NCBI RefSeq assembly: GCF_003854935.1
Contig: NZ_CP033969.1
Span: 3,286,001-3,350,000 of the forward strand
Length of the DNA stretch: 64,000 bases
Origin: Cupriavidus pauculus
Lineage (GTDB): Bacteria; Pseudomonadota; Gammaproteobacteria; Burkholderiales; Burkholderiaceae
Reading direction: 5' to 3'
Below the pieces are notes generated by a model that saw only the letters and a list, made by a program, of their open reading frames with translations, had not been told where the DNA came from and did not search any database. The first letter of the stretch is position 1. Each line of letters begins with the position of its first letter. A program made the translations under genes and the position numbers. Below, in pieces: positions 1 to 64,000 of the stretch.

Positions 1-1
1 C

Positions 2-73
2 TTCGATCTGCAGGGCGAGCACGTCGTCGTCGATGACGTGCAAACGGTATCCGGTTCCGCGTCGGAACCGTAA
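2..73 (+). CDS. 3' end of an unidentified gene (partial)
   Basis: The first bases form an open frame of 23 codons ending in TAA, with GC-biased third positions. It runs off the left edge, so only the C-terminal end of a rightward gene would be visible. I do not recognise the product. The acidic end and plausible codon use are the only support, and chance cannot be excluded. Confidence 0.3.
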   Translation, partial: FDLQGEHVVVDDVQTVSGSASEP

Positions 74-120
74 AGCAACCAGCAGAAACGACGAACCCGG
101 CCGTAGCCCGGCTCAGTAGC

Positions 121-330
121 TCAGCGACGAATCCATACTCGTTCAATTTGATTCGGGAGCAAGGCAACTAATGCAATTGTCTCGCCTCGGTCATCGCAGA
201 ATTCAACTTCGTAGGCAAGGCATGGGCTATGGTGGATGTCAACTACCGTACCCCTCATACCCACCTGAAGCCCGTCAGCCGGTAGGTCTTCTAACAAGAC
301 CACAACGTCTAATAGATTCGCGTTCGTCAT
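121..330 (-). CDS. DUF4926-like small protein, candidate immunity protein for the orphan toxin module
   Basis: Encodes about 69 residues from the ATG at 330; an in-frame start at 396 is possible but the family begins close to the LLDVVVLLEDLP segment. The segment, followed by a G-x-G-T-V-V-D-I turn, is the DUF4926 pattern, a small beta-rich family. It follows the DUF6883 toxin tip on the same strand, where a CdiI immunity gene belongs. DUF4926 proteins occur beside polymorphic toxins, so an antidote role is likely but inferred. It is intact although its presumed toxin is broken. Confidence 0.6.
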   Translation of the reverse strand: MTNANLLDVVVLLEDLPADGLQVGMRGTVVDIHHSPCLAYEVEFCDDRGETIALVALLPNQIERVWIRR

Positions 331-338
331 AGCTAGGA

Positions 339-1262
339 TCACTTCACGTACAAAGTAGTCAGTCGAGGAGTGGATGAACCTGGATCGTATATCCAACCTG
401 AGCGAACAGTCACAGTGTTGCCATTTGGCCCCGTTATCGGCATATCGACGGTAAACCGTTGGCCAAACTGGTCTGACTTTCCAGGTATTGCGGGATTCTC
501 AGTGACCCCCTTTTGAATTTGACTTATGAGCTGATCTGCATTCGACTGATTGAAGCCCAATGCCGAGTCAAAAACAATCGCCTTGTTTCCTCCGACAGGA
601 TGAGTCGGGTCAAGAGCATAACCAGTGACTTTCTACGGATCTATAACAGCTTGCCCCGCATTTTCAAGATTGCTCCCGGTCGAGCCTCCTTCATTAGCAC
701 CCGTACCACTCGACAGGATCGCATTCCCTGGTACTCCAGGCGACGCTATCGGCGGAGTCATGACACATTGGCCAGTGGGGCTGCAGGCCATAGTCGGCGG
801 CGTAACTACCGCGCCGCCCGTCACCGGCGGATTACCAGCGTTCGTCGCGTCCACCAAAGGATTCGCTTCAGCCGGCGGCGTCTGCCCCGGCAGCATGCCG
901 AGAAACTCCTTGCCCCAACGTGCCAAGTCCCCAAGAGGATTTTTGTAGGTCTCCTTAGCCCATTTCACCACCTTGTCGGACGTGGAGTTGTTCAGCGCCT
1001 CGTTCTGTGCCGCCAGTGCCGCAGCCGTTGCGTTCGCGCCGAGCAATTGCCCGGCAGAACCGCCGATCAGCGTCGCCAGTGCCACGGTCGCCGCGTTGTA
1101 GCCGGTGTTCTCGTACTTCACCGTCTGCGTACCATCCCAGTTGTCGATCACGGTCTGGCTACCCGCATACAGCCCGTCACGAATCAACGGCGCGGCAATA
1201 GCGATGCCGCCCCGCCCCGCGCAATCGCCCCCCGTCCAGGCTCTGGGCCGCGCAGCCCAGTA
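339..1262 (-). pseudogene. Orphan CdiA C-terminal module with DUF6883 toxin domain, interrupted by a frameshift and an in-frame stop
   Basis: Reading leftward from about 1262, the frame starts abruptly at GCAAQSLDGG and matches the end of the DUF637-like pretoxin region of the neighbouring cdiA (GCAAQGLTGGDCAGG, then IAAPLIRDG, LATLIGG and AAQNEALNN). One base too many in a run of six C at 1228-1233 shifts the frame within that match. A 184-codon stretch then ends at a TAG (633-635). In the same frame past the stop comes KVTGYALDPTHPVGGNKA and a DUF6883-like domain ending in RLTTLYVK at 339. The fragment has no secretion domain, as expected for a displaced toxin tip that could recombine onto cdiA. 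The stop and frameshift suggest decay, unless they are sequencing errors. Confidence 0.75.
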
Positions 1263-1324
1263 GCGTTACAGTTGGATCGTTATTTCATACTTGGGTCGCC
1301 GCCATGCTCCTTTCCTGCAAGAAA

Positions 1325-1675
1325 TTACTGCAGCCGAAGCGTTTCCCAACGCGGCCCGAGAAGATCATTTGAGTCCCAACGTATGAGTTCCAGTTCAAGC
1401 AAACGTCCGTTCTCATCAGCATGGAGCAGGACAGATACTTCGACGCCGTCACTGTCAAGCATTCTTCCTTCAACGCCAAACGGATGCTGTCCACGATACA
1501 TGGGCCGCTTGTAACCTGCGATTTCAAACATGACTCTAGATCCATCAGAGCTGGCCGGAATTGCTGAGGAATTCCTCAGATCCTTGAGGAGCTGTATCCG
1601 CTCAGCTTCCTCAAGCTTAGAAGCGAAGCCGGCTATGAGCTTTCTCTCTTCGGTAGTTAGTGGGCGCATGTTCAT
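1325..1675 (-). CDS. Candidate CdiI immunity protein (DUF6984-like)
   Basis: A 116-residue soluble protein starting MNMRPLTTEERKLI. Its ATG overlaps the cdiA stop codon (ATGA at 1672-1675), so the two are translationally coupled, as expected for a toxin and its immunity protein. The N-terminal R-P-L-T-x-E-E-R-x-L-I pattern recalls DUF6984, a family seen with polymorphic toxins. No enzymatic motif is visible. The expected role is cytoplasmic neutralisation of the CdiA C-terminal toxin in sister cells; this rests on position more than sequence. A second in-frame ATG at 1669 is equally usable. Confidence 0.65.
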   Translation of the reverse strand: MNMRPLTTEERKLIAGFASKLEEAERIQLLKDLRNSSAIPASSDGSRVMFEIAGYKRPMYRGQHPFGVEGRMLDSDGVEVSVLLHADENGRLLELELIRWDSNDLLGPRWETLRLQ

Positions 1676-4600
1676 TTCACTGGAAAGAGCGTTCCGACAT
1701 TTACCGTGCCATTCGGCAGCAGCCGCGCCCGATATTCAACCTTCACGCCATCGACAATCAGACGACCAACGACGTCTGCATTCGCGGCCATGTTGCCGCG
1801 CATGGCGTTGACTTCCTTCACCACGGCTGCCTCAGCCCGAGCAATGTTCACACCAGCCGCGTCAAGACGCGACGCATAGTGCGCTGTCTTGAAGATTATC
1901 TCGGCAGTGGCAGCGGCCCCCTTTGTCGCTATAAACTCACTGATCTTGCTATAGGCTACCCCGGCCACTGGGAGTACGCCAGCAATGCTCATCAGCCAGC
2001 GCTCCGCCGTGCCCAGCGGCTGGCCGCTCAGGCCTTGACCTGTGACGGCTTGATAGAGTGCTGCCGGGGTGCCGTAGAGAGGAAGCAAGCTGGTCAACAT
2101 GTCGCCCAGCTTCAGTGCCTGTTCCGGCGTGAGATTGTTCAACCGAGCGAGCGTCGCCGCTGCCTCCACCTGCCGCACCTGGGTATCGATGCGGTTGAAG
2201 TCCTCCTGCGTGCAATTTGGCTCGCACAGCTTAGTCAGCCGCGCATTTTCACGATTCGCAATGCCGCGTGCCGGTCCCGTCGAAGTCGCATTGTTCAGCG
2301 CCTCATTCTGCGCTGCGAGCGATGCCGAGGTGGCATCGCGGCCGAGCAGCGCGCCGGTCGCCCCGCCGATCAGCGTCGCCAACCCCACCGTCACCGCCTG
2401 ACGCACCGGGTCATCGCTGTAGTTCAGCACCGGGCTGTCGGCGTAGATCCCATCCCGAATCAACGGCGCCGCAATCGCACTCGCCGCCCCGCCAACCGCC
2501 CCACCCGCACAATCCCCACCCGTCAGCCCCTGCGCCGCGCAGCCGATCAACGCGTGGGCTGCCGCGTTGGCGATGATGCTGTTCGTCGTCGCCCCCTCCG
2601 ACCCGATTCCCGGCAACTTCACCCCGGCCGCGTTCGCCGCGAGCGCTGCGGCATCCCTCACCAGTCCGCCCGCAAATGCCTGGCCGAAGCTGCCGCCGTA
2701 TGCGACCGTCGTAATCCCGGCGCTGATCGCCGAGCGGACAACGCTTGCCTGGGCATAGCTGCCCAGCTGCCCTGCCGCCTGGGTCCAGTTTCCCTGCGCG
2801 ATGTTGTCGCCAATGCTGCCGATGCCAGCCTTGTCGAGCCCCAGCGCGCCTAGCGCGCCATGCGTCAGTCCAGCCGTCAGGCCGGAGATCGCACCGGCCT
2901 TCAACGCAGCGCCGATGTTCAGCGAACCGGTGGTAATTACCTGGCTCACCATGCTGGACAACGTGCCCGACACCATGGCCACGGCCGCTGCCTGCATCGC
3001 CGTCATCTGTGCCACGGCCACGCCCATCAGGGCAGCCCCCGCCCCCGCCGTGACAATCGAGATCGCCACCGCCGCCACCATCGCCACGATCTGGCCGATG
3101 ACGCCGAAGCCCTTCTTTTCCTTGATGAACCGCGTGTGGATGTCGTCGGCGACTGTGCCTTCGGTGTAGTCCAGGCCCAGGCTTTCCTTGAGCTGGGCCA
3201 CCAGTGCCGCGCTGGCTTCCTCGTCCACCGACCCGTCCGGGCGTGTGATGCGGAACGCGTCGTTGATCGCGCGGATGCTGTCCGCCTCGATCTCCATATG
3301 CATCGCCGACAGGAAGCCGCCCGGTTGCACCACGGTGCCGGTAACAACGTTCCAGCCGCCCTGTGCCTTGTAGGCATTGGTGCCGATCGACACCACGTTC
3401 GGGCTCAGGTCCAGGCTGCCCGCCTTGACCGCCAGCGTGTCGGTGGCAATGACCTGTCCGCTGTTGCGTAGCTGGCCGTCGACCGTCAGCCTGATGGTCT
3501 CGCCGCTGATGGTGCCGCCCGTGGGCGCCGCCAGGGCCTGGGCGTAGCCTTCCGGCAGGTACACCTGCGGCACCAGCGCCTTGACCGGCGGACAGATCGT
3601 GCTCGCCGCCGTGCATCGGGGATCCGGCACGGCCTGCTCCACGTACCAGAGCATCGGCGCGTCCAGCGCCTTCACCTGGTCATCGCTCAGGGCCGTGCCC
3701 AGCGCGATGTGGTGCGCCTTCGCGTAGTCCGCCGCGTTCTTGTAGAGCGCCAGTTTTTCCTGGTCCGCGACCGACAGGTTGTTCTGGCTGTCCCACGCCA
3801 GGCCATTGATGAAGCTGTCCTGCCCGGTCTGCGCCAGCGCAGCCTGCTGCAGCTTCTGGCCTTCGGTGTACGGGTCGTAGTAGAACGTCACGTTCCCCGG
3901 GCGCAGTGCCGGCGGGAGCTGCCCGATCAGGCTGTCCGGCGTCACGCCCGCCAGGACGCCCGTCGCCGGGTTCGGGCTGACGTACCGGGCGCGATCATCC
4001 TGGCCGGTTGGCGTCGAAATTGGTGTGCCGTCCGGCCTGGCGCTGAAATGCCAGTCCACCGTCGGGGTGGAGCCGGTCGTCGGCGCGCCCGGCGTGGCGA
4101 CGATCACCGGGGTGAACTGCCACGGTTGGGTCGGGTCGGCGGCCGGGGTCGTGGCCGGCAGCGATCCGGCTGGCACGGGCATGGGCCCGAGCGGAATCAC
4201 CTGGCGTGGCGCGGCGTTGCCGGGCGTCGGCTGGTCCGGACTGGTGATGCCGTTGACCATCGAGGCGCCGGTCAGATCCACGGCAGCCCCCATCAGGTTG
4301 CCGGTGTTGACGATCTGCCCGCCCGCGCTGACCGACAGCGTGTTGCCCGCCCGGATGCCCGACGCGATGTTGCCGATGGCCGCGCGGCCGCCGGTGTCGT
4401 GCCAGCGGTCGCCGCCGCTGCGGTCTTCCTGCCAGCGGCCGATCCAGTCGGCGTTCAGTGCGATGGCCGTATTGTCCACGCCGCCGCTGGCGCGGATGCT
4501 GACGTCCCGGCCGCCGCTGATCAACGCGCCGTGGTTGTCCAGCGATTCCGTCTCGATGGTGACGTCGCGCGCGCCGCTGATGACGCCGGCTGGGCCCGTC

Positions 4601-7600
4601 GCCGCATCCTCCTTGGCCGCGCACTGGCTGTTGCCATAGGTGCCACCCGGATTGCAGCCGCCGGCATAGGGCGGATTCTGGCCGCCGTAGCTCTTGTGCA
4701 GTTGCACCGGGTCCAGCGACGTATTGACGAGCGACGCGGCCGTGATCGCCACGTCCCCGGCGACGGACTGGATGGCGCCGGCCTCGTTGGTCACCGTGCC
4801 ACCCGCCGTGATATCCACCCTGCCCTGCGCCGCCAGCGTCGCGCTGAGGTTCTGCACACCGCCGGCGTTGATCGTGAGGGCGTTGCCGGCAGCCACCGTG
4901 CTGGGCGTCTGCTTCCACACCACCGACTGCACCGTGGGACTGCTGTCGTCCGGACAGTCTGCGCCGGGCACGCAGCCCTGCACCGTGCTGACGTTGACCT
5001 CGTGCACGCCCTGGTTGGTGAACGTGCCCGGCGTGGTGATCCGGATATTGCCGGCCGCCGCGATATCGCCAGCGTTGGTCAGATCGCCGGTGCCGTTCAG
5101 CGCCAGGTTGCCGCCCGAGGTGATCTGCCCGGCCTTGCCCAGCTGGTAAGTGGTCGACGACTGCGTGGGCGCCGCCACTGCCGCATTGTTGCTGTCCAGC
5201 CCGACGTTCACCGGTGCCGCAGTGATCGGCGCCGCACCGCAGCTGTCGGCCATACAGGGCGGCGGGATGGTGCCGAACAGCAGCTTGTTGTTCTCGTTGC
5301 GCAGCTGACTGTTGGGCACGTTCTGGGCCAGATCCTTCAGGCTGGCCAGCAGCGCAGCAAACTCCGCCTGGTTGACGGCGTCTGTCACGCCATTCACCAG
5401 CGTTGCCGAGCGGCCGTTGTCGAGACTGCCGACATCGAGCGTGACGTCGCGCGCCGCCGAGATGACGCCACCCTTGTTGGACAGGGTCGACGCGGCGATG
5501 TCGAGATTGCCGCCCGCGATGATCTGGCCGGCAGTCCCATCGGTCTGCTTGACCACCGTACGGTCCACGGTCGGCAGCGCCAGCGTCGTGCCTGCGCCGT
5601 TCACCGGGTACCGGCTGGTCGCGTCGACGAGCTGCCACATCTGCAGGTAGGTGATGCCGGCGTCGCCACCTGGTGAGTACGGCTGCCAGCCCAGTTCGGG
5701 CGCGATGCCCTTGCCGTCGGCCGTCTTGCGAATATCGCCGAGCGTGAGATTGACCGGCACCCCGGGCCTGGGCCAGAAGGTGTTGCCGAACACCCACGGC
5801 GCATAGCTGCCGATGACCGTCGAGGCCAGCAGCGCGTCGTTGTTCACCTTGCCCGTCGTGCTTCCCGCATCCACGGGCCCCGCGCGGTCGTTGACCACGG
5901 CGCCTGCGGCAATATGCAGGTCACCGATGGCGCCGAGCACCCCGCCCGTGTTGGTGACGGTGCCGTCGATGTCGATCTTCAGGCTGCCGTTGGCCTGCGT
6001 CTTGGCGCCGGTGTTGTCGTAGTGGCTGCCGGTGATCGCGATGTTGCCCAGGGCCTCCGCGACCCCGCGGTTCGTGACATTGCCATCCAGCGCCAGGTCG
6101 GCGTTGGCGTGCAGGGTGCCGGTGTTGGTCAGGTTGCCCGCCGACAGCGACACGTTGCTCCCGCCCACGATCTGCCCCGTGTTGGTCAGCGCCCCGCCGG
6201 TCGCCAGCGACAGATCGCCGGCTTTCTGGATGGTGCCGCTATTGCTGATGCCCTGTCTCGCATCGAGCACGACGCTTCCGCCGGGGACGGTCCAGGTGCC
6301 CGTGTTGTGGATCGCCAGCGCACCGAGCGTCACCGTACCGTTGGCATCGATCTTTCCCATGGCCGCCGCGGATGGATCGAACACCTGGTTCCACGCGTGC
6401 AACGTCAGGTCATTGCCAGCCAGCAACTGCCCGCCGACGTTGTTGAAGCTGCCATCGCCGCCAAGCACCGACATCACGAGATTGCCGGCCAGCGGATTCT
6501 GGCCGCTCAGGTCGCCCGCGAAAATCGTGCCGCCCTGATTGCTGGCGAGCGCGCCCGTCGACACCGTCAGGCTCTGTGCGCCGGACAGCAGGCCCGCCGC
6601 GTTGTCGAAGGCATTGGCGACGGTGATGTTGACGGTCTGCCCGCCCAGCACGCCCCGGTTGGTCAGGTTCGCGGCGTCGAGTTTCACCGTGCTGCCAGCC
6701 AGCGTGCCCGCATTGGTCAGCGACCCTGCCGACACCTGCAACCGCTGTACGGCAACCGTGCCGCCGGCATTGTTCACCGTGGCGCCGCTCAGGGTGATGT
6801 TCGTCGCGGTGGTGTCGCCGGTCATCGTCAGGCCGCGCGTGGCAGCGGCGTCGAGCGTGCCGTTGATGGCGTTCTGCTTGCCCGCTGGCGCGCCGATCGC
6901 CACATCGCCGCCGCGCAGCGTGGCGTCCTTGCCAACCCACGTCAGGTCGCCCACCTGGAGCGTGCGTCCCGCCGAAACGCCAAGATTGCCGCCCGTCATC
7001 GTGCTGCCGGACAACGTGGCGTCCTGCGCCGCCGAAACGCCGGCGTTGCCCAGGCTCGTCAGCGCACCGCTGATCGTGGCCGACCCCGTGGCAGCCGTCA
7101 CGTTCGCATTGGCGCCGCTCGACAGGCTGCCCGACACCACTGCATTGCCACCCGCCGAAACCGTGGCGTTGCCGTTGGCGATCATCGCGCCGTTGACGGC
7201 GACGTTGCCTTGGGTCGCCGTGATGGCGGCATCGCCGGCGCTCTGCGCCTGGCCGCCGATCGTCACGTCCCGCGCTGCACGCAACGTCATGCCCGCATTG
7301 CTGCCGATCTGCCCGCTCGTTGCGATGCTGCCGGTCTGCGCCGTCACGTCAAGCGCGCCATCGGCCACCACCTGCCCACCGAGTTGGACGTCGGTCCCGG
7401 CCTTCACGCTGAGCGTGCCGGGCGACACGACGTTGCCCGATGTCGTCACGCTGCCATCCACGCCGACAAGCGAGACGTTGCCCGTGGTGCTGCCCGCCGC
7501 GCCCCGGATCGTCAGGTTGCGCTGGGACGCAAGGTTCAGGTCGCCTGCCGACACCGCGCTGCCGTCGATCACCGTGTCGCGCGCGGCCTGCAGGGCGATG

Positions 7601-9138
7601 GTTCCCGGCGAGGTGACGTCGCCGCCGAGCCGGATATCGCCGCTGCCGCCCTGCCCAGCCGCCTTGACCGAGATCGTGGCACCGTTGACCGCGCCGCCGA
7701 CGTCGACATGGGTTGCGGCGTCCAGCGCCACCGCCTGCTGCGCCCTGACGCCGCCGGCGCCCTGGATCGCGCCTTCTGCCGACGTCACCGTCAAGCCGCG
7801 CCCCGATTCCAGCGTGCCGCCCAGCGCCACGTCGCCCTGGGCATTGACCGTGTAACCCGCCTCGCCGATGCCATTGCCCGCCGCCTCCAGCGCGCCGCCC
7901 GCCTTCAGCGCAACCTCTTGCTTGGCGTAGCTGCTGCCGATCCTCAGGTTCCCCGCGGCGTCGATTGTCAGGCCACCAGCCGACGCGGCCAGATTGCCGT
8001 CCGCGCGCACGCCCACGCCAGCGGCGGTGCTGACAATGTGGATCTGCCCGGCATTCATCGCGCCGAATGCGGTGGCGTCGATGGCCAGCCCGTTGGCCGC
8101 CGTGGTGTTCACCGCGGCCGTATTGGCGCCAGCCGGGCTCGTCGCCAATCCGTCGCCATCGGGCCTGACCAGTTGCCGGCCAGCGATCAGGTTGATCTGT
8201 CGCCCGGCGTTGATCGCGGCGTCGACACCGATCGATTCCGCGATCAGGCTGATGCTGCCGACGCTACCCTCGATGCCCGTGCTCGACGCGCCCGGCGTGG
8301 GGTTGCCGATCTGGATGCGGCCGCCTTCCACCAGAAAGCCCGCCGTCGCCGCGGCATCGAAGCTCGTGGACGCCCCCGAAGCCGACAACCACTGCGGCGT
8401 GCCCGTCGTCAGCGTGACCTGCGAAGTATTGGTAAAGCCCGCGCCACTCGTATAGATGCCGCCGGGCGCGGCAATCACCACGCCGGCCTGCGCGCCGAAG
8501 ACCTCGACCATGCCGTTGATCTGCGCCGGCGCACTGCTGGTGACCTGGTTGACGATCAGCCGCGCGGGGCCCGACGCCGCGAGATTGGCGTTGCCGGCCA
8601 CCTGTCCGCCCAGGAAGGCGCCGCCGCCGGTGACGCTGTTGTTCAGGATCAGCCCGATGGGGTCGACGACGAAGGACCGGTACTGGTTCAGCGAGACGCC
8701 CTGTGCGTTCGGCGTGGTAATCCCCACGACCGGCACGCCGCCGGCCGGCGCACCGGGGCCCGTCGTTGCGGTGATTGCCGGCGTAAACCGGATCGGCGCG
8801 TTGGGGTCGACCACGGGTGCCGCGGCGGCCTCGGCGGGGCCGAAGCTCACCACGACGGGCAGGCGGGCCATCGCCCAACTGAGCAGCCCCTGCCGCACCG
8901 CGCCCACATGGGTCGCCAGGCCGTCGACCGGCGTAACGCCCGCCGCAATGACCCCAGCCGCCTGCCTGGACTGCTGCAGCGTGATCGACATCGGGCCCAC
9001 CCACATTGTGATGGCGAGCAACGTCGACAAGGCGCGCGCGACGAGGCTGCGACGGCCGCGGTCGGCCAGCGAGACGTCGGTGGCGGAAGCGTTGGACGAG
9101 GGAACGGGGTACAGCGTGGCCGGGCGGTCGCGATGCAT
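1672..9138 (-). CDS. cdiA: CdiA-type contact-dependent inhibition exoprotein (filamentous haemagglutinin family)
   Basis: A 2488-residue TpsA protein exported by the partner TpsB and displayed on the surface to deliver a C-terminal toxin. Residues 28-52 form a hydrophobic signal segment after a long N-region. A TPS/haemagglutination domain follows (about 108-260), then more than 1000 residues of degenerate haemagglutinin repeats rich in LTNAG-, ISNSG- and ITAGG-like turns. A DUF637-like pretoxin region with hydrophobic helices lies at about 1990-2280. The motif AAQNEALNNATS near 2283 marks the point after which the orphan copy downstream diverges, so residues 2285-2488 are probably the exchangeable toxin. 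I cannot assign its activity; it ends in GTVNVGTLFPVK. The TPS motif that is NPNGI in the second exoprotein reads APGGI here. Confidence 0.9.
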   Translation of the reverse strand: MHRDRPATLYPVPSSNASATDVSLADRGRRSLVARALSTLLAITMWVGPMSITLQQSRQAAGVIAAGVTPVDGLATHVGAVRQGLLSWAMARLPVVVSFGPAEAAAAPVVDPNAPIRFTPAITATTGPGAPAGGVPVVGITTPNAQGVSLNQYRSFVVDPIGLILNNSVTGGGAFLGGQVAGNANLAASGPARLIVNQVTSSAPAQINGMVEVFGAQAGVVIAAPGGIYTSGAGFTNTSQVTLTTGTPQWLSASGASTSFDAAATAGFLVEGGRIQIGNPTPGASSTGIEGSVGSISLIAESIGVDAAINAGRQINLIAGRQLVRPDGDGLATSPAGANTAAVNTTAANGLAIDATAFGAMNAGQIHIVSTAAGVGVRADGNLAASAGGLTIDAAGNLRIGSSYAKQEVALKAGGALEAAGNGIGEAGYTVNAQGDVALGGTLESGRGLTVTSAEGAIQGAGGVRAQQAVALDAATHVDVGGAVNGATISVKAAGQGGSGDIRLGGDVTSPGTIALQAARDTVIDGSAVSAGDLNLASQRNLTIRGAAGSTTGNVSLVGVDGSVTTSGNVVSPGTLSVKAGTDVQLGGQVVADGALDVTAQTGSIATSGQIGSNAGMTLRAARDVTIGGQAQSAGDAAITATQGNVAVNGAMIANGNATVSAGGNAVVSGSLSSGANANVTAATGSATISGALTSLGNAGVSAAQDATLSGSTMTGGNLGVSAGRTLQVGDLTWVGKDATLRGGDVAIGAPAGKQNAINGTLDAAATRGLTMTGDTTATNITLSGATVNNAGGTVAVQRLQVSAGSLTNAGTLAGSTVKLDAANLTNRGVLGGQTVNITVANAFDNAAGLLSGAQSLTVSTGALASNQGGTIFAGDLSGQNPLAGNLVMSVLGGDGSFNNVGGQLLAGNDLTLHAWNQVFDPSAAAMGKIDANGTVTLGALAIHNTGTWTVPGGSVVLDARQGISNSGTIQKAGDLSLATGGALTNTGQIVGGSNVSLSAGNLTNTGTLHANADLALDGNVTNRGVAEALGNIAITGSHYDNTGAKTQANGSLKIDIDGTVTNTGGVLGAIGDLHIAAGAVVNDRAGPVDAGSTTGKVNNDALLASTVIGSYAPWVFGNTFWPRPGVPVNLTLGDIRKTADGKGIAPELGWQPYSPGGDAGITYLQMWQLVDATSRYPVNGAGTTLALPTVDRTVVKQTDGTAGQIIAGGNLDIAASTLSNKGGVISAARDVTLDVGSLDNGRSATLVNGVTDAVNQAEFAALLASLKDLAQNVPNSQLRNENNKLLFGTIPPPCMADSCGAAPITAAPVNVGLDSNNAAVAAPTQSSTTYQLGKAGQITSGGNLALNGTGDLTNAGDIAAAGNIRITTPGTFTNQGVHEVNVSTVQGCVPGADCPDDSSPTVQSVVWKQTPSTVAAGNALTINAGGVQNLSATLAAQGRVDITAGGTVTNEAGAIQSVAGDVAITAASLVNTSLDPVQLHKSYGGQNPPYAGGCNPGGTYGNSQCAAKEDAATGPAGVISGARDVTIETESLDNHGALISGGRDVSIRASGGVDNTAIALNADWIGRWQEDRSGGDRWHDTGGRAAIGNIASGIRAGNTLSVSAGGQIVNTGNLMGAAVDLTGASMVNGITSPDQPTPGNAAPRQVIPLGPMPVPAGSLPATTPAADPTQPWQFTPVIVATPGAPTTGSTPTVDWHFSARPDGTPISTPTGQDDRARYVSPNPATGVLAGVTPDSLIGQLPPALRPGNVTFYYDPYTEGQKLQQAALAQTGQDSFINGLAWDSQNNLSVADQEKLALYKNAADYAKAHHIALGTALSDDQVKALDAPMLWYVEQAVPDPRCTAASTICPPVKALVPQVYLPEGYAQALAAPTGGTISGETIRLTVDGQLRNSGQVIATDTLAVKAGSLDLSPNVVSIGTNAYKAQGGWNVVTGTVVQPGGFLSAMHMEIEADSIRAINDAFRITRPDGSVDEEASAALVAQLKESLGLDYTEGTVADDIHTRFIKEKKGFGVIGQIVAMVAAVAISIVTAGAGAALMGVAVAQMTAMQAAAVAMVSGTLSSMVSQVITTGSLNIGAALKAGAISGLTAGLTHGALGALGLDKAGIGSIGDNIAQGNWTQAAGQLGSYAQASVVRSAISAGITTVAYGGSFGQAFAGGLVRDAAALAANAAGVKLPGIGSEGATTNSIIANAAAHALIGCAAQGLTGGDCAGGAVGGAASAIAAPLIRDGIYADSPVLNYSDDPVRQAVTVGLATLIGGATGALLGRDATSASLAAQNEALNNATSTGPARGIANRENARLTKLCEPNCTQEDFNRIDTQVRQVEAAATLARLNNLTPEQALKLGDMLTSLLPLYGTPAALYQAVTGQGLSGQPLGTAERWLMSIAGVLPVAGVAYSKISEFIATKGAAATAEIIFKTAHYASRLDAAGVNIARAEAAVVKEVNAMRGNMAANADVVGRLIVDGVKVEYRARLLPNGTVNVGTLFPVK

Positions 9139-9250
9139 GGAATGGCTGAACAGCGTGCTTCAGTCGGAGGTCGTCAACCGGCGTGCCCTGCGGGCATGCC
9201 GTCGAAGACAGGAAGGGGAGAACGAGCGCTCGGGCGCCCGGCGCCCGTCG

Positions 9251-10057
9251 TTACTGGGTAATCCTTGCCTTCGCCAGCAGGCCGGTCACCAGCGCCACCG
9301 TGGCGCGTTCCAGCGCCTGCGCCTGCAGGGCCTGCCGGATGCCAGGCGCCGCCGTGTCGAAGGACGGCACCTCCGTGGGCCGCACGGCATCGACCTTGAC
9401 GACGTAGCGGCGCTCGCCGAGCACCACCGGCGACGGGCTGACGGCCCCCGGCGGCAGCATCGACACGGCCTGCGCAATCGGCAACGGCAGGGTCTGCGTC
9501 TTGCCCTCCTGCGCCGGCACCTTGAAACTCACCCAGTCCATCGCGCCGCCGGCCGCCTTCGACGGCGCCAGGCTCACGTCCTGCGCGACCTTCGCGAAAT
9601 CCTCGCCGGCCTTGATCCGGCCCAGCACGGCATTGGCGGCGGCATCGTCCGCCACCTCGATCACGCGCGCCTTGTATTCCTTGTCGCCAAGCGTGGCGAC
9701 GATGGCGTCGTACCGCGCGCGCACCTCGGCGTCGGTCACCGGCGCGGGCTTGATATGGTCCTTGAGCCAGGCTTGCGTCAGGATCTGCTGGCGTGCCTCG
9801 CGCAGCAACGCCTGCACCTCGGGCCGCTGCTCCAGCGCCTTGTCCTTGGCGGCTTCCTGCCGGAACAGCTCGCGCGCGATGAGCTGCTGCTTGATGGCCT
9901 CGCGCGCGGCCGGGGAATCCGGCAGCCCGGCTGCCTGCACGGCCTGGGTGATGGCGCTGTCCGGAATCGCCACACCATTGACCGTGGCGGCGTGCGCCCC
10001 TTGGAGGCCGATGGCCATCACGGCACCGAGGACTGCGCGGGTGACTTTCGCTTGCAT
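9251..10057 (-). CDS. Periplasmic PpiC/parvulin-type peptidyl-prolyl isomerase
   Basis: 268 residues. An N-terminal signal peptide (residues 1-23, ending AHA) precedes a SurA-like helical region and a parvulin domain at about 120-235 with the conserved stretches EYKARVIEV, AGEDFAKVAQDVS and GERRYVVKVD. Such proteins hold outer-membrane and secreted clients unfolded in the periplasm. It lies between the TpsB transporter (13 bp upstream) and cdiA (112 bp downstream), so it probably chaperones one of these exoproteins during export. The family call is firm; the client is inferred. Confidence 0.85.
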   Translation of the reverse strand: MQAKVTRAVLGAVMAIGLQGAHAATVNGVAIPDSAITQAVQAAGLPDSPAAREAIKQQLIARELFRQEAAKDKALEQRPEVQALLREARQQILTQAWLKDHIKPAPVTDAEVRARYDAIVATLGDKEYKARVIEVADDAAANAVLGRIKAGEDFAKVAQDVSLAPSKAAGGAMDWVSFKVPAQEGKTQTLPLPIAQAVSMLPPGAVSPSPVVLGERRYVVKVDAVRPTEVPSFDTAAPGIRQALQAQALERATVALVTGLLAKARITQ

Positions 10058-10069
10058 GGCTTGCTGCTC

Positions 10070-11809
10070 CTAGTAAATCCAGTTCAGGGTGGCCAGCGCG
10101 ATCGCGCGCCGGGGCCCCAGGCTGGCAGGCTGCGCCAGCGGCGCGCCCACCAGAACTTCGCTTGTGAAGGTTTGTCCCGCCCACTGCGCCGACAGACGGA
10201 TACCCGCGCCCGCGCCGGCAACGGCCTGCCATTGGCGCGTAGCCACGTACTGCGTCTCGCCGCCATCCAGGAACACATACGGTTCCATGCGCAGGCCGCC
10301 CAGCACCGGCGCGTTGATCCACGCGAATTCGTTGCGCAGATAGGCGCCACGGTCGCCGGCGATCACGCCTTCCCGGAAGCCGCGCACCGTGCTCATGCCG
10401 CCGGCGTAGACCTGCTCCGACCCGAACAGCGCGACGTTGGTCCACTGTCCGACCAGCTGGGCCCGCCACGCCACCTGCACCCGTCCGGCCACCGGGGGCA
10501 GCGGCAGTTGCAGGGTCGTGCTGGCGTCGAACTTGTTGAATTGCGCGTGCGCTTCGTCCCGGCGGATATCGGACGGATCGTCGGTCGCGTGGAACGATGT
10601 CAGGCCGCGCGAGTAGCCGGCTTCCGCCGTCACGTAGCCCTGCTGCGCATTGGCGGCGAACCGCCACAGCCCGTTCCAGGCGGCGCGCAACACGGTCAGC
10701 CGCTGCGGGTCCAGTTGCAGGTTGTTGATCTCGCGCTCGCTCTTGCGCCACGTCAGCGTCAGGTCCACGGCCTGCCGGCCGCGCTGGTTGCGCGTCAGCA
10801 CGCGGTTCCATCCGAGCGTATGGCCCATCGACCGGCCGTACAGCAGCGCCGTGTCACCGATCGTGTTCTGGTATTCCGACAGCGAAGCCGTGTAGCTGAA
10901 CGTGTTGTAGCCGAACGGCACCGCAGCCGACGCCACGGCGGCATTGGTGTCCGACGTGCCCACGTAGCTCACGCCGAGCGATTCCTGCAGCCCCAGCGCG
11001 TTGTCGACGTCGACGCCCAGCCGTGTGCGGGAGATACCGGTGACGCGGCTGCCGTAGTTGTCCACGCCCGCGTTGAAGCGGAACCGGTCGCCGGGCTGGT
11101 TCGCCAGCGCTACCACCGAGCCTCCCGGCGTCTGCCCCGGCAGGATCTGCAGCTCCGCGCGATTGCGGCGCAGCCGGTTCAGCTGATCGACACCCTGTTC
11201 GAGGTCGGCCAGCCGCAGCGTGTCGCCCGGCGCGGGAAACTGCCACACCGTCCCGGCATCGGTGATCCAGCCGCCGGCCGCCGTGTCGAACAGCGGCAGC
11301 GGCCCCGGCCGCAGTGTCTTGCCGTTGAGCTGGAGCGATTCCACGCGGCCCGGCACAACCGTCACGCGCAGCACGCCGCTGGCCAGGTTCTGCTCGCCAA
11401 GGTAGGCGCGCGTGGTGATATAGCCCTTGGCCACGAACGCCTCGGTGAACCGGCGCAGCAGCAGGTTGATGCGGTTGGCGCCGAGCCGTTGACCGATGAA
11501 CGGCGCCGTCACGGCATCGACCTCCGCATCGGACAGCACCGTGTTGCCTTCCACCTCGATGCGGCGGATGTCGAACGTTGCTGCCGTCTCCTCCACGTCC
11601 TCCACGCGCACGTCGGGCGCCATCGGCACGCGGCTGTCGATCTGCGGCGGCGGCTGGGTGGCCTCGCGTTGCAGATCGCGCTGCCGCTGTTCCCGGAGCA
11701 GGCGTTGCGCCGGGTCCTCCGGCGGCAGGGGCCCGATGGGCGACACCTGCGCCTGCACGCCGGCCGAAGCCATCATCGCCATCAGCGCGGCGGCGGCCAC
11801 CCGCTTCAT
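10070..11809 (-). CDS. TpsB outer-membrane transporter of the two-partner secretion locus (ShlB/FhaC/CdiB family)
   Basis: 579 residues from the ATG at 11809, which overlaps the stop of the upstream exoprotein gene (ATGA). A start at 11821 is also in frame. Residues 1-22 are a signal peptide ending VQAQ. A POTRA segment (IRRIEVEGNTVLSDAEVD, then GYITTRAYLG) and a second POTRA lead into a 16-strand-barrel region with the family hallmark VRGF in MSTVRGFREG. The C-terminus ends in an aromatic residue (NWIY), as outer-membrane beta barrels usually do. It exports TpsA proteins through the barrel; two candidate substrates flank it. Confidence 0.92.
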   Translation of the reverse strand: MKRVAAAALMAMMASAGVQAQVSPIGPLPPEDPAQRLLREQRQRDLQREATQPPPQIDSRVPMAPDVRVEDVEETAATFDIRRIEVEGNTVLSDAEVDAVTAPFIGQRLGANRINLLLRRFTEAFVAKGYITTRAYLGEQNLASGVLRVTVVPGRVESLQLNGKTLRPGPLPLFDTAAGGWITDAGTVWQFPAPGDTLRLADLEQGVDQLNRLRRNRAELQILPGQTPGGSVVALANQPGDRFRFNAGVDNYGSRVTGISRTRLGVDVDNALGLQESLGVSYVGTSDTNAAVASAAVPFGYNTFSYTASLSEYQNTIGDTALLYGRSMGHTLGWNRVLTRNQRGRQAVDLTLTWRKSEREINNLQLDPQRLTVLRAAWNGLWRFAANAQQGYVTAEAGYSRGLTSFHATDDPSDIRRDEAHAQFNKFDASTTLQLPLPPVAGRVQVAWRAQLVGQWTNVALFGSEQVYAGGMSTVRGFREGVIAGDRGAYLRNEFAWINAPVLGGLRMEPYVFLDGGETQYVATRQWQAVAGAGAGIRLSAQWAGQTFTSEVLVGAPLAQPASLGPRRAIALATLNWIY

Positions 11810-14313
11810 CGCCACAGCCATGTCGTCAGGCCCAGATGGCTTTCCACTGATACGGGATCCTGCTGGCGCGGCCGGCTCACGGTGGTGGCGCCCGCGATGG
11901 CCACGTCGCCATCGAAGCTGCCGCCATTGACGACGGCATCCCCGCCGATGCGTGTGCGGCCGGTCGCCATCCAGCTTCCGCCGACGTCCATCGCATACAG
12001 CCGCGCCCAGGTATCGCCGAAGAACGCCTTGAATCCCCGGTCGCGGGCGATCGCCGTGTAGCCGGTGAGCCCCGACGCATACGTGACCGGCGCATCCACG
12101 GTCAGGTCGCCCAGCGCCAGCACGCGGCCGCCGATGTTCTCGGCGGCCCGGCCAGCCGTGATGTCGATACCGCCGCCCGCCGACAGCAGGCCGCCGGTCA
12201 CCGCGGTGTTCGACGCCGCCGACGTCCGGCATACGATCATGCAGGTGCGGGCGTAGTGGGCCTGCCCGGTCGGCACGCCCTGTGTGCGGAACGTGTCCGC
12301 GGCATGGATCGATATCGCGCCGTTGTTGGCGTAGATCTCGCCGCCGGTGTTGATCACGTTGCGGCCGCTGAGCGTCGTGCCGGTGTCCGACAGCAGATAG
12401 GCAGTCTGTCCCGGGCGATCCACCGCGCCATAGTCGATGTCGTACGTGCTGGACCGCTTGGAGAGCACCAGCCAGCGCCGCCCCGACGTGGCGTCCACCA
12501 CGGCCCGGTCGCCGTTGGCGCCGGGCTGCCTGGTGATCTCATTGATCAGGTCGCCCGTCGCCGCCACATCGAGGCGCGCGTTCGACAGCATGCGCGCGTG
12601 CCGGTTGACGATGTCACCCCCGGCCCGCACGACGACATCGTCGGCCGCGCCAAAGAAGATGCCCAGGTACTGCGGCGTCGAGCTGTTCAGGATGGCGCCA
12701 CCCGCGCGCACCGCCAGCGCGCCTTCCGACCCGGCCTGATCGGAGCGGGTCTGGCCTTGCACCAGCGCGCCGTCGTTGACAAGATCGCCATCAATGCTCA
12801 CGCGGACGCCGCCGTGCCTGGCGATGACGGTCGACTGGCGCGTGGCCGAAGCCAGTTGCATGGCGCCGGCCTGGATCTTGACGTTCGACGCCGCCAGCAC
12901 GTCCGCGTCCTGCTGCTGCCAGAGCCCGCCTGCCTGGACCTCCACGGCACCGCCCGTGGACGACAGCGTCGCATCGCGCAACGTCAGGTCTCCGGTCCTG
13001 ATGGACACCCCGCCGACGCCGTCGATATCGGCCCCGCTGGCAAGCAGGTCCGTGGCCAGCACCGACAGCACCCCCTGCCTGGAAGTCAGTGCCGATCGCC
13101 CGCGCCCGGCGCTCACGCTTAGTCCGCGCACCCCCTGGCCTTCGATCACCAGGTTGCCGTTGGCGTTGAGCCGTACACCGGCCAGCGCAATGCCCGCGCC
13201 GGCATCGAACAGGCCGATACCGCCGCTGGCGTCCAGGGCGGTGTCGGCAAGCGCCAGCGTCCGGCTGCGCGTCTGGCCCGGCGCCCCGATGACGATGTCG
13301 CCTGTTGTCGACGTGCCTGCCGCGATGGCACTGTCGGCCAGTGCGACGCGCTCGGAAGTTACCTGGACGTGACGGCCTGCGGTCATCGATCCGCTGCCGA
13401 ACAGCCCGCCGCTATCGATCCACACATCGCGCGTGGCACCGACCTTGCCCGCGCCAAGCTGCAGGTCGCCGCTGCCGGAGATCAGGAAATCGCCAGCCGT
13501 CGCATACGCGGCGCCGGCATGCCGCACGCCCGCGCCCTGATCGGTCACGATGACTTCCACCCGGCCGCCGAGCAGGCTGCCCGCGCTGGTGATGTCCAGC
13601 GCGAGGTTGCCGGACGAGGCGCCGCCGGCTGCGTACGAGATCCACGGCGACAGGTTGTCGCCCGGCGATACGCTGGCATCGATCTCGGCGTGGCTGTCGC
13701 CAACCACGGCCCGGACGCGAGAGTTCGGATCGGTATAGCGGTTCTCGACCTTCCCGGCCACGCGGAGCTGCTTGGCGATCAGTTCGAGGTTCAGCAGCGT
13801 GCCCGACAACCCGCCGGGCCCGATATCGATGGCGCCCTGCCGCGTGCTGAGCACCAGGTTGCGCTGGAGCTGGCCGTTGACCGAGACGTCGTTGAAGGTG
13901 ACCTGCCCGGTGGTCAGCGCCAGGTTGCCGATGTTCTGGACCACCATGCCGTTGACGCTGATGCCGTTGGGATTGGCGATGACGACGTTGGCACGCGGCC
14001 CCAGCACGTTCAGCGGGCCTTCCAGCAGCGACGGGCGGGTGCCCGTGACCTGGTTGAGAATCGTCCGGGCGCGAGCGGTGGCGTTGTTCAGGTCCACACC
14101 CGCCGCCGGGACGTTGAACTCGCGATAGTTGTTGGTGGACACGCCGCCCACGGCCGCGGCCACGCCCACGGCAATACGGCCGCCGGCCCCGACGGCAGCC
14201 GTCGTGGCAGTGCTGCCATCCGGCACGATGCCGGACGCCAGCGCAGGCGCAGCGAACACGCACAACATCAGCGGCACCCAAGCGCCGCTTCCTGAAAGCC
14301 AGAATCGGTACAA
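11806..14313 (-). CDS. Second, shorter TpsA-family exoprotein with haemagglutination domain
   Basis: About 835 residues. I place the start at the TTG at 14313, preceded by GAAGGGG seven bases upstream and leading directly into a good signal peptide (YRFWLSGSG... ending APALASG). The frame is open to 14406, but that TTG has no ribosome site. The TPS domain carries the canonical NPNGI motif (VIANPNGISVNG) and the N-x-x-R-E-F start signature (STNNYREFNVP). The rest is beta-helix-like repeat. There is no pretoxin or toxin tip, so it is not a second CdiA. It is translationally coupled to tpsB. Its role could be adhesion or co-assembly with the CDI filament. Confidence 0.85.
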   Translation of the reverse strand: MYRFWLSGSGAWVPLMLCVFAAPALASGIVPDGSTATTAAVGAGGRIAVGVAAAVGGVSTNNYREFNVPAAGVDLNNATARARTILNQVTGTRPSLLEGPLNVLGPRANVVIANPNGISVNGMVVQNIGNLALTTGQVTFNDVSVNGQLQRNLVLSTRQGAIDIGPGGLSGTLLNLELIAKQLRVAGKVENRYTDPNSRVRAVVGDSHAEIDASVSPGDNLSPWISYAAGGASSGNLALDITSAGSLLGGRVEVIVTDQGAGVRHAGAAYATAGDFLISGSGDLQLGAGKVGATRDVWIDSGGLFGSGSMTAGRHVQVTSERVALADSAIAAGTSTTGDIVIGAPGQTRSRTLALADTALDASGGIGLFDAGAGIALAGVRLNANGNLVIEGQGVRGLSVSAGRGRSALTSRQGVLSVLATDLLASGADIDGVGGVSIRTGDLTLRDATLSSTGGAVEVQAGGLWQQQDADVLAASNVKIQAGAMQLASATRQSTVIARHGGVRVSIDGDLVNDGALVQGQTRSDQAGSEGALAVRAGGAILNSSTPQYLGIFFGAADDVVVRAGGDIVNRHARMLSNARLDVAATGDLINEITRQPGANGDRAVVDATSGRRWLVLSKRSSTYDIDYGAVDRPGQTAYLLSDTGTTLSGRNVINTGGEIYANNGAISIHAADTFRTQGVPTGQAHYARTCMIVCRTSAASNTAVTGGLLSAGGGIDITAGRAAENIGGRVLALGDLTVDAPVTYASGLTGYTAIARDRGFKAFFGDTWARLYAMDVGGSWMATGRTRIGGDAVVNGGSFDGDVAIAGATTVSRPRQQDPVSVESHLGLTTWLWR

Positions 14314-14714
14314 AGAACGACCCCTTCTCACGACATGGTGTGGAACGTCGCTGCCATGCCGCGCATCCGGCCCGGGCCACGTTTTTCTGGGGCGCGACTC
14401 TAGCAATATCGAAACCGGTCGAGAAGGCGATCGTGACCGATACGCAACGCGCAGCGGGCTTGTCGTGGGGGTTTCTTAATCCAGGTCTAAGGGACGCCGA
14501 AAAGGTGGCACAGGGCGGCGATGGCATGCTCCCCGGCGGGGAAGCCTCGGCGGATGCGGGCGGAGCAGGGAAACGGGCGACTACAGCGAGGTTGCAGGAT
14601 GCCGATCACTGCGATGTACCGGCATGCGGCTTGGGCTTGCCAGGGCGAGAAGACCCCGTCGGTGAGGGCCGGTGCAACAGCCACCGTCCAGGGCGCGCGC
14701 GTCGGAAGCGGGCC
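14314..14714. other. Noncoding stretch upstream of the CDI/TPS operon
   Basis: Open frames here are short or antisense readings of the tRNA region. The start region of the leftward CDI operon must contain its promoter. TAGAGT at about 14396-14401 on the minus strand is a possible -10, but I see no convincing -35. Nothing else is recognisable. Confidence 0.4.
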
Positions 14715-14754
14715 CAAAAAACAAAACCCCGGAAGACCGCGATCTTCCGGGGTT
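14715..14754 (-). terminator. Rho-independent terminator after tRNA-Ser
   Basis: A perfect 12-bp stem (AACCCCGGAAGA at 14725-14736 with its complement at 14743-14754, loop CCGCGA) is followed on the minus strand by a T-rich run, TTTTGTTTTTT. It ends leftward transcription from the tRNA gene. Confidence 0.85.
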
Positions 14755-14774
14755 CGCCGCCAATACAGATGTAG

Positions 14775-14868
14775 TGGCGGAGACGGAGGGATTCGAACCC
14801 TCGATCCAGGTTTTGGCCCGGATGCTCCCTTAGCAGGGGAGTGCCTTCGACCTCTCGGCCACGTCTCC
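14775..14868 (-). tRNA. tRNA-Ser (anticodon GCU)
   Basis: The minus strand folds into a class II tRNA of 94 nt with CCA encoded. Acceptor GGAGACG pairs with CGTCTCC, the D arm is GCCGAGAGGTCGAAGGC, the anticodon loop CTGCTAA gives GCU, there is a long variable arm, and the T loop is TTCGAAT. It reads AGC and AGU serine codons. Confidence 0.97.
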
Positions 14869-15022
14869 CAAACTTTTGTTGTGCAAGGGAGGCTGCACAA
14901 CAGAGCGCGTATTCTAGCGAGGCAGTCCCGACTGGTCAACGAATTTTCGATGAACCGTGACAAAAATCGCGGCAATCGGCGCCGCGATCGTGTCGCGCCG
15001 GAACGGCCTTACCAGCCGCGGA

Positions 15023-16273
15023 TCACGCCTGATCCAGCTCGAACACCTTGTGGAGCGCGCGCACGGCCAGCTCCATGTACTTCTCGTCGATCAGCACCGA
15101 GATCTTGATTTCCGACGTGGAAATCATCTGAATGTTGATGCCCTCTTCCGACAGCGTGCGGAACATCTTGCTGGCGATGCCGACGTGCGAGCGCATGCCC
15201 ACGCCCACCACCGACACCTTCGACACCTTCGGATCGCCCGACACGCTGGCCGCGCCGATGTGGGCCTTCACGCCGTCGTTCAGGATCGTCAGCGCGCGCT
15301 GGTAGTCGGCGCGCGGCACGGTGAACGTGAAGTCGGTCTTGCCCTCGACGGACTGGTTCTGGATGATCATGTCGACGTCGATGTTGGCGTCGGCGATCGG
15401 GCCCAGGATCTGGTAGGCGATGCCCGGCTTGTCCGGCACGCCGAGCACGGTGATCTTGGCCTCGTCACGAGCGAAGGCAATGCCGGAGATGACGGCTGCT
15501 TCCATTTCAGAATCTTCCTCAAAAGTAATCAGCGTGCCCGAGTGCATTTCCTGCTCGAGCGGCATCAGGGGATCGGTCAGCGACGACAGCACGCGGGTCT
15601 TCACGCGGTACTTGCCGGCGAACTCCACCGAGCGGATCTGCAGCACCTTCGAGCCCAGGCTGGCCATTTCCAGCATTTCCTCGAAGGTGATCTGGTCGAG
15701 CCGGCGGGCGTCTTCCACCACGCGCGGGTCGGTCGTGTACACGCCGTCCACGTCGGTGTAGATCAGGCACTCGTCGGCCTCGATGGCGGCCGCGATGGCC
15801 ACGGCCGAGGTGTCCGAGCCGCCGCGGCCCAGCGTGGTGATGTTGCCGTCGTCGTCGATGCCCTGGAAGCCGGTGATGACCACCACCTTGCCCGCCTCCA
15901 GGTCACCCAGGATGCGCTCGTCGTCGATCGATTCGATGCGGGCCTTGGTGTAGGCCGAATCGGTCTTCACCGGCACCTGCCAGCCCGTGTAGCTGACCGC
16001 GTCGATGCCCTCGCCATGCAGCGCGATGGCCAGCAGGGCCACGCTGGCCTGCTCGCCCGTGGACGCCAGCATGTCCAGCTCGCGCGGGTCCGGCTGCGCG
16101 GAAATTTCCTTGGCCAGGCCCAGCAGGCGATTGGTCTCGCCCGACATGGCCGAAGGCACCACGACTACGCGGTGACCGGCGCGGTGCCACTTGGCCACGC
16201 GCTTGGCGACATTCTTGATGCGTTCCGTAGAACCCATCGAAGTGCCGCCGTATTTGTGAACGATGAGAGCCAT
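15023..16273 (-). CDS. lysC: Aspartate kinase
   Basis: 416 residues. Phosphorylates aspartate in the first step to lysine, threonine, methionine and diaminopimelate. The N-terminal KYGGTSMGS is the aspartokinase phosphate-binding signature. The kinase domain covers about 1-245 and two ACT domains about 265-416, the usual feedback-binding region ([32 protein letters not shown]). The length is normal for the monofunctional enzyme. It stands alone, with a perfect inverted repeat upstream at 16389-16409. Confidence 0.97.
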
Positions 16274-16388
16274 CTTCTTGTCGACGCCAGCGATTGTGCA
16301 AAGCCGATGAAATTACACGATGTGTCGCGTCCCGTAAAGGCCAGCGGGCGAAGAAAGGCCAAAAACGTGGCAAATTTGACGCTGTTTT

Positions 16389-16409
16389 TATGTGAATTCT
16401 ATTCACATA
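16389..16409. promoter_or_regulatory. Perfect 9-3-9 inverted repeat upstream of lysC
   Basis: TATGTGAAT, spacer TCT, ATTCACATA. It lies between tilS and lysC about 116 bp before the lysC start and has no T run on either side, so it looks more like an operator than a terminator. The binding protein is unknown. Confidence 0.5.
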
Positions 16410-16472
16410 GAGAATTAAATCTGTCCCTATTTATGACGTAAGGTGGGGCCACCCGGCCCGCTTGCCAGCGCT

Positions 16473-17966
16473 TCAGCGTCCGGCAACCGGCGCCGCCAGC
16501 CACTCCACGCGCCAGCGCGGCGCCCCCTCCACGGCGGCCGGCCAGCGGCGATGCATGCCCAGGCCGCCGGCCATCACAAGCTGCTGGCCACCCTCGGTCG
16601 ATGCGCTCCACAGCAGCGGCAGATACAGGCGGCGCCAGGCCGGGATGCCGGCCTCCTGGTACGCCTGCTTCAGCGCCCGCGCCGGGCCGCCGGGCCGCAG
16701 GACGATGCGTTCGCCCCCCGCCCGCGCGGTCAGCCGCAGCGGTGCGCGCAGCACGGCTTCGGGCACGCCGAAGGTGTCGTCCCGCGCGAAATGCAGTTCG
16801 CCCCGCCATGCTGGCACCACGATGCGGGCTTCGCCGTGCCAGTCGAACGCGAACGGCGCCGGCGTCTCGTCGGGCACGCGTTGGCAGGCCAGCACGCGGC
16901 CACGGAACCGGCGCAGCACCAGTCCATCGTGCGCAATGGCGGGCTCTCCGCCGCCATGTTCGATCAACTGCGCGCGCATCGCCGCCAGCCGCGCGGTGCT
17001 GGGCGGCTGGGCGCCGAGGTCGCGCAGCCAGTGCCGGAGCACCGCATCGGCGTGCTCGGCCGGCAAGGCGCGCAGGCCGGCGAGGTCGAGTTCAGAAAGG
17101 GTATCGGCATCGCGCCCGGCGCAGACCAGCCGCGCCAGCGCCTGCTCGGCCAGCGCATCGAGCATGCCGGCGGCCTGGCCGAAATGGGCGGCAGCCTGGG
17201 TCACATTCTCGTAAAGCGCGGGAAATGCCTGCAGCAGCCCCGGCAACTGCGCGCGCAGCGCGTTGCGGGCGAACCGTGTGTCGGCGTTCGAAGGGTCGTC
17301 GATCCAGCGCAGGCCGTGCGCGTGGCAATAGGCGTCGACCTCGGCACGCGACACGTCGAGCCAGGGCCGCAGCAACTGCACGTCGCCGCGCGCATCGAGC
17401 GGCCGGCGCGCCGGCATCCCGGCCATGCCGGCCACGCCGGTGCCCCGGAACAGCCGCAGCAGTACGGTCTCCACCTGGTCGTCGCGATGATGGGCGAACA
17501 GCAGCAGCCGGGCGCCCTGCTCGCGGCACATCCGCCCCAGGGCGTCATAGCGGGCGCGTCGCGCGGCGGCCTCGATGCCCTCGCCCGCCATCGGCCGAAC
17601 GGCGACACGGGTACTGGCCAGCGGCACGTCGAGCTCGGCACAGAGCGTCGCGCAGAAGTCGTCCCATGCATCGGCTTGCGGCTGGAGCCCGTGATGGACG
17701 TGCAGCGCCACCAGCCGCGCCAGCGGCCACGTAGCGGCCAGCGCCGCGCGCGCGGCATGCAGCAGCGCCACGGAATCGCGCCCGCCCGACAGCGCCACGG
17801 CCACCGTGGCGGGCGGCGTGCCGGCGGCTTCCGGGGCGCCAGAAACAACAAAGGCCGCACTGGCCTGTAGAGCCTGTGCGACCTTGTCGGTCAGACGCGC
17901 GGTCAGGTGCGTCGGGTCTTCGGTGCCCACGTCACTCCTGGGCGCCGGTTTCCTTGAACTTGCCAT
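16473..17966 (-). CDS. tilS: tRNA(Ile)-lysidine synthase
   Basis: 497 residues. Converts C34 of the CAU-anticodon isoleucine tRNA to lysidine so it reads AUA. The PP-loop SGGRDS is at residues 60-65, followed by the N-type ATP pyrophosphatase domain ([34 protein letters not shown]) and the C-terminal TilS substrate-binding domains ([27 protein letters not shown]). The start at 17966 overlaps the end of accA by 35 bp; an in-frame GTG at 17927 would avoid this. Co-oriented with accA and probably co-transcribed. Confidence 0.95.
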
Positions 17967-18903
17967 AGGCCATCAGGCGCTCGTGGCGGCGCGCCTGCAG
18001 TTCCTTGACGCTCATGCCCTGGAACTGGCGCAGCGATTCGGCCAGCGACCGCTTGAGCATCGTCGCCATGCCCTTCGGGTCGCGGTGGGCACCGCCAAGC
18101 GGCTCGTTGATGATCTTGTCGACCAGGCCCAGCGCCTTCAGGCGGTGCGCGGTCAGGCCCAGCGCCTCGGCGGCTTCCGGGGCCTTCTCAGCCGTCTTCC
18201 ACAGGATCGACGCGCAGCCTTCCGGCGAAATCACGGCGTACGTGGCGAACTGCAGCATTTGCACGACGTCGCCCACGGCAATCGCCAGCGCGCCGCCCGA
18301 GCCGCCCTCGCCGATGATCGTGGCGATCAGGGGCACCTTCAGGCCGGCCATGACGTAGAGGTTGTGGCCGATCGCCTCCGACTGGCCGCGCTCCTCGGCG
18401 TCGATGCCCGGGAACGCGCCCGGGGTATCGACGAACGTGAAGATCGGCAGGCCGAACTTGTCGGCCAGTTCCATCAGGCGCTTGGCCTTGCGGTAGCCCT
18501 CGGGCTTGGACATGCCGAAGTTGCGCAGCGCGCGTTCCTTCGTGTCGCGGCCCTTCTGGTGGCCGATGACCATGCACGCCTGGCCGTTGAAGCGCGCCAG
18601 GCCGCCGACGATCGACAGGTCGTCGGCAAACGCACGGTCGCCGTGCAGTTCATGGAAGTCGGTGAAGATCTCGCGCACATAGTCCAGCGTGTACGGACGC
18701 TGCGGGTGGCGCGCGATCTGCGCAACCTGCCACGGGGTCAGGTTGGCATAGATATCCTTGGTCAGCTGCTGGCTCTTGCCGGCCAGCCGCGAAATCTCTT
18801 CGGAAATATCGACAGCCGAGTCGTCCTGCACAAAGCGCAGTTCTTCGATCTTTGCCTCGAGCTCGGCAATCGGCTGCTCGAAATCCAGGAAGGTGGTTTT
18901 CAT
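17932..18903 (-). CDS. accA: Acetyl-CoA carboxylase carboxyltransferase subunit alpha
   Basis: 323 residues, the usual size. With AccD it transfers the carboxyl group from biotin to acetyl-CoA, giving malonyl-CoA for fatty-acid synthesis. The family signatures are present: [15 protein letters not shown] at the N-terminus, [36 protein letters not shown] and [11 protein letters not shown]. It lies between an AlkA-type glycosylase gene and tilS on the same strand. Confidence 0.97.
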
Positions 18904-19037
18904 AAAAACGCGGACCTGTCTGTGAAGGGGCGCATTCTACCGGAAAAACTCCAGAAGACTGCGACCCAATATGTTGATTTCTATGCATTTTTGGCAGGCG
19001 TCAACCCGCCGATGCCTCATGCTGCCACTTCCTGCCG

Positions 19038-19871
19038 CTAATACGTCACTGGCAGGGGGTCCAGGCTGCGCCACATGTACCACGTGGCCACAGTGCGCCA
19101 GGGCTCCCAGTTGGCCGCCACCTCGCGCGCCTCGCTGCGGGTGACGGGTTCGCCACTGAAGTAGTTGGCCGAGATCGCGTTGATCAGGCCCACGTCGTCC
19201 AGCGGCAGGACGTTCGGACGCATCAGATTGAACATCAGGAACATCTCGGCCGTCCAGCGCCCGATGCCCCGGATCTGCGTCAGCTCGGCGATCACGGCCT
19301 CGTCGTCCATGCCGGCCCAGTCGTTCACGTGGACCGTGCCGGCCTTGAAGTGGCTGGCCAGGTCGGTGATGTACTCGGCCTTGCGCTTGGACAACCCGCA
19401 CCCGGCCAGTTGCTCGTTACCGGCGCGCAGGAACTGTGCCGGCGTGACGCGCGGACACAGCGTCACCAGCCGTTCCCACACCGACTGCGCCGCCTTGACC
19501 GAGATCTGCTGGCCGACGATGGATCGCGCCAGCGTGATGAACGGGTCACCGCGCGACACCAGGTGGGCGGGCCCGTAGGTCGGAATCATCTTGCGCAGGA
19601 TGCGGTCGCGCTTCATCAGGTCGGCGCAGGCCTCGTCCCAGTAGGCCGGGCGCACGGCGTCGACCACGGTCTCCACCGGCAGCGGCACGGCCCGCGCCTC
19701 GGGCAGGTCGACCTTGCGGCCCTTGCCGCCGGTCTTGGTGGCGGCAGCCGCCTTCGGCTCGTCGCGCGCCGGCACCCTGGGCGCCTGCCTGGCGGCGGCC
19801 TTGCCGGCAGGCTTGGGCGCGACGGTTGCGGATTTCGGCTTGCGCGCGGCAGCGTTCAAGCACGCCTCCAC
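19038..19871 (-). CDS. DNA-3-methyladenine glycosylase II (AlkA-type, HhH-GPD)
   Basis: 277 residues. Removes alkylated bases from DNA in base-excision repair. Residues 1-55 are an Ala/Lys/Pro-rich basic tail without catalytic motifs. The HhH-GPD domain follows, with [13 protein letters not shown], the helix-hairpin-helix [15 protein letters not shown] and the catalytic aspartate in LPLDDVGL. No iron-sulphur cysteines are seen, so it is AlkA-like rather than Nth-like. The start overlaps the cysS stop region by 16 bp, implying coupled translation. Confidence 0.9.
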
Positions 19872-21244
19872 TCGGTGGCACCACCCGGCTTGTCTTCCAG
19901 TACCACGCCGACCTCCAGCAACGCCGCGCGGATGCGATCCGCCTCGGCAAAGTTGCGCTCGGCCTTGGCCGCGCGGCGTGCCGCGATCTGCGCGTCGATC
20001 TGTTCGGCGCTGAGCCCGTCCACGCTGGCCCCGCCCTGCAGGAACGTGTGCGGATCGCGCTCCAGCAGGCCCAGCGTGCCGGCCAGCGCCTTGAGCTGGT
20101 GGGCGGCCTGGAGCGAGCCGGACCGGTTCACCTCGCTGGCCAGGTCAAACAGCACCGACATGGCGATCGGCGTGTTGAAGTCGTCGCTCATCGCCTCGGC
20201 AAAGCGGCGCGCGTGCGCCTCGTCCCAGTCCACGGCGCAGCCGCCCGGCTGCGTTTCCTTGAGCGCCGTGTACAGGCGCGTCAGCGCATGGCGGGCGTCG
20301 TCCAGGTGGGCGTCGCTGTAGTTCAGCGGGCTGCGGTAGTGCGCGCGCAGGATGAAGAAGCGCACGACCTCGGGGTCGTACTGCTTGAGCACTTCGCGGA
20401 TCGTGAAGAAATTGCCAAGCGATTTCGACATCTTCTCGTCATTGATACGCACGAAGCCGTTGTGCATCCACATGTTGACGAACGGCTTGCCGCTGGCGCC
20501 TTCGGACTGCGCGATCTCGTTTTCGTGGTGCGGGAACTGCAGGTCGGCGCCGCCGCCGTGGATGTCGAAATGCTCGCCCAGCAACGTGCAGCTCATGGCG
20601 GAGCATTCAATATGCCAGCCCGGGCGGCCGCTGCCCCACTTCGAATCCCACTTGCTCTCGGGCGGCTCAGACTCCTTGGCCGACTTCCACAGCACGAAGT
20701 CCAGCGGGTCCTGCTTGGCGTCGTTGGCGCTCACGCGCTCGCCGGCGCGCAGGTCCTCCAGCGACTTGCCGGACAGCTTGCCGTAGCCCGGGAACTTGCG
20801 CACCGAGAAGTTCACGTCGCCGTCGGCCGCCTGGTAGGCCAGGCCACGGGCTTCGAGCTTGTCGATGATGTTGAGCATCTGCGGCACGAACTCCGTGGCG
20901 CGCGGCTCGTAGTCGGGCCGGATCACGCCCAGCGCGGCCGCATCCTCGTGCATGAACTGGATGAAGCGCGTGGTGAGCTGGCCGATGGTCTCGCCGTTCT
21001 CGGCCGCCCGGCGGATGATCTTGTCGTCGATGTCGGTGATGTTCTGCACATACGTCACATCGTAGCCGGCGGCGCGCAGCCAGCGGTGCACCATGTCGAA
21101 CACCACCATCACCCGCGCGTGGCCCACGTGGCAGTAGTCGTACACGGTCATGCCGCACACGTACATGCGGACCTTGCCGGGTTCGATTGGCACGAAAGGC
21201 TGCTTCTCACGCGCGAGCGTGTTGTAGATGTTCAGTTGCTGCAT
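19856..21244 (-). CDS. cysS: Cysteinyl-tRNA synthetase
   Basis: 462 residues, full length. A class I synthetase that charges tRNA-Cys. The HIGH motif appears as CHVGHARV near residue 36, with the zinc-binding Cys of [18 protein letters not shown] and [18 protein letters not shown] complete the active site, and [11 protein letters not shown] provides the KMSKS loop. Divergent from the TPR gene to its right. Confidence 0.97.
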
Positions 21245-21423
21245 GGAGCTTGTGTGATGAGTGGCAGGGCGGCGTGCGCGGCGGGCGCGCCATGGCGCAC
21301 GGGCCCCATATCTTACCGGAACCCCGCTGGGCCGGCCGGGGGACGGGTGGCGGCGCCTGGGGCGCGCCGTGCACGCCGTGCCGCTTTGCTAGAATGCCGC
21401 GGAGTATAACGGACCGCCCTTAC

Positions 21424-22113
21424 ATGAGCCTGCTTCTGCCTTTCCCGATCTCCGCGACGGCCCGCCGTGGCGCCGCCCTTTCCGTCGCGCTTCCCGTCGC
21501 GGGTGCGCTGGCGATCGCCGGGGCGCTGCTGGCCCGGCCGGCCGCCGCCCAGAACGGCCCGATGTCGATGCCCGCGGCGACGGTGACCACCGGCGGCGTG
21601 GCGTCGGCGGACCCCGGCATGGTGCCCGCGCAGAAGGCCGTCAACGACCAGCGCTACGACGACGCCATCAAGGGCTTCGACAAGGTGCTGGCCAGCAACC
21701 CGCGCAACGCCCAGGCCCGCTTCCAGCGCGCGTGGGCCATGGCCAAGGCCGGCCGCGAGGACGAAGCCATCCAGGCCTTCGCCGAGATGGCGCAGGACTT
21801 TCCCGAGTTGCCCGAGCCGCACAACAACCTGGCCCTGCTCTATGCCAAGCGCGGCGACCTGAAGCGCGCCGAGGCCGAGTTGCTGCTGGCCATCGATGCC
21901 AAGCCCGACTACGCCATCGCCTACAGCAACCTGGGCGACGTCTACCGGCGCCTGGCGGAAAAGGCGTATGGCGATGCGGTACGCCGCAACCCCGCCGACG
22001 CCCGCGCCGCCGCCAGCCTGCAGCAGCTTGGCGGCACGCCGGCCCCGGCCAGTGCGCCGGCCGCCGCGCCGCGCGTGCGCAAGGCGCCCGCCAGCGCCCC
22101 CGCGGCCCGCTGA
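21424..22113 (+). CDS. Exported tetratricopeptide-repeat protein
   Basis: 229 residues. A signal peptide (LALPVAGALAIAGALLARPAAAQ-type segment near residues 15-42) precedes at least three TPR units (QKAVNDQRYDDAIKGFDKVL, FQRAWAMAKAGREDEAIQAF, NNLALLYAKRGDLKRAEAEL), then an Ala/Pro-rich tail. Probably a periplasmic protein-protein scaffold next to the exported cyclophilin. An ATG at 21394 is in frame but overlaps a TAGAAT sequence that may be the promoter -10. The partner is unknown. Confidence 0.8.
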   Translation: MSLLLPFPISATARRGAALSVALPVAGALAIAGALLARPAAAQNGPMSMPAATVTTGGVASADPGMVPAQKAVNDQRYDDAIKGFDKVLASNPRNAQARFQRAWAMAKAGREDEAIQAFAEMAQDFPELPEPHNNLALLYAKRGDLKRAEAELLLAIDAKPDYAIAYSNLGDVYRRLAEKAYGDAVRRNPADARAAASLQQLGGTPAPASAPAAAPRVRKAPASAPAAR

Positions 22114-22203
22114 CCCCGGCACATCGCGGCGGACGGGCCCGCGCCCGGCCGCTGCCGCCCGATCTCCCTTGATTTACCTGCACTGAAAGACGGAGTTCCA
22201 GAC

Positions 22204-22812
22204 ATGACCCTTTCCCGACGCATCGTCCTGGCCGGCCTGGTGGCCGCCGCCACCGCGCTGAGCCCGCTGGCCGCCATGGCCCAGGGCGCCAGCCCGGCCG
22301 CCGCCGCTCCCAAGGCCGAGCGTGTGCAGTTCGTCACCAACGCCGGCAAGTTCACGATCGAGGTCTACCCCGACGCCGCGCCCAAGACCGTGGCCAACTT
22401 CATGGAATACGTGAAAAGCGGCTTCTACAGCGGCACCATCTTCCACCGCGTGATCAACGGCTTCATGGTGCAGGGCGGCGGCTTTGACCGCGACATGAAG
22501 GAAAAGCCCACGCGCGCGCCAATCCCGCTGGAGTCGCAGAACGGCCTCAAGAACAAGGCCGGCACCGTGGCCATGGCGCGCACGTCGAACCCGAACTCGG
22601 CCACGGCCCAGTTCTTCGTCAATGTGGTGGATAATCCGAACCTCGACTACCCGCAGCCCGATGGCAACGGATATGCCGTCTTCGGCAAGGTGGTGGAAGG
22701 CATGGACACGATCGACAAGATCAAGACCACGCCGACCACGGCCTACGGCGCCATGCGCAACGTGCCGGCCGCCCCGGTCGTGATCGAGTCCGCCACCGTC
22801 GTCACCAAGTAA
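22204..22812 (+). CDS. ppiA: Periplasmic cyclophilin-type peptidyl-prolyl cis-trans isomerase
   Basis: 202 residues. A cleavable signal peptide (1-27, ending AMAQ) is followed by a cyclophilin domain with FHRVINGFMVQGGGF and MARTSNPNSATAQFFVNVVDN, the active-site Arg/Phe/Met and Gln/Phe positions. It accelerates proline isomerisation of exported proteins. It is 51 bp upstream of the cytoplasmic paralogue, an arrangement suggesting tandem duplication. Confidence 0.94.
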   Translation: MTLSRRIVLAGLVAAATALSPLAAMAQGASPAAAAPKAERVQFVTNAGKFTIEVYPDAAPKTVANFMEYVKSGFYSGTIFHRVINGFMVQGGGFDRDMKEKPTRAPIPLESQNGLKNKAGTVAMARTSNPNSATAQFFVNVVDNPNLDYPQPDGNGYAVFGKVVEGMDTIDKIKTTPTTAYGAMRNVPAAPVVIESATVVTK

Positions 22813-22863
22813 CTCCCGGCCCGCCGCCGCGCGGGCCTCACCGTCACCAGACAGAGGTCACCC

Positions 22864-23364
22864 ATGAGCAAGGTACAACTCCAAACGACGCAAGGCGTCA
22901 TCACCATCGAACTGGACGCCGAGAAGGCCCCCAAGACGGTGGAGAACTTCCTGTCGTACGTGCGCAAGGGCCACTATGACAACACGATCTTCCACCGCGT
23001 CATCAAGAACTTCATGATCCAGGGCGGCGGCTTCGAGCCGGGCATGAAGCAGAAGGACACCGACGCACCGATCGAGAACGAAGCCGGCAACGGCCTGAAG
23101 AACGACCGCTACACGGTGGCCATGGCCCGCACCAACGCGCCGCACTCGGCCACGGCGCAGTTCTTCATCAACGTGGTGGACAACGACTTCCTGAACTTCA
23201 GCTCGCCCACGCCGCAGGGCTTCGGCTACGCGGTGTTCGGCAAGGTCGTGGAAGGCACCGACGTCGTGGACGCCATCAAGGCCGTGCGCACGGGCAGCTC
23301 GGGCTTCCACCAGGACGTGCCGATGGACGACGTGGTGATCCAGAAGGCCACCATCGTCGAATAA
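22864..23364 (+). CDS. ppiB: Cytoplasmic cyclophilin-type peptidyl-prolyl cis-trans isomerase
   Basis: 166 residues, single cyclophilin domain with no signal peptide. [18 protein letters not shown] and [22 protein letters not shown] match the PpiB consensus. AGAGGTCACCC precedes the ATG. It shares long identical stretches with the preceding exported cyclophilin. Co-oriented with ppiA and lpxH. Confidence 0.96.
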
Positions 23365-23429
23365 TCGTTCGACCGCCCTCTTCCTCCCCCACGCGGCATG
23401 CCGCTCGTGAACCGACCTTTCCGACCCGC

Positions 23430-24221
23430 ATGACCGCAACCCTGCCCGCGCCGGCAGCCGCACCGATCGAGGTGCCGGCGCCGGCGTGGTTCATTTCCGA
23501 TCTCCACCTGACGCCGGGCATGCCCCGCACGCTGGCTGCCTTCCAGCACGTGCTGGACGACGCCGCGCGGCAGGCCCGCGCGCTGTTCATCCTGGGCGAT
23601 TTCTTCGAGTTCTGGGTAGGCGACGAGGAGACCGATACGCCGTTCGCGGCCGGCATCGCGGCGGCGCTGCGCCGGCTGGCCGATACGGGCGTGCCGGTTT
23701 TCCTGATGCACGGCAACCGCGACTTCCTGATCGGCCAGCGCTTTGCGCGGGCGGCCGGTGCCACGCTGCTGCCGGACCCGACCGTGATTGTCTGCGGCGG
23801 CGCGCGCGTGGTGCTGAGCCACGGCGACCTGCTCTGCATCGACGACCCGCGCTACAACCGCTTCCGGCACTGGACGCGCAAGGGCTGGGTGCAGCGGCTG
23901 TTCCTGGCGTTGCCGCTAAACACGCGGCTGAAGATTGCCCGGCGGCTGCGGGCCGACAGCGAGGCCGGCCGTGCGCGCCAGGCCGACGGTGCGGCGCCGC
24001 CGGACTATGGCGATGCGTCGCCGGCGGCCGTCGAGGCGCTGCTGGCATCGAGCGCGGCCCGCACGCTGGTCCATGGCCACACCCATCGCCCGGCGCGCCA
24101 CACGCATGCCGGCGGCGAACGCTGGGTGCTGACCGACTGGGATCTCGACGGCCGGCGCCCGCGCGCGGCCGTCCTGCAACTGGACGCCGACGGCTTCCGC
24201 CTGCTGCCGCGGGTGGACTGA
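23430..24221 (+). CDS. lpxH: UDP-2,3-diacylglucosamine diphosphatase
   Basis: 263 residues. A peripheral-membrane manganese phosphoesterase that hydrolyses UDP-2,3-diacylglucosamine to lipid X in lipid A synthesis. The calcineurin-type motifs are in order: ISDLHLTP, GDFFEFWVGDE, HGNRDFLIG, LSHGDLLCIDD and HGHTHRP. The length is slightly above the E. coli protein. It ends 40 bp from the convergent cysE. Confidence 0.94.
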   Translation: MTATLPAPAAAPIEVPAPAWFISDLHLTPGMPRTLAAFQHVLDDAARQARALFILGDFFEFWVGDEETDTPFAAGIAAALRRLADTGVPVFLMHGNRDFLIGQRFARAAGATLLPDPTVIVCGGARVVLSHGDLLCIDDPRYNRFRHWTRKGWVQRLFLALPLNTRLKIARRLRADSEAGRARQADGAAPPDYGDASPAAVEALLASSAARTLVHGHTHRPARHTHAGGERWVLTDWDLDGRRPRAAVLQLDADGFRLLPRVD

Positions 24222-24261
24222 CCGGAGCCGCCGGTCCTGCCCCGCCGCACGCCGGCGGGCG

Positions 24262-25005
24262 CTATTTCATCAGCTTGCGCAGTTCGCTGGCGTCGAAGCG
24301 ATCGTTCGGCGTGTTTTCCAGGTGCTCGCCCAGCCGGTCCAGCGCGGCCAGCACGGCCTCGATCCGGTCATGCTGCTTGGCCGCGTTGTCGATCAGGCTC
24401 TTCAGGGCCAGCGACACCGGATCGTCGGCATTCGGCGTGATGCCGTAGGCCGAGAACTCCTGCTTGGCGCCCTGCTGCGTGGCCGGCGCGTCCGGCATGA
24501 TGATGCGGGCCGGGATGCCCACGGCCGTGGCGCCCGGCGGCACCGGCTTGAGCACCACCGCGTTCGATCCCACGCGCGCGCCGTCGCCCACCTCGAATCC
24601 GCCCAGCACCTTGGCCCCGGCGCTGACCACCACGCCCGCGCCCAGCGTCGGGTGGCGCTTCTGGCCCTTGTAGAGCGACGTGCCGCCCAGCGTCACGCCC
24701 TGGTAGATCGTGCAGTCGTCGCCAATCTCGGCTGTCTCGCCAATCACCACACCCATGCCGTGGTCGATGAACACGCGCCGGCCCAGCCGGACGGCGGGAT
24801 GGATCTCGATGCCGGTCAGCCAGCGCGACCAGTGCGAGATCCAGCGGCCCAGCCAGTGGAATCCGCCGCGCCAGCAGGCGTGGGCCACGCGATGGAACAT
24901 CACGGCGTGCAGCCCCGGATAGCAGGTCAGCACTTCCAGGCGGCTGCGCGCGGCGGGGTCGCGCCGCATGATGGCATCGATATCTTCCTTCAGGCGAGTG
25001 AACAT
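24262..25005 (-). CDS. cysE: Serine O-acetyltransferase
   Basis: 247 residues from [13 protein letters not shown] at 25005; the open frame extends to 25074 but the family starts here. It makes O-acetylserine for cysteine synthesis. An N-terminal helical domain ([16 protein letters not shown]) precedes left-handed beta-helix hexapeptide repeats with the catalytic His/Asp loop [14 protein letters not shown] and [12 protein letters not shown]. The C-terminal 60 residues are helical, which is longer than in the EpsC form. Convergent with lpxH. Confidence 0.94.
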
Positions 25006-25303
25006 CTTCGTCGTGTCGTGTTGCCGGGCCGTGCGCGCGTCCGCACGGCATGCGGACGGCGCCGGCACGGTCATGAGCCGGTAGGGCCTGATTCTGGTAG
25101 GGGGACGGCCTCGCGGTGGCGAGCAGGGAGTGTAAGAGATTTAAGCGCCTGCCGCCGGGCCCTGAGGCCATCAGGGCTTTTCGGGTCGCGGCGGCTTCAA
25201 CATCGCGCGGGCTGGCCGGCGCAGGCGCGCGGCGTCTCACGGCCGGGGGCGGGGCCGCGGATGGCGCGCTGCATGTCGGGTGCCGGGACGCGGGTCACGG
25301 AAT

Positions 25304-26170
25304 TCAGCCTTCCTTGTTGCCTTCGGTCTGCCTGCCGGCCAGCAGCATGCGCTTGGCGATGCCGCGCAGGATGTTCACTTCCTCGCGCTCCAGCCCGGCC
25401 CGGGCAAACATGCGCCGCAGGCGCGGCATCAGCTTGCGGGGGTTGTCGGGGTCCAGGAAGCCGATGGCCACCAGCCCGGCCTGGAAATGGTCGAACATCG
25501 ATTCGACCTGCTCCGTCGTGGCCGGCTCGCCAGCATAGCCGATATTCGGTGCGCCGTCCGGCACCACGCCGGCCGCCGCGTGGGCGTCCAGCAGCGCCAG
25601 CCGCAGCTCGTAGGCCACCAGCTGCACGGCCTGGGCCAGGTTCAGCGACGCATAGGCCGGATTGGCAGGAATATGGGTCACGGCCGAGCAGCGCAGCACC
25701 GCTTCGTTGGGCAGCCCGTAGCGCTCGTTGCCGAACACCAGGGCGATCTCCGCGCCGTCGTCGGCCGCCAGCAGCGCACTACCCCGGGCCGCGGCGGCGC
25801 GCGGCAGCAGGCGCGGCGGGCCGAATTCGCGCTGGCGGGCCGTCATCGCCACCGTGAAGGCCGTGCCGGCCAGCGCCGCCTCGATGTCGCCGACGATCCG
25901 CGCGCCGGCCAGCACGTCGTCGGCACCGCTGGCCATGGCCACGGCGTCCGGATGGGCCAGCACGCCCGGCTCGCGCGGCGACACCAGCACCAGGCTGCCC
26001 GGCGCGTCGCCAAAGCCCATCGTCTTCATGGCCCGGGCCACGGACCCGACATTGCCCGGGTGGCTGGTTTCCACCAGCACCACGCGCACACGGGAAAAAA
26101 TGCCGGACAAGCCACCGGCGACGGCGTCCGCGGGGGCCTGCCCCGCCTGGGAATTCAATGCGTCAGTCAT
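25304..26170 (-). CDS. trmJ: tRNA (cytidine/uridine-2'-O-)-methyltransferase TrmJ
   Basis: 288 residues. A SPOUT methyltransferase that 2'-O-methylates position 32 of several tRNAs. Signatures: [35 protein letters not shown] and the knot motif [21 protein letters not shown] short helical tail ends in LLAGRQTEG. Divergent from suhB across 236 bp; a TACAAT at 26231-26236 facing suhB is a possible -10. Confidence 0.93.
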
Positions 26171-26406
26171 CTGGGATGCCCTGGCCGCGGCGTTTGCCGT
26201 GCGCGACTCGTATGGCGGGCCGGGTTCCTATACAATGCAGCCTTCCAATTGCGGCGCGGCGCCCGAAGCTCTGGCGACGCCCCTCGTTCTTCGACAATCC
26301 GTTGTGCTGTTCGGCCCTGGCCGGACTGTCCGTGCGCCCCGTCCGCCATGATGATCCTGGCGGCAGGCCGCCATCCGGGCAGGTCCGCGGGCCCCTGGAG
26401 AGATTC

Positions 26407-27240
26407 ATGCATCCGATGCTCAATATCGCCGTCAAGGCGGCCCGCAAGGCGGGATCCATCATCAACCGCGCGTCGATCGACGTCGATCTGGTCCGCGTCT
26501 CGCGCAAGCAGCACAACGATTTCGTGACCGAAGTCGACCGCGCCGCCGAGGCCGCGATCATCGAGGTCATCCGCACCGCCTACCCCGAGCACGCCATTCT
26601 AGCGGAAGAGTCCGGCCAGTCCTGGGCCGAGGGCGAGGAACAGGCCGAATTCACCTGGGTGATCGATCCGCTGGACGGCACCACCAACTTCATCCACGGC
26701 TTTCCGCAATACGCGGTCTCGATCGGCCTGCTGCACAAGGGCGCGCCGTCCCAGGCCGTGGTCTACGATCCCACCCGCGACGAACTGTTCACGGCCAGCA
26801 AGGGTGCCGGCGCGTTCCTGAACAACCGCCGCATCCGCGTGACCCGCCGCGACAAGCTGGCCGACTGCCTGATCGGCACCGGCTTCCCGTTCCGCGACCT
26901 CGAAGGCGTCGAGGAATACCTGGAAATGTTCGCGCTGATGACGCGCAGCTGCGCCGGCCTGCGCCGCCCGGGCGCCGCCGCGCTGGACCTGGCCTACGTG
27001 GCCTGCGGCCGCCTGGACGGCTTCTTCGAGCGCGGCCTGAAGCCGTGGGACATGGCCGCGGGCATGCTGCTGATCACCGAGGCCGGCGGCCTGGTGGGCA
27101 ACTACGCCGGCGAATCGCGCCAGATGGAACAGGGCGAGGTGCTGGCCGGCAACCCCAAGGCGTTCGCCCAGATGGTGCGCCTGCTGTCGCCATACTCGCT
27201 GGACAACGCCAAGCCCGCGCTGAAGCCCATCGAGGGCTGA
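26407..27240 (+). CDS. suhB: Inositol-1-monophosphatase family protein SuhB
   Basis: 277 residues from the ATG at 26407, preceded by GGAGAG. A magnesium-dependent phosphatase fold; in enterobacteria SuhB also joins the rRNA antitermination complex. Metal-site motifs: [23 protein letters not shown] and [15 protein letters not shown]. The length is normal. Upstream of mutS on the same strand. Confidence 0.94.
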
Positions 27241-27515
27241 AGCCGGACAGCGCCGGGGGCCCGCTGTGGCGCCCCCGCTGCCTTCCCGCCTGCCATCCGT
27301 GCTGCCGCCGGCGCCTGTGCCGGCCCCTCCCCGCGCCGCACGGCGGGCCGCCAGCCGACATCCTCGGTCTGGTCCGACCCAGTTTAAGAATCCTCCGCAT
27401 TACAACGCACCGGCTTCCCGCTAGATTGGCGAGGCAGGCAGTAAAATGCCCCTTTGCGCCCCGGCGCGAACCGATATACCGGCGGCCCGGCCCGTGGGCC
27501 GCCCGAGAGGAATGC

Positions 27516-27704
27516 ATGTCCGCAGAAGCCTTTTCCCAACCAGCCGAAACCACGCGCCCCGATGCCGTCCCGGACGCCGCGCCCGTGTCCGCCGAGACCC
27601 TGGCCGCCGCGGAAGGCAAGCCCCCGCGCAAGGGCCGCGCCGACAAGGCGGAGCCGGCCGACAAGGCTGACAAGCAGACGCCGATGATGCAGCAATACCT
27701 GTAG
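27516..27704 (+). pseudogene. mutS: mutS 5' fragment, cut off by prophage insertion
   Basis: Sixty-two codons from ATG (27516, after GAGAGGAATGC) encode an Ala/Lys-rich N-terminal extension and then TPMMQQYL, after which a TAG occurs. MutS proteins of beta-proteobacteria continue this motif as RIKAEHP and the DNA-reading FYRMGDFYELF segment. Sequence immediately to the right is unrelated and begins a long phage gene set. The mismatch-repair sensor gene is therefore disrupted near its 5' end. The remainder is expected beyond the right edge at the far prophage junction. Confidence 0.85.
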
Positions 27705-27712
27705 CGCGCCAA
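27690..27712. other. Left prophage junction (probable attL) within mutS
   Basis: Host mutS coding sequence (CAGCAATACCTG) changes to phage sequence near 27700-27704. The exact core cannot be defined without the right junction. No integrase is seen at this end, so it is presumably at the other end of the prophage. Confidence 0.6.
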
Positions 27713-27816
27713 TGCTAGGTCCCAGCAGCGACCTACGCTAAAAGCTACGCCTCTTTTGCGCCGCTTCCGGCGCGTCTTACTCCCCTCCCGAATTTAGAAC
27801 TGCTTCGTCGTCAACC

Positions 27817-27859
27817 TTGCGCTTGCTAATGCGTGTGCTAATATGTGTGCATGTTGATA
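27817..27859 (+). promoter_or_regulatory. Putative promoter with tandem 12-bp repeats before the left accessory genes
   Basis: TGCTAATGCGTG (27824-27835) is followed immediately by TGCTAATATGTG (27836-27847), 10 of 12 bases alike, and then TGCATGTTGATA. TAATAT at 27839-27844 could be a -10 with a weak -35 (TTGCGC, 16 bp upstream). The repeat probably binds a regulator of the rightward gene run. Confidence 0.45.
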
Positions 27860-27879
27860 ACGAATGCACGGAGGCGGCA

Positions 27880-28059
27880 ATGAATACGAGCCAAGCCACG
27901 GCAAGACAAGCGGCGCATGAAAACCTGATGCCTGAACTTGTCCAGGCCCTCGCCAACCTTAAGCGGGCCCATGAGCGCCTTCTGGCGTCGGACGCAGCGC
28001 GGTCGGACGAGATCCGGGCCGCCGATGCCGCCCTTGCAAAAGTCGGAACTCAATCGTGA
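27880..28059 (+). CDS. Small phage protein, unknown
   Basis: 59 residues from MNTSQATARQAAHENL, with GGAGGCGGCA before the ATG. The body is predicted amphipathic helix (LVQALANLKRAHERLLASD). First gene of the rightward run. It overlaps the next gene's GTG start. Confidence 0.6.
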   Translation: MNTSQATARQAAHENLMPELVQALANLKRAHERLLASDAARSDEIRAADAALAKVGTQS

Positions 28060-28295
28060 TCGGAACGGGCCACACCTTCACGCTGGACGCGCCTTTCACA
28101 GGGCCGCACGGCGCGGTGCTCGAAGGCTTCCTTCGCGTCGGCTTCATTCACGACGAAGAAGCCAACGAAATCGAGGTCACCGAAACCACCCTTCAGGTCG
28201 GACCCCATCGGTTCCCCTACAACGGCGACGAGCGCCTGATTCGTGCCGAGTGCTGGGCAAAGCTGATCGTGGAAACGATGGAGCGCGCGCCATGA
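28056..28295 (+). CDS. Hypothetical phage protein
   Basis: 79 residues from a GTG that overlaps the upstream TGA (GTGA). A beta-rich, acidic protein (IEVTETTLQVGPHRFPYNGDE). No family recognised. Its TGA overlaps the ATG of the next gene, so the three are translationally coupled. Confidence 0.55.
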   Translation: MIGTGHTFTLDAPFTGPHGAVLEGFLRVGFIHDEEANEIEVTETTLQVGPHRFPYNGDERLIRAECWAKLIVETMERAP

Positions 28296-28426
28296 TCGAC
28301 ATGCAAGACCCCATCTTCATCCGGCTTCGAGACAGCAAGCGCGTGCAGCGCTGGACTCTCGTCGGCATCGCCGTCATCGCAGCTTTGGCAATGGCCTTCC
28401 CGTTCCTGACGGGCGCCTATCGCTAA
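28292..28426 (+). CDS. Small inner-membrane phage protein
   Basis: 44 residues: a charged N-terminal half (FIRLRDSKRVQRW) and one hydrophobic helix (VGIAVIAALAMAFPFLTG). Start ATGA-coupled to the preceding gene. Function unknown. Confidence 0.55.
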   Translation: MIDMQDPIFIRLRDSKRVQRWTLVGIAVIAALAMAFPFLTGAYR

Positions 28427-28456
28427 CCCCAAATCCATTCACCAGAGAGGACAACC

Positions 28457-28714
28457 ATGCCGCAGATCGCAATGCAGGACGTCGACTCGTCGCAATTCCA
28501 CAGCATCGGCCACGACGTCACCAGCAACACCCTCGCCATCCGGTTCAAAAGCAAGGCCGGTGCGGGGAGCCTGTACCACTACGCCAACTTCACGGCAGCA
28601 GAGTTCGAGGCATTCAAGAACGCGGAATCGATCGGCGCCTACTTCGGCAAGTACATCAAACCGGAGACGGCCAAGTATCCCTTCACCAAGGTCGAGCCGG
28701 CCACGGTTGCCTGA
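28457..28714 (+). CDS. KTSC-domain protein
   Basis: 85 residues with a KTSC-like fold: FHSIGHDVTSNTLAIRFKS, the aromatic LYHYANFTAAEFEAF, and ESIGAYFGKYIK near the end. Such domains accompany nucleic-acid-linked proteins in bacteria and phages; their molecular role is not settled. Preceded by AGAGAGGAC. Domain call good, function unknown. Confidence 0.8.
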   Translation: MPQIAMQDVDSSQFHSIGHDVTSNTLAIRFKSKAGAGSLYHYANFTAAEFEAFKNAESIGAYFGKYIKPETAKYPFTKVEPATVA

Positions 28715-28738
28715 TCACCCTTTAACAGGAGTCTGGAC

Positions 28739-28819
28739 ATGGACGACTTCGTAATGATCTGGGCGCTGCTGGCCTTCGTGCTGGTTGTCGGCGTGCCCCT
28801 GCTTTCCACGCTGCGATGA
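28739..28819 (+). CDS. 26-residue single-pass membrane peptide
   Basis: AGGAG seven bases upstream and one hydrophobic helix (MIWALLAFVLVVGVPLL). Its TGA overlaps the next ATG (28816). Too short to assign a role, but the ribosome site and coupling support translation. Confidence 0.5.
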   Translation: MDDFVMIWALLAFVLVVGVPLLSTLR

Positions 28820-28911
28820 AAGCCTACATCTGCTGCTACTGCGGCGCCGGCGACCACACCGTAGCCGGTTGTCCATGGACCAGATTCGCCCGGGTAACGC
28901 TTGCCCGCCCC
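28816..28911 (+). CDS. 31-residue zinc-knuckle microprotein
   Basis: The peptide MKAYICCYCGAGDHTVAGCPW has the spacing C-x2-C-x4-H-x4-C (Cys6, Cys9, His14, Cys19), the CCHC zinc knuckle that binds single-stranded nucleic acid. Coupled to the upstream membrane peptide by ATGA. Metal binding is predicted from spacing alone. Confidence 0.55.
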
Positions 28912-28930
28912 TGAACTGAACGAGAAAGAC

Positions 28931-29884
28931 ATGACCCAAAAGACCAACGACGGGGAATGGACAGCCGAAAAGGTGCCGATGGAAGCCGTGGAGGCGTTCA
29001 ACGAGCACTGGTGTTGCAATGCTGTTTACGACTGGCCGGAAAGCAGCATTGCGAAATGCAAAGCCGGGATCGCGGCAGCCGTCAACGCGATGGCCGACGA
29101 GACCGCATACCTGCTGGCCGGCAAGAATGGCGAACGGTTGCTGGAATCGGTTGCGCAGTTTCGAAGTGCCGCGAGTGCCGACAAGGCGCAGGACCAACGC
29201 GATATTGATGCGCGGGAGGCGTTGCAGCGCAAACACGGAACGCTGGCGACTGTTGAGGATGCGGCCGCCCATATCGAACGCAAAGCAGAAACTCATGCCA
29301 ACGATCTTGGCTACGGCGTTGGCGGAACTCTTTGCTTCGGTCGGCAAGAAGAGATGGACCACTACACGACGCTGACGGAGCTTGCAGAAGAGCTTCGAAT
29401 CCTCGCCCGCCCCGCCCAGGAAGCGTTGTCCTCCGCGATCTCATGGAGTGGCTTTAATCTCCACGGAAACGAAGCAAGCGTAAGGGAAGCGCGTCGTCTG
29501 ATCGATCGATCAGACCGGCTAGAACAGTTGGAGAAGGAAATCTCTGCCCGGAACGCCGCCCCGGAAGCGTTGGGCGCTGCGAAGGGGGTGGAATTGGTTG
29601 GTGCCCTCGAAGAAGCGCGCCGCGAACTTCACGCCTGTCAGGCGGTGATTCACCTCGCCGGTGGCTTCGACCCGGCTTACGTGAAAGGCGCGCAAGCCGC
29701 AATCCAACGGGCAGACGCCATCCTCGCCAAAGCAAAGGGAGAGCAATCTGGTTCGGTACATGAGCGTGACGCTGCGCGCTGGCGCATGCATGTCAGGATG
29801 ATGCTGCGAAAGCACGGCGCAATCGAGGTGCGCGAAACCATCGATGCAGTAGACCACGCTATTGCAGCCAAGGAGCAAGCATGA
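28931..29884 (+). CDS. Hypothetical phage protein, helical
   Basis: 317 residues from MTQKTNDGEW (GAGAAAGAC upstream). An upstream TTG at 28901 is in frame but has no ribosome site. Predicted largely alpha-helical with heptad-like stretches (RLEQLEKEISARN, GALEEARRELHACQAVI). The N-terminal AFNEHWCCNAVYDWP has paired cysteines. No family recognised. Coupled to the next gene by ATGA. Confidence 0.6.
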   Translation: MTQKTNDGEWTAEKVPMEAVEAFNEHWCCNAVYDWPESSIAKCKAGIAAAVNAMADETAYLLAGKNGERLLESVAQFRSAASADKAQDQRDIDAREALQRKHGTLATVEDAAAHIERKAETHANDLGYGVGGTLCFGRQEEMDHYTTLTELAEELRILARPAQEALSSAISWSGFNLHGNEASVREARRLIDRSDRLEQLEKEISARNAAPEALGAAKGVELVGALEEARRELHACQAVIHLAGGFDPAYVKGAQAAIQRADAILAKAKGEQSGSVHERDAARWRMHVRMMLRKHGAIEVRETIDAVDHAIAAKEQA

Positions 29885-30000
29885 TTTACGACCGTTGGGA
29901 TGTACTTCTTATATCGCTATTCATGTTTGGCCTTGGGCTGATCTTTGGCTATGCATGGGGCAACTTCAACGGGCGGTTCGACAAGGGAGAGCAATCATGA
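29881..30000 (+). CDS. 39-residue single-pass membrane protein
   Basis: Starts at an ATGA overlap with the previous gene. One transmembrane helix (LLISLFMFGLGLIFGYAWG) precedes a short polar tail. The stop overlaps the next start, so it belongs to a coupled string of small genes. Unknown function. Confidence 0.5.
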   Translation: MIYDRWDVLLISLFMFGLGLIFGYAWGNFNGRFDKGEQS

Positions 30001-30362
30001 CGAACCCCAACACCACCGCACGCCAAGCGGGGCTGACTGAGCTAATCCAGCAGCTTTACGGCGTCATCGCCGATGCGCGAAGCAAAGAACAAACGCTAGT
30101 CACCATCTCGGTCACGGACTTGGATGACGTGCTACTCGCCGCCCATTCTGCGGATGCCCGCAATGCGATCGACAAAGAAGTATGTGATGCATTCAATTCT
30201 GGATTCGCCGCCGGGGAAGCGGCTGGCATTCGTAAGGCCCGCAATGCGGAGGGGGTGGCGCTGACGGATGAGCAGATCGCCGAGAGAGAAGAAGTTCGTT
30301 ACTGGAAAGCCAACGAGCCTGCCCGCGCCGTGTTGGCGAAATGGAGGGCGGGAAATGAGTGA
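29997..30362 (+). CDS. Hypothetical phage protein
   Basis: 121 residues from MTNPNTTARQAGLTEL, ATGA-coupled on its left. The pattern NSGFAAGEAAGIRKARNAEG and the terminal ARAVLAKWRAGNE resemble unassigned small proteins of other temperate phages. Ends inside the start of the next gene. Confidence 0.55.
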   Translation: MTNPNTTARQAGLTELIQQLYGVIADARSKEQTLVTISVTDLDDVLLAAHSADARNAIDKEVCDAFNSGFAAGEAAGIRKARNAEGVALTDEQIAEREEVRYWKANEPARAVLAKWRAGNE

Positions 30363-30534
30363 GAAGCTACAACACGCGATGCGTGAAGGATTCGAAGCGC
30401 AACGGCGTTCTGGCGTGAACGTAGATTGGTTCACGTGGCAAATTGCGTGGCACGACGCCCGCGAACTGGAGCGCGCCAGCCAGCCTGGTGGCGGGAGGCT
30501 GTTCCGGCGGACGGGTACGCAATCGTGCCGTTAG
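30355..30534 (+). CDS. Hypothetical protein, possible front part of a split gene
   Basis: 59 residues from MSEKLQHAMREGFEAQRRSG, a normal start overlapping the previous stop. The last 15 residues (GGGRLFRRTGTQSCR) look like out-of-frame reading. The overlapping frame continues in the style expected of this protein type (see next entry), so a frameshift near 30480-30500 is likely. Confidence 0.5.
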   Translation: MSEKLQHAMREGFEAQRRSGVNVDWFTWQIAWHDARELERASQPGGGRLFRRTGTQSCR

Positions 30535-30716
30535 TGCCTACAACAGCGATGATCGAGGCGTGGAATAACAGTGGTGCCGACGACTTCAAGATTAAGGACC
30601 CGAACTATTCAGAGTTCACCGACGAAGAATGGGGCGTCTGGAAAGCGACGAACGCAACCAAAGACTGGCAAGCAATGATCCGCGCTTCGCTGGACGGGCG
30701 GAGGGAGGAAGGGTAA
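30426..30716 (+). pseudogene. Hypothetical protein, possible rear part of a split gene
   Basis: Open frame whose credible part begins around REAVPADGYAIVPLVPTTAMIEAW (written in two parts: REAVPADGYAIV, PLVPTTAMIEAW). This resembles the common phage pattern GYxLVPVEPTxEMIxA, usually internal to a longer protein that begins like the preceding gene. No good ribosome site precedes it apart from a GTG at 30525. Either a single-base frameshift or recoding joins it to the preceding gene. Confidence 0.45.
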
Positions 30717-30721
30717 CAACC

Positions 30722-31117
30722 ATGGCGAAATACACTAAACAATTGGCAGCGGCAGCAAAAGCTGTTGGTGCGGAAATGACTGACTATTCCGACCGTACAC
30801 CAGATCATTGGAAGATCGAAAAAGAACCTAACTGGTGGGTGGAGTGGGACCCTTTGGCGAGTGATGGTGACGCTATGAGGATAGCGGTTAAGTTGGGACT
30901 CAATGTCCATGTGGATATCGCCCGCGGATACACATCGGTTTCCTACTCTGATGGCGTATGGCACGCATTGTCGTCAATTGAGCACGGCGGGGATGCATGC
31001 AGTGCCACCCGTCATGCCATCGTGACAGTCGCAGAGGCAATCGGGGAGAAGATGAATATCGATGCAGCTATTGCCAATTGGAATAGCCGATATGGAGCTG
31101 GCGGGGGACAACCGTGA
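30722..31117 (+). CDS. Hypothetical phage protein
   Basis: 131 residues from MAKYTKQLAAAAKAVG, with GGAGGGAGGAAGGG upstream. It carries two repeated tryptophan-rich patches (WKIEKEPNWWVEWDP). An acidic, soluble protein of unknown role. Base composition is less GC-rich than its neighbours. The stop overlaps the next gene's GTG start. Confidence 0.55.
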   Translation: MAKYTKQLAAAAKAVGAEMTDYSDRTPDHWKIEKEPNWWVEWDPLASDGDAMRIAVKLGLNVHVDIARGYTSVSYSDGVWHALSSIEHGGDACSATRHAIVTVAEAIGEKMNIDAAIANWNSRYGAGGGQP

Positions 31118-31473
31118 ACAAGGAATTTGAGAAGTGGTTCCGAGCAGAGGTAGTCGCTGAGCGCTTGTACCCGGCCGATGAGGAAGGGGCTCGCGCCGCA
31201 TGGCAAGAATCGCGCAAGCAGGCTGGGTGGCAGCCGATTGCGACGGCGCCCGATGGGCAGCTTGTCGTTGTGCTCTGGCTGGACAAGGGCGACATAGAGC
31301 ATCCGGAACGTCATGCCTTCGATTTCAAGGACGAAGGCATTTGGCGCCAGCACTCGGAGGACTACGAGCACTACCTCTGTGTAGGCGGTTCCATGGGACC
31401 GGGCCCGAGCGAGCAGGCGCCATACACCAACTGGATGCCCCTACCGCAACCACCGGCCATGCAGAAAGACTGA
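31114..31473 (+). CDS. DUF551-domain protein
   Basis: 119 residues from a GTG. GWQPIATAPDGQLVVVLWL and the end YTNWMPLPQPP match DUF551, a small domain common in phage accessory proteins. The N-terminal 35 residues are charged helix. Function of the domain is unknown. Confidence 0.7.
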   Translation: MNKEFEKWFRAEVVAERLYPADEEGARAAWQESRKQAGWQPIATAPDGQLVVVLWLDKGDIEHPERHAFDFKDEGIWRQHSEDYEHYLCVGGSMGPGPSEQAPYTNWMPLPQPPAMQKD

Positions 31474-31491
31474 TGCAAGCAGCCGCCTGCG

Positions 31492-31677
31492 TCAGTTACC
31501 GGTCTGCTGCAGCAAGAGTCCACCTCGCCGGCGGCCGTTTCTGTCCCGCGCGCTAACGTTGATCAGCTTGTTGCGCCGACCGCAATGCGGGCAGATGAAG
31601 TAGATGCCGAAGTCGTCGATGCCAGGCTCCACGGCGTCGGCGGAGATTTCGGCGCGGCATCGGATGCAGATCCACAT
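31492..31677 (-). CDS. Small zinc-ribbon protein on the minus strand
   Basis: 61 residues from MWICIRCRAEI at 31677. Two Cys pairs, C-I-R-C and C-P-H-C, about 30 residues apart, form a zinc ribbon; the tail is basic (RDRNGRRRGG). It is opposite to its neighbours. The Cys spacing is convincing; expression is unproven. Confidence 0.5.
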   Translation of the reverse strand: MWICIRCRAEISADAVEPGIDDFGIYFICPHCGRRNKLINVSARDRNGRRRGGLLLQQTGN

Positions 31678-31758
31678 GGCCGCCTCCCCCCTGAAGGTGC
31701 GGACCTCTACGATAGGCAAACTGGGCGGGCCATTCAAGCCGCGCCTCCGTTTAGTCCA

Positions 31759-31804
31759 AATTATTCAAAACCAATAATTCAGGTGCGGGCAGCCGCCGTA
31801 TACT
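31759..31804 (+). promoter_or_regulatory. Inverted repeat and promoter before the HD-hydrolase gene
   Basis: AATTATT (31759-31765), spacer CAAAACC, AATAATT (31773-31779) is a perfect 7-bp dyad. TATACT at 31799-31804 is a good -10. The dyad covers the -35 zone, so a repressor or activator site is likely. The gene starts at 31847 after GGAGGAAGC. Confidence 0.55.
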
Positions 31805-31846
31805 GCTCGCAAGCACGAGACTCGCAGAATCAGGTACGGAGGAAGC

Positions 31847-32353
31847 ATGAGCATTGCCTACAACGCCATGATGTTCGCCCGCCAAGTCCACAAGGACCAG
31901 CGGCGGAAATACACAAACAACCCCTATTTGGACCATCTTGCCGAGGTAGCGGGGATTGTGAGCTCGGTTGCCTTCTCAAGCTATGGGGATCGCGCAGAGG
32001 AAATGGTGGCCACCGCTTGGCTCCATGACTGCGTAGAAGACCAGTCCGTAACGCCCGATCATTTGACCGAGGCTTTCGGTGAGTTCGTTTCGCGTGGAGT
32101 CATGTTCTTGTCCGACCTCGAACAGGGTAACCGGGCCGAAAGGAAAGCCGCTTCCAGGGCTCGCCTGGCCGCTGCGCCAGGCTGGGTCCAAACGGTCAAG
32201 TGTGCCGACCTGATCAGCAATACATCGAGCATCGTCATGCACGACCCGGAGTTTGCCAAGCTCTACCTCGAGGAGAAACGGCCGCTTCTGGACGTGCTGA
32301 CGCAGGCGGACCCGCGTCTGGTCGCAATCGCGCGGGCCCAGGCTTGCGCCTAG
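31847..32353 (+). CDS. HD-domain phosphohydrolase of the MESH1/SpoT-hydrolase type
   Basis: 168 residues, about the size of a stand-alone MESH1 domain. Metal and active-site motifs follow the RelA/SpoT hydrolase order: FARQVHKDQRRK, YLDH (His30), TAWLHDCVED (His60-Asp61 and Glu64-Asp65) and VKCADLISN (Asp121). There is no synthetase, TGS or ACT domain. MESH1-type enzymes remove the 3'-diphosphate from (p)ppGpp. The phage could use it to lower the host alarmone, but substrate is inferred. It has its own promoter. Confidence 0.75.
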   Translation: MSIAYNAMMFARQVHKDQRRKYTNNPYLDHLAEVAGIVSSVAFSSYGDRAEEMVATAWLHDCVEDQSVTPDHLTEAFGEFVSRGVMFLSDLEQGNRAERKAASRARLAAAPGWVQTVKCADLISNTSSIVMHDPEFAKLYLEEKRPLLDVLTQADPRLVAIARAQACA

Positions 32354-32622
32354 TGTTCGCCTTCTAGGGAATCGTCGGCATTGAAGAAGCTGACCACCGG
32401 CACTGCGCGCAACTGAGGCCGGGCCGCCCTCTCCTCCTGCGCGATCTCCAGCTCGTTGCTGAGGTTCTGCGTTAGGGCGGCTCCCACCTGGCAAAGCCGC
32501 TCGACCTCTTGGTCGTCCACCCCCAGCGCTTGCAAGGCGCTGAAGATGCCAGCGACACCCTCTGCGATTTTCCTTGCCCCTTCCAAGCCGGCCGGCACCG
32601 GCGGCGTGCTTCTTTCGTTCAT
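32350..32622 (-). CDS. Hypothetical protein under a LexA box
   Basis: 90 residues from MNERSTPPVPAGLEG; a GTG at 32631 with GAGGGG just upstream is an alternative. A soluble helical protein (IAEGVAGIFSALQALGVDDQEVERL), family unknown. It is transcribed leftward from a region containing a perfect SOS box at 32716-32731. It overlaps the convergent HD gene by 4 bp. Confidence 0.6.
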   Translation of the reverse strand: MNERSTPPVPAGLEGARKIAEGVAGIFSALQALGVDDQEVERLCQVGAALTQNLSNELEIAQEERAARPQLRAVPVVSFFNADDSLEGEH

Positions 32623-32715
32623 TGCGTTCACGTACCCCTCACTTTTTTGGATTGACCATCCCTGCCTGACCGACCGGGGGACCCGCGCAAGTCCCACCGA
32701 ACCCCTGTACAACTA

Positions 32716-32731
32716 CTGTATATTCATACAG
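32716..32731 (-). promoter_or_regulatory. LexA (SOS) box
   Basis: CTGTATATTCATACAG fits CTGT-N8-ACAG exactly, with AT-rich centre, and overlaps a TATACT -10 on the minus strand. It would repress the leftward gene until DNA damage. Confidence 0.75.
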
Positions 32732-32791
32732 TATATAGCCAGTGTGAGTGCTGTTGCCACAACCTGCCAATTGGGTTTTTCAATGTGCTTC

Positions 32792-32820
32792 TTGACACCC
32801 ATTGAGCGGCATACATTAAA
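32792..32820 (+). promoter_or_regulatory. Putative promoter for the 32835 gene
   Basis: Perfect -35 TTGACA at 32792-32797 and, 17 bp on, ATTAAA at about 32815-32820 as a weak -10. GAGGGCGAG then precedes the ATG at 32835. Confidence 0.45.
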
Positions 32821-32834
32821 GACATGAGGGCGAG

Positions 32835-33041
32835 ATGAACGACCGGTGCGGAGAGCCATTGCTGGCTCGCCGGACAGTGATCGACGCGGCCAGGCGCCTA
32901 CTAGCTGCGCTGGATAACTTGACGGCCGGAACGGAGGCTGCTGGCTTCCACGGCTGGGAGAACGGGTACGGCGAACCAGCCGGTGAGGCCGTCGAGGAAG
33001 CGAGACGGGAACTGGAGGTGTTGCTAGATGCCTCGGCTTAA
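32835..33041 (+). CDS. Hypothetical phage protein
   Basis: 68 residues, acidic and mostly helical (RRTVIDAARRLLAALDNL, AVEEARRELEVLLDAS). Start supported by GAGGGCGAG. The next gene begins 14 bp inside its 3' end. No family recognised. Confidence 0.55.
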   Translation: MNDRCGEPLLARRTVIDAARRLLAALDNLTAGTEAAGFHGWENGYGEPAGEAVEEARRELEVLLDASA

Positions 33042-33420
33042 AGCCCTGCCCCGCCCACCCGCGCCGCCGGGCGGCCTGCCCAGCAATCCAATCGAGCCGG
33101 CTTACGACCGCTATTACGTCCTGGACGAAGCGGGCGCGCCGCGGCGTTGCTACGACTACACCGAGCACGCCATGTGGATGACTTGCGATGGCAAAGCCTG
33201 GCAGATTAAGGACTTGCTGCCGGAATACGCGGTCGAGGTCTGGACCTACTTCTCCGGCTGGGCGAGCCTACGAGACGACAAGCCGCCCATGTTCCGGACC
33301 ACCGTCAACGGCGGCATGAGCAAGTCCTTCGAGTCTGAGACGTGGGAAGAGGCTGAGGACAAGCACCGCAGGGTGCTAGAGAAGATTCGGCGGACCCTGC
33401 CTGCCAAGGACGGGTCGTAG
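33028..33420 (+). CDS. Hypothetical phage protein
   Basis: 130 residues. A proline-rich start (LPRPPAPPGGLP) is followed by a compact aromatic domain (YYVLDEAGAPRRCYDYTEH, WTYFSGWASL). Start overlaps the previous gene. Function unknown. Confidence 0.5.
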   Translation: MPRLKALPRPPAPPGGLPSNPIEPAYDRYYVLDEAGAPRRCYDYTEHAMWMTCDGKAWQIKDLLPEYAVEVWTYFSGWASLRDDKPPMFRTTVNGGMSKSFESETWEEAEDKHRRVLEKIRRTLPAKDGS

Positions 33421-33623
33421 CTGCATGCAAAAAAGCGAGGCCGGCGGGGCCGCCAGCCCCGAACTACTACGGAACGGGTTCACTGGAAAAGCAAGTGAAT
33501 CCGGTATTACGTCACAACACGATTTAACTTTAGAGCGTGGCGCCCCCCCGGCGTAGGGACGACAACATCACACGACCGGGGCACACTAAAGGTTCGCGAT
33601 TGACCCCGCGATTTTCCATGTCG
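33421..33623. other. Noncoding stretch before the ligase module
   Basis: Contains a GC-rich hairpin-prone segment near 33436-33460 and AT-richer sequence near 33515-33535, but no gene I can support. With the following terminator it isolates the DUF2188/ligase pair from the upstream genes. Confidence 0.4.
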
Positions 33624-33654
33624 CCACGCGGAACATCCCTGCGTGGTTTTTTTT
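33624..33654 (+). terminator. Rho-independent terminator
   Basis: CCACGC and GCGTGG form a 6-bp stem around GGAACATCCCT, followed by eight T. It ends rightward transcription before the DUF2188 gene. Confidence 0.75.
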
Positions 33655-33746
33655 GCCCGCGTCCCTTAGGTGGATGTCAGACGCCTACCGATAGTGGCGA
33701 TGCGTGGACCGCGCGCAGACTGTCTTCATAACTCTAGGAGACAGCC

Positions 33747-33965
33747 ATGGCAGCAGATATCCATGTGGTACCGGCCGGGAACGAATGGGCCGTCGAGACG
33801 GCCGGCGGCGGCGACCGAACAATGTTCTTCACGCAGGAGGAAGCGATTGCCGCCGGCACCGAGCGCGCCAAGCGCGACAAGGTCGAGCTGCTGATTCACG
33901 GCCTCGACGGCCAGATCCGCGCTCGGAACTCCTTCGGCCATGACCCCCGCGACGTCAAGGGCTAA
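33747..33965 (+). CDS. DUF2188-domain protein
   Basis: 72 residues matching DUF2188: HVVPAGNEWAVETAGG, FFTQEEAIAAGTERAKR and ELLIHGLDGQIRARNSFGHDP. Preceded by TAGGAGACAGCC. It ends 5 bp before the ligase gene. DUF2188 proteins are small and of unknown role; pairing with the ligase suggests linked use. Confidence 0.8.
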   Translation: MAADIHVVPAGNEWAVETAGGGDRTMFFTQEEAIAAGTERAKRDKVELLIHGLDGQIRARNSFGHDPRDVKG

Positions 33966-33970
33966 GCGCC

Positions 33971-34600
33971 ATGCCCCGAGGCGACGGCGCCCCGACACTG
34001 GACCAGCTCTGCCCCATGCTGCTTACAGAGCGAAAAACCATTCCGCGCGAGGGCGACTGGCTCTACGAGATCAAGTACGACGGCTACCGCGTCTTGGCCA
34101 GTACCGGATCCACGGCCCGGCTGAAGAGCCGCGGCGGGATTGACGCGACTGCCTGGTTCCCGGAGGTGGCCGCCGCAGTCGCGGACATGCCGAGTGGCAG
34201 CGTGCTGGATGGAGAGGTATGCGTGTTGGACGACCTGGGTCGGAGCAATTTCGACCGCCTGCACGCGCGTGCGCGGCGCAAGGGTTGGTACGAAGGCGCG
34301 GACCTGGTCGTCTATTGCGTGTTCGACGTTCTGGTCGCCATGGGTAGGGACTTCCGGCCCGTAGCGTTGGAGAAGCGCAAGGCAATGCTGGCCAAGCTGC
34401 TGCGCTCGCACGGCGGCCAGGTGCTCCATGTCACGGGCGTCGACGACGGCGACTGGCTGTATCGCTCCGCCCTAGAGCTGAAGCTGGAGGGCGTGGTCGG
34501 GAAGCGGCTCGGCTCGCCCTATCAGAACGGGGTACGCTCGGCGGACTGGATCAAGGTGAAGCGCCCCGGCGCGGTGCCGCCTGAACGCTTCAAGCGATGA
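33971..34600 (+). CDS. Minimal ATP-dependent DNA ligase (adenylation domain only)
   Basis: 209 residues. The nucleotidyltransferase motifs are in order: I, YEIKYDGYR with the lysine to be adenylated at residue 35; III, LDGEVCVLD; IIIa, VVYCVFDVL; IV, EGVVGKRLG; V, WIKVKRPG. There is no OB-fold, polymerase or nuclease domain after motif V, so it is shorter than LigD or typical phage ligases. It resembles the core of LigD-type ligases and could seal nicks or serve repair of phage DNA. Activity without the OB domain would probably be weak or need a partner. Confidence 0.85.
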   Translation: MPRGDGAPTLDQLCPMLLTERKTIPREGDWLYEIKYDGYRVLASTGSTARLKSRGGIDATAWFPEVAAAVADMPSGSVLDGEVCVLDDLGRSNFDRLHARARRKGWYEGADLVVYCVFDVLVAMGRDFRPVALEKRKAMLAKLLRSHGGQVLHVTGVDDGDWLYRSALELKLEGVVGKRLGSPYQNGVRSADWIKVKRPGAVPPERFKR

Positions 34601-34668
34601 CCTTCCACAACGGATCGTCCCCGCCCGGAGAGCCCGTAGCGCTTCCGCATACCTTTCCTATATTTTAA

Positions 34669-34713
34669 TTTTACGTTTTCTTATGTTGTCCTATACTTCT
34701 TTACCCGGACAAC
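34669..34713 (+). promoter_or_regulatory. Promoter with embedded dyad before the Xre-type gene
   Basis: -35 TTTACG (34670 region), 16-17 bp, -10 TATACT (34692-34697). GTTGTCC (34685-34691) and GGACAAC (34707-34713) form a perfect dyad straddling the -10, typical of autoregulation by the downstream DNA-binding protein. Confidence 0.6.
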
Positions 34714-34723
34714 ACGAAACACG

Positions 34724-35062
34724 ATGTACACACCGCCAAACATTCAGATCATCCACGACGCACAAGGCAAGCCGGCCTTCGTGGTGATCCCATACGCCGA
34801 CTATGTCTCCGAAAGCGGCGCTGACCGTGACTGGGTTCCCAATGAGGTTGCCCACCGTCTCCTGGTGGAGGGCCTTAGCCCGGCCCGCGCCTGGCGCGAG
34901 CATCTGAACTTGACCCAGAAAGAAGTTGCCAACCGCATGGGCATTTCCCAGCCTGGCTACGCCGAGATGGAGAACGGCAACGGCAAGATGCGCAAGGCGA
35001 CGCGGGTGAAGGTAGCCTCTGCGCTCGGCATCACGCCTGGCCAGCTAAACGTTATCGCCTGA
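34724..35062 (+). CDS. Xre-family regulator with antitoxin-like N-terminus
   Basis: 112 residues. Residues 1-35 (IQIIHDAQGKPAFVVIPYADY) resemble the N-terminus of antitoxins of the Phd/RelB style; residues 65-112 are a Xre helix-turn-helix (LTQKEVANRMGISQPGYAEME). No toxin gene adjoins. Probably represses its own promoter through the dyad at 34685-34713. Either an orphan antitoxin or a phage regulator. Confidence 0.7.
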   Translation: MYTPPNIQIIHDAQGKPAFVVIPYADYVSESGADRDWVPNEVAHRLLVEGLSPARAWREHLNLTQKEVANRMGISQPGYAEMENGNGKMRKATRVKVASALGITPGQLNVIA

Positions 35063-35137
35063 ATCGCCCCAAACACGTTCCCTTTGAAGCCGGCCATGCG
35101 CCGAACGATATGCCCATCTGGAAGTGCCCAAATCATC

Positions 35138-35371
35138 ATGTTGATCACGCTCCATCGCAGCGGACATCGGGCGCTTTTTGTCCGCGTTGGTACCGATTTG
35201 GCGACGCTCCCCTCTCACGTCATCGAGTGGTTAGGGCCCATCGAAACATCGGCAGACTCTCGACTAGACGTCGACACCCCCATGCTGGGTCTGATGCCGT
35301 CCGCCGTCATGAACGATATTGAGGCCCACGGGTATTGCGCGTTAGACGCCCCTAGCGGGGCGCCAGCGTAG
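35138..35371 (+). CDS. Hypothetical phage protein
   Basis: About 77 residues from the ATG at 35138; the frame is open back to 35084. Content (ALFVRVGTDLATLPSHVIEWLG) is plausible protein with no recognised family. Supported only by codon use and position. Confidence 0.35.
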   Translation: MLITLHRSGHRALFVRVGTDLATLPSHVIEWLGPIETSADSRLDVDTPMLGLMPSAVMNDIEAHGYCALDAPSGAPA

Positions 35372-35606
35372 GACAGTTCCGGGAACTGGAACTTACATTC
35401 AGCCACGACCCATCCGGGCCGCGGTTTTTGTACCCCGAGCGATTTAAGCGGTAGTTATCACCCTTTTGGGCGATGCGCCAGGCCGCTTTCCCGTGACATC
35501 CTCGGCACCGCCGGGAAAACCGGCGATTACTTCCTAAATCGATTGAGCCAAGGCTATGGCGGCCGTGGCGTTTTTTTGTCCAGAACGATGCGTTACAATC
35601 CGCGCC

Positions 35607-35753
35607 ATGAAAAAGCACTGGAAGACCATCCTCATCTGCGCCGCCCTCGCGGCCATCTCCATTTGGTCGCTGCTAGCCGCCGAAGAAGAGGATTGTGACC
35701 GCGTGCCTCGCTCTAACCCCGCCCTAACCTTCATTCCGGAAGTTTGCCGCTAG
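35607..35753 (+). CDS. Small exported or membrane-anchored protein
   Basis: 48 residues: MKKHWK, a hydrophobic stretch (ILICAALAAISIWSLLAA), then an acidic tail with two cysteines. TACAAT at 35594-35599 places the expected transcript start at the ATG itself, so it may be leaderless. The -35 is weak. Function unknown. Confidence 0.5.
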   Translation: MKKHWKTILICAALAAISIWSLLAAEEEDCDRVPRSNPALTFIPEVCR

Positions 35754-35912
35754 GCCGACCACCGCGCAAAGCAGCATTTACGGCGAAACGGGGCGGTATG
35801 GTATGTCTGCCTCACATTAGCCAGAATGCCAAATCTGTTCCGCATAGCAAAATCCCCACAAAGGTAGGGAACGAGTTGCCGCAGTTGGTTGTATATTCGA
35901 GGGTCCGCCGTT

Positions 35913-35936
35913 CCTTGTCTCGATACATTGACAAGG
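35913..35936. promoter_or_regulatory. Inverted repeat upstream of the Wzz-like gene
   Basis: CCTTGTC, ten bases, GACAAGG: a perfect 7-bp dyad ending 28 bp before the ATG. The TTGTC half-site also occurs in the dyad before the Xre-type gene, though with different spacing. Confidence 0.5.
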
Positions 35937-35964
35937 TGAATCTTCACGGACCCAGCCGAGAGAT

Positions 35965-36795
35965 ATGAAGTCGAGCACTCGCGTCGCAGCACTCCTCATC
36001 GTCATCGTACTAGCCGCCGCAGCATGCGGCGCTTTCATATCGACCACGTTTGCGCCCAGGTGGCAGGCTACCGTTCTTGTCGGCATCGGCCAAATCGGGA
36101 TTGGAAGGGACCGTCGCCTGACTGATCCAGGTGCGTTGGTCCAGCGCGTCAATTTCAAGGGTTTCGCGCAACAGGCGCTGAAAGCGGCCGGGCTACCCCC
36201 GGATTCCAGCGTCGATATGTCGGCTCTCCCGATGAGTACGCTGAAGGCAACGGTAGCGCGTGGGGGCGACCATTTCGTCGAACTCAGCGTAGAAGCTCGA
36301 TCCCGTGACCAAGCAATGAAAGTTGCTGAGGCCGCATTGGGCATCCTGCAAGCAGAACATGCTCAGATTCTTCAGCCGGGAAAAGCGCGGCTTGAAAAGA
36401 GCCTCGCGGACACCAACAAGTCGATTGAATCCTTGACCCGTGAACGCACGCTTATCTTGGAACGGATCCAGAGCAACGGAGACTCGGCAGCCAAGAAGTT
36501 CTCTGAGAACGTGATGCTCTCCGAGGCGATTCGATCCAGCGACACGGAACTGCGCGTACTGCGCGAAATGCAACGCTCCCTGGAAGAACAACTGGACCCG
36601 TCACGCACGTTTAACACACGAGCGGTTGCTCCTATCTACGCACCTGAGCGTCCCATCAAGCCCAAGAAGCTGGTGGGCGCGCTGATCGGACTGTGTTTTG
36701 GCCTCCTCCTCGATTTCGCCCTTCTGATTTCTATCAACACGGGCTTTCGTCGCCAGTTCAATGCGTTCACCGGGCTGGCGCCCGCCGCACGCTAA
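35965..36795 (+). CDS. Wzz-like polysaccharide chain-length regulator
   Basis: 276 residues. N-terminal membrane helix (7-29), a periplasmic domain with a long coiled coil (about 125-215, EKSLADTNKSIESLTRERTL), and a second membrane helix (about 230-256) preceded by the proline-rich APERPIKPKK segment typical of Wzz proteins. Wzz oligomers set O-antigen chain length in the inner membrane. Carried as a single gene between an operator-like dyad and a terminator, opposite to the lysis genes, it fits a lysogenic-conversion gene. Substrate is inferred. Confidence 0.75.
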   Translation: MKSSTRVAALLIVIVLAAAACGAFISTTFAPRWQATVLVGIGQIGIGRDRRLTDPGALVQRVNFKGFAQQALKAAGLPPDSSVDMSALPMSTLKATVARGGDHFVELSVEARSRDQAMKVAEAALGILQAEHAQILQPGKARLEKSLADTNKSIESLTRERTLILERIQSNGDSAAKKFSENVMLSEAIRSSDTELRVLREMQRSLEEQLDPSRTFNTRAVAPIYAPERPIKPKKLVGALIGLCFGLLLDFALLISINTGFRRQFNAFTGLAPAAR

Positions 36796-36863
36796 GTCCT
36801 ACGGAATTTCGGCGTGCCGCCGATAACAAAGGTTTGCTGCTGTGAAAGATCACAGCGTTCACC

Positions 36864-36900
36864 CGGCGAGGTGGCGCCCCGCACGTCTCGCCGTCTTTTT
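36864..36900 (+). terminator. Rho-independent terminator after the Wzz-like gene
   Basis: CGGCGAG (36864-36870) pairs with CTCGCCG (36887-36893), followed by TCTTTTT. It separates the rightward cargo from the leftward late operon ending at 36904. Confidence 0.7.
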
Positions 36901-36903
36901 CCG

Positions 36904-37155
36904 CTACCGAGGCCACGCCTCTACGGTCATGCGATGCCGGGCGGCGCAGTCACCTAGCGCTTTGAGGACATCGCCCATCACCCATTCCTGCCAAGCGTCA
37001 TAGTCGGCCGCCGCCGGCGCGTCCGGGATCCGGCATGGCGCGGCCAATGCACTATCGAGCGGCGGCGGCCTGCTTGGCCGCATCGACGGCGTCGGATAGC
37101 TTGCGCACCCGGAAATCATCAGGGCGGCAATCCACGGGCAGAGGCTTTTTCGCAT
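36904..37155 (-). CDS. Rz1-like spanin lipoprotein
   Basis: 83 residues. A signal peptide with lipobox (LMISGC, Cys17) then a proline-rich segment (MRPSRPPPLDSALAAP), as in Rz1 outer-membrane spanins. Its start lies inside the Rz gene in another frame, the classic overlapping Rz/Rz1 layout. With Rz it fuses inner and outer membranes at lysis. Confidence 0.8.
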   Translation of the reverse strand: MRKSLCPWIAALMISGCASYPTPSMRPSRPPPLDSALAAPCRIPDAPAAADYDAWQEWVMGDVLKALGDCAARHRMTVEAWPR

Positions 37156-37423
37156 TTCGGAATTCCTTCACGGCCTGATCGACCTTGGCGGCCAGCGTGG
37201 CCTGGCTGGCGTTGAACTCGTCGGCCTTGGACCGGATGGTCCGCGTGGCCACACCCAGGTCCTCGATCGCCTTGTTGGCACCAGCGAGGTCGGCCTGAGC
37301 GCCGGCCGCCTTCATCCGGTCAATCTCGGCGTCCTTGCGCCACCCGTTCGTTACCCAGCCGGCGGCAAAGATGGCAGCGACCAAGGCGACGACAGCCACC
37401 ACTCGGTAGATCGGGGCCCTCAC
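37052..37423 (-). CDS. Rz-like inner-membrane spanin
   Basis: 123 residues from the GTG at 37423. One N-terminal membrane helix (VVAVVALVAAIFAAGWV), then a helical periplasmic domain with a central coiled coil and paired cysteines late in the chain (VDCRPDD). Overlaps the holin-like gene by 4 bp and contains the Rz1 start. Confidence 0.8.
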   Translation of the reverse strand: MRAPIYRVVAVVALVAAIFAAGWVTNGWRKDAEIDRMKAAGAQADLAGANKAIEDLGVATRTIRSKADEFNASQATLAAKVDQAVKEFRNAKKPLPVDCRPDDFRVRKLSDAVDAAKQAAAAR

Positions 37424-37587
37424 TTCGTCACCGCCTTCTGCGCAACGTTGCCTGCGATGTAGGCAGCGACGACGCTGCCTACAGTCGCGCCCCACACCGC
37501 GGCATCGATTGTGCCGATCAGCAGCATGCCGTCGGCGGACACGATGACCAGCAACGCAGCCAGGAACTTGCGGCTTCCGTATCTCAT
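37420..37587 (-). CDS. Small holin-like membrane protein
   Basis: 55 residues from MRYGSRKFLAALL. Two hydrophobic segments (FLAALLVIVSADGMLLIG, VWGATVGSVVAAYIAG). Overlaps the endolysin stop (ATGA) and the Rz start. Could be a second holin or an antiholin. Confidence 0.6.
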   Translation of the reverse strand: MRYGSRKFLAALLVIVSADGMLLIGTIDAAVWGATVGSVVAAYIAGNVAQKAVTK

Positions 37588-38090
37588 TGGGACTCCAGGC
37601 ATTTGCGGTTGCGACCCAGTTGGCGAGTCCATACGCCATAACAGCGCTTGTTCCCCGGCGTCGAGCAGTCGTACCCGGCCGAGTACTTGTAGAGCAGCAA
37701 CGCATTGCACGCGCCTACATAGTCGCCCATCAGCAAGTCCCTGCGCATGCTGGACGCCCGCCAATTCCCGATACCAAATTGACCGACGAAGTCCATGTAG
37801 ACGTCGAACTCCGCCTGGTGAAGCTTTACGCCTGGCAGGCTCGCAACAAAGCGCTTCTCGTCAGCCGTCATCAGATTTCTGGCGAGTATCGCCGCCCGCT
37901 CCCGCGTAATCTTGTCGCCCATTCGAACCGGCCGACCATCCTCGTACCGGGTCGATCCATGGCCGATTGTCGGGACGTCTCCCTTCGTTGGTATGACGGC
38001 GTGGTCGGTGAAACCTTCCGAGGCTTGCCATCCGGCGAAGCCCGCCGCCGACATCGTTAGCGCTGCGACCGCAATCCGCTGCTTAAGCAT
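37584..38090 (-). CDS. Phage endolysin (GH24 lysozyme, RrrD-like)
   Basis: 168 residues from MLKQRIAVAAL. A hydrophobic N-terminus (residues 1-20) is consistent with a signal-arrest-release anchor. The catalytic triad pattern lies in SEGF...GDVPTIGHGST (Glu, Asp, Thr), and the C-terminal CYGVWTRQLGRNRKC fits the family. It cleaves peptidoglycan after holin action. Confidence 0.9.
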   Translation of the reverse strand: MLKQRIAVAALTMSAAGFAGWQASEGFTDHAVIPTKGDVPTIGHGSTRYEDGRPVRMGDKITRERAAILARNLMTADEKRFVASLPGVKLHQAEFDVYMDFVGQFGIGNWRASSMRRDLLMGDYVGACNALLLYKYSAGYDCSTPGNKRCYGVWTRQLGRNRKCLESQ

Positions 38091-38289
38091 CGGGCGCCTC
38101 CGCATCCGGCCCACGTCGCAGCCAGGGGCGGACGGCCTTCCAGATGAAATTCCCGATCAGCAGTAGTACATAAAAGGCCGTCAGCCAACTGGCCCAGTCC
38201 TGCACGCTATAACCCATGAAGGTCATCACGGTCACAGGCGCCGCCGGTGCAAGCTTCACTGCTTCGTTTGCCATGTCGGCCTCGATCAT
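38083..38289 (-). CDS. Phage holin
   Basis: 68 residues. One strong transmembrane helix (WASWLTAFYVLLLIGNFIW) and a basic C-terminal tail (RPWLRRGPD). ATG at 38289 has GGGGAA upstream; an in-frame ATG at 38274 with GAGG is an alternative, a possible dual start. Overlaps the endolysin start. Confidence 0.7.
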   Translation of the reverse strand: MIEADMANEAVKLAPAAPVTVMTFMGYSVQDWASWLTAFYVLLLIGNFIWKAVRPWLRRGPDAEAPDA

Positions 38290-38305
38290 TAATTTCCCCG
38301 GAGAT

Positions 38306-38331
38306 AATGAAAAAGCCCGCCGAAGCGGGCT
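38306..38331 (-). terminator. Terminator between tail-fibre and lysis genes
   Basis: AGCCCGC / GCGGGCT stem with loop CGAA, followed on the minus strand by TTTTTCATT. The 16-base core is identical to the hairpin at 60024-60039. Late transcripts would need readthrough or antitermination to reach the lysis genes. Confidence 0.75.
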
Positions 38332-38408
38332 CTAGAAACTGGTGTGGTCTGAAGTGCGGTGACCAGTCCGCACCGATATCGATGACCGCGGTGCCTGCCG
38401 CGCGCGTT

Positions 38409-38615
38409 CTAGTTGGGGACAAAAACATAGCCCGGGAGGCTGCTCTCCCACACCAGTTCCCCGGGCTCCCATCCGTCTCCGGTCCAGCGCCATTTGCCAG
38501 CCTCCAGGAACTCGCCGTCTGCCAGTGGGATGGCGCTCTCGTCCGGCGAAGGGGTCGGATCTTCAGCGATGCGAACAAGAAAGCGCTCGGCGGTCTTGAT
38601 GAATGCAGTGGTCAT
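38409..38615 (-). CDS. Hypothetical protein, possible tail-fibre accessory protein
   Basis: 68 residues just downstream of the tail-fibre gene, where fibre-assembly genes usually lie. It contains GKWRWTGDGWEPGELVW, an aromatic beta segment. No family recognised. Confidence 0.5.
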   Translation of the reverse strand: MTTAFIKTAERFLVRIAEDPTPSPDESAIPLADGEFLEAGKWRWTGDGWEPGELVWESSLPGYVFVPN

Positions 38616-38628
38616 GGTCTAACTCTCC

Positions 38629-40020
38629 TTAGAACTTGTAGCCGACGACGTTGAGGCCCAACGTGCCTCCGACTGCGTCGTTCTTGTAAAGGACCGACTG
38701 CGGCGTGACCAGCCGCACATCGTTCCATGCTCCTCCCAGAATCTGAGTGGCGACTGGGCTGAGGGCGCGACGCAGGCCGACCTCGTTCGTGGGATCCGTC
38801 GCGATCACGTACACCCCATTGCTCGCACCGTTTGTTGACATCCCAAAAGTGAAGCTGACATACCGAGCGTTTGGCGGCACGGTGGACGAAATGCTCACCG
38901 CCGTGTAAGTGGTTGCAGCCCCCGACGCCAGCACACTCACCACGCCGGTTTCCACGGAGCGATCAAGCTGAGCGCCGACCGCAAACTGACCGCTCCCGTT
39001 CGTTCGGCGCACCGAGACTAACGCCGATGCAGAGTACCCGGCAGGCATATTGCCGCCGCCATACACCTCAGGTGCGGCCGCGGACGTTGCGTTGACGCCA
39101 AGGAGGGCGCGCGCTCCCGTCGCCGGGTTATAGATCGCGTACACCGCGACCCACCCGTTGGCGGGCGCGGCACCGGCATCCATACCACCTGCGCCGGTGG
39201 CGCCGAGGTTGATTACCTGACTGAAGTTGGCAAGCTTGTAAGTGTTGCCACCCAGGGCGCTTTCCACCACGATCTCATCGGCCGACAGGGTCGCGGTCGC
39301 CGACGCCGTCGTGACGGACATGACAAGGTTCCGGACCATCCCGACCACTGCCGGCGCCTGCTTGACCTGCGTCAGGAGCGGCGCCGACAAGAACGGAGCG
39401 GCGCTGTAGGCGACGATGTTGCCCGCCGTGATGGTCGTTTGCCCATTTGCTACCGTCACCACCCAGAGGCCGGAGCAGCCAGCATCAGGCGCCGGCGTGG
39501 TCTGCGAGCCCGTAGTCGCAGCAACCCCCGCTTTCGCGTTAATGCTGATTACGCCTTTGCGCGCGGTAGCCTGTTGTGCCCCGGAATTGTTGGGCCCCGA
39601 CCATGCCTGCTGTGGGTTGCTGGCGTTGTAGTACGGCAGCGTCACCAGACCGGTGTCAGAGTCTTGGTAAGCGGCCTGCACTAGATAATTGATGCTCTGC
39701 CCCGCTGTCGCCGGCGGCGTGCAGGTCAGGAGGACATCGTCCAACGAGATGCCCTGCTTCAGGATGTTGTGGGTCGTGTCGGCGGCCAGAGACGAGTAGT
39801 CGGTCGCATCGAGCGCCGCGAGGCTGTACATCTCGCCCGGACCCACTTTCACCTGGAGGGACGCCGGGGACGTCGGGGCACATGCCAAGCCGTTTGCGAC
39901 AGTGCCCGTTCCGAGCATGGCCGCGGCCAACTTTGCGATTGCGATCATCGCAAAGCGGTTACTGTTGAGCAGGTCGGTTTCGAGGGGAATCTGACCCGGA
40001 TATACAATCTGGCGGTCCAT
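38629..40020 (-). CDS. Phage tail fibre protein
   Basis: 463 residues. The N-terminus (MDRQIVYPGQIPLETDLL) is the attachment segment typical of fibres in baseplate-linked gene sets. A long Ala/Thr/Ser-rich beta region follows, with a C-terminal domain (YVSFTFGMSTNGASNGVY) that may bind the receptor. Last structural gene of the late operon. Confidence 0.75.
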   Translation of the reverse strand: MDRQIVYPGQIPLETDLLNSNRFAMIAIAKLAAAMLGTGTVANGLACAPTSPASLQVKVGPGEMYSLAALDATDYSSLAADTTHNILKQGISLDDVLLTCTPPATAGQSINYLVQAAYQDSDTGLVTLPYYNASNPQQAWSGPNNSGAQQATARKGVISINAKAGVAATTGSQTTPAPDAGCSGLWVVTVANGQTTITAGNIVAYSAAPFLSAPLLTQVKQAPAVVGMVRNLVMSVTTASATATLSADEIVVESALGGNTYKLANFSQVINLGATGAGGMDAGAAPANGWVAVYAIYNPATGARALLGVNATSAAAPEVYGGGNMPAGYSASALVSVRRTNGSGQFAVGAQLDRSVETGVVSVLASGAATTYTAVSISSTVPPNARYVSFTFGMSTNGASNGVYVIATDPTNEVGLRRALSPVATQILGGAWNDVRLVTPQSVLYKNDAVGGTLGLNVVGYKF

Positions 40021-40126
40021 TCAGGCTCCGGAAGGAATGAATCCCGCAGACGCGGGATTCGTTGAGCTAACATGACAATGCAGAAGTGATCTGCACATAC
40101 CTGGCATTCGACTAAGGGAGGGGACT

Positions 40127-40522
40127 GTGACCGAGTTCATCAAAATTGGGGACGGAGTCGAGGTTGTAGGGCTGAATATCTCGAACAACAAGACTTTTGG
40201 CGATGCCACACTTCTGTCCGTCGGGACGGGCGCCAAGATCACGAATGCAAACATCTCCGAGAACAGTCAAGTCACTGAGTTGACGGTTCTTTTCGAGAAA
40301 CTAGTGATGACTAGAGGGTTGCCCCGAACCACGGACCCGGAAGACTTGCGTTCATGCCTCGAGGAGCTCAGAAAATCCACCGCCTCTGACGAAGCCTCAC
40401 GAATTGACGTGGTCAAGCAAAGCAGGCTTTGGCCCCATATAGAAGGGCTGGAGAAAGGTCTGTCGATCGCCGCGTCGCTTGCCGCGATAGCCGCGCCCGG
40501 ATTAGCGAATCTTCTCAGCTAG
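40127..40522 (+). CDS. Rightward cargo gene inside the late operon, unknown
   Basis: 131 residues, opposite to all neighbouring structural genes. N-terminal half has beta-helix-like repeats (IGDGVEVVGLNISNN, GTGAKITNANISEN); the C-terminus is a hydrophobic helix (GLSIAASLAAIAAPGLANLL). AAGGGAGGGG precedes the start. It reads into the 3' end of the next leftward gene by 8 bp. Placement fits a moron gene expressed in the lysogen. Function unknown. Confidence 0.6.
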   Translation: MTEFIKIGDGVEVVGLNISNNKTFGDATLLSVGTGAKITNANISENSQVTELTVLFEKLVMTRGLPRTTDPEDLRSCLEELRKSTASDEASRIDVVKQSRLWPHIEGLEKGLSIAASLAAIAAPGLANLLS

Positions 40523-41183
40523 AAATCCGCGCCCACACGATGGTGGCCACCGGCTTCACGCTGTCGATGGCGGCGTAGATGTCCGCATCGGTCACCGATC
40601 CCTGGATCATGCTCAACGAGGCATACGACGCCCGGGACGGCTGGCTATATCCGCCTGTCGAGACCCCGTAGCCTGCGATCAGCGGGATTCCTGACCCGGT
40701 CGGGCGGAACGCCGTCACGAACGCCTGAAAAGGCATCAGCATCGAGCCATAAGCACCCGCCACCCCATAGCCAATCAAGGGTCCACCGTACGAACCGGTG
40801 TCCGCGGGCCTGGTCGGCTCCACGACTATCGGAGTGCGGCCGGTCAGGTCCTGCAGGATCCTGATCAGCCCAGCGCGCGTCGCCCTCTCCCGGAAGATGT
40901 TGATCAGAATCCGGGCTCGGAACGACTCGTCGGACTGATTCGCGGCCCGCAGCAATGCGTTGCCGAAGAAGTCGGCAGCAATCATGTCGAGCCACCCGTC
41001 GGTGGCCGTCTTGATGCGGGTCTGCAGACGGGTGTAACTGATCAGGCTGTAGATGAACGCACCTACGTACGCCAGGCCGTTCAGAATCCCGGTGATATCT
41101 GGCGAATCCTCTTCGTCGCCAAACCACGGCGGAAGAAATCCACGAAGCCGGTTGTAGACGTCCTGCTGATCACCTGTAGCCAT
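40515..41183 (-). CDS. Baseplate/tail protein (P2 gpI-like position)
   Basis: 222 residues directly downstream of the baseplate J-like gene. An N-terminal helical part (YNRLRGFLPPWFGDEE, SYTRLQTRIKTATDGWLDMIAADFFG) is followed by a glycine-rich region. It links baseplate to fibre by position; sequence similarity to gpI is not obvious. Confidence 0.65.
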   Translation of the reverse strand: MATGDQQDVYNRLRGFLPPWFGDEEDSPDITGILNGLAYVGAFIYSLISYTRLQTRIKTATDGWLDMIAADFFGNALLRAANQSDESFRARILINIFRERATRAGLIRILQDLTGRTPIVVEPTRPADTGSYGGPLIGYGVAGAYGSMLMPFQAFVTAFRPTGSGIPLIAGYGVSTGGYSQPSRASYASLSMIQGSVTDADIYAAIDSVKPVATIVWARISS

Positions 41184-42323
41184 TTAGAGCACCGTAACGG
41201 ACGTCCATTTGATCACCTGCTTGGCGTTTGCCGTCAGGTCCGATGCGCCCCCGTTGAGCGTCACCGCCGTGACGTTCGTCACCCCCGGAGACGCATCGTA
41301 GGCCACCTGTGCCAGCCGGCTGTATGGCAGTGTCATGACCTGCGTTGTTGGATCCCGGACCAAGGAATTGATATAGGACTTGAGAGCGTCCGAAACGACC
41401 GCTCTAGTTGCGGCCGGGTCATAACCGGCGGCAACCGTCACGGTCATCGAAACTGACGCCCCAACCAGTACCGGTGCAAAGACTCCGAAGCTACTGCATA
41501 GCGGACGAACTGCATCAATTGCGTTGGCGACCGTCGAAAGGAATGTGCCGGTCGGGGCGCCGGTCCCGTCATCGACCACAGCATAGAAGTAGCCCATTTG
41601 TACCGCGCCGGCGTAGGTCTGGTTCTCCACCAGCGAGACCGTGACGCCTTGCTGGAGCGACGTGACGGCATACCGCACGGCGTCTTTCGTTGCCTTGGAC
41701 AGGCTCCGCACATATGCAACAAAACGCGTCCGCAGCGCAGGATCAGATTCGGCGTCGGCGCCGTTGGAAAAGTCCGCCGCGTTGGTGACTGTGTCGATTC
41801 CAGCAATAGCGCCCGAGATGACGGACACTGCCCCCGCAATGGCATTCCCCGCCGACCCCGCAGACACGGCGACGACCGGCACGGTCACACTGGCAACCCC
41901 AGCCGCCGCCACATACCCGCCGAGGGTAGCGTTGTACGCTGGGCTCGACGCGTCAGCCACAACGGAGTACTGCTGACTTCCGTCCCCGGTTTGCACAGTG
42001 GCGCCCACCGGCACCACTGCCTGTTGTGCCGGCGTGAATCGGCTGAACGTGACCTGCCCCGTTGCAAACGTGGCGGGAAGTCGCGTCACACCGAAATCGC
42101 CGACCCACGAGTCGAGATCAGAACCGCTCGACGTCGCGGCGCGCGTGATGGCTAGTACCTGAAGAATCAGGCTCTGAAGCCAGACAGTGCCAGATGCGCT
42201 TGTCTCGACGATGGCTCGAAAGACAGATCCGACCGTCAGGTCAACAAGGACCCTGGCATAGCCCTGGACAGCGGTGACCTGCTCGCGCACGAGCGTCGTG
42301 AAGTCTTTTGTGGAAATGGCCAT
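41184..42323 (-). CDS. Baseplate J-like protein
   Basis: 379 residues. Baseplate_J features: RVLVDLTVGSVFRAIVE near the start, GSDLDSWVGDFGVTRLPA, and the hallmark ADAESDPALRTRFVAYVRSL. Forms the wedge of the contractile-tail baseplate. Its stop adjoins the next gene's start. Confidence 0.9.
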   Translation of the reverse strand: MAISTKDFTTLVREQVTAVQGYARVLVDLTVGSVFRAIVETSASGTVWLQSLILQVLAITRAATSSGSDLDSWVGDFGVTRLPATFATGQVTFSRFTPAQQAVVPVGATVQTGDGSQQYSVVADASSPAYNATLGGYVAAAGVASVTVPVVAVSAGSAGNAIAGAVSVISGAIAGIDTVTNAADFSNGADAESDPALRTRFVAYVRSLSKATKDAVRYAVTSLQQGVTVSLVENQTYAGAVQMGYFYAVVDDGTGAPTGTFLSTVANAIDAVRPLCSSFGVFAPVLVGASVSMTVTVAAGYDPAATRAVVSDALKSYINSLVRDPTTQVMTLPYSRLAQVAYDASPGVTNVTAVTLNGGASDLTANAKQVIKWTSVTVL

Positions 42324-42324
42324 G

Positions 42325-42705
42325 TCAGCGGTTCACCTCGAAACTTAGCGTCACCGGGTTAAGGGTGTTTGCGTCCGTGTACTTGATCGTGATCGAGAAC
42401 CCGGAGTTGATCTGGACCAGTTCCACCTTCGGCTCCGGCAGCCTGGCCACCGACTCTTCCAGCAAGACTTGCGTCCGAACCAAAGCACGCAGGGCCGCCA
42501 GGTCAGCGTTCTCGCCGATCTTTCGCGGCAGGCCAGCTCCATACGATGGATGTGCGATGTAGTCACCCGGATTCGTGCACAGCCGGCGAACGATGCGCTG
42601 CTGAGTTCGCACTTCGCCGCTGGACAGGCCGATGTCGCCTGTCGGCGACGCGCCAATGTCGCCGCCGAACCAATGATCGGCGTCGCTGAGGAGTTGCTGC
42701 GTCAT
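42325..42705 (-). CDS. Baseplate wedge protein (gp25/GPW family)
   Basis: 126 residues. IVRRLCTNPGDYIAHPSYGAGL and IGENADLAALRALVRTQVLLEESV match GPW/gp25, which starts sheath assembly at the baseplate. Overlaps the spike gene upstream (ATGA). Confidence 0.88.
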   Translation of the reverse strand: MTQQLLSDADHWFGGDIGASPTGDIGLSSGEVRTQQRIVRRLCTNPGDYIAHPSYGAGLPRKIGENADLAALRALVRTQVLLEESVARLPEPKVELVQINSGFSITIKYTDANTLNPVTLSFEVNR

Positions 42706-43373
42706 TGGGGTACTCCGCCGAGTCCTGAACCACCAGAGTTGAGGTGTCGGTGCGAACTGCCGACGTCATGACCGTTGTTCGTGAACGTGCCTTCCGTTTC
42801 GAAATCGCCGTTGATGGTCATGGACTTTCCGCCACCGTTGTCGCCCGAAACGGCCATGCCGCCCATTCCGGTGATGGTGTCTTCCACCAGAAGCGTGTCG
42901 TCCATCTGCACCGGTCCAGTGAAGTGATGAAGGGCCGCGGTGTACTTAGCTGTTGTCGACGCCACAACCTCCACTGAGCCATCGTTCTTGAACTTCAGAC
43001 ACGACCCTGACTCGTGCACGACCCAGAACTCGCCAGACGGCGCGCCCGGCGGCCGGTCAGCGTCGCTATACAGCCGTCCACCGACGTAACCGTTCTCGAT
43101 GTCTCCGTCGAAGAACTTGACTTCCACTTGATCGCCCGGGCTCGGCGGTGCGTCCAGCCCCCAGCCATTGCCGACCCAGGGCGACGTCACTGGGAGCCAA
43201 CCGGAGAGATACTGCCCGCTGGAATCATCCGGATTCGAACGATCCAGAAACTCCACCTTTGCCGCCGCCTGGTCAGGGTCATAGCTGCGAACGATGCCCG
43301 CACGGGTCTCGGCCTTCTCGCCGGCGGCAAGCCGGGCCGAGAGCGCCATCTGGTTGCGGAAGTGCTGCATCAT
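42702..43373 (-). CDS. Baseplate assembly protein V (spike)
   Basis: 223 residues. An OB-fold N-terminal region (RAGIVRSYDPDQAAAKVEF, SPGDQVEVKFFDGDIENG) is followed by a beta-helical needle ending in a His-rich tip (DVGSSHRHLNSGG). Punctures the outer membrane on tail contraction. Confidence 0.85.
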   Translation of the reverse strand: MMQHFRNQMALSARLAAGEKAETRAGIVRSYDPDQAAAKVEFLDRSNPDDSSGQYLSGWLPVTSPWVGNGWGLDAPPSPGDQVEVKFFDGDIENGYVGGRLYSDADRPPGAPSGEFWVVHESGSCLKFKNDGSVEVVASTTAKYTAALHHFTGPVQMDDTLLVEDTITGMGGMAVSGDNGGGKSMTINGDFETEGTFTNNGHDVGSSHRHLNSGGSGLGGVPQ

Positions 43374-44491
43374 GGCGAAGGCTCCGATTCCGGGCTATGG
43401 TTCTTGGCCTGAACAGTCATGGTGTAACCATCCGTCATGCTCATCCGTTTCGAAACCGACACCGGGAAGTAGGTCTGATCGAACTTGGTGCCAGTACCTT
43501 CGACCTCGACAATTGCGGTGGCAGTCAGTAGGTCATCGGCCGGCAACCTCGCATAGAACTTCATCTCGTGCGACGAGATCTCGCGGTGCAACTCCATAGC
43601 CTTCTTGGTCGCCTGGTCCATCGTCAGCCCTGGAAAGCGGAAGCTGTAGATCTGCGAGTTGCCGAAGGGCGTGGCTTTGCCCGCCTGGATCGTCTTGCCC
43701 TTACTCGGATACGAAGCCGTAAAGCCGCCCTTCTGCTTGGTGTTCCATGACCTCACCACCACCACTACGCCTTTGGCGACTGTCAGGCTGCGCGAGAACT
43801 GCATGTCCTCAACGTTGGCTTGGCGAGCGGCCCGCTCAAGGGTTGGCTGTTCCCACCGGATGACGTAAGGCTCCCCGTTGTCCGTCGGCCGAGGGTGGAA
43901 ATACAGCGTCTTGCCCCGCACGTAGCAGAGGAACCCCTCGTTACTGGCCAAGTAAGTCAGCAGATCCCACTCGCTGCGCTCCTCGCTCATGCGAGCGTGG
44001 TCGCGCATGTAATAGGTGCCGACCAGCTCCGTCGTCTTCGTGACCGACGCACTCATCCCGTGCGCGGCCGCCAGCTTCTCAGCGATCTGAGACGAAGTCA
44101 TGTTCTGGTACTGCAGCGACGTTTTGGTGTCGATGAATGCCGCAGTGAGATCACGGCCGGCCAGGATGAATTGCCGCGCCGCCGGGTCATAATCGATGTC
44201 GTCGATTCGGCCGTAGATCTGGCTGACCAGGTCGGATTCCGTGAAGCTCGCCGGATCCGCCGGATACCCACCGAAGATCTCTACGAATCCTTCGTCGATG
44301 CTGGATAGCCAATCGCCATTGCGATCAGCCGGCAGCAGATCTTCGTCGAAGGTCACCCGGAAGGTATCGGCGTGGTAGTAGGTATTCTGGTCAACCGCCC
44401 AATCGACCCATCCAACTACCTGCTCGTCGTTGATGCGCACGATCCCGCGCGGTGCGCGGACGGCCGCCACCGCGGGAATACTGTTCAGCAT
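43370..44491 (-). CDS. Baseplate hub protein (P2 gpD/gp27-like)
   Basis: 373 residues. The hub fold is suggested by IVRINDEQVVGWVDWAV, GRDLTAAFIDTK, SEWDLLTYLASNEGF and the C-terminal MSMTDGYTMTVQAKNHSP. It connects tube to spike, and the gene overlaps the spike gene. Confidence 0.8.
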   Translation of the reverse strand: MLNSIPAVAAVRAPRGIVRINDEQVVGWVDWAVDQNTYYHADTFRVTFDEDLLPADRNGDWLSSIDEGFVEIFGGYPADPASFTESDLVSQIYGRIDDIDYDPAARQFILAGRDLTAAFIDTKTSLQYQNMTSSQIAEKLAAAHGMSASVTKTTELVGTYYMRDHARMSEERSEWDLLTYLASNEGFLCYVRGKTLYFHPRPTDNGEPYVIRWEQPTLERAARQANVEDMQFSRSLTVAKGVVVVVRSWNTKQKGGFTASYPSKGKTIQAGKATPFGNSQIYSFRFPGLTMDQATKKAMELHREISSHEMKFYARLPADDLLTATAIVEVEGTGTKFDQTYFPVSVSKRMSMTDGYTMTVQAKNHSPESEPSP

Positions 44492-44498
44492 GAGATTC

Positions 44499-45455
44499 CT
44501 ACGAGTTGAGAACCCCGCCGCTCTTGTCGGCTGTTGGCGGAATCGTCAGTTCCGCGGCACCGGCAACCTGGGGATCGGTCATACCGTTGGCCTTCGCAAT
44601 GCCTGTCCAGGCCATGGCGTCACCGTAGATCTTTGACGCCATGTCCATCAGATTGGCACCAGCCACTGTCTGACGCTTTGCACTGTTGTAGATGCTGCCA
44701 ATGTTCCCCTGCACCCGTCCCATCGTCCGGTCCAGCGCGATGAGGGCCGGCAATTGTTGAGCGGCGACGATCTGGCTGGAGATCTTCTGCACCTGCTGGG
44801 CGATGGGGTTGTTCGGCAAGATTCCACCGACGGTCGTTACGTTGACCAGGGTGTTGTTCACGGTGGCCGCCAGAGTCAACGCTTCATTCCGAAGGGCAGC
44901 AATCGGCTGCAGAACGCTGTTCAACGTCGACTGCGCGGCGTTTGCGAACGAACTGACTGTTCCAATGGCACTTTGCACGTCCGCGTAGAGCGATGTGATG
45001 CTAGGCATGCCCAAGCTCTCCACCAGACCGCCTGCGGAAAGCATATCTCCGGAGATGAGGCTGTCGATGCTTTGGGCGGACTGCGATCGCACTGGTTGAC
45101 TTAGGTCCTCGACCACCTCCAGGACGATGGTGTAGGGCAACTGGTAGTAGCGCTCGAAGTCCGCGGCAAAGCGGCGGATCAAAACCGTGTAGACAAACTC
45201 TGACCACACCAGCGTCAGTTGATTGCCCTGCACCCTCAGGGTATCGAGATAGCGGCCGCGCTCAAGCGCATCCGGGCCGCGGAACCAACCCCGCCACTCG
45301 ATAGGGTCGGCAGACGCTCCCATCGCATGGACCTGTTTCAGGCCACCAACGAGCTCGCGTGTCACCAGGCGCTGCTCGCCCCCGATGGCGATGCGCTCGG
45401 GAACCTCTTCCTTCTTGAACTCGAAGTCCCCGAGGAACAGCACCAAATCAGCCAT
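44499..45455 (-). CDS. Tail/baseplate protein with LysM-like end
   Basis: 318 residues. The N-terminal domain (LVLFLGDFEFKKEEVPERIAIG) resembles DNA-circularisation-type tail proteins; the C-terminal KIYGDAMAWTGIAKANGM plus IPPTA resembles a LysM/gpX tail-completion module. Lies between tape measure and hub. Confidence 0.7.
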   Translation of the reverse strand: MADLVLFLGDFEFKKEEVPERIAIGGEQRLVTRELVGGLKQVHAMGASADPIEWRGWFRGPDALERGRYLDTLRVQGNQLTLVWSEFVYTVLIRRFAADFERYYQLPYTIVLEVVEDLSQPVRSQSAQSIDSLISGDMLSAGGLVESLGMPSITSLYADVQSAIGTVSSFANAAQSTLNSVLQPIAALRNEALTLAATVNNTLVNVTTVGGILPNNPIAQQVQKISSQIVAAQQLPALIALDRTMGRVQGNIGSIYNSAKRQTVAGANLMDMASKIYGDAMAWTGIAKANGMTDPQVAGAAELTIPPTADKSGGVLNS

Positions 45456-45456
45456 T

Positions 45457-47394
45457 TCAGTTCCTAAGTGATGGCGGCCTCAGCGTCATCGAAGAGTCAA
45501 AGCCGCTGGGCCCTGTCTGCGGCCGCGCCAAATCTCTCGATTGATGAAACGTAGTCACCTCCGCTAGCACGCGGCTATCGAGCTTGATCGCAGTATTGAC
45601 CTGGACCATCTTGGGCGCTCCGGCCCCAACGGGGTCCGCCGAGGAGAGACGATCGTTCCTTTCCTTCCCAGCAGTAGAGTCACCGCTAAAGAACGCCTTG
45701 CCCGTCCGCCACGCCCAGCCGATTGGCCCAAGGTCCGTCGGATCGAAGGAAACCGGCGAGCCGGCACCCTTCAGCCGCTCGTACAACCCGGCGTTGTTCT
45801 GCCCGAAGTCGTTCAAGCCACGAAAGAGTTCCGTGCCTGCGTTCAGAATCTTGACCACAGCAGGGAGAATGCCGCGGCCCATTTCCGCCTTCATAGACGT
45901 CCATGCGGCGACGAAGTCGGCTTCGGCACCAGGCGCCGACTTCTTGAACTCTTCGATCGTGCCCTGCACACCCTTGGCGTTGGAAACCAGCTTCGCATCG
46001 CGCAGCGCCTGGGCCTGCTGCGTGGTGAAGTTGGCCGCCATGTTCGAACCCTGCCGGTTCGAAACAAGGTTGTTCATAAAGCCGATGACCTCGGAATCGG
46101 TGGTCTTACCCGCGCGCTTGGCAGCTTCCGTACCGTACTTCATGAGCCAGCCTGCCGGATCCTCGCGCAGCATCTGCTCGTCCTTGATGTTCTTCAGGAC
46201 GGTGGACTTGATCGTTTTGCCGCCCACACTGCCGCTGACGACTTCACCGATCTCGCCCAAGCCGGCGTCCGCCAGCGCGGCCATCGTTTTTTTTGGGGTC
46301 CGGCCAGCGATCAGGTTTTGATACAGCGACATCAGTGCGGTACCCGTCCGCGCCCCGCCCTGCTCTTGAGCCAGCGTCGCAAGATTCATGATGCCCTTGT
46401 CGCTGAGGCCCTTGAACGCCGCGCCGCCAGTCTTAGCCATCTGTTCGAGATCGCCGAAGGTCAGCGCGCCGCCGGAACCGGTCACCATGCGCTGTGCCAG
46501 ATCCAGCCCAGCGAGGAATTCCTGCGCGTTGTTGGTCTTGCCGCGCATGTCGTTGAAGCGCATGACCGAGCGCGCGGCTCCCTCGTCGATAGAGCCCACC
46601 TTCCCGCCAAACAGGCCAGAGTTCGCGGCATTGAGCGCGGCCAGTGTCGGGGCGACCTGTTTCGCCATATCCAAGCCGCCAAACATGCCGACGGATTCGC
46701 GCAGCGTCTCCATGAGGTTGGCGCTCGACGTGCCGAACACCTTCGTTCCGCGCGCAAACTGATCAGCCTGGCGGTTCACCTCTTCCCCGAGGTTCAGCGT
46801 GCGAAACCGGGTGTAGGCGGTCTGGTACTCCTTGCCGGCGTCGTACAGAACCTTGGTCATGTACAGGCCGGCGCCGGCCCCAGCCACCGGGGCCAGCATG
46901 CCGCCGGGAAGCGCCGCCCCAACCGCGCCGACGCCGAACCCCCCCGGGCCGACATGGACATTGCCGCCATGGAATCCGCCGCCACCCCCGCCACCGGCAG
47001 CCGTTCCACCATAAGGACGACGGCCGTATCCGCGAGGACCGGGAATCATGAGGGGTGCACGCGGCCCACCGCCACCGCCGCCCGAGCCTGTTCCGCCGAT
47101 CGTTCCCATGAAGGACGACCGAGATGCCGCCGCCCCCGCGGCGTGCACCGCGTTGATGCTGCGGGCCAATTGCGCCGCTTCGGCATTGGCCCGCCCCATG
47201 TTGGTCGCCAGGGTACGGGTGGAAGTCGAGATCGACCGAATGCCAGGCGCGTGGCTGGCAATCCGCGACAGATGAAGGTTCAGGCTCTGCGAAAGCGCGT
47301 CGACCTTCTTGAACTCCACAGCCAGCTTCAGCAACTGCGGAGCGATCAGGTCGTTCAGAACCAGAGTCGTGCCAATCTTATAGACGTCGATCAT
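45457..47394 (-). CDS. Tail tape-measure protein
   Basis: 645 residues. N-terminal helical region, then a very glycine-rich segment (about 100-165), a hydrophobic patch and a long helical body (LMETLRESVGMFGGLD, FLAGLDLAQRM). It lies directly downstream of the chaperone pair, as tape measures do. Short, implying a compact tail. Confidence 0.85.
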   Translation of the reverse strand: MIDVYKIGTTLVLNDLIAPQLLKLAVEFKKVDALSQSLNLHLSRIASHAPGIRSISTSTRTLATNMGRANAEAAQLARSINAVHAAGAAASRSSFMGTIGGTGSGGGGGGPRAPLMIPGPRGYGRRPYGGTAAGGGGGGGFHGGNVHVGPGGFGVGAVGAALPGGMLAPVAGAGAGLYMTKVLYDAGKEYQTAYTRFRTLNLGEEVNRQADQFARGTKVFGTSSANLMETLRESVGMFGGLDMAKQVAPTLAALNAANSGLFGGKVGSIDEGAARSVMRFNDMRGKTNNAQEFLAGLDLAQRMVTGSGGALTFGDLEQMAKTGGAAFKGLSDKGIMNLATLAQEQGGARTGTALMSLYQNLIAGRTPKKTMAALADAGLGEIGEVVSGSVGGKTIKSTVLKNIKDEQMLREDPAGWLMKYGTEAAKRAGKTTDSEVIGFMNNLVSNRQGSNMAANFTTQQAQALRDAKLVSNAKGVQGTIEEFKKSAPGAEADFVAAWTSMKAEMGRGILPAVVKILNAGTELFRGLNDFGQNNAGLYERLKGAGSPVSFDPTDLGPIGWAWRTGKAFFSGDSTAGKERNDRLSSADPVGAGAPKMVQVNTAIKLDSRVLAEVTTFHQSRDLARPQTGPSGFDSSMTLRPPSLRN

Positions 47395-47415
47395 GGTGAC
47401 CTATACTGTTCATTC

Positions 47416-47742
47416 ATGCGTAAAACCGACGTCCACATGGCTTCGATCAAACACCGCACGCACGAGTGGCTAGCGGATCACCTTTCGTGGGTTCAGTATC
47501 CAAAGCGCGAATTCCCGCGCGAGCCCATTCCGGAGACGGTGTTCAGCCATCTCGACCGCCGCGCGCGGCGTATCACTGGCGCGATCTTCGTTGCACTGGT
47601 AGGGATTCCATTCCTATGCGGTGCTGTCTCGGGGCTATTTCAGTCGTGGACGACGCCAGTTCCGACCAGCCAGCCAAGCGGCGACAGTCCGGCCAAACCG
47701 GCTTTGCAGGTCCTCACCGACACGGATAGCCGCCGGGCCTAA
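47416..47742 (+). CDS. Small rightward membrane protein inside the tail module
   Basis: 108 residues from ATG 47416. One membrane helix (ITGAIFVALVGIPFLCGAVSGLF), preceded by basic cytoplasmic sequence. TATACT at 47402-47407 lies just before the start, so the transcript would have almost no leader. It overlaps the 3' end of the leftward 47635 gene by 108 bp. Possible superinfection-exclusion or cargo protein; this is speculation. Confidence 0.4.
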   Translation: MRKTDVHMASIKHRTHEWLADHLSWVQYPKREFPREPIPETVFSHLDRRARRITGAIFVALVGIPFLCGAVSGLFQSWTTPVPTSQPSGDSPAKPALQVLTDTDSRRA

Positions 47743-48108
47743 CACCGCCCGGGGCGGGTTCCGTCCTTTCCCAAGCTCGTGCCAAACCATCTTGTCGCTG
47801 TTCGACCCGATGGCCGCCTCATTCCGAATGACCGTGCGCTGGATGCTGTCGCGCATCTCGCCGGTACGCTCCAGAGGGGCGTTCAGCTTGTAGCCGAGCC
47901 TGCTTTTCTCCGCCTCGGTCTCCGGCTTTAGCTCAGCCCAAGCAGCAAACTTCCCGACCGCTGGCTGGTAATGGCCAATCTCAGACTTGGCCACCTTCTC
48001 GATCTCGGCTGCGGCGCTTTCCGTGAGGTGGTTCGTCACCACCTCAGATTCGGCAGCGAGACGCACCAGGTGATCGGCGAAGTCGCTCATGCTTTTGAAC
48101 GTCTTCAT
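47635..48108 (-). CDS. Minor tail/head-tail protein (HK97 gp10-like size)
   Basis: 157 residues from MKTFKSMSDFADHL at 48108. VWHELGKGRNPPRAVLGPA near the C-terminus is typical of gp10-like tail-completion proteins. Its ATG overlaps the stop of the -1 frameshift product (ATGA), supporting that frame. Confidence 0.65.
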   Translation of the reverse strand: MKTFKSMSDFADHLVRLAAESEVVTNHLTESAAAEIEKVAKSEIGHYQPAVGKFAAWAELKPETEAEKSRLGYKLNAPLERTGEMRDSIQRTVIRNEAAIGSNSDKMVWHELGKGRNPPRAVLGPAAIRVGEDLQSRFGRTVAAWLAGRNWRRPRLK

Positions 48109-48284
48109 TCCTGCTCCCTGAATGCCATCTCGGTCCAGTCGAACCGCCTGCCCTCGAACTCGCTGAAGACGATGCCGGCGGCAAACCGCTCCGCATCGCT
48201 CCAACTAAACGCGACGTCGAAGGGAACGCCGTTCTTCAAGAGCCACAGTGCCTGCCGAAACACTGGGCTCTGGGCTAGTTTTTT
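48105..48284 (-). CDS. -1 frameshift extension of the tail assembly chaperone
   Basis: After slipping at 48278-48284 the ribosome reads LAQSPVFRQALWLL, then KNGVPFDVAFSWSDAERF, ending in FREQE and TGA at 48105-48107. Codon use is good and the frame fills the otherwise empty gap between the chaperone stop and the next gene. The extension has no plausible start of its own. Confidence 0.8.
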   Translation of the reverse strand, partial: KKLAQSPVFRQALWLLKNGVPFDVAFSWSDAERFAAGIVFSEFEGRRFDWTEMAFREQE

Positions 48285-48664
48285 GCCGACTCTTCCCCGC
48301 CGCCCGACGTGTTCGGCTCCAGTTTGGCGATGCCGAGCTGGATCGCGAGCATCCCGTCTTCATCCAGGCGCTGGATCAGCGCCTCCAACTCCCGCTTGTT
48401 GGTCGGCATGAACACGTCATCGCCGTCGATGGCCGCTACGTACAACAGCGGCATGCACATGTTCCGATACACCTCGTTGGCGGCTGATTCAGCACCCATC
48501 GCCTCGACAAGACGGTACTGAGCCAGGATGCCAGGGCGCCGAATGGTGATCTGGCGTCCCTTGCCGTCGATTTCGACGACCTCGGCATTAGCCCGCGCAA
48601 CGATCTGCTGCGAGGGCGTCGACGGATTGACCGTGACCCTTGTCTTTTGCTGGTTTGCGCTCAT
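48275..48664 (-). CDS. Tail assembly chaperone (zero-frame product)
   Basis: 129 residues between tail tube and tape-measure genes, the standard chaperone slot. It has a basic N-terminus and ITIRRPGILAQYRLVEAMG, then acidic helices. The last codons GCA AAA AAC TAG contain the slippery heptamer, so a longer -1 product is also made. Both products are expected to coat the tape measure during tail assembly. Confidence 0.8.
   Translation of the reverse strand: MSANQQKTRVTVNPSTPSQQIVARANAEVVEIDGKGRQITIRRPGILAQYRLVEAMGAESAANEVYRNMCMPLLYVAAIDGDDVFMPTNKRELEALIQRLDEDGMLAIQLGIAKLEPNTSGGGEESAKN
48278..48284 (-). promoter_or_regulatory. Ribosomal -1 slippery site A AAA AAC
   Basis: The heptamer lies in the correct phase (third base of GCA, then AAA AAC) directly before the TAG stop. 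Confidence 0.8.
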
Positions 48665-48666
48665 CG

Positions 48667-49098
48667 TTAGGCGATTCGGGTGCGGCGCGAGGCCGTGAAG
48701 TTGACCATGCTCTTGACCGACGCGTCACCGGCTGCCTCGCCGGCGTCGGCGTACTCGAGCATGACGTCGTCGTAGCGCCATTGGGTGATGATGCCGCCGG
48801 GCTCGGTGATCGTTTCGTAGATCTGACAGCCTTGCTCGTCCAGGCCGGCGTAGTAGTCCGCTTCAGCCTGTGCAAAGTAGATGTCGAGTTCGGGGCCTGC
48901 CCGGCTCACGTTGAAGGAACCGGACCAGCCGTCGAAGAAGCGCAGCGTCTTGGTGATTCCGCTGATCAGCTTGACACGCTCGATGGTGGCGTCCTGCTTC
49001 TTGCGGAATCCGGTCAGGTTCGGAACCGACAGGCGGCCGGTCGGTGTCTGGAACACCAGCGTAGTGTCGCGCCCGACGGAAAGCCCTTGTTGCGGCAT
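48667..49098 (-). CDS. Tail tube protein
   Basis: 143 residues immediately downstream of the sheath gene, the invariant place of tube genes in contractile-tail phages. SGSFNVSRAGPELDIYF and ITQWRYDDVMLEYAD fit a compact beta-barrel tube. Family inferred partly from context. Confidence 0.8.
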   Translation of the reverse strand: MPQQGLSVGRDTTLVFQTPTGRLSVPNLTGFRKKQDATIERVKLISGITKTLRFFDGWSGSFNVSRAGPELDIYFAQAEADYYAGLDEQGCQIYETITEPGGIITQWRYDDVMLEYADAGEAAGDASVKSMVNFTASRRTRIA

Positions 49099-49107
49099 GT
49101 TGTTCTC

Positions 49108-49136
49108 CGGAAAAGGAAGCGCCCGGCGTACCGGGC
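49108..49136 (-). terminator. Intercistronic hairpin between sheath and tube
   Basis: GCCCGG (49121-49126) and CCGGGC (49131-49136) with loop CGTA, followed on the minus strand by CGCTTCCTTTTCC. It may reduce or stabilise transcript between sheath and tube. Confidence 0.55.
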
Positions 49137-49157
49137 TCAGGAGTTATCGGGTTGGCG

Positions 49158-50678
49158 TTACGGCTTGACGATCACAGTTGTCTGGCCGCCCTGCAGGTTC
49201 ACGAGGAAGTTCCGGACCACGGCCAGATAGCGGACTTGCACATTGCCCTGCATCCAGCCGGCACGGATGCGATCGTCCGGGTTGTTCGTCTTGTCCAGCT
49301 TGACGACGTAGTCGTCGATCATGGCCGGTTGGACGTTCTTCATGGCCGACATGAACTGATCAAGGCCAGCGAAAGCCGCGGCGCGCGTCTCGTCCTCGTC
49401 GTCGAATCCCTGCAGCTCACCGACGAACTTTCCGCCCCACTGGTCGATGCTGAAGGCGATGTAGTTGGTCAGCCGCGTGTAGCTGTCTTCGCGCAAGGCG
49501 GCGTCGCTGCTGGAATTCAGACCAAGCACGAAACTGAAGTACTTGCCGCCCGGCGACGGGTTCGTCAGCACGTCGATGCCGGCCTGCACCAGTTGGAGCA
49601 GGTCGCCCTTCTGGTACGGCTGGCTGTTGTAGGTGCGCTGCGTCGCAACGATGCCCTGCAACTGCTTGTTCAGCGTGCTCTGTTGCGGCGACTGGTTGAC
49701 CATCTTGCCGAGCGCGAATGCTTGCGGCGAGATCAGGCGGAGCTGGTTAATGGTGGTGTCGTTGACATACACCCAGTCGCCGTGGATGACCTTGGCGCCA
49801 TAGCTGTCGATGCCGGCGGATGCCTTCGTCGCAATTGCATTCGTGATCGAGTCGCCGGCCGGCCCGACCAACAGCATGTACGCCCCTTCGGACAGCCCGA
49901 ACGGGACCTGAGTGGACCAGGTTGTCGAGTCGTCGCAGTCGGCCAGTGCGATGACGCTGGCACCGGTGTTGCGAAGGGCATACATCCCCTTGCGAGGTGC
50001 TGTGTCCACGCCGACCAGGACCGAGCCGGTAATGGTCGTCGCCCCATCGGTGCCCCCCGCCAGCGTGATCGTCGCCGGCAACGCGGGCGCCGCCGTGCCT
50101 GCACCGGCAGTCGCCACACACATGTTCGACGGACCGCGAAACTGGCTATTACCCAGGTTCACCGCCTTGACGATGTTGTCGCGCAGGGTGGCGCCAGTGC
50201 CGGGGATGTTGTCGTAGATCTCGGGCTGGAATCCGGCCATCGTGATGGTCAGCTTGGTCGTGTTCGCGGCGGTGCCGGCGGCCAGCGTCCCCGAGATGCT
50301 GTTCCCCAGCGTCCCCGTGTACTTCGACGTCAGCGTCACGAAGTTCGTGCCGAAGGTCTGCGTGGCTGCTACGTCGGTGCCGTCGGTGACGCGCACCAAC
50401 TGATAGGCGCCCACATCCCCCTGGAGCCGAGCCCAGTTGAGGACTGTCATCAGGTCGTACTTGCGCGCCTGCATCGGGCCAAAAATGGCAGCGCCGCCGC
50501 CATAGTCCGAGACCATCACGGGCACCCCGACCGGGCCCCAAACGGCCGTGCCGACGATGCCGCCAATATTGCTCGGCACGCCATTGATCGGCGCCGGGCC
50601 CGGAGGCTGGATGGCGACGATCATGCCGGGCACTTGCTGCGCGGTCAGGTTCACCTGCCCTGCTTGAACAACGGTCAT
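49158..50678 (-). CDS. Contractile tail sheath protein
   Basis: 506 residues. Sheath signatures: PPGPAPINGVPSNIGGIVGTA-type start, LGKMVNQSPQQSTLN, GGKYFSFVLGLNSSSD and the C-terminal LNNYIAFSIDQWGGKFVGELQ-like stretch. Identifies the phage as a myovirus. Confidence 0.92.
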   Translation of the reverse strand: MTVVQAGQVNLTAQQVPGMIVAIQPPGPAPINGVPSNIGGIVGTAVWGPVGVPVMVSDYGGGAAIFGPMQARKYDLMTVLNWARLQGDVGAYQLVRVTDGTDVAATQTFGTNFVTLTSKYTGTLGNSISGTLAAGTAANTTKLTITMAGFQPEIYDNIPGTGATLRDNIVKAVNLGNSQFRGPSNMCVATAGAGTAAPALPATITLAGGTDGATTITGSVLVGVDTAPRKGMYALRNTGASVIALADCDDSTTWSTQVPFGLSEGAYMLLVGPAGDSITNAIATKASAGIDSYGAKVIHGDWVYVNDTTINQLRLISPQAFALGKMVNQSPQQSTLNKQLQGIVATQRTYNSQPYQKGDLLQLVQAGIDVLTNPSPGGKYFSFVLGLNSSSDAALREDSYTRLTNYIAFSIDQWGGKFVGELQGFDDEDETRAAAFAGLDQFMSAMKNVQPAMIDDYVVKLDKTNNPDDRIRAGWMQGNVQVRYLAVVRNFLVNLQGGQTTVIVKP

Positions 50679-50692
50679 GGAATGACTCCAGA

Positions 50693-50720
50693 AAGCGAAA
50701 AAGCCACCCGAAGGTGGCTT
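50693..50720 (-). terminator. Intercistronic hairpin/terminator before the sheath gene
   Basis: AAGCCACC and GGTGGCTT form an 8-bp stem with a CGAA loop; the minus strand continues TTTTTCGCTTT. Located in the leader of the sheath gene. Confidence 0.65.
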
Positions 50721-50745
50721 GGAGAGACGGAAATCGAGGGAGGGC

Positions 50746-50892
50746 CTACTTCGTCGCCTTCGCGGCCGGCGCGGCGACCTTCACGACGTGGACCTGCTGC
50801 TCAGAGTCCAGGATTGCGGCGATGGCCTTCTCGTCGGTGATCTCGTCACCGACTTGGTAGCCGTTGAACGGCGAAATGACGCGGAGAATCAT
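50746..50892 (-). CDS. Small conserved-looking phage protein upstream of sheath
   Basis: 48 residues, MILRVISPFNGYQVGDEI..., ending in an Ala/Lys-rich tail. TGAGGACACC precedes the ATG. It lies in the sheath-side gap of the structural operon. Role unknown, but the ribosome site is strong. Confidence 0.65.
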   Translation of the reverse strand: MILRVISPFNGYQVGDEITDEKAIAAILDSEQQVHVVKVAAPAAKATK

Positions 50893-50899
50893 GGTGTCC

Positions 50900-51727
50900 T
50901 CAAATGATGGTGGTCTTCGTTACGCCGCCCGGCAGATCGAGATCGACCTGGCCCTGCGTCACCTCGTACTGCTCCTGGACCTCGGTTGTCGGGAACTCCA
51001 CCCAGCAACTGAGATTGCGTCGATACACGCCCTCCTTCTGTCCGTCGTCATCCCACGGATTGGAAAGCGGCCGCGATCGCAGGTTGGCGTAGCTGCCGTC
51101 GGGTAGGTCCAGCCGGTCAATCCGCGCCAATCCAGCATCGACCGCATCCCCCAAGGGGTCGCGGGTCTCAAAGCAGTTCGCCCAGACCGAGATGAGGAAT
51201 TCCTGATCCTGCCGCCTGACGTCGCGGGTTCGGATAGCCCTGCCGCCGACTCTCTGCGAGATCGCATGAGCGCCTGGGATCGTCACTACTGTTCCAACCG
51301 AAGTGGCCGCCTGGTCAGCCGCCACCAAAGCCGCCAGCGCGGTTGCAATGGAGGCGAGCGTGTCGCCAGCCTGCACTGCATACGGATAGGCGCGGCCGTC
51401 AACGACGAGGGAGGCATTCTGCGGAGTCGAAACGGTACCGCCGACCGTCACGGTCTGTCCTACCACGGTTAGGGATATGGTGTGGACCGCTGGCGTGATC
51501 GTTCGCCATTTCGATTTCGCGCTCTGGAGGTACTTCACAGTGCGCGGAAACACGGAGATGTGCTGCTTCCCAGCTTTCAGGTCCTTCGCCAACTGGTCCG
51601 GAGTCGGCCAGCCGCCGTAGATCTTGATCGCCTGCCCAGCGATCGGAAGCTGGCCGGTGCCGTTCGGGTAGACGATCTGGGCAATGCGGGCGACTAGCGC
51701 AGCGGATACCTCTGCAAGTCCAGCCAT
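50900..51727 (-). CDS. Head-tail/tail-completion protein, unassigned
   Basis: 275 residues from MAGLAEVSAALVARIAQI at 51727, which overlaps the stop of the gene upstream. It contains a LysM-like segment (YAVQAGDTLASIATAL) and ends with an acidic tail. By position between connector genes and sheath it may be the tail terminator. Confidence 0.65.
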   Translation of the reverse strand: MAGLAEVSAALVARIAQIVYPNGTGQLPIAGQAIKIYGGWPTPDQLAKDLKAGKQHISVFPRTVKYLQSAKSKWRTITPAVHTISLTVVGQTVTVGGTVSTPQNASLVVDGRAYPYAVQAGDTLASIATALAALVAADQAATSVGTVVTIPGAHAISQRVGGRAIRTRDVRRQDQEFLISVWANCFETRDPLGDAVDAGLARIDRLDLPDGSYANLRSRPLSNPWDDDGQKEGVYRRNLSCWVEFPTTEVQEQYEVTQGQVDLDLPGGVTKTTII

Positions 51728-52383
51728 TACACATGCACCTCCGTCAGATCTAGCCGCCACATCTGCTCGGAGCGCTCCGCGCCGCCCACGCTGAACCGGC
51801 GCCCGAGGTCGTCGACCACGATGTCGCCAGAAGCGATCACGATAGGCACGCTGACCGGCAACCAGATGCGGAAACCGTGCTCATCGCCGGACGCAGGCAG
51901 TTCGGCATGAGTCCGGGTCTTTCCGCCGAAGAGCTCGGCGCATGGCCAACCGCCTAGCCCGCCCGGGGAGCCAAGTACAGGTTCGTCGTCGCCAGCGCAG
52001 AGACCGCCATAGCCAACGTCGCCCACTGCATCGTCGTCCGATGTCGGCCGAGTGACCCAGATACGCCGGTTGCACTCCACCGCGACGATAGGCAGGTTGT
52101 CCTGCATGCCGCCGATGAAGTAGATCTGCCCGCCACGCACCAGGTAGTCACCCAACTGGGTCTGCCGACCATCGATCAGGCAGTACCAGTACGGCTTTTC
52201 AGGCAGCCCGGGCCGGGTGTACGACCACTCCTGCGCCGAGAACGACGCGTTCAGGCTTGCGACCTTGGCAGTCAGCGGGTCAGCGGCGCCAGCCGGTCGG
52301 AACACGTCATAGACGTAGCCGATTCGCTTCGCGGCTTTGCCATAGCCAGCGTAGATCTTGTCCTGCAGCTTGGCCGCGTCCAT
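51727..52383 (-). CDS. Structural-region protein, unassigned
   Basis: 218 residues. RIGYVYDVFRPAGAADPLTAKV and YWYCLIDGRQTQLGDYLVRGGQIYF (cited in parts: YWYCLIDGRQTQ, LGDYLVRGGQIYF) resemble head-tail connector proteins of other myoviruses. No defined family. Confidence 0.6.
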   Translation of the reverse strand: MDAAKLQDKIYAGYGKAAKRIGYVYDVFRPAGAADPLTAKVASLNASFSAQEWSYTRPGLPEKPYWYCLIDGRQTQLGDYLVRGGQIYFIGGMQDNLPIVAVECNRRIWVTRPTSDDDAVGDVGYGGLCAGDDEPVLGSPGGLGGWPCAELFGGKTRTHAELPASGDEHGFRIWLPVSVPIVIASGDIVVDDLGRRFSVGGAERSEQMWRLDLTEVHV

Positions 52384-52392
52384 TCGCCCTCC

Positions 52393-52821
52393 TTAGTCCA
52401 GCTTGAGCGTGTCGAAGCCGTTCCCGCAGTCTGTTTGGAAGTGGCTGGCGACCTGCACGCCCTGTACCGCGCTTCCGCCGAGATACATCGTGGCTTCGGC
52501 GTAGTCGCGTCCGGAGCCCCACGCCGCCTGCGCTACCTCGATGGGCATCGGGAACGGTCCAGAATGGAACGATTCGATCCCAGCGCGCCGGATCACAATC
52601 AGCGTTGCGTCTCCGTCGCGCGCTTTGGCGGGGAAGTCCGCCGGCACGGCACCGGCTTTAAACCATTCCCGCATTTCAGCGGCGACATCCCAGTTGCCGG
52701 TCATCCCTAGTAGCACGTCGCCATGCTTCTGAATCTTGGTGACCGACCTGGCGATGCCACCGCCGGAGGTGACCCGGCGATCCGCGGCAAGCGTTTCGCC
52801 ATCCCATGCGATTACAGTCAT
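52393..52821 (-). CDS. HslV/proteasome-like Ntn-hydrolase fold protein
   Basis: 142 residues from MTVIAWDGETLAADRR, with GGAAGGG before the ATG. After Met removal Thr2 would be the N-terminal nucleophile; SVTKIQKHGDVLLGMTGNWDVA aligns with the HslV segment around its active-site lysine (cited in parts: SVTKIQKHGDVLLG, MTGNWDVA). Such genes sit among head-tail genes in some phages. Protease activity is not established; a structural role is possible. Confidence 0.65.
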   Translation of the reverse strand: MTVIAWDGETLAADRRVTSGGGIARSVTKIQKHGDVLLGMTGNWDVAAEMREWFKAGAVPADFPAKARDGDATLIVIRRAGIESFHSGPFPMPIEVAQAAWGSGRDYAEATMYLGGSAVQGVQVASHFQTDCGNGFDTLKLD

Positions 52822-52822
52822 T

Positions 52823-53215
52823 TCACGCCCTTCCGACTCTGACGACGCCATCCCCTAGTGCAGGGCCCGGCGGGATACCGAGGAAGCCGCAAAAGCTGCG
52901 ACGCTGCTGGTTGTACAGCTTCGTCCGGTCTCGCACTTCATTGGGGTTGTGTGTCCACACCGCCGCTTGAGCGGTGTCCAGGTTGTCCCCGGAATCGGTG
53001 ATTGCCTTCTCCAGGACGTTTAGCGTGCCGAGGAAACTGGCTGCTACCGACTCTTCGGCGGCACTGAGGTTGCGCAGGCGGTGATCGAGCGTTTGCCACT
53101 GGATCGGACCGACCACGCCCCAAGCGAGGTCGCTCCGGTCGTCGACGACGGTATCTCCGACCAGCGAGTAGCCCGCATAGCGCCGCGCGTCCACCATCTG
53201 CGCATCCGTCAGCAT
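52823..53215 (-). CDS. Head-tail connector region protein, unassigned
   Basis: 130 residues, helical (LDHRLRNLSAAEESVAASFLGTL). It lies two genes after the coat gene, where connector or adaptor proteins lie. No signature recognised. Confidence 0.55.
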   Translation of the reverse strand: MLTDAQMVDARRYAGYSLVGDTVVDDRSDLAWGVVGPIQWQTLDHRLRNLSAAEESVAASFLGTLNVLEKAITDSGDNLDTAQAAVWTHNPNEVRDRTKLYNQQRRSFCGFLGIPPGPALGDGVVRVGRA

Positions 53216-53218
53216 GGC

Positions 53219-53488
53219 TTAGCCTTGGTTGTCGCCGTCGCTCGCGCCCTCGGCATCCGCCTTGTCGAGCAGCGCCTGCAGGTCTGCCTTCTTGGCGCCT
53301 TCGGGGATCTCGATGCCCTTGGCAGTCAGCGCGGCCCTCAGTTCGTCCACGCTGGCCTTCGGCTGCGTGGCGGCCTTCTTGGCGCCTTCGTCGTATCGCT
53401 TGTGGACGTTGGGGTCGAAGTCTTCCTCGTTGATGAGGACGAAATCGCCTTGATCTTCGCCCCACGGCATCACTTTGATGGTCTTCAC
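53219..53488 (-). CDS. Small protein with SAP/HeH-like C-terminus
   Basis: 89 residues from the GTG at 53488, with GGAG eight bases upstream. The acidic first half (FVLINEEDFDPNVHKRYDE) is followed by SVDELRAALTAKGIEIP and KKADLQALLDKA, a helix-extension-helix motif of the SAP/HeH type often seen next to phage coat genes. Possibly DNA-binding or head decoration. Confidence 0.65.
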   Translation of the reverse strand: MKTIKVMPWGEDQGDFVLINEEDFDPNVHKRYDEGAKKAATQPKASVDELRAALTAKGIEIPEGAKKADLQALLDKADAEGASDGDNQG

Positions 53489-53515
53489 GGTTGTGTCTCC
53501 AGTGCAGTTGCAGCA

Positions 53516-53537
53516 CTCCGGGGCCCGAGCCCCGGAG
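53516..53537. other. Perfect GC-rich hairpin after the coat gene
   Basis: CTCCGGGG, loop CCCGAG, CCCCGGAG. There is no T run, so it is more likely an mRNA-stabilising or attenuating stem than a terminator. Confidence 0.5.
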
Positions 53538-53553
53538 CGTGACGAGCCGGTGA

Positions 53554-54873
53554 TTAGCCCAGCAGCAGGCCGATGTGCTCGCGCTTGACCGCGGCGCACC
53601 CCCATGCCAGCGAGATTTCGTACTGCATCTGGCGGTATTGGGCGTACATCGCGATCTCGAACGACAGGCCGGTCAGCGGGTCGGTGATGATCATGCGGTC
53701 CACCGCCGAGTCGCCTTGTGCCGGCAGCGCGGGCGCGCGGGTCGCCAGAACGATGGCCGAACGGGCGAAGAACATGTTCCGGAATCCAGCAGCGGCCACC
53801 GTGATGTTCGTCGCGGCCGCCGGAATCGCCTGCAGCAGGCCGGGGGCTTGGAGAGTGATGGCCCCGCCGTTCGAGACGTCGGTGTCGCCGGCCGCCACGA
53901 CGTACTTGTTGGTGTCACCCGCGAAGGTGATCACGTCACCGGCGACGATGGTGCCCGTACCGGCCGACGCCAGGGTGATGACGGTCGCGCCGACAGCGTA
54001 GCCAGCGGCGTTGGTGGTTGCGGCCGCGCCGGTACCGACTGCCGGTCGCTTGACCTGCGCCGACTGGCGCAGCGCCAGACCCTGCAGGCGATCGGTAATC
54101 CCGTCACGCAGCATGTCGGAGCGGCCTGCTTCGTTGACCTTGAACAGCACCGACTGCTTGCCGCGCAGGTTGAACATCGCCGCCGTGCCCAGCACCAGTT
54201 GGAAGTCCAGCCCCTGCGCGCCGTTCTCTTCCAGGATGCGCAGAGCGCCGGCCGAGTCGGTCAGATCGTTCGCGGTCCCGAACGGTGCGGTGCCCGGCGT
54301 ACCGTAGGCGCGCGACGCGAACACGTTCAGTGCGGCGATATCCGATTCGACTTCGTTGACCAGCGTGCGCATGCCCTGCTGGATCTGGTTCGAAAGGATG
54401 ATGTTGTAGCTGGCGCCGTTGTTGTCCAGGCCGAGCTTTTCCTCGCCGTTCCAGCGGATCGGCACGCGGCGCGCCTTGGTGATTTGCATCGGAACGTTGC
54501 CGACGGTCGCATCACCGTCGTTGGGCGGGGTCACGGCGGGCGTGATGTCGGTTGCCTGGGAGGCGCCCACCACGGGCGACATGACAGTCTGTCCGACGGC
54601 CGCTCGCTCGAAAGTCATGTCACCGGTAACGGCCGGGATGAATCCGACCAGTTCACGGGAGACGACGTCCAACGCGTTGTACAGCGTCGGGATCAGGCCC
54701 GTCAGCGTATTGGAGGCCGCCACGCCGAACTGCGGGGGTCGCGTTACCGCGTCCTGCATCACCTCGAACAGGCGCGCGGTGACCTTGGCCACGACCGCCA
54801 TCGGGTACAAAGCGATGACGAACGCCACCGCGGCAAGCGTCATCACACGCAGCTTCGAGAAAGTGCTCTTCAT
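53554..54873 (-). CDS. Major capsid protein (P22 coat family)
   Basis: 439 residues. SNTLTGLIPTLYNALDVVSREL and the later domain order (NIILSNQIQQGMRTLVNEVESDIA) match the P22 coat type (cited in parts). A middle insertion-like region (GYAVGATVITLASAG) follows. Unusually, residues 8-30 are strongly hydrophobic (VMTLAAVAFVIALYPMAVVA), resembling a signal peptide; a later start is not obvious. Lies directly after the scaffold. Confidence 0.85.
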   Translation of the reverse strand: MKSTFSKLRVMTLAAVAFVIALYPMAVVAKVTARLFEVMQDAVTRPPQFGVAASNTLTGLIPTLYNALDVVSRELVGFIPAVTGDMTFERAAVGQTVMSPVVGASQATDITPAVTPPNDGDATVGNVPMQITKARRVPIRWNGEEKLGLDNNGASYNIILSNQIQQGMRTLVNEVESDIAALNVFASRAYGTPGTAPFGTANDLTDSAGALRILEENGAQGLDFQLVLGTAAMFNLRGKQSVLFKVNEAGRSDMLRDGITDRLQGLALRQSAQVKRPAVGTGAAATTNAAGYAVGATVITLASAGTGTIVAGDVITFAGDTNKYVVAAGDTDVSNGGAITLQAPGLLQAIPAAATNITVAAAGFRNMFFARSAIVLATRAPALPAQGDSAVDRMIITDPLTGLSFEIAMYAQYRQMQYEISLAWGCAAVKREHIGLLLG

Positions 54874-54887
54874 TTGGATAGACCCTT

Positions 54888-54916
54888 GAAAAAGAAGATG
54901 GCCGCTCTAGGCGGCC
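54888..54916 (-). terminator. Intercistronic hairpin before the coat gene
   Basis: GGCCGC, loop TCTAG, GCGGCC; the minus strand continues ATCTTCTTTTTC. It lies between scaffold and coat genes and may set their ratio. Confidence 0.55.
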
Positions 54917-54939
54917 TGGGATTGCTTGAGGGCGGACGT

Positions 54940-55722
54940 TTAGTCCGTAATCACCGTGTTCTGATCGCGCGCAGCGGCGGCCTGATCGGCCGGCGTCATT
55001 GCGTTGTACTGAGCACGGGAGATCGTGCGCTTGCCACCGGTGCCACCCTGGCCGCCTTGAGCACCGCTCCCCGAAGCGCCGGAGCCCTTCAGGATGTGAG
55101 CCTTGTGCGGATAACCATCGACCATGATCTCCAGCGCCTCGTCCGGATCGGCGAGTTCGCCGTGGCGGGTGCGCGAGAAGATCTTGGTACCGTCAGGGTT
55201 GGTGCCGACCACCTTGCCGTCTTCGACCTTGAACCGGTTCGCAAAGAGCGCTTGCGCGATCTCGGCGCCGGCCGGCCCTTCGGCGGCAAACTTCTCGGCG
55301 ATGAACTTCGAGCGGTTGAAAACACTTCCGACCAGATGCGAGTTCAGTTGCGACTCGAGGTCCTTGGCCTTCTTGACGACGGGGGCGTACTTCTCTTCGA
55401 CAGACCGGATCGCTTCGGCCTTCACCCGCTCGACTTCGCCGGCGTCCACCAGCTTCTTGTCGTCCAGGTTCTTGACCGTGGCCATCGCCTTGATGGCGGC
55501 AGCCGGATCCGAGATCCCTTCGAACGTCCGCAGGGCGGCTTCGGCAGTCTCCGCGCGCTCACGGTGGCTTTTGGCCTCGCCGTTGAGTCGAGAGATGGTG
55601 CCGACCGTGCTATCGCCATCGAACGGCGCTTCTTTGCCGTCGGCGCCGATGAACACAGGCAGCTTCTTGCCGCTCACTTCCTGGAGAACGATGTTTCCGG
55701 CTTCGTCGTACTTGAATGGCAT
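54940..55722 (-). CDS. Capsid scaffolding protein (DUF6651-like)
   Basis: 260 residues from MPFKYDEAGNIVLQE at 55722 (AAGGAAAGTCACC upstream). Long charged helix in the middle (GEVERVKAEAIRSVEEKYAPVV) and a C-terminal basic/Thr tail, as expected for a scaffold directly before the coat gene. No protease motif seen. Confidence 0.8.
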   Translation of the reverse strand: MPFKYDEAGNIVLQEVSGKKLPVFIGADGKEAPFDGDSTVGTISRLNGEAKSHRERAETAEAALRTFEGISDPAAAIKAMATVKNLDDKKLVDAGEVERVKAEAIRSVEEKYAPVVKKAKDLESQLNSHLVGSVFNRSKFIAEKFAAEGPAGAEIAQALFANRFKVEDGKVVGTNPDGTKIFSRTRHGELADPDEALEIMVDGYPHKAHILKGSGASGSGAQGGQGGTGGKRTISRAQYNAMTPADQAAAARDQNTVITD

Positions 55723-55822
55723 GGTGACTTTCCTTGGGCATCCGCCCTGAGACTTTTGCGGCATCCACCGCGACGCGCCCTACGGCATCCACCGTATCCG
55801 GGCAAGAAAAAGCTGCAGCGGG

Positions 55823-57259
55823 TTAGGCTGCGGCCGGGTTAGCTGGTTTGTTAGGGCTGGTGGCGGGAGCCGGCAGCTTCGGCGCGTTGGCCTTGATTCG
55901 GGTTTTCTCTTCGTCCCACTGCCGCTCTGGGCCGATGACCCCGCGGCGCTGCGTCTCTTCGAACAGCGTCTCATCCGAGAGCGTTCCGTCGACATTCATC
56001 TCACGCAGCAGCTCGAGCGAGGCCTCGGACAGTGACGTCACGCCAAAGTCCTTGAACAACTGGACGTGACCGCCTGTCGATTCTCCGACCCATTCGGCCA
56101 TCAGTTGAAGCGCCGCGTCGAGCGCATCCTCTTGATCCTCGGCCATCCGCTGGAGCGCGCACATGGCGGGCTCGTTGTCAGCCTCGGTCTGCTTGATCGT
56201 CGTGTTGCCCGGCTTGATCACCAGCAACTCGGCGCCGACCTGTCGCATCATGTGCTCCAGATCCTGCAACGACAGCCGTCCTGCTTCGATTGCCTTGCCG
56301 GTGTGCTCGACGTACTTCAGGTCGCCGTCAGCGTCGTCGGTAGTAACCGCGGCTGAGCCGCCGACCACAAGCTTTACATTGCCTGCATCATCGACGTCCA
56401 GCTTCTTGCCGAACAGAATCGGCACGCGCGCGACGTGTAGGATGGTCTGCTGGTCGCTCTTCGACTGCCAGTGCTCGACATTCATGTGTGCAAGCTCGAG
56501 CAGCGGCGGAACGCCGATCATGAAGTCCTTGCGCTTGCCGTAGAACGGCACGAAAGCAATCTTCTGCAGCGTCGTCACGCCTTCGTCGTACTTTGCCCAG
56601 TCTTCTTTGTTGCCGTCGACCTTCTTCTTGCGCCAGATCTCCCAGCGGCCAGGCTCCAGCACCCGGACTTGCTCGATTTCCTTCTCGTGGAACGGCCCGT
56701 CGTCCTCTACGGCCGTCTCAAGCAGGCGCAGTTGCGTCAGCGTACGAACCCCGTTGATGCGCTTGTCTTTCCACCCAAGGATGGCGTCGACGGTGATCGG
56801 CACGAAGTACGGCCGCGCGCCGATCTTCGCTTCCGCAGCTTGCGTCTTCACCTCGGCGGTGTTGACCGTCGGGAAATCGACCAGGATGCCAACAAGGCCG
56901 GCGGCCAGCGCATCCGTGAACGTGGCGGCGGCAAATGCGTGCAGGTTCCGTCCTTCGAGGTCGATGTCCTCGCACCACGCCTTGATCTTGGCCGGCATGT
57001 CGTCGCCAAGCGTGACGGGCTTGGAGAACGGCTTTGCAGCCAGAACCTCGACGGTACGGGCGAATGCTGGGAACAGCGTCGCCGTCTTCAGGCGGTTCTC
57101 GTACGACTTCGCTTCCTCGTTCGGCCATTGCGGCAGATACTCCTTGCCGGCGGCGCGCATGGCAGACGTTCCGCCAAGCAGCGCCTGGATCAGGGCCCAG
57201 TTCGCGGCCATCTTTTCGGCCGCCTTCGAGCGAGTGCGGACGTTTGGCTGCTGATCCAT
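55823..57259 (-). CDS. Portal protein (DUF4055)
   Basis: 478 residues. KEYLPQWPNEEAKSYENRLKTA and FARTVEVLAAKPFSKPVTL match DUF4055 portals (cited in parts). The dodecameric ring is the DNA entry and exit vertex. Between terminase and scaffold, the normal order. Confidence 0.88.
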   Translation of the reverse strand: MDQQPNVRTRSKAAEKMAANWALIQALLGGTSAMRAAGKEYLPQWPNEEAKSYENRLKTATLFPAFARTVEVLAAKPFSKPVTLGDDMPAKIKAWCEDIDLEGRNLHAFAAATFTDALAAGLVGILVDFPTVNTAEVKTQAAEAKIGARPYFVPITVDAILGWKDKRINGVRTLTQLRLLETAVEDDGPFHEKEIEQVRVLEPGRWEIWRKKKVDGNKEDWAKYDEGVTTLQKIAFVPFYGKRKDFMIGVPPLLELAHMNVEHWQSKSDQQTILHVARVPILFGKKLDVDDAGNVKLVVGGSAAVTTDDADGDLKYVEHTGKAIEAGRLSLQDLEHMMRQVGAELLVIKPGNTTIKQTEADNEPAMCALQRMAEDQEDALDAALQLMAEWVGESTGGHVQLFKDFGVTSLSEASLELLREMNVDGTLSDETLFEETQRRGVIGPERQWDEEKTRIKANAPKLPAPATSPNKPANPAAA

Positions 57260-57268
57260 GTGGTTCGC

Positions 57269-58585
57269 TTACATAACGAGGTTGGTGACGCGCGTCTGAC
57301 GCTTCACGATCGGGAACATCTTCACCAGCGGGTATCCGCCGGCGTCGTTGACGTGGTCGTGCCCGGTCGTCTTGTCGGGTTCGCCGTTCTTGTCGTACGG
57401 CTGCTGCTCCAGCGCCTCGGTGTAGACCGGGCAGAGCCTGGTGTTCACCTTCAGCCGGCGCGCGCCCTGGTCGTTCAGGATCAGCGCGTTCACTGAGTTC
57501 AAACGGTCCTTCACGGCCGGGTTCGTCGAATTCACCTCGATCTGGAAGCCGGCGGCCTTCAAGATGGAGAGGTCCGACTCCGACGCGTTTTTGCTGCTCG
57601 TGTTCTGGCCGCTGGCGTCGGGGTAGATCTTGACGTGATGCCCCTTGTCCTTGAACCGCTCTTTGAGCAGTTTGGCCATGGCCGGGGTGTCACGCACCTC
57701 GGTCAGTTCCGTCACCGCGCGCGGCTCACCGTCCCGGATCACGTATCCGACGGCCGCCATCTTAAGCACGTTGAAGTCCATGCCGACGTGCAATGGCTCG
57801 CCCTCTTGCAGAACGTCGTCCGTATGGTTCAGCGCGCGGTCGAAATCTGGGTACACGGACCCAGATGTCAGGTTGACGAACTTGCCACGCAGGTACGCGT
57901 TGATTAGCTGCGGCGGGTAGCTCTCCCGCAGCGACGGGATATAGTCGTCCGGCAGGTTCAGCGCGTTGTCATACGTGCTGGCCTGGATCAGCCCGTACAG
58001 TTCGCGCAGCTTCGGCTTCTCGCTCAACTGCTTCACGAACTGCTGGTAGACGAACTTGAACCCTTCCGGGGTCGTCGTCACGTCCACGCCGTTCTTCAGG
58101 CCGGGGACCTTGTAGCGCATCCGCGCGATGATCTTGCGCCAGGCCATTTCGGCCTTGAGCAGCGGCATCACGTCCAGTTCGTCGATCAGCGCGTGGCCGA
58201 TCTTGAAACCGACAATCTTTGCCGGGTGCTCCATGGAGCGGCAGATCACCGTACCGCGGCACTTGCGCCCTTCGAAGGCGTGCACCTCGTGGTTCGCCTG
58301 GTTGATCACCACCCGCAGCCCCATGGTGAAGGCCACCTCTTCCATCGTCTCGTAGAAGATGTCGCGGATGTGCGGGTAGGTCGGCGCGAAGTAGCCCTGA
58401 TTGATGCCGGGCCAGTTCCAGAAGTGCTCGGCGATGGCCGTGCAGCCTACCCACGTCTTGCCAGAGCCGAACCCCGCCACGTAGGCGCGGAACTTGTGCG
58501 GCATCTGCAGGAACTGCGCTTGCGGGATGTTCAGCGTGGCTTCGATGCCATCGGACAGCGTCTCAATCATCCCCATCAGGGTCAT
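57269..58585 (-). CDS. Terminase large subunit
   Basis: 438 residues. Walker A-like GFGSGKTWVG near 35, Walker B HALIDELDVM, and the nuclease domain with VGMDFNVLKM and HVKIYPDASGQN. It packages DNA by ATP hydrolysis and cuts headful ends. Starts at 58585, 58576 or 58570 are all possible; the gene overlaps the small subunit by 23 bp. Confidence 0.93.
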   Translation of the reverse strand: MTLMGMIETLSDGIEATLNIPQAQFLQMPHKFRAYVAGFGSGKTWVGCTAIAEHFWNWPGINQGYFAPTYPHIRDIFYETMEEVAFTMGLRVVINQANHEVHAFEGRKCRGTVICRSMEHPAKIVGFKIGHALIDELDVMPLLKAEMAWRKIIARMRYKVPGLKNGVDVTTTPEGFKFVYQQFVKQLSEKPKLRELYGLIQASTYDNALNLPDDYIPSLRESYPPQLINAYLRGKFVNLTSGSVYPDFDRALNHTDDVLQEGEPLHVGMDFNVLKMAAVGYVIRDGEPRAVTELTEVRDTPAMAKLLKERFKDKGHHVKIYPDASGQNTSSKNASESDLSILKAAGFQIEVNSTNPAVKDRLNSVNALILNDQGARRLKVNTRLCPVYTEALEQQPYDKNGEPDKTTGHDHVNDAGGYPLVKMFPIVKRQTRVTNLVM

Positions 58586-59036
58586 CCCCCGGCCGGCGCG
58601 CGTCCTGCACCTTGAAAGTGAAGGTCTTCGGCGCTGGCGGTGTGTCGTCCGGCGTATCCCCGCGCAGGCGGTTGACGAACATGCCGCCAGTTTCCTTGGC
58701 AGCCTGCTCGAGCAACTGGCTGACCATGCCCATGTTCCCTTGCTTCTCTGCCTTCGACACCAGTCGATTCAGCACCCGGAGGCGATACGCCTGGGTGGCT
58801 ATTGGAATCTCGGCCGTCGCCTTGACGAAGCTGTCACGGGTCGCGGCGAAGACGTCCCGCCACTTTTGGCTTAGAGCCTTACCCTGCGCCTTGGTCGGGT
58901 CGTATGCCTGCACCTGCATCCGACTAACTTCGAGGCCAAATTCTTCCTTCACGGCGTCCACTACTTGGCTCGGCGTGTCGTAACACGCCAGCGCCTGCAC
59001 AATGAACGCTTTCACGTCATCGTTAAGCGTTGCCAT
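58563..59036 (-). CDS. Terminase small subunit (DUF2280)
   Basis: 157 residues. DDVKAFIVQALACYDTPSQVV and VKEEFGLEVSRMQVQAYDPT are the DUF2280 signature of small terminases (cited in parts). It recognises the packaging site and loads the large subunit. Overlaps the terL start. Confidence 0.88.
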   Translation of the reverse strand: MATLNDDVKAFIVQALACYDTPSQVVDAVKEEFGLEVSRMQVQAYDPTKAQGKALSQKWRDVFAATRDSFVKATAEIPIATQAYRLRVLNRLVSKAEKQGNMGMVSQLLEQAAKETGGMFVNRLRGDTPDDTPPAPKTFTFKVQDARRPGDDPDGDD

Positions 59037-59066
59037 AGAGAGCGATCAGTAAAAGTGGAGTAAAAG

Positions 59067-59720
59067 CTATGCGGCACGTAACAAACATGTGCCGCATGCC
59101 CTAGCGACGTTCAAGCGAGCCACCTCAGGCGCCGCGTTGCTGGCATCGATCAGCCGCGCCAGAGCCCCATCGGAATGGCCAACGCCGTATCTTCGTACCA
59201 CCCCAATAAACTCCTCCACGTCGTGCCCCCGCATGGCCAGCTTGGGCAAACCTTCCTTCGTGAAGCGCGGCGACCCGAAGTCGTCGAGGTCGTGACCGAT
59301 GTGGTAGAGCTCATGCTCTATGAGCGCACAGAATTCAGCGTCCGTGCATGTGGCGCAATATGAGGCGTCGAGCGTGATCAACCACCCAGGCACACGGCCG
59401 AACCACTCCGATAGCTGCTGCTCTTGGCGCCCGCGCTGCCATCGGCCCACCCGGAAGACGAGTTCCTCCGTCTGTCCGATGATCTTGCGCATCTTGCTCT
59501 TGTTGGGCTCCCCAGCCCAGAGATACCCAACGTCCGCATGGGCCAGGTGATCGTGGTCCGGGTTGTACAGCGGCGCACCGTCCCGGAGGATGTTGGCGTG
59601 CACCCAGTCGTTCAGCGCAGGCACCGGCACGTAAAGCGGGCCCCATCGTGTCCCATCCCACTCCCCCATGTTGGCGGGGGGCATCGGCCTGCCAGCCTTT
59701 TGGGTCTTCGTCTTGGCCAT
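59067..59720 (-). CDS. Putative phage metallopeptidase (HExxH)
   Basis: 217 residues. FCALIEHELYHIGHD holds the zinc motif HELYH (His136, His140) with a further His143, matching the putative phage metallopeptidase family. It adjoins the terminase genes. Substrate unknown. Confidence 0.75.
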   Translation of the reverse strand: MAKTKTQKAGRPMPPANMGEWDGTRWGPLYVPVPALNDWVHANILRDGAPLYNPDHDHLAHADVGYLWAGEPNKSKMRKIIGQTEELVFRVGRWQRGRQEQQLSEWFGRVPGWLITLDASYCATCTDAEFCALIEHELYHIGHDLDDFGSPRFTKEGLPKLAMRGHDVEEFIGVVRRYGVGHSDGALARLIDASNAAPEVARLNVARACGTCLLRAA

Positions 59721-59723
59721 GGG

Positions 59724-59909
59724 TTACTTCCCGCAGCCCTCGAGAGCCGCGACATGCCGCGCCAATAGGTTGTAGGCGTCCGCCCGAGCGTATAGGTCAT
59801 CCGCCGCACCCGGCAGAACGTGAGCCAACCCGGTCTTGCGGTTCAGCACAATCCCCGGCGTATCGAGCAGCGCGGCCTGAGCGATGCGGAGTGCTTCGGT
59901 CAGTTCCAT
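59724..59909 (-). CDS. Hypothetical small phage protein
   Basis: 61 residues from MELTEALRIAQAALL at 59909. Helical (RADAYNLLARHVAALEG). The TAC stop region adjoins the metallopeptidase start. Unknown. Confidence 0.5.
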   Translation of the reverse strand: MELTEALRIAQAALLDTPGIVLNRKTGLAHVLPGAADDLYARADAYNLLARHVAALEGCGK

Positions 59910-59913
59910 CGCT

Positions 59914-60000
59914 TCAACCGTCGTTCTTCGGCCACATCGGTACGCCACACATGAGTAACCACAGACCGACGCAGTAGCCGGCGTAGGTCATTCCCCACAT
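59914..60000 (-). CDS. 28-residue hydrophobic peptide
   Basis: MWGMTYAGYCVGLWLLMCG... with GAGGTGTGCCC before its ATG. One short membrane span. The first gene of the late operon as I read it. Translation is plausible but unproven. Confidence 0.4.
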   Translation of the reverse strand: MWGMTYAGYCVGLWLLMCGVPMWPKNDG

Positions 60001-60013
60001 GGGCACACCTCAA

Positions 60014-60040
60014 GGAATAGAAAGGCCCGCCGAAGCGGGC
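60014..60040 (-). terminator. Hairpin between tRNA and the late operon
   Basis: GCCCGC, loop CGAA, GCGGGC at 60024-60039; the minus strand continues CTTTCTATTCC. The core is identical to the hairpin at 38315-38330. Confidence 0.6.
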
Positions 60041-60070
60041 AAGACGTGCAAGCACGCCGGGAGGAGACGC

Positions 60071-60146
60071 TGGTTGCGGAAGGTGGAATCGAACCACCGA
60101 CCTACGGGTTATGAGCCCGTCGCTACTACCGCTGAGCTATTCCGCA
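60071..60146 (-). tRNA. Phage tRNA with CAU anticodon (tRNA-Met or Ile2)
   Basis: 76 nt with encoded CCA. Acceptor TGCGGAA/TTCCGCA, T arm GGTGG-TTCGATT-CCACC, anticodon stem ACGGG/CCCGT with loop CTCATAA. The D stem has three pairs plus a C-T mismatch. GGG/CCC next to the anticodon loop and a weak first pair (U-A) are initiator-like features; the D arm is elongator-like. Charging identity cannot be settled by eye. Confidence 0.9.
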
Positions 60147-60178
60147 AAACCGGTACACAAAAAAGATTACGAAAGTCC

Positions 60179-60207
60179 TTGCTTGGGTAATCGTTTTTGT
60201 TTACTAT
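60179..60207 (+). promoter_or_regulatory. Promoter of the hicAB pair
   Basis: TTGCTT (60179-60184), 17 bp, TACTAT (60202-60207), followed by GGAGGTGCG before the GTG of hicA. Confidence 0.5.
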
Positions 60208-60237
60208 TCATTCATCGCAACAAACAACGGAGGTGCG

Positions 60238-60411
60238 GTGAAGCAAAGTGAGTTTGTCCGTTGGCTAGCCGATCAAGGCGCTACCTTCAAGCAGGGCAAG
60301 AAACACCTGAAGGTTTCCCTGAACGGCAAGCAAACGGTGGTGCCAAGACATGCTGCGGAGTTGAAGACCGGCACAGTCGAGGCGATCAAGAAACAACTCG
60401 GACTTAAGTGA
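60238..60411 (+). CDS. hicA: HicA-type mRNA-interferase toxin
   Basis: 57 residues from GTG. The double-stranded-RNA-binding-like fold is indicated by EFVRWLADQGATFKQGKKHLK, cited in parts (EFVRWLADQGA, GKKHLKVSLNGK), and TVVPRHAAELKTGTVEAIKKQL, whose His is the catalytic residue of HicA proteins. Cleaves mRNA when free of HicB. Directly upstream of its antitoxin. Confidence 0.9.
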   Translation: MKQSEFVRWLADQGATFKQGKKHLKVSLNGKQTVVPRHAAELKTGTVEAIKKQLGLK

Positions 60412-60477
60412 GGGCGGCCCCGAAAGGGGCTTGTCCCACTCGCTTCACCTCACAACCAGAAACTGAGGACTGAGACC

Positions 60478-60894
60478 ATGCAATATCCGGCACTGTTGGA
60501 ACCTGCATCCGAAGGCGGCTTCGTCGTGACCTTCCGCGATATCCCCGAGGCGATCACTCAAGGGGATACCGAGGCGGAAGCCCTCGATATGGCTACCGAC
60601 GCGCTTCTAACTGCGATGGACTTCTACTTTGACGACCAGCGCGCGGTTCCGGCACCCTCGAAGGCTCGCAAAGGCGAGCAGTTGGTGGCGCTTCCTGCCA
60701 GCGTGGCGGCAAAGGTGCTTCTACTGAACGAAATGGTCGCGCAGCAGATCCGCCCTATCGACCTGGCTGAACGACTGGGGACGACGAAGCAGGAAGTGAA
60801 TCGTCTCATCAACCTGGAGCACACCACAAAGATCGATCGGATTGGCGAGGCGCTGGCTGTTCTGGGCAAGCACCTGGACGTTGTCGTCGCGTAA
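60478..60894 (+). CDS. hicB: HicB-type antitoxin
   Basis: 138 residues. The N-terminal HicB fold (EPASEGGFVVTFRDIPEAIT, GDTEAEALDMATDALL) is followed by a linker and a helix-turn-helix (DLAERLGTTKQEVNRLINL). Binds HicA and represses the operon. It is 66 bp after hicA, with its own GAGGACTGAGACC ribosome site. Confidence 0.92.
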   Translation: MQYPALLEPASEGGFVVTFRDIPEAITQGDTEAEALDMATDALLTAMDFYFDDQRAVPAPSKARKGEQLVALPASVAAKVLLLNEMVAQQIRPIDLAERLGTTKQEVNRLINLEHTTKIDRIGEALAVLGKHLDVVVA

Positions 60895-60899
60895 CACCG

Positions 60900-60944
60900 T
60901 GGAGCGGGCTGCCGGGATCGAACCGGCGTCTCGGCCAAGCCCGC
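60900..60944 (-). ncRNA. tRNA minihelix: acceptor and T arm with CCA, no D or anticodon arm
   Basis: 45 nt on the minus strand: GCGGGCT, ten-base linker TGGCCGAGAC, GCCGG-TTCGATC-CCGGC, AGCCCGC, T, CCA. The 7-bp acceptor and 5-bp T stem are perfect. It looks like a tRNA gene that lost everything between D loop and T stem. Starts six bases after hicB. Confidence 0.6.
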
Positions 60945-61077
60945 AAATGTCGGAGGGGCCGGTGCTGATCTCCGGCACAGAGTGGGGCACCATTTTTCAT
61001 AGCAGCCAGCAGACTGGCCTAGGAGGCTCTACCCACGTCGGTTGTTTCCATTCCCCGCGCATCAGCCTGCGCATTCC

Positions 61078-61162
61078 CTCACGGCTGGCGGTTGGATTTG
61101 AACCAACGACCCTTCGCAACTATCGCATTCGGCTCTACCGACTGAGCTACGCCATGCGTGAG
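61078..61162 (-). ncRNA. tRNA-like element A
   Basis: Canonical D arm (TAGCTCAGTCGGTAGAGC) and T arm (GTTGG-TTCAAAT-CCAAC), but a poorly paired anticodon arm and an acceptor of only five good pairs (TGGCG/CGCCA). Beyond a 2x2 internal loop the stem continues as CTCACG (61157-61162) with CGTGAG (61078-61083). No CCA encoded. Probably a decayed or repurposed tRNA. Confidence 0.55.
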
Positions 61163-61191
61163 GCGCCTCGCTTTGCGCGAAGCTTCGTCCT

Positions 61192-61476
61192 TTAGGCCGG
61201 CGTGAAGTCCACGTAGAACTTGTCACCCGGCTTGAACTGGTCGAACAGCGCTGGATTCTGGATCGTGATGTCCAGGTTGGCGCAAGGCGTCCAGCGCGAG
61301 AACGTGTTGTCTTCGTCGCCGGTGCCATCAGCGTTGTACGGCTGGCCGTTGCCAACCGCGCATAGCTTCAGTCGTTCGCTTACCTTAACCATCGGGTCGC
61401 CGGGCTTGTGTTTCGGGCCGTGGCCTTCGCCAGCGGAAACTTCCATCACTCGCATCTTGGCGCGCATCTTCGACAT
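61192..61476 (-). CDS. Hypothetical phage protein
   Basis: 94 residues from MSKMRAKMRVMEVSAGEG; AGGAGAAAGC before the ATG. The pattern MRAKMxV...FSRWTPCANLDITIQNPALF (cited as FSRWTPCANLDI, TIQNPALF) and the end FYVDFTPA belongs to a recurrent phage family of unknown function. It is isolated among RNA elements. Confidence 0.75.
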   Translation of the reverse strand: MSKMRAKMRVMEVSAGEGHGPKHKPGDPMVKVSERLKLCAVGNGQPYNADGTGDEDNTFSRWTPCANLDITIQNPALFDQFKPGDKFYVDFTPA

Positions 61477-61500
61477 GCTTTCTCCTAAGGGTTATGGTTA

Positions 61501-61589
61501 GGTCGGCGGGCTTCCACCGGCAACCCCGGCTCTCCTGTTTTCGAGCGCGCAGCCGGATTCTGAAATTGAACTACCGCCTTACGTGAAGG
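61501..61589 (-). ncRNA. tRNA-like element B (degenerate)
   Basis: Leader CCTTCACG, then AAGGCGG with a D-arm-like TAGTTCAATTTCAGAAT, a CCGGCT/AGCCGG stem and CCCGCC at the end. Less regular than A, C and D and lacking the downstream complement of the leader. Confidence 0.35.
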
Positions 61590-61647
61590 TTGAGGGGCGG
61601 GGTTCTCCATCTGCCCCGCAGTGGGCAAGACCGTCAGCTTTCGCATC

Positions 61648-61717
61648 CCCTCACGACTGAAACCTGGCGGGATCGCCGCGCCCGGCTAGCACGGGCATCA
61701 GGTCTCATGCGTGAAGG
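61648..61717 (-). ncRNA. tRNA-like element C
   Basis: Outer stem CCTTCACG with CGTGAGGG (8 bp, one G-T), 2x2 internal loop, inner stem TGAGACCTG with CAGGTTTCA (9 bp, one G-T), then two hairpins: GCCCG/CGGGC with a 7-base loop and GCGG/CCGC with a 5-base loop. No coding frame explains it. Confidence 0.5.
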
Positions 61718-61920
61718 TGCCGGTTGCGCCCGGCGTCCCGTGTTAAGGGGACCGCTTCGCCGCCCCTGCGGGCCGCGTACAGATTGAGGGAGCCTTCCTT
61801 CCGACCCGTGCTCAGATCACCCGCGGTCAATCGCACGAATGCGTCCGCTGCCAGCTCCTGCGGTCCATGGCCTCCAAGGCGTTGCCATGCCACAGCGCAT
61901 CTCTGCGCTATCCCTCAAGG

Positions 61921-61997
61921 TTGGCGGCGTCAGGGCGTCCCCGACCATCGCTCGGATGCTCACGCGCCTAGCACGCGAACACCGCCAAACGTGAGAG
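61921..61997 (-). ncRNA. tRNA-like element D
   Basis: Perfect 7-bp acceptor-like stem TTGGCGG/CCGCCAA enclosing a D-arm-like, an anticodon-arm-like (CATC/GATG) and a T-arm-like hairpin (GTCGG, 7-base loop, CTGAC). Flanked by CTCA and TGAG after a 3x3 internal loop, the same plan as element A. Confidence 0.5.
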
Positions 61998-62067
61998 AGC
62001 CGGGCTCTCCCGGCCTTCTTCTGAGGCTTCTACCAACGGCTGAACGCCTTCGCCGCAGAAAAGTAGT

Positions 62068-62125
62068 TTGCCTTCTGCTAATCGTTGCGCTATAGTTCGC
62101 GCAAACGGCACATGCATTAGCATGT
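62068..62125 (+). promoter_or_regulatory. Promoter and operator of the isolated small gene
   Basis: TTGCCT (62068-62073), 17 bp, TATAGT (62091-62096). A perfect dyad ACATGC-ATTA-GCATGT (62110-62125) lies just after the expected start point, a repressor position. Confidence 0.6.
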
Positions 62126-62158
62126 TGCTCATAGCCCACCCGACAAGGAGTACAGCCT

Positions 62159-62272
62159 ATGAACAACGCCCTCTACACGTCATCCAGCGCCAGAAGACCG
62201 CCGGCGCCCGGGTGCCGCAAAAGAAGAGCCCGCGCGCGACCCCAAGTACCTGGCGCACGGGTCGCGCGCTAA
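62159..62272 (+). CDS. 37-residue basic protein, unknown
   Basis: MNNALYTSSSARRPPAPG then an Arg-rich segment (CRKRRARARP). AAGGAG eight bases before the ATG. It forms a self-contained unit: promoter, operator, this frame, terminator. The basic peptide recalls RNA-binding antitermination peptides, but that is only a guess. Confidence 0.5.
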   Translation: MNNALYTSSSARRPPAPGCRKRRARARPQVPGARVAR

Positions 62273-62329
62273 TCCGGAAGAGCCCGGGGGTTGCCCTCCC
62301 GCGCCAGAACACCAGACCAGAACAAGACG

Positions 62330-62361
62330 AGAGCCCCACCGCCGTGGGGCTCTTGGCTTTT
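62330..62361 (+). terminator. Rho-independent terminator
   Basis: AGAGCCCCAC / GTGGGGCTCT stem (10 bp, loop CGCC) followed by TGGCTTTT. Ends the 62068 unit. Confidence 0.75.
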
Positions 62362-62389
62362 GAGGGCCGCGTAGAATGGTCGGACCCCG

Positions 62390-62427
62390 TCCCAGAAACG
62401 CCAAGAGCCCGGACAATGCCGGGCTCT
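62390..62427 (-). terminator. Terminator for the leftward repressor operon
   Basis: AGAGCCCGG / CCGGGCTCT stem (62404-62427) followed on the minus strand by TGGCGTTTCT. Faces the previous terminator, insulating the two units. Confidence 0.6.
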
Positions 62428-62523
62428 GCTGTTGGGTCGCTTCATTTGGTTCGGGTGACCAGTCTCTAAGCTAGCCGAATCTTAGCAAACTCGGCGCACA
62501 TATGCAAACACTTTGCACACATG

Positions 62524-62760
62524 TTAGCTCTCGGGGCACAAAGAATGGCGGTTCAATGCCACATCCAGCTTCCTCACTTGGTTGCATGCCGCCAACAGGT
62601 CGTCAGCAAATTCACCCATCAACTGGTGCTTGCTAGCGCCGTCGGCTGTCTGATAGGTCAGCACAACGCCGCTGACCTTCCCGGCTTTGAAGTCCTCGAG
62701 CAATTGCTCCAGGACCATGACACCCTCACTTACCACTTCGCTGCTTCTTGGTTTTTCCAT
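62524..62760 (-). CDS. Hypothetical phage protein co-transcribed with the repressor
   Basis: 78 residues; an internal ATG at 62718 with GAGGG upstream avoids the 35-bp overlap with the repressor gene and may be the true start. Content VLEQLLEDFKAGKVSGVVLTY and DGASKHQLMGEFADDLLAAC, cited in parts. Probably cotranscribed. Function unknown. Confidence 0.55.
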   Translation of the reverse strand: MEKPRSSEVVSEGVMVLEQLLEDFKAGKVSGVVLTYQTADGASKHQLMGEFADDLLAACNQVRKLDVALNRHSLCPES

Positions 62761-63160
62761 CGTCTTCCAGGGTAATGACCCGTCCCGTTTGTTTTTGATT
62801 CCCTTGTTGAACAGTCGCCTCGTCTACGGGCATCTCTACATCGTCCGTGCGGACGTCCAGCAACTCCGCGATGGCGCGGAGCTTGTTGCTCGGCACCGTC
62901 AGCAGACGATCATAGACCCTACGGGCGAGCAGAATTTCGCTCTCGTCCGTGTGCAGTTCATCCAGCCATCCAAACGGTTTCCCCATGGCGTGCTCGAGAC
63001 GGCGGGCCATCTCGTCACCAATGGATCGAATCGCGGCCGGCCCGACGCACTGCGACAGGTATGACTGAGACGTGCCTGCCATCCGGGCGAGTCCGGAGAG
63101 GCTACCGATATCCCGCTCCAGCAGGCGCACGTTCAGTTTGCGGATAGTTTTGATGTCCAT
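62726..63160 (-). CDS. Phage repressor-like HTH protein
   Basis: 144 residues. N-terminal helix-turn-helix (LSGLARMAGTSQSYLSQCVG, residues about 20-40) and a C-terminal region rich in Val/Glu/Asp without an obvious Ser-Lys protease dyad, so not clearly a LexA-type cleavable repressor. Divergent from a Cro/YdaS-like gene. Confidence 0.75.
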   Translation of the reverse strand: MDIKTIRKLNVRLLERDIGSLSGLARMAGTSQSYLSQCVGPAAIRSIGDEMARRLEHAMGKPFGWLDELHTDESEILLARRVYDRLLTVPSNKLRAIAELLDVRTDDVEMPVDEATVQQGNQKQTGRVITLEDDGKTKKQRSGK

Positions 63161-63166
63161 TTCGCT

Positions 63167-63194
63167 ATTGTATGTGTCACCACATCGCTGTCAA
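63167..63194 (-). promoter_or_regulatory. Repressor promoter
   Basis: TTGACA (63189-63194), 16 bp, TACAAT (63167-63172) on the minus strand. The expected start point is at or next to the repressor ATG (63160), so the message is probably leaderless. Confidence 0.7.
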
Positions 63195-63267
63195 CACATG
63201 TTCGTCTAGCTAACCCGTTACTCCTGCTAAACTATTAGCGTCGCCATCAACAAGGAAAGGACGCGAA

Positions 63268-63651
63268 ATGAACCTCCGGGAATGGCTGGAAGCCACGCGC
63301 ATCAACGGTTCCGACATCACCTCGGGCGAAAGAGAGCGCCGACGCGAGTACAGAGCGCGGGTCCTGAAGCGCGCAAAGACCAGCATGAGCACGATCCGAA
63401 TCTCGCACAGCCGCGGCAAGCTGGGCCGCGACCTGGCGAAACGGCTGGAAGCGGCCACCAAGGGCACCTTTGCCGAGTTCAAGCTGCTCGACCAGATGCC
63501 GGAGCTGCGCGGCAAGGTGGACAACGACCCTCCGCCGGCGGACCTTCCGTCTACGGAACTCCGGCCCGAGGACGCTAAGGGATTGCCCGAGGCCCTCACC
63601 GCGGAACTCAGCAAACGCGGGCAACAAGCCGCCGCCGAAGCCGAATCCTGA
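63268..63651 (+). CDS. Cro/YdaS-like regulator
   Basis: 127 residues after AAGGAAAGGACGCGAA. MNLREWLEATRIN and SRGKLGRDLAKRLEAATKG fit a YdaS/Cro helix-turn-helix that follows a divergent repressor; the tail is acidic and Pro-rich. Probably the lytic-side switch protein. Confidence 0.65.
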   Translation: MNLREWLEATRINGSDITSGERERRREYRARVLKRAKTSMSTIRISHSRGKLGRDLAKRLEAATKGTFAEFKLLDQMPELRGKVDNDPPPADLPSTELRPEDAKGLPEALTAELSKRGQQAAAEAES

Positions 63652-63833
63652 CGAACTTCGACGCATGCATACATGTGTGCGTCGCTTTCGTGCATCACCG
63701 ATCAATCGGGCAGGCGGTGGCCACCGCCGCGCGGGCTCGCCCTGGCTCGCGCCGCCCGGCCTATTTCTTGGGCAGTAGGGACTCAGAATGATGAGATACA
63801 GCAGAGTGGCGGTCGCCCAAGGGGGAGCTCTTC

Positions 63834-64000
63834 ATGAGCGATAGACCCGCACCATACCCAGCCGACACCCGCGCCAAAGGGTGGCGCTTCGAGTTGGACT
63901 TAGAGCAGATCGACCAGTCCGATACATGGGCGCTGACACCCGCCGAGATTCGCCCCTGGCTGCTGATGCTCTGGGCCGTGTCTTGGCGTCAGACCCCATG
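63834..64000 (+). CDS. Phage replication protein, N-terminus (partial)
   Basis: Begins MSDRPAPYPADTRAKGWRF, then DLEQIDQSDTWALTPAE, typical of the start of phage replication proteins that precede a helicase loader. GGGGGAGCTCTTC before the ATG. Cut by the window edge. Confidence 0.7.
   Translation, partial: MSDRPAPYPADTRAKGWRFELDLEQIDQSDTWALTPAEIRPWLLMLWAVSWRQTP

Follow-up and report, generated by a model that had tools for sequence, protein, structure and literature searches.

The window, that is, the whole stretch of 64,000 nucleotides of Cupriavidus pauculus DNA that we analysed (G000:C2:3286001-3350000), contains the left end of a prophage inserted within the 5′ end of mutS. Reading-frame analysis gave a frame of 62 codons, MSAEAFSQ...KQTPMMQQYL, on the forward strand, with its ATG at position 27516 of the window and coding up to position 27701. 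The TAG that closes it (27702-27704, forward strand) consists of the first bases of the prophage. The last 18 bp of the coding part (ATGATGCAGCAATACCTG, 27684-27701, forward strand) form the core of the left junction (attL), and the body of mutS opens with the identical 18 bp at G000:C2:3370740-3370757, which lie 57,056 bp to the right of the first copy. The second copy corresponds to L002:4241-4258, where L002 denotes C2:3366500-3376500. The 20-base degenerate core motif, with up to two mismatches, gave three matches genome-wide: the two junctions and one site elsewhere with a mismatch. The original prediction had described the frame ending in TPMMQQYL and TAG with phage genes after it, which is present at 27516-27704, and an insertion of a prophage within the 5′ end of mutS, which is borne out by the two junctions and the phage genes between them. 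The repeated core that it expected exists as well, and its position is 27684-27701 (18 bp) rather than 27690-27712.

The host gene to the left of the insertion (26158-27240, forward strand) belongs to the inositol monophosphatase family (Pfam PF00459, 2.8e-73). We examined the best 30 mutS loci of the same genus, three of which, including that of the window, hold the present integrase; a gene of the inositol monophosphatase family lies upstream of mutS in nine of the 30 (1.5 kb flank). The MutS sequence rejoined in silico aligned from residue 1 in four genomes of the same genus (G080, G153, G337, and G352), whereas within the genome of the window its alignment began only at residue 16. On frame and comparison with native MutS starts, the 62 codons at 27516-27701 fit a displaced native start of the host mutS.

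The prophage is 57,056 bp long, measured from start to start of the core copies. Its left 36.3 kb occupy positions 27702-64000, and it continues beyond the window to G000:C2:3370739. The following genes were found on the reverse strand: a tail fibre protein (38629-40020; phrog_11518, 5.1e-42), a baseplate wedge protein (41184-42323; phrog_6, 1.2e-54), the sheath of a contractile tail (49158-50678; phrog_23, 5.4e-32), the portal protein (55823-57259; phrog_145, 2.3e-129), the large subunit of terminase (57269-58585; phrog_2, 7.4e-57), and a tRNA-Met (cat) at 60071-60146. A protein of a PHROG labelled transposase is encoded at 59067-59720, and the window also encodes a protein with a weaker match to scaffold proteins, a DNA ligase, and a protein with a weak spanin-like match. 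A protein of 645 residues among the structural genes gave no match in the profile search. To the right of the window, the prophage matches a RecE-like exonuclease, a DNA methyltransferase, a Holliday junction resolvase, and a nucleoside deoxyribosyltransferase, and a protein of the AlpA family adjoins the integrase. By gene content (portal, large terminase, sheath, baseplate, and integrase), the element is a tailed phage with a contractile tail.

The integrase gene (L002:2704-3996, reverse strand) encodes the Pfam Phage_integrase domain and an arm-binding domain, and lies 115 bp from mutS in divergent orientation. The nearest integrases in the phage collection were those of Acidovorax phage Aval (59% identical) and Burkholderia phage KS9 (56% identical); unlike the present integrase, that of KS9 groups among integrases that do not adjoin mutS. 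An integrase with 100% identity is carried by the viral contig L182 (56,204 bases). The 115-bp gap contains four exact copies of GCGTAGGTTTT, three direct and one inverted, and with one mismatch allowed, four were found in the locus versus 0.06 expected. These copies probably represent arm sites of the integrase. At the left end, a weak candidate arm site (GCGTAGCTTTT, one mismatch) is located at 27740-27750 on the reverse strand; such a match occurred at least once in 44 of 100 shuffles of the window, which is no better than chance window-wide. A block, GATGATACGC, was conserved in all five aligned gaps between integrase and mutS, and at a guess it might belong to the integrase promoter.

Right junction and chimeric mutS

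The frame at L002:4112-6841 (forward strand), which lies outside the window, encodes a chimeric MutS. It reads MTSVDVAGEIEPKDVETAPTKGLRAKTEADQAVKKTAKETHTPMMQQYLRIKADHP... and is free of stops over 909 residues, and the domains MutS_I to MutS_V were all above the cut-off in the Pfam domain search. The phage-borne start region comprises 40 codons (the ATG and 39 more), differs from the host start, and runs through HTPMMQQYL in frame into the mutS body. The core lies in the same codon phase at both junctions, and the TP codons that precede it differ between them synonymously only (ACGCCG versus ACCCCA). A candidate ribosome site, AAGG, was read by eye six bases 5′ of the ATG of the chimera. The chimera matches solved MutS chains, the best of which we take to be those of E. 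coli MutS, from residue 39 on, and the swapped part precedes that stretch.

A genome-wide search with MutS_I and MutS_V for an intact mutS elsewhere found none. A second MutS was ruled out, since the sole MutS_I match and the sole MutS_V match both fall within the chimeric frame; MutL_C likewise had one match in the genome. The original prediction had proposed that the lysogen lacks intact MutS. This proposal is unsupported, because the right junction rebuilds mutS in frame through a phage-supplied start, with domains I to V present. The restored, unbroken frame is contrary to the reading of mutS loss, which was rejected. The remark that the phage encodes no MutS substitute in view overlooks the replacement for the 5′ end of mutS that the phage carries outside the window. 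The remainder of mutS and the exact core copy, which had been anticipated past the right end, were both found there.

When a script joined the flanks in silico, mutS was open over 922 residues; the circle released by excision would carry a start region of 49 codons closed by TAG. No frameshift scar is predicted, because the two cores are identical, share one codon phase, and leave an open frame when rejoined; a scar on excision was rejected at the sequence level on these grounds. A scan for sigma-70 promoters had no hit between the integrase gene and mutS and likewise none at the native mutS start; it is therefore not decisive on a phage promoter. The terminator scan gave zero hits in the same two regions.

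Integrase-mutS junctions in related genomes

The family search detected the integrase in 35 of 399 genomes (E up to 1e-60), and the phylum-wide search in 6 of 398. Among the 30 loci listed from the family search, mutS lies beside the integrase in the present genome and in 13 others, and the scan of species genomes gave 79 integrase loci. From these we assembled a set of 53 loci that had both mutS and a near-complete integrase start, which was reduced to 44 distinct junctions after removal of repeats. An in-frame ATG, GTG, or TTG was present upstream in all 44. In the 15 codons preceding the P of the motif (660 codons in each frame), two stops occurred in the coding frame versus 21 and 25 in the other frames, and these counts rule out an open frame by chance. 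Both in-frame stops belong to a single locus, L043, and lie upstream of its start.

With viral contigs included, 64 distinct junctions were available, 30 of them with at least 880 codons of flank. The mutS frame was full length in 30 of these 30; in the other 34 it was open to the end of the sequence, except for two that stop at codons 842 and 873, a natural length for the protein. We calculated pN/pS for the phage-borne codons in three groups, where the pairs are non-independent and the HT of the motif is among the codons compared. The value was 0.18 in a group of five (10 pairs; 13, 23, and 66 differences at codon positions 1, 2, and 3, respectively), 0.47 in the group of four that contains the present phage (6 pairs; 63, 84, and 111), and 0.77 in a third group of four (6 pairs; 17, 29, and 23), with no clear constraint in the last. 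The first two groups speak for selection on the protein and the third does not.

The left junction was searched for with the core motif (up to two mismatches) in 14 genomes, including the present one. A second site, which is a possible left junction, was found in nine, and eight of these, the present genome included, have a displaced fragment whose motif shares the phase of an upstream ATG. The remaining candidate (G016) is doubtful, being on another contig and having no ATG. At two mismatches, no left junction was found in five of the 14. The stranded fragment of G332 is of the native type of other genomes of the same genus (MAMGLQKKTDPEQAQAD...). In L162 (G396), the stranded host fragment has VMQQYL (GTGATG) in place of MMQQYL, as if it were drifting while unused. 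Three genomes hold a second core copy with its own short in-frame start near the left junction, at distances of 1,092 bp in G142 (L145, L159), 728 bp in G294 (L149, L163), and 2,186 bp in G373 (L147, L174). These stacked copies look as if they were remnants of an earlier element at mutS.

Explanations of the arrangement and known systems

Based on these sequences, we propose that a tailed temperate phage has integrated through its tyrosine integrase at the 18-bp core in codons 57-62 of mutS (the MMQQYL of TPMMQQYL). The sequence shows the host's own mutS start stranded and ending at TAG, and the phage start region beside the divergent integrase running through the core into the host mutS body to give the unbroken chimera of 909 codons. 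Excision within the core is predicted to be scarless and to rejoin the host gene as an open mutS of 922 residues. The phage segment may also provide a working promoter and ribosome site, the chimeric MutS would presumably repair mismatches, and selection on lysogens may hold the phage-borne start in frame. The phage very probably restarts mutS, giving MutS a different N-terminal tail and different regulation instead of removing it.

The arrangement is already known from other bacteria (Tuanyok 2008; Chu 2017), and a Cupriavidus case is added here; no title found in our literature search named a Cupriavidus prophage in mutS. Chu 2017 (PMC5296598) describes elements that are inserted at HTPMMQQ and number in the hundreds across Beta- and Gammaproteobacteria; some of these elements are prophages (B. 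multivorans CF2). The mutS element of V. splendidus 12B01 provides a promoter and a start in that account. The present element resembles these in its insertion within HTPMMQQ (cores at 27684-27701 and L002:4241-4258), in giving mutS an in-frame start (the 909-residue chimera), in the adjoining integrase gene (115 bp), and in the stranded host-type start on the far side. Prophages specific to mutS were also reported by Tuanyok 2008 (PMC2612704). They are GI8c of B. pseudomallei MSHR305, whose insertion has a repeat of 15 bp (ACGCCGATGATGCAG), and Bt-GI4, found in B. thailandensis. Their 15-bp site is found at the left junction of the present prophage (27678-27692); unlike in the present case, the portion of that account used here mentions no restored frame, and the genus differs. 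In regards to other genes, SXT/R391 elements at prfC (PMC2791158) and the islands at dusA (PMC8409611) share this design, with other genes and other elements; a promoter was demonstrated by experiment for dusA (PMC8409611), and the phage promoter of the present case is putative. The Pseudomonas prophages of PMC2647930 lie between mutS and cinA, a site different from the present one.

Inactivation of mutS by the prophage, with a mutator lysogen in which excision restores repair, is very improbable. The host start is indeed severed from the mutS body, and the SpyCI islands at streptococcal mutL, whose target, as in the present case, is the 5′ end of a gene for mismatch repair, are described as silencing the repair operon when integrated (PMC4129442). 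In the present case, unlike with SpyCI, mutS is restored at the level of the reading frame: the right junction yields an unbroken mutS, as do all 30 relatives with enough flank. We give marginally less credence still to the converse switch, in which repair works with the element in place and imprecise excision scars mutS to give a hypermutator. That course is reported for 12B01, whose excision leaves a 2-bp deletion in mutS (Chu 2017, PMC5296598), and the motif and the kind of element are the same; however, the present 18-bp cores are identical and in phase, the rejoined frame is open so that excision is predicted to be scarless, and the same source reports scarless excision in three other species that were tested there.

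A restart of mutS by the phage is compatible with a further account, which is no alternative to its anatomy. The chimeric MutS may work and be made in a different amount or at a different time, and the mutation rate would then shift modestly with integration and excision. We consider this possible, though with rather less than even confidence. Both the upstream region and the N-terminus are exchanged, expression of dusA fell after integration of an island by a like exchange (PMC8409611), and the possibility was raised for mutS in Chu 2017 (PMC5296598); on the other side, the sigma-70 scan, with no promoter at either start, is uninformative. Altered expression of the chimera might still produce a mutator state. 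Since mutS can be rebuilt at the far junction, a prophage within it need not make its host a mutator, and the tempting misreading that such a prophage alone proves a mutator is corrected here. The counts across relatives (frames kept, two of three groups constrained, and cores in phase) point to selection that, in most cases, keeps mismatch repair intact in lysogens of this kind.

Phage-borne mutS starts and integrase site choice

We examined 80 viral contigs, the best of 189 relatives, of which 35 were readable, extending 150 bases or more past the start of the integrase. In 17 of the 35, mutS follows directly on the phage-borne start. Seven others carry TPMMQQ or a near match followed by sequence other than mutS, with a stop within 30 codons, and fit phages that carry a mutS start without the gene behind it. 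The motif is absent from the remaining 11.

A possible left-behind phage start was found in the same-genus genome G317 (L143). The integrase is absent from the flank of L143, and G317 is not among the 35 family genomes with a match. The genes upstream of mutS in L143, which we read as PPK2 and UspA, recur in nine of the 30 same-genus loci. The MutS start of L143 (MPDKGMQEKIELNQEVAKPLAEKH, core near position 1575) is short and was chosen after inspection; it scored 67 against the phage-borne start of L187, up to 51 against other phage starts, and up to 33 against 24 host starts. In the shuffle control, each of the eight listed host starts was likewise matched or exceeded by only 0-2 of 200 shuffles. 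Only the score gap (67 versus at most 33) carries weight, because this control does not separate the classes. The start of L143 is a probable left-behind phage start. A start with MAMGLQKK, common to ten of the 30 same-genus loci, shows a faint similarity of its own in the alignment, and the host-start class may therefore be mixed. A broader reading, toward which we lean slightly less than away, is that phages carry a spare first segment of mutS that is meaningful only after integration and is kept in frame across phages, and that decay of a prophage can leave the segment as a permanent host start. If so, phages may be the source of some of the diversity among the N-termini of MutS in these bacteria.

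A quick tree of the integrases had 91 rows, and on it adjacency to mutS, taken as a label, required 6 changes versus a shuffled mean of 29. Counts from this tree are not genome counts: 16 short rows had been left out, more than one locus id can stand for a single genome, and there are long branches that meet. Near-identical integrases adjoin mutS in three families, in Burkholderia (L070), Pigmentiphaga (L092), and Pseudothauera (L071), which suggests recent transfer of the integrase between families. Some related integrases adjoin other genes, including ones that, by their translations, we read as encoding GTP cyclohydrolase II and a DeoR-like regulator. Those in L024 and L026 are divergent from the gene for the DeoR-like regulator, which is possibly another insertion at the 5′ end of a gene.
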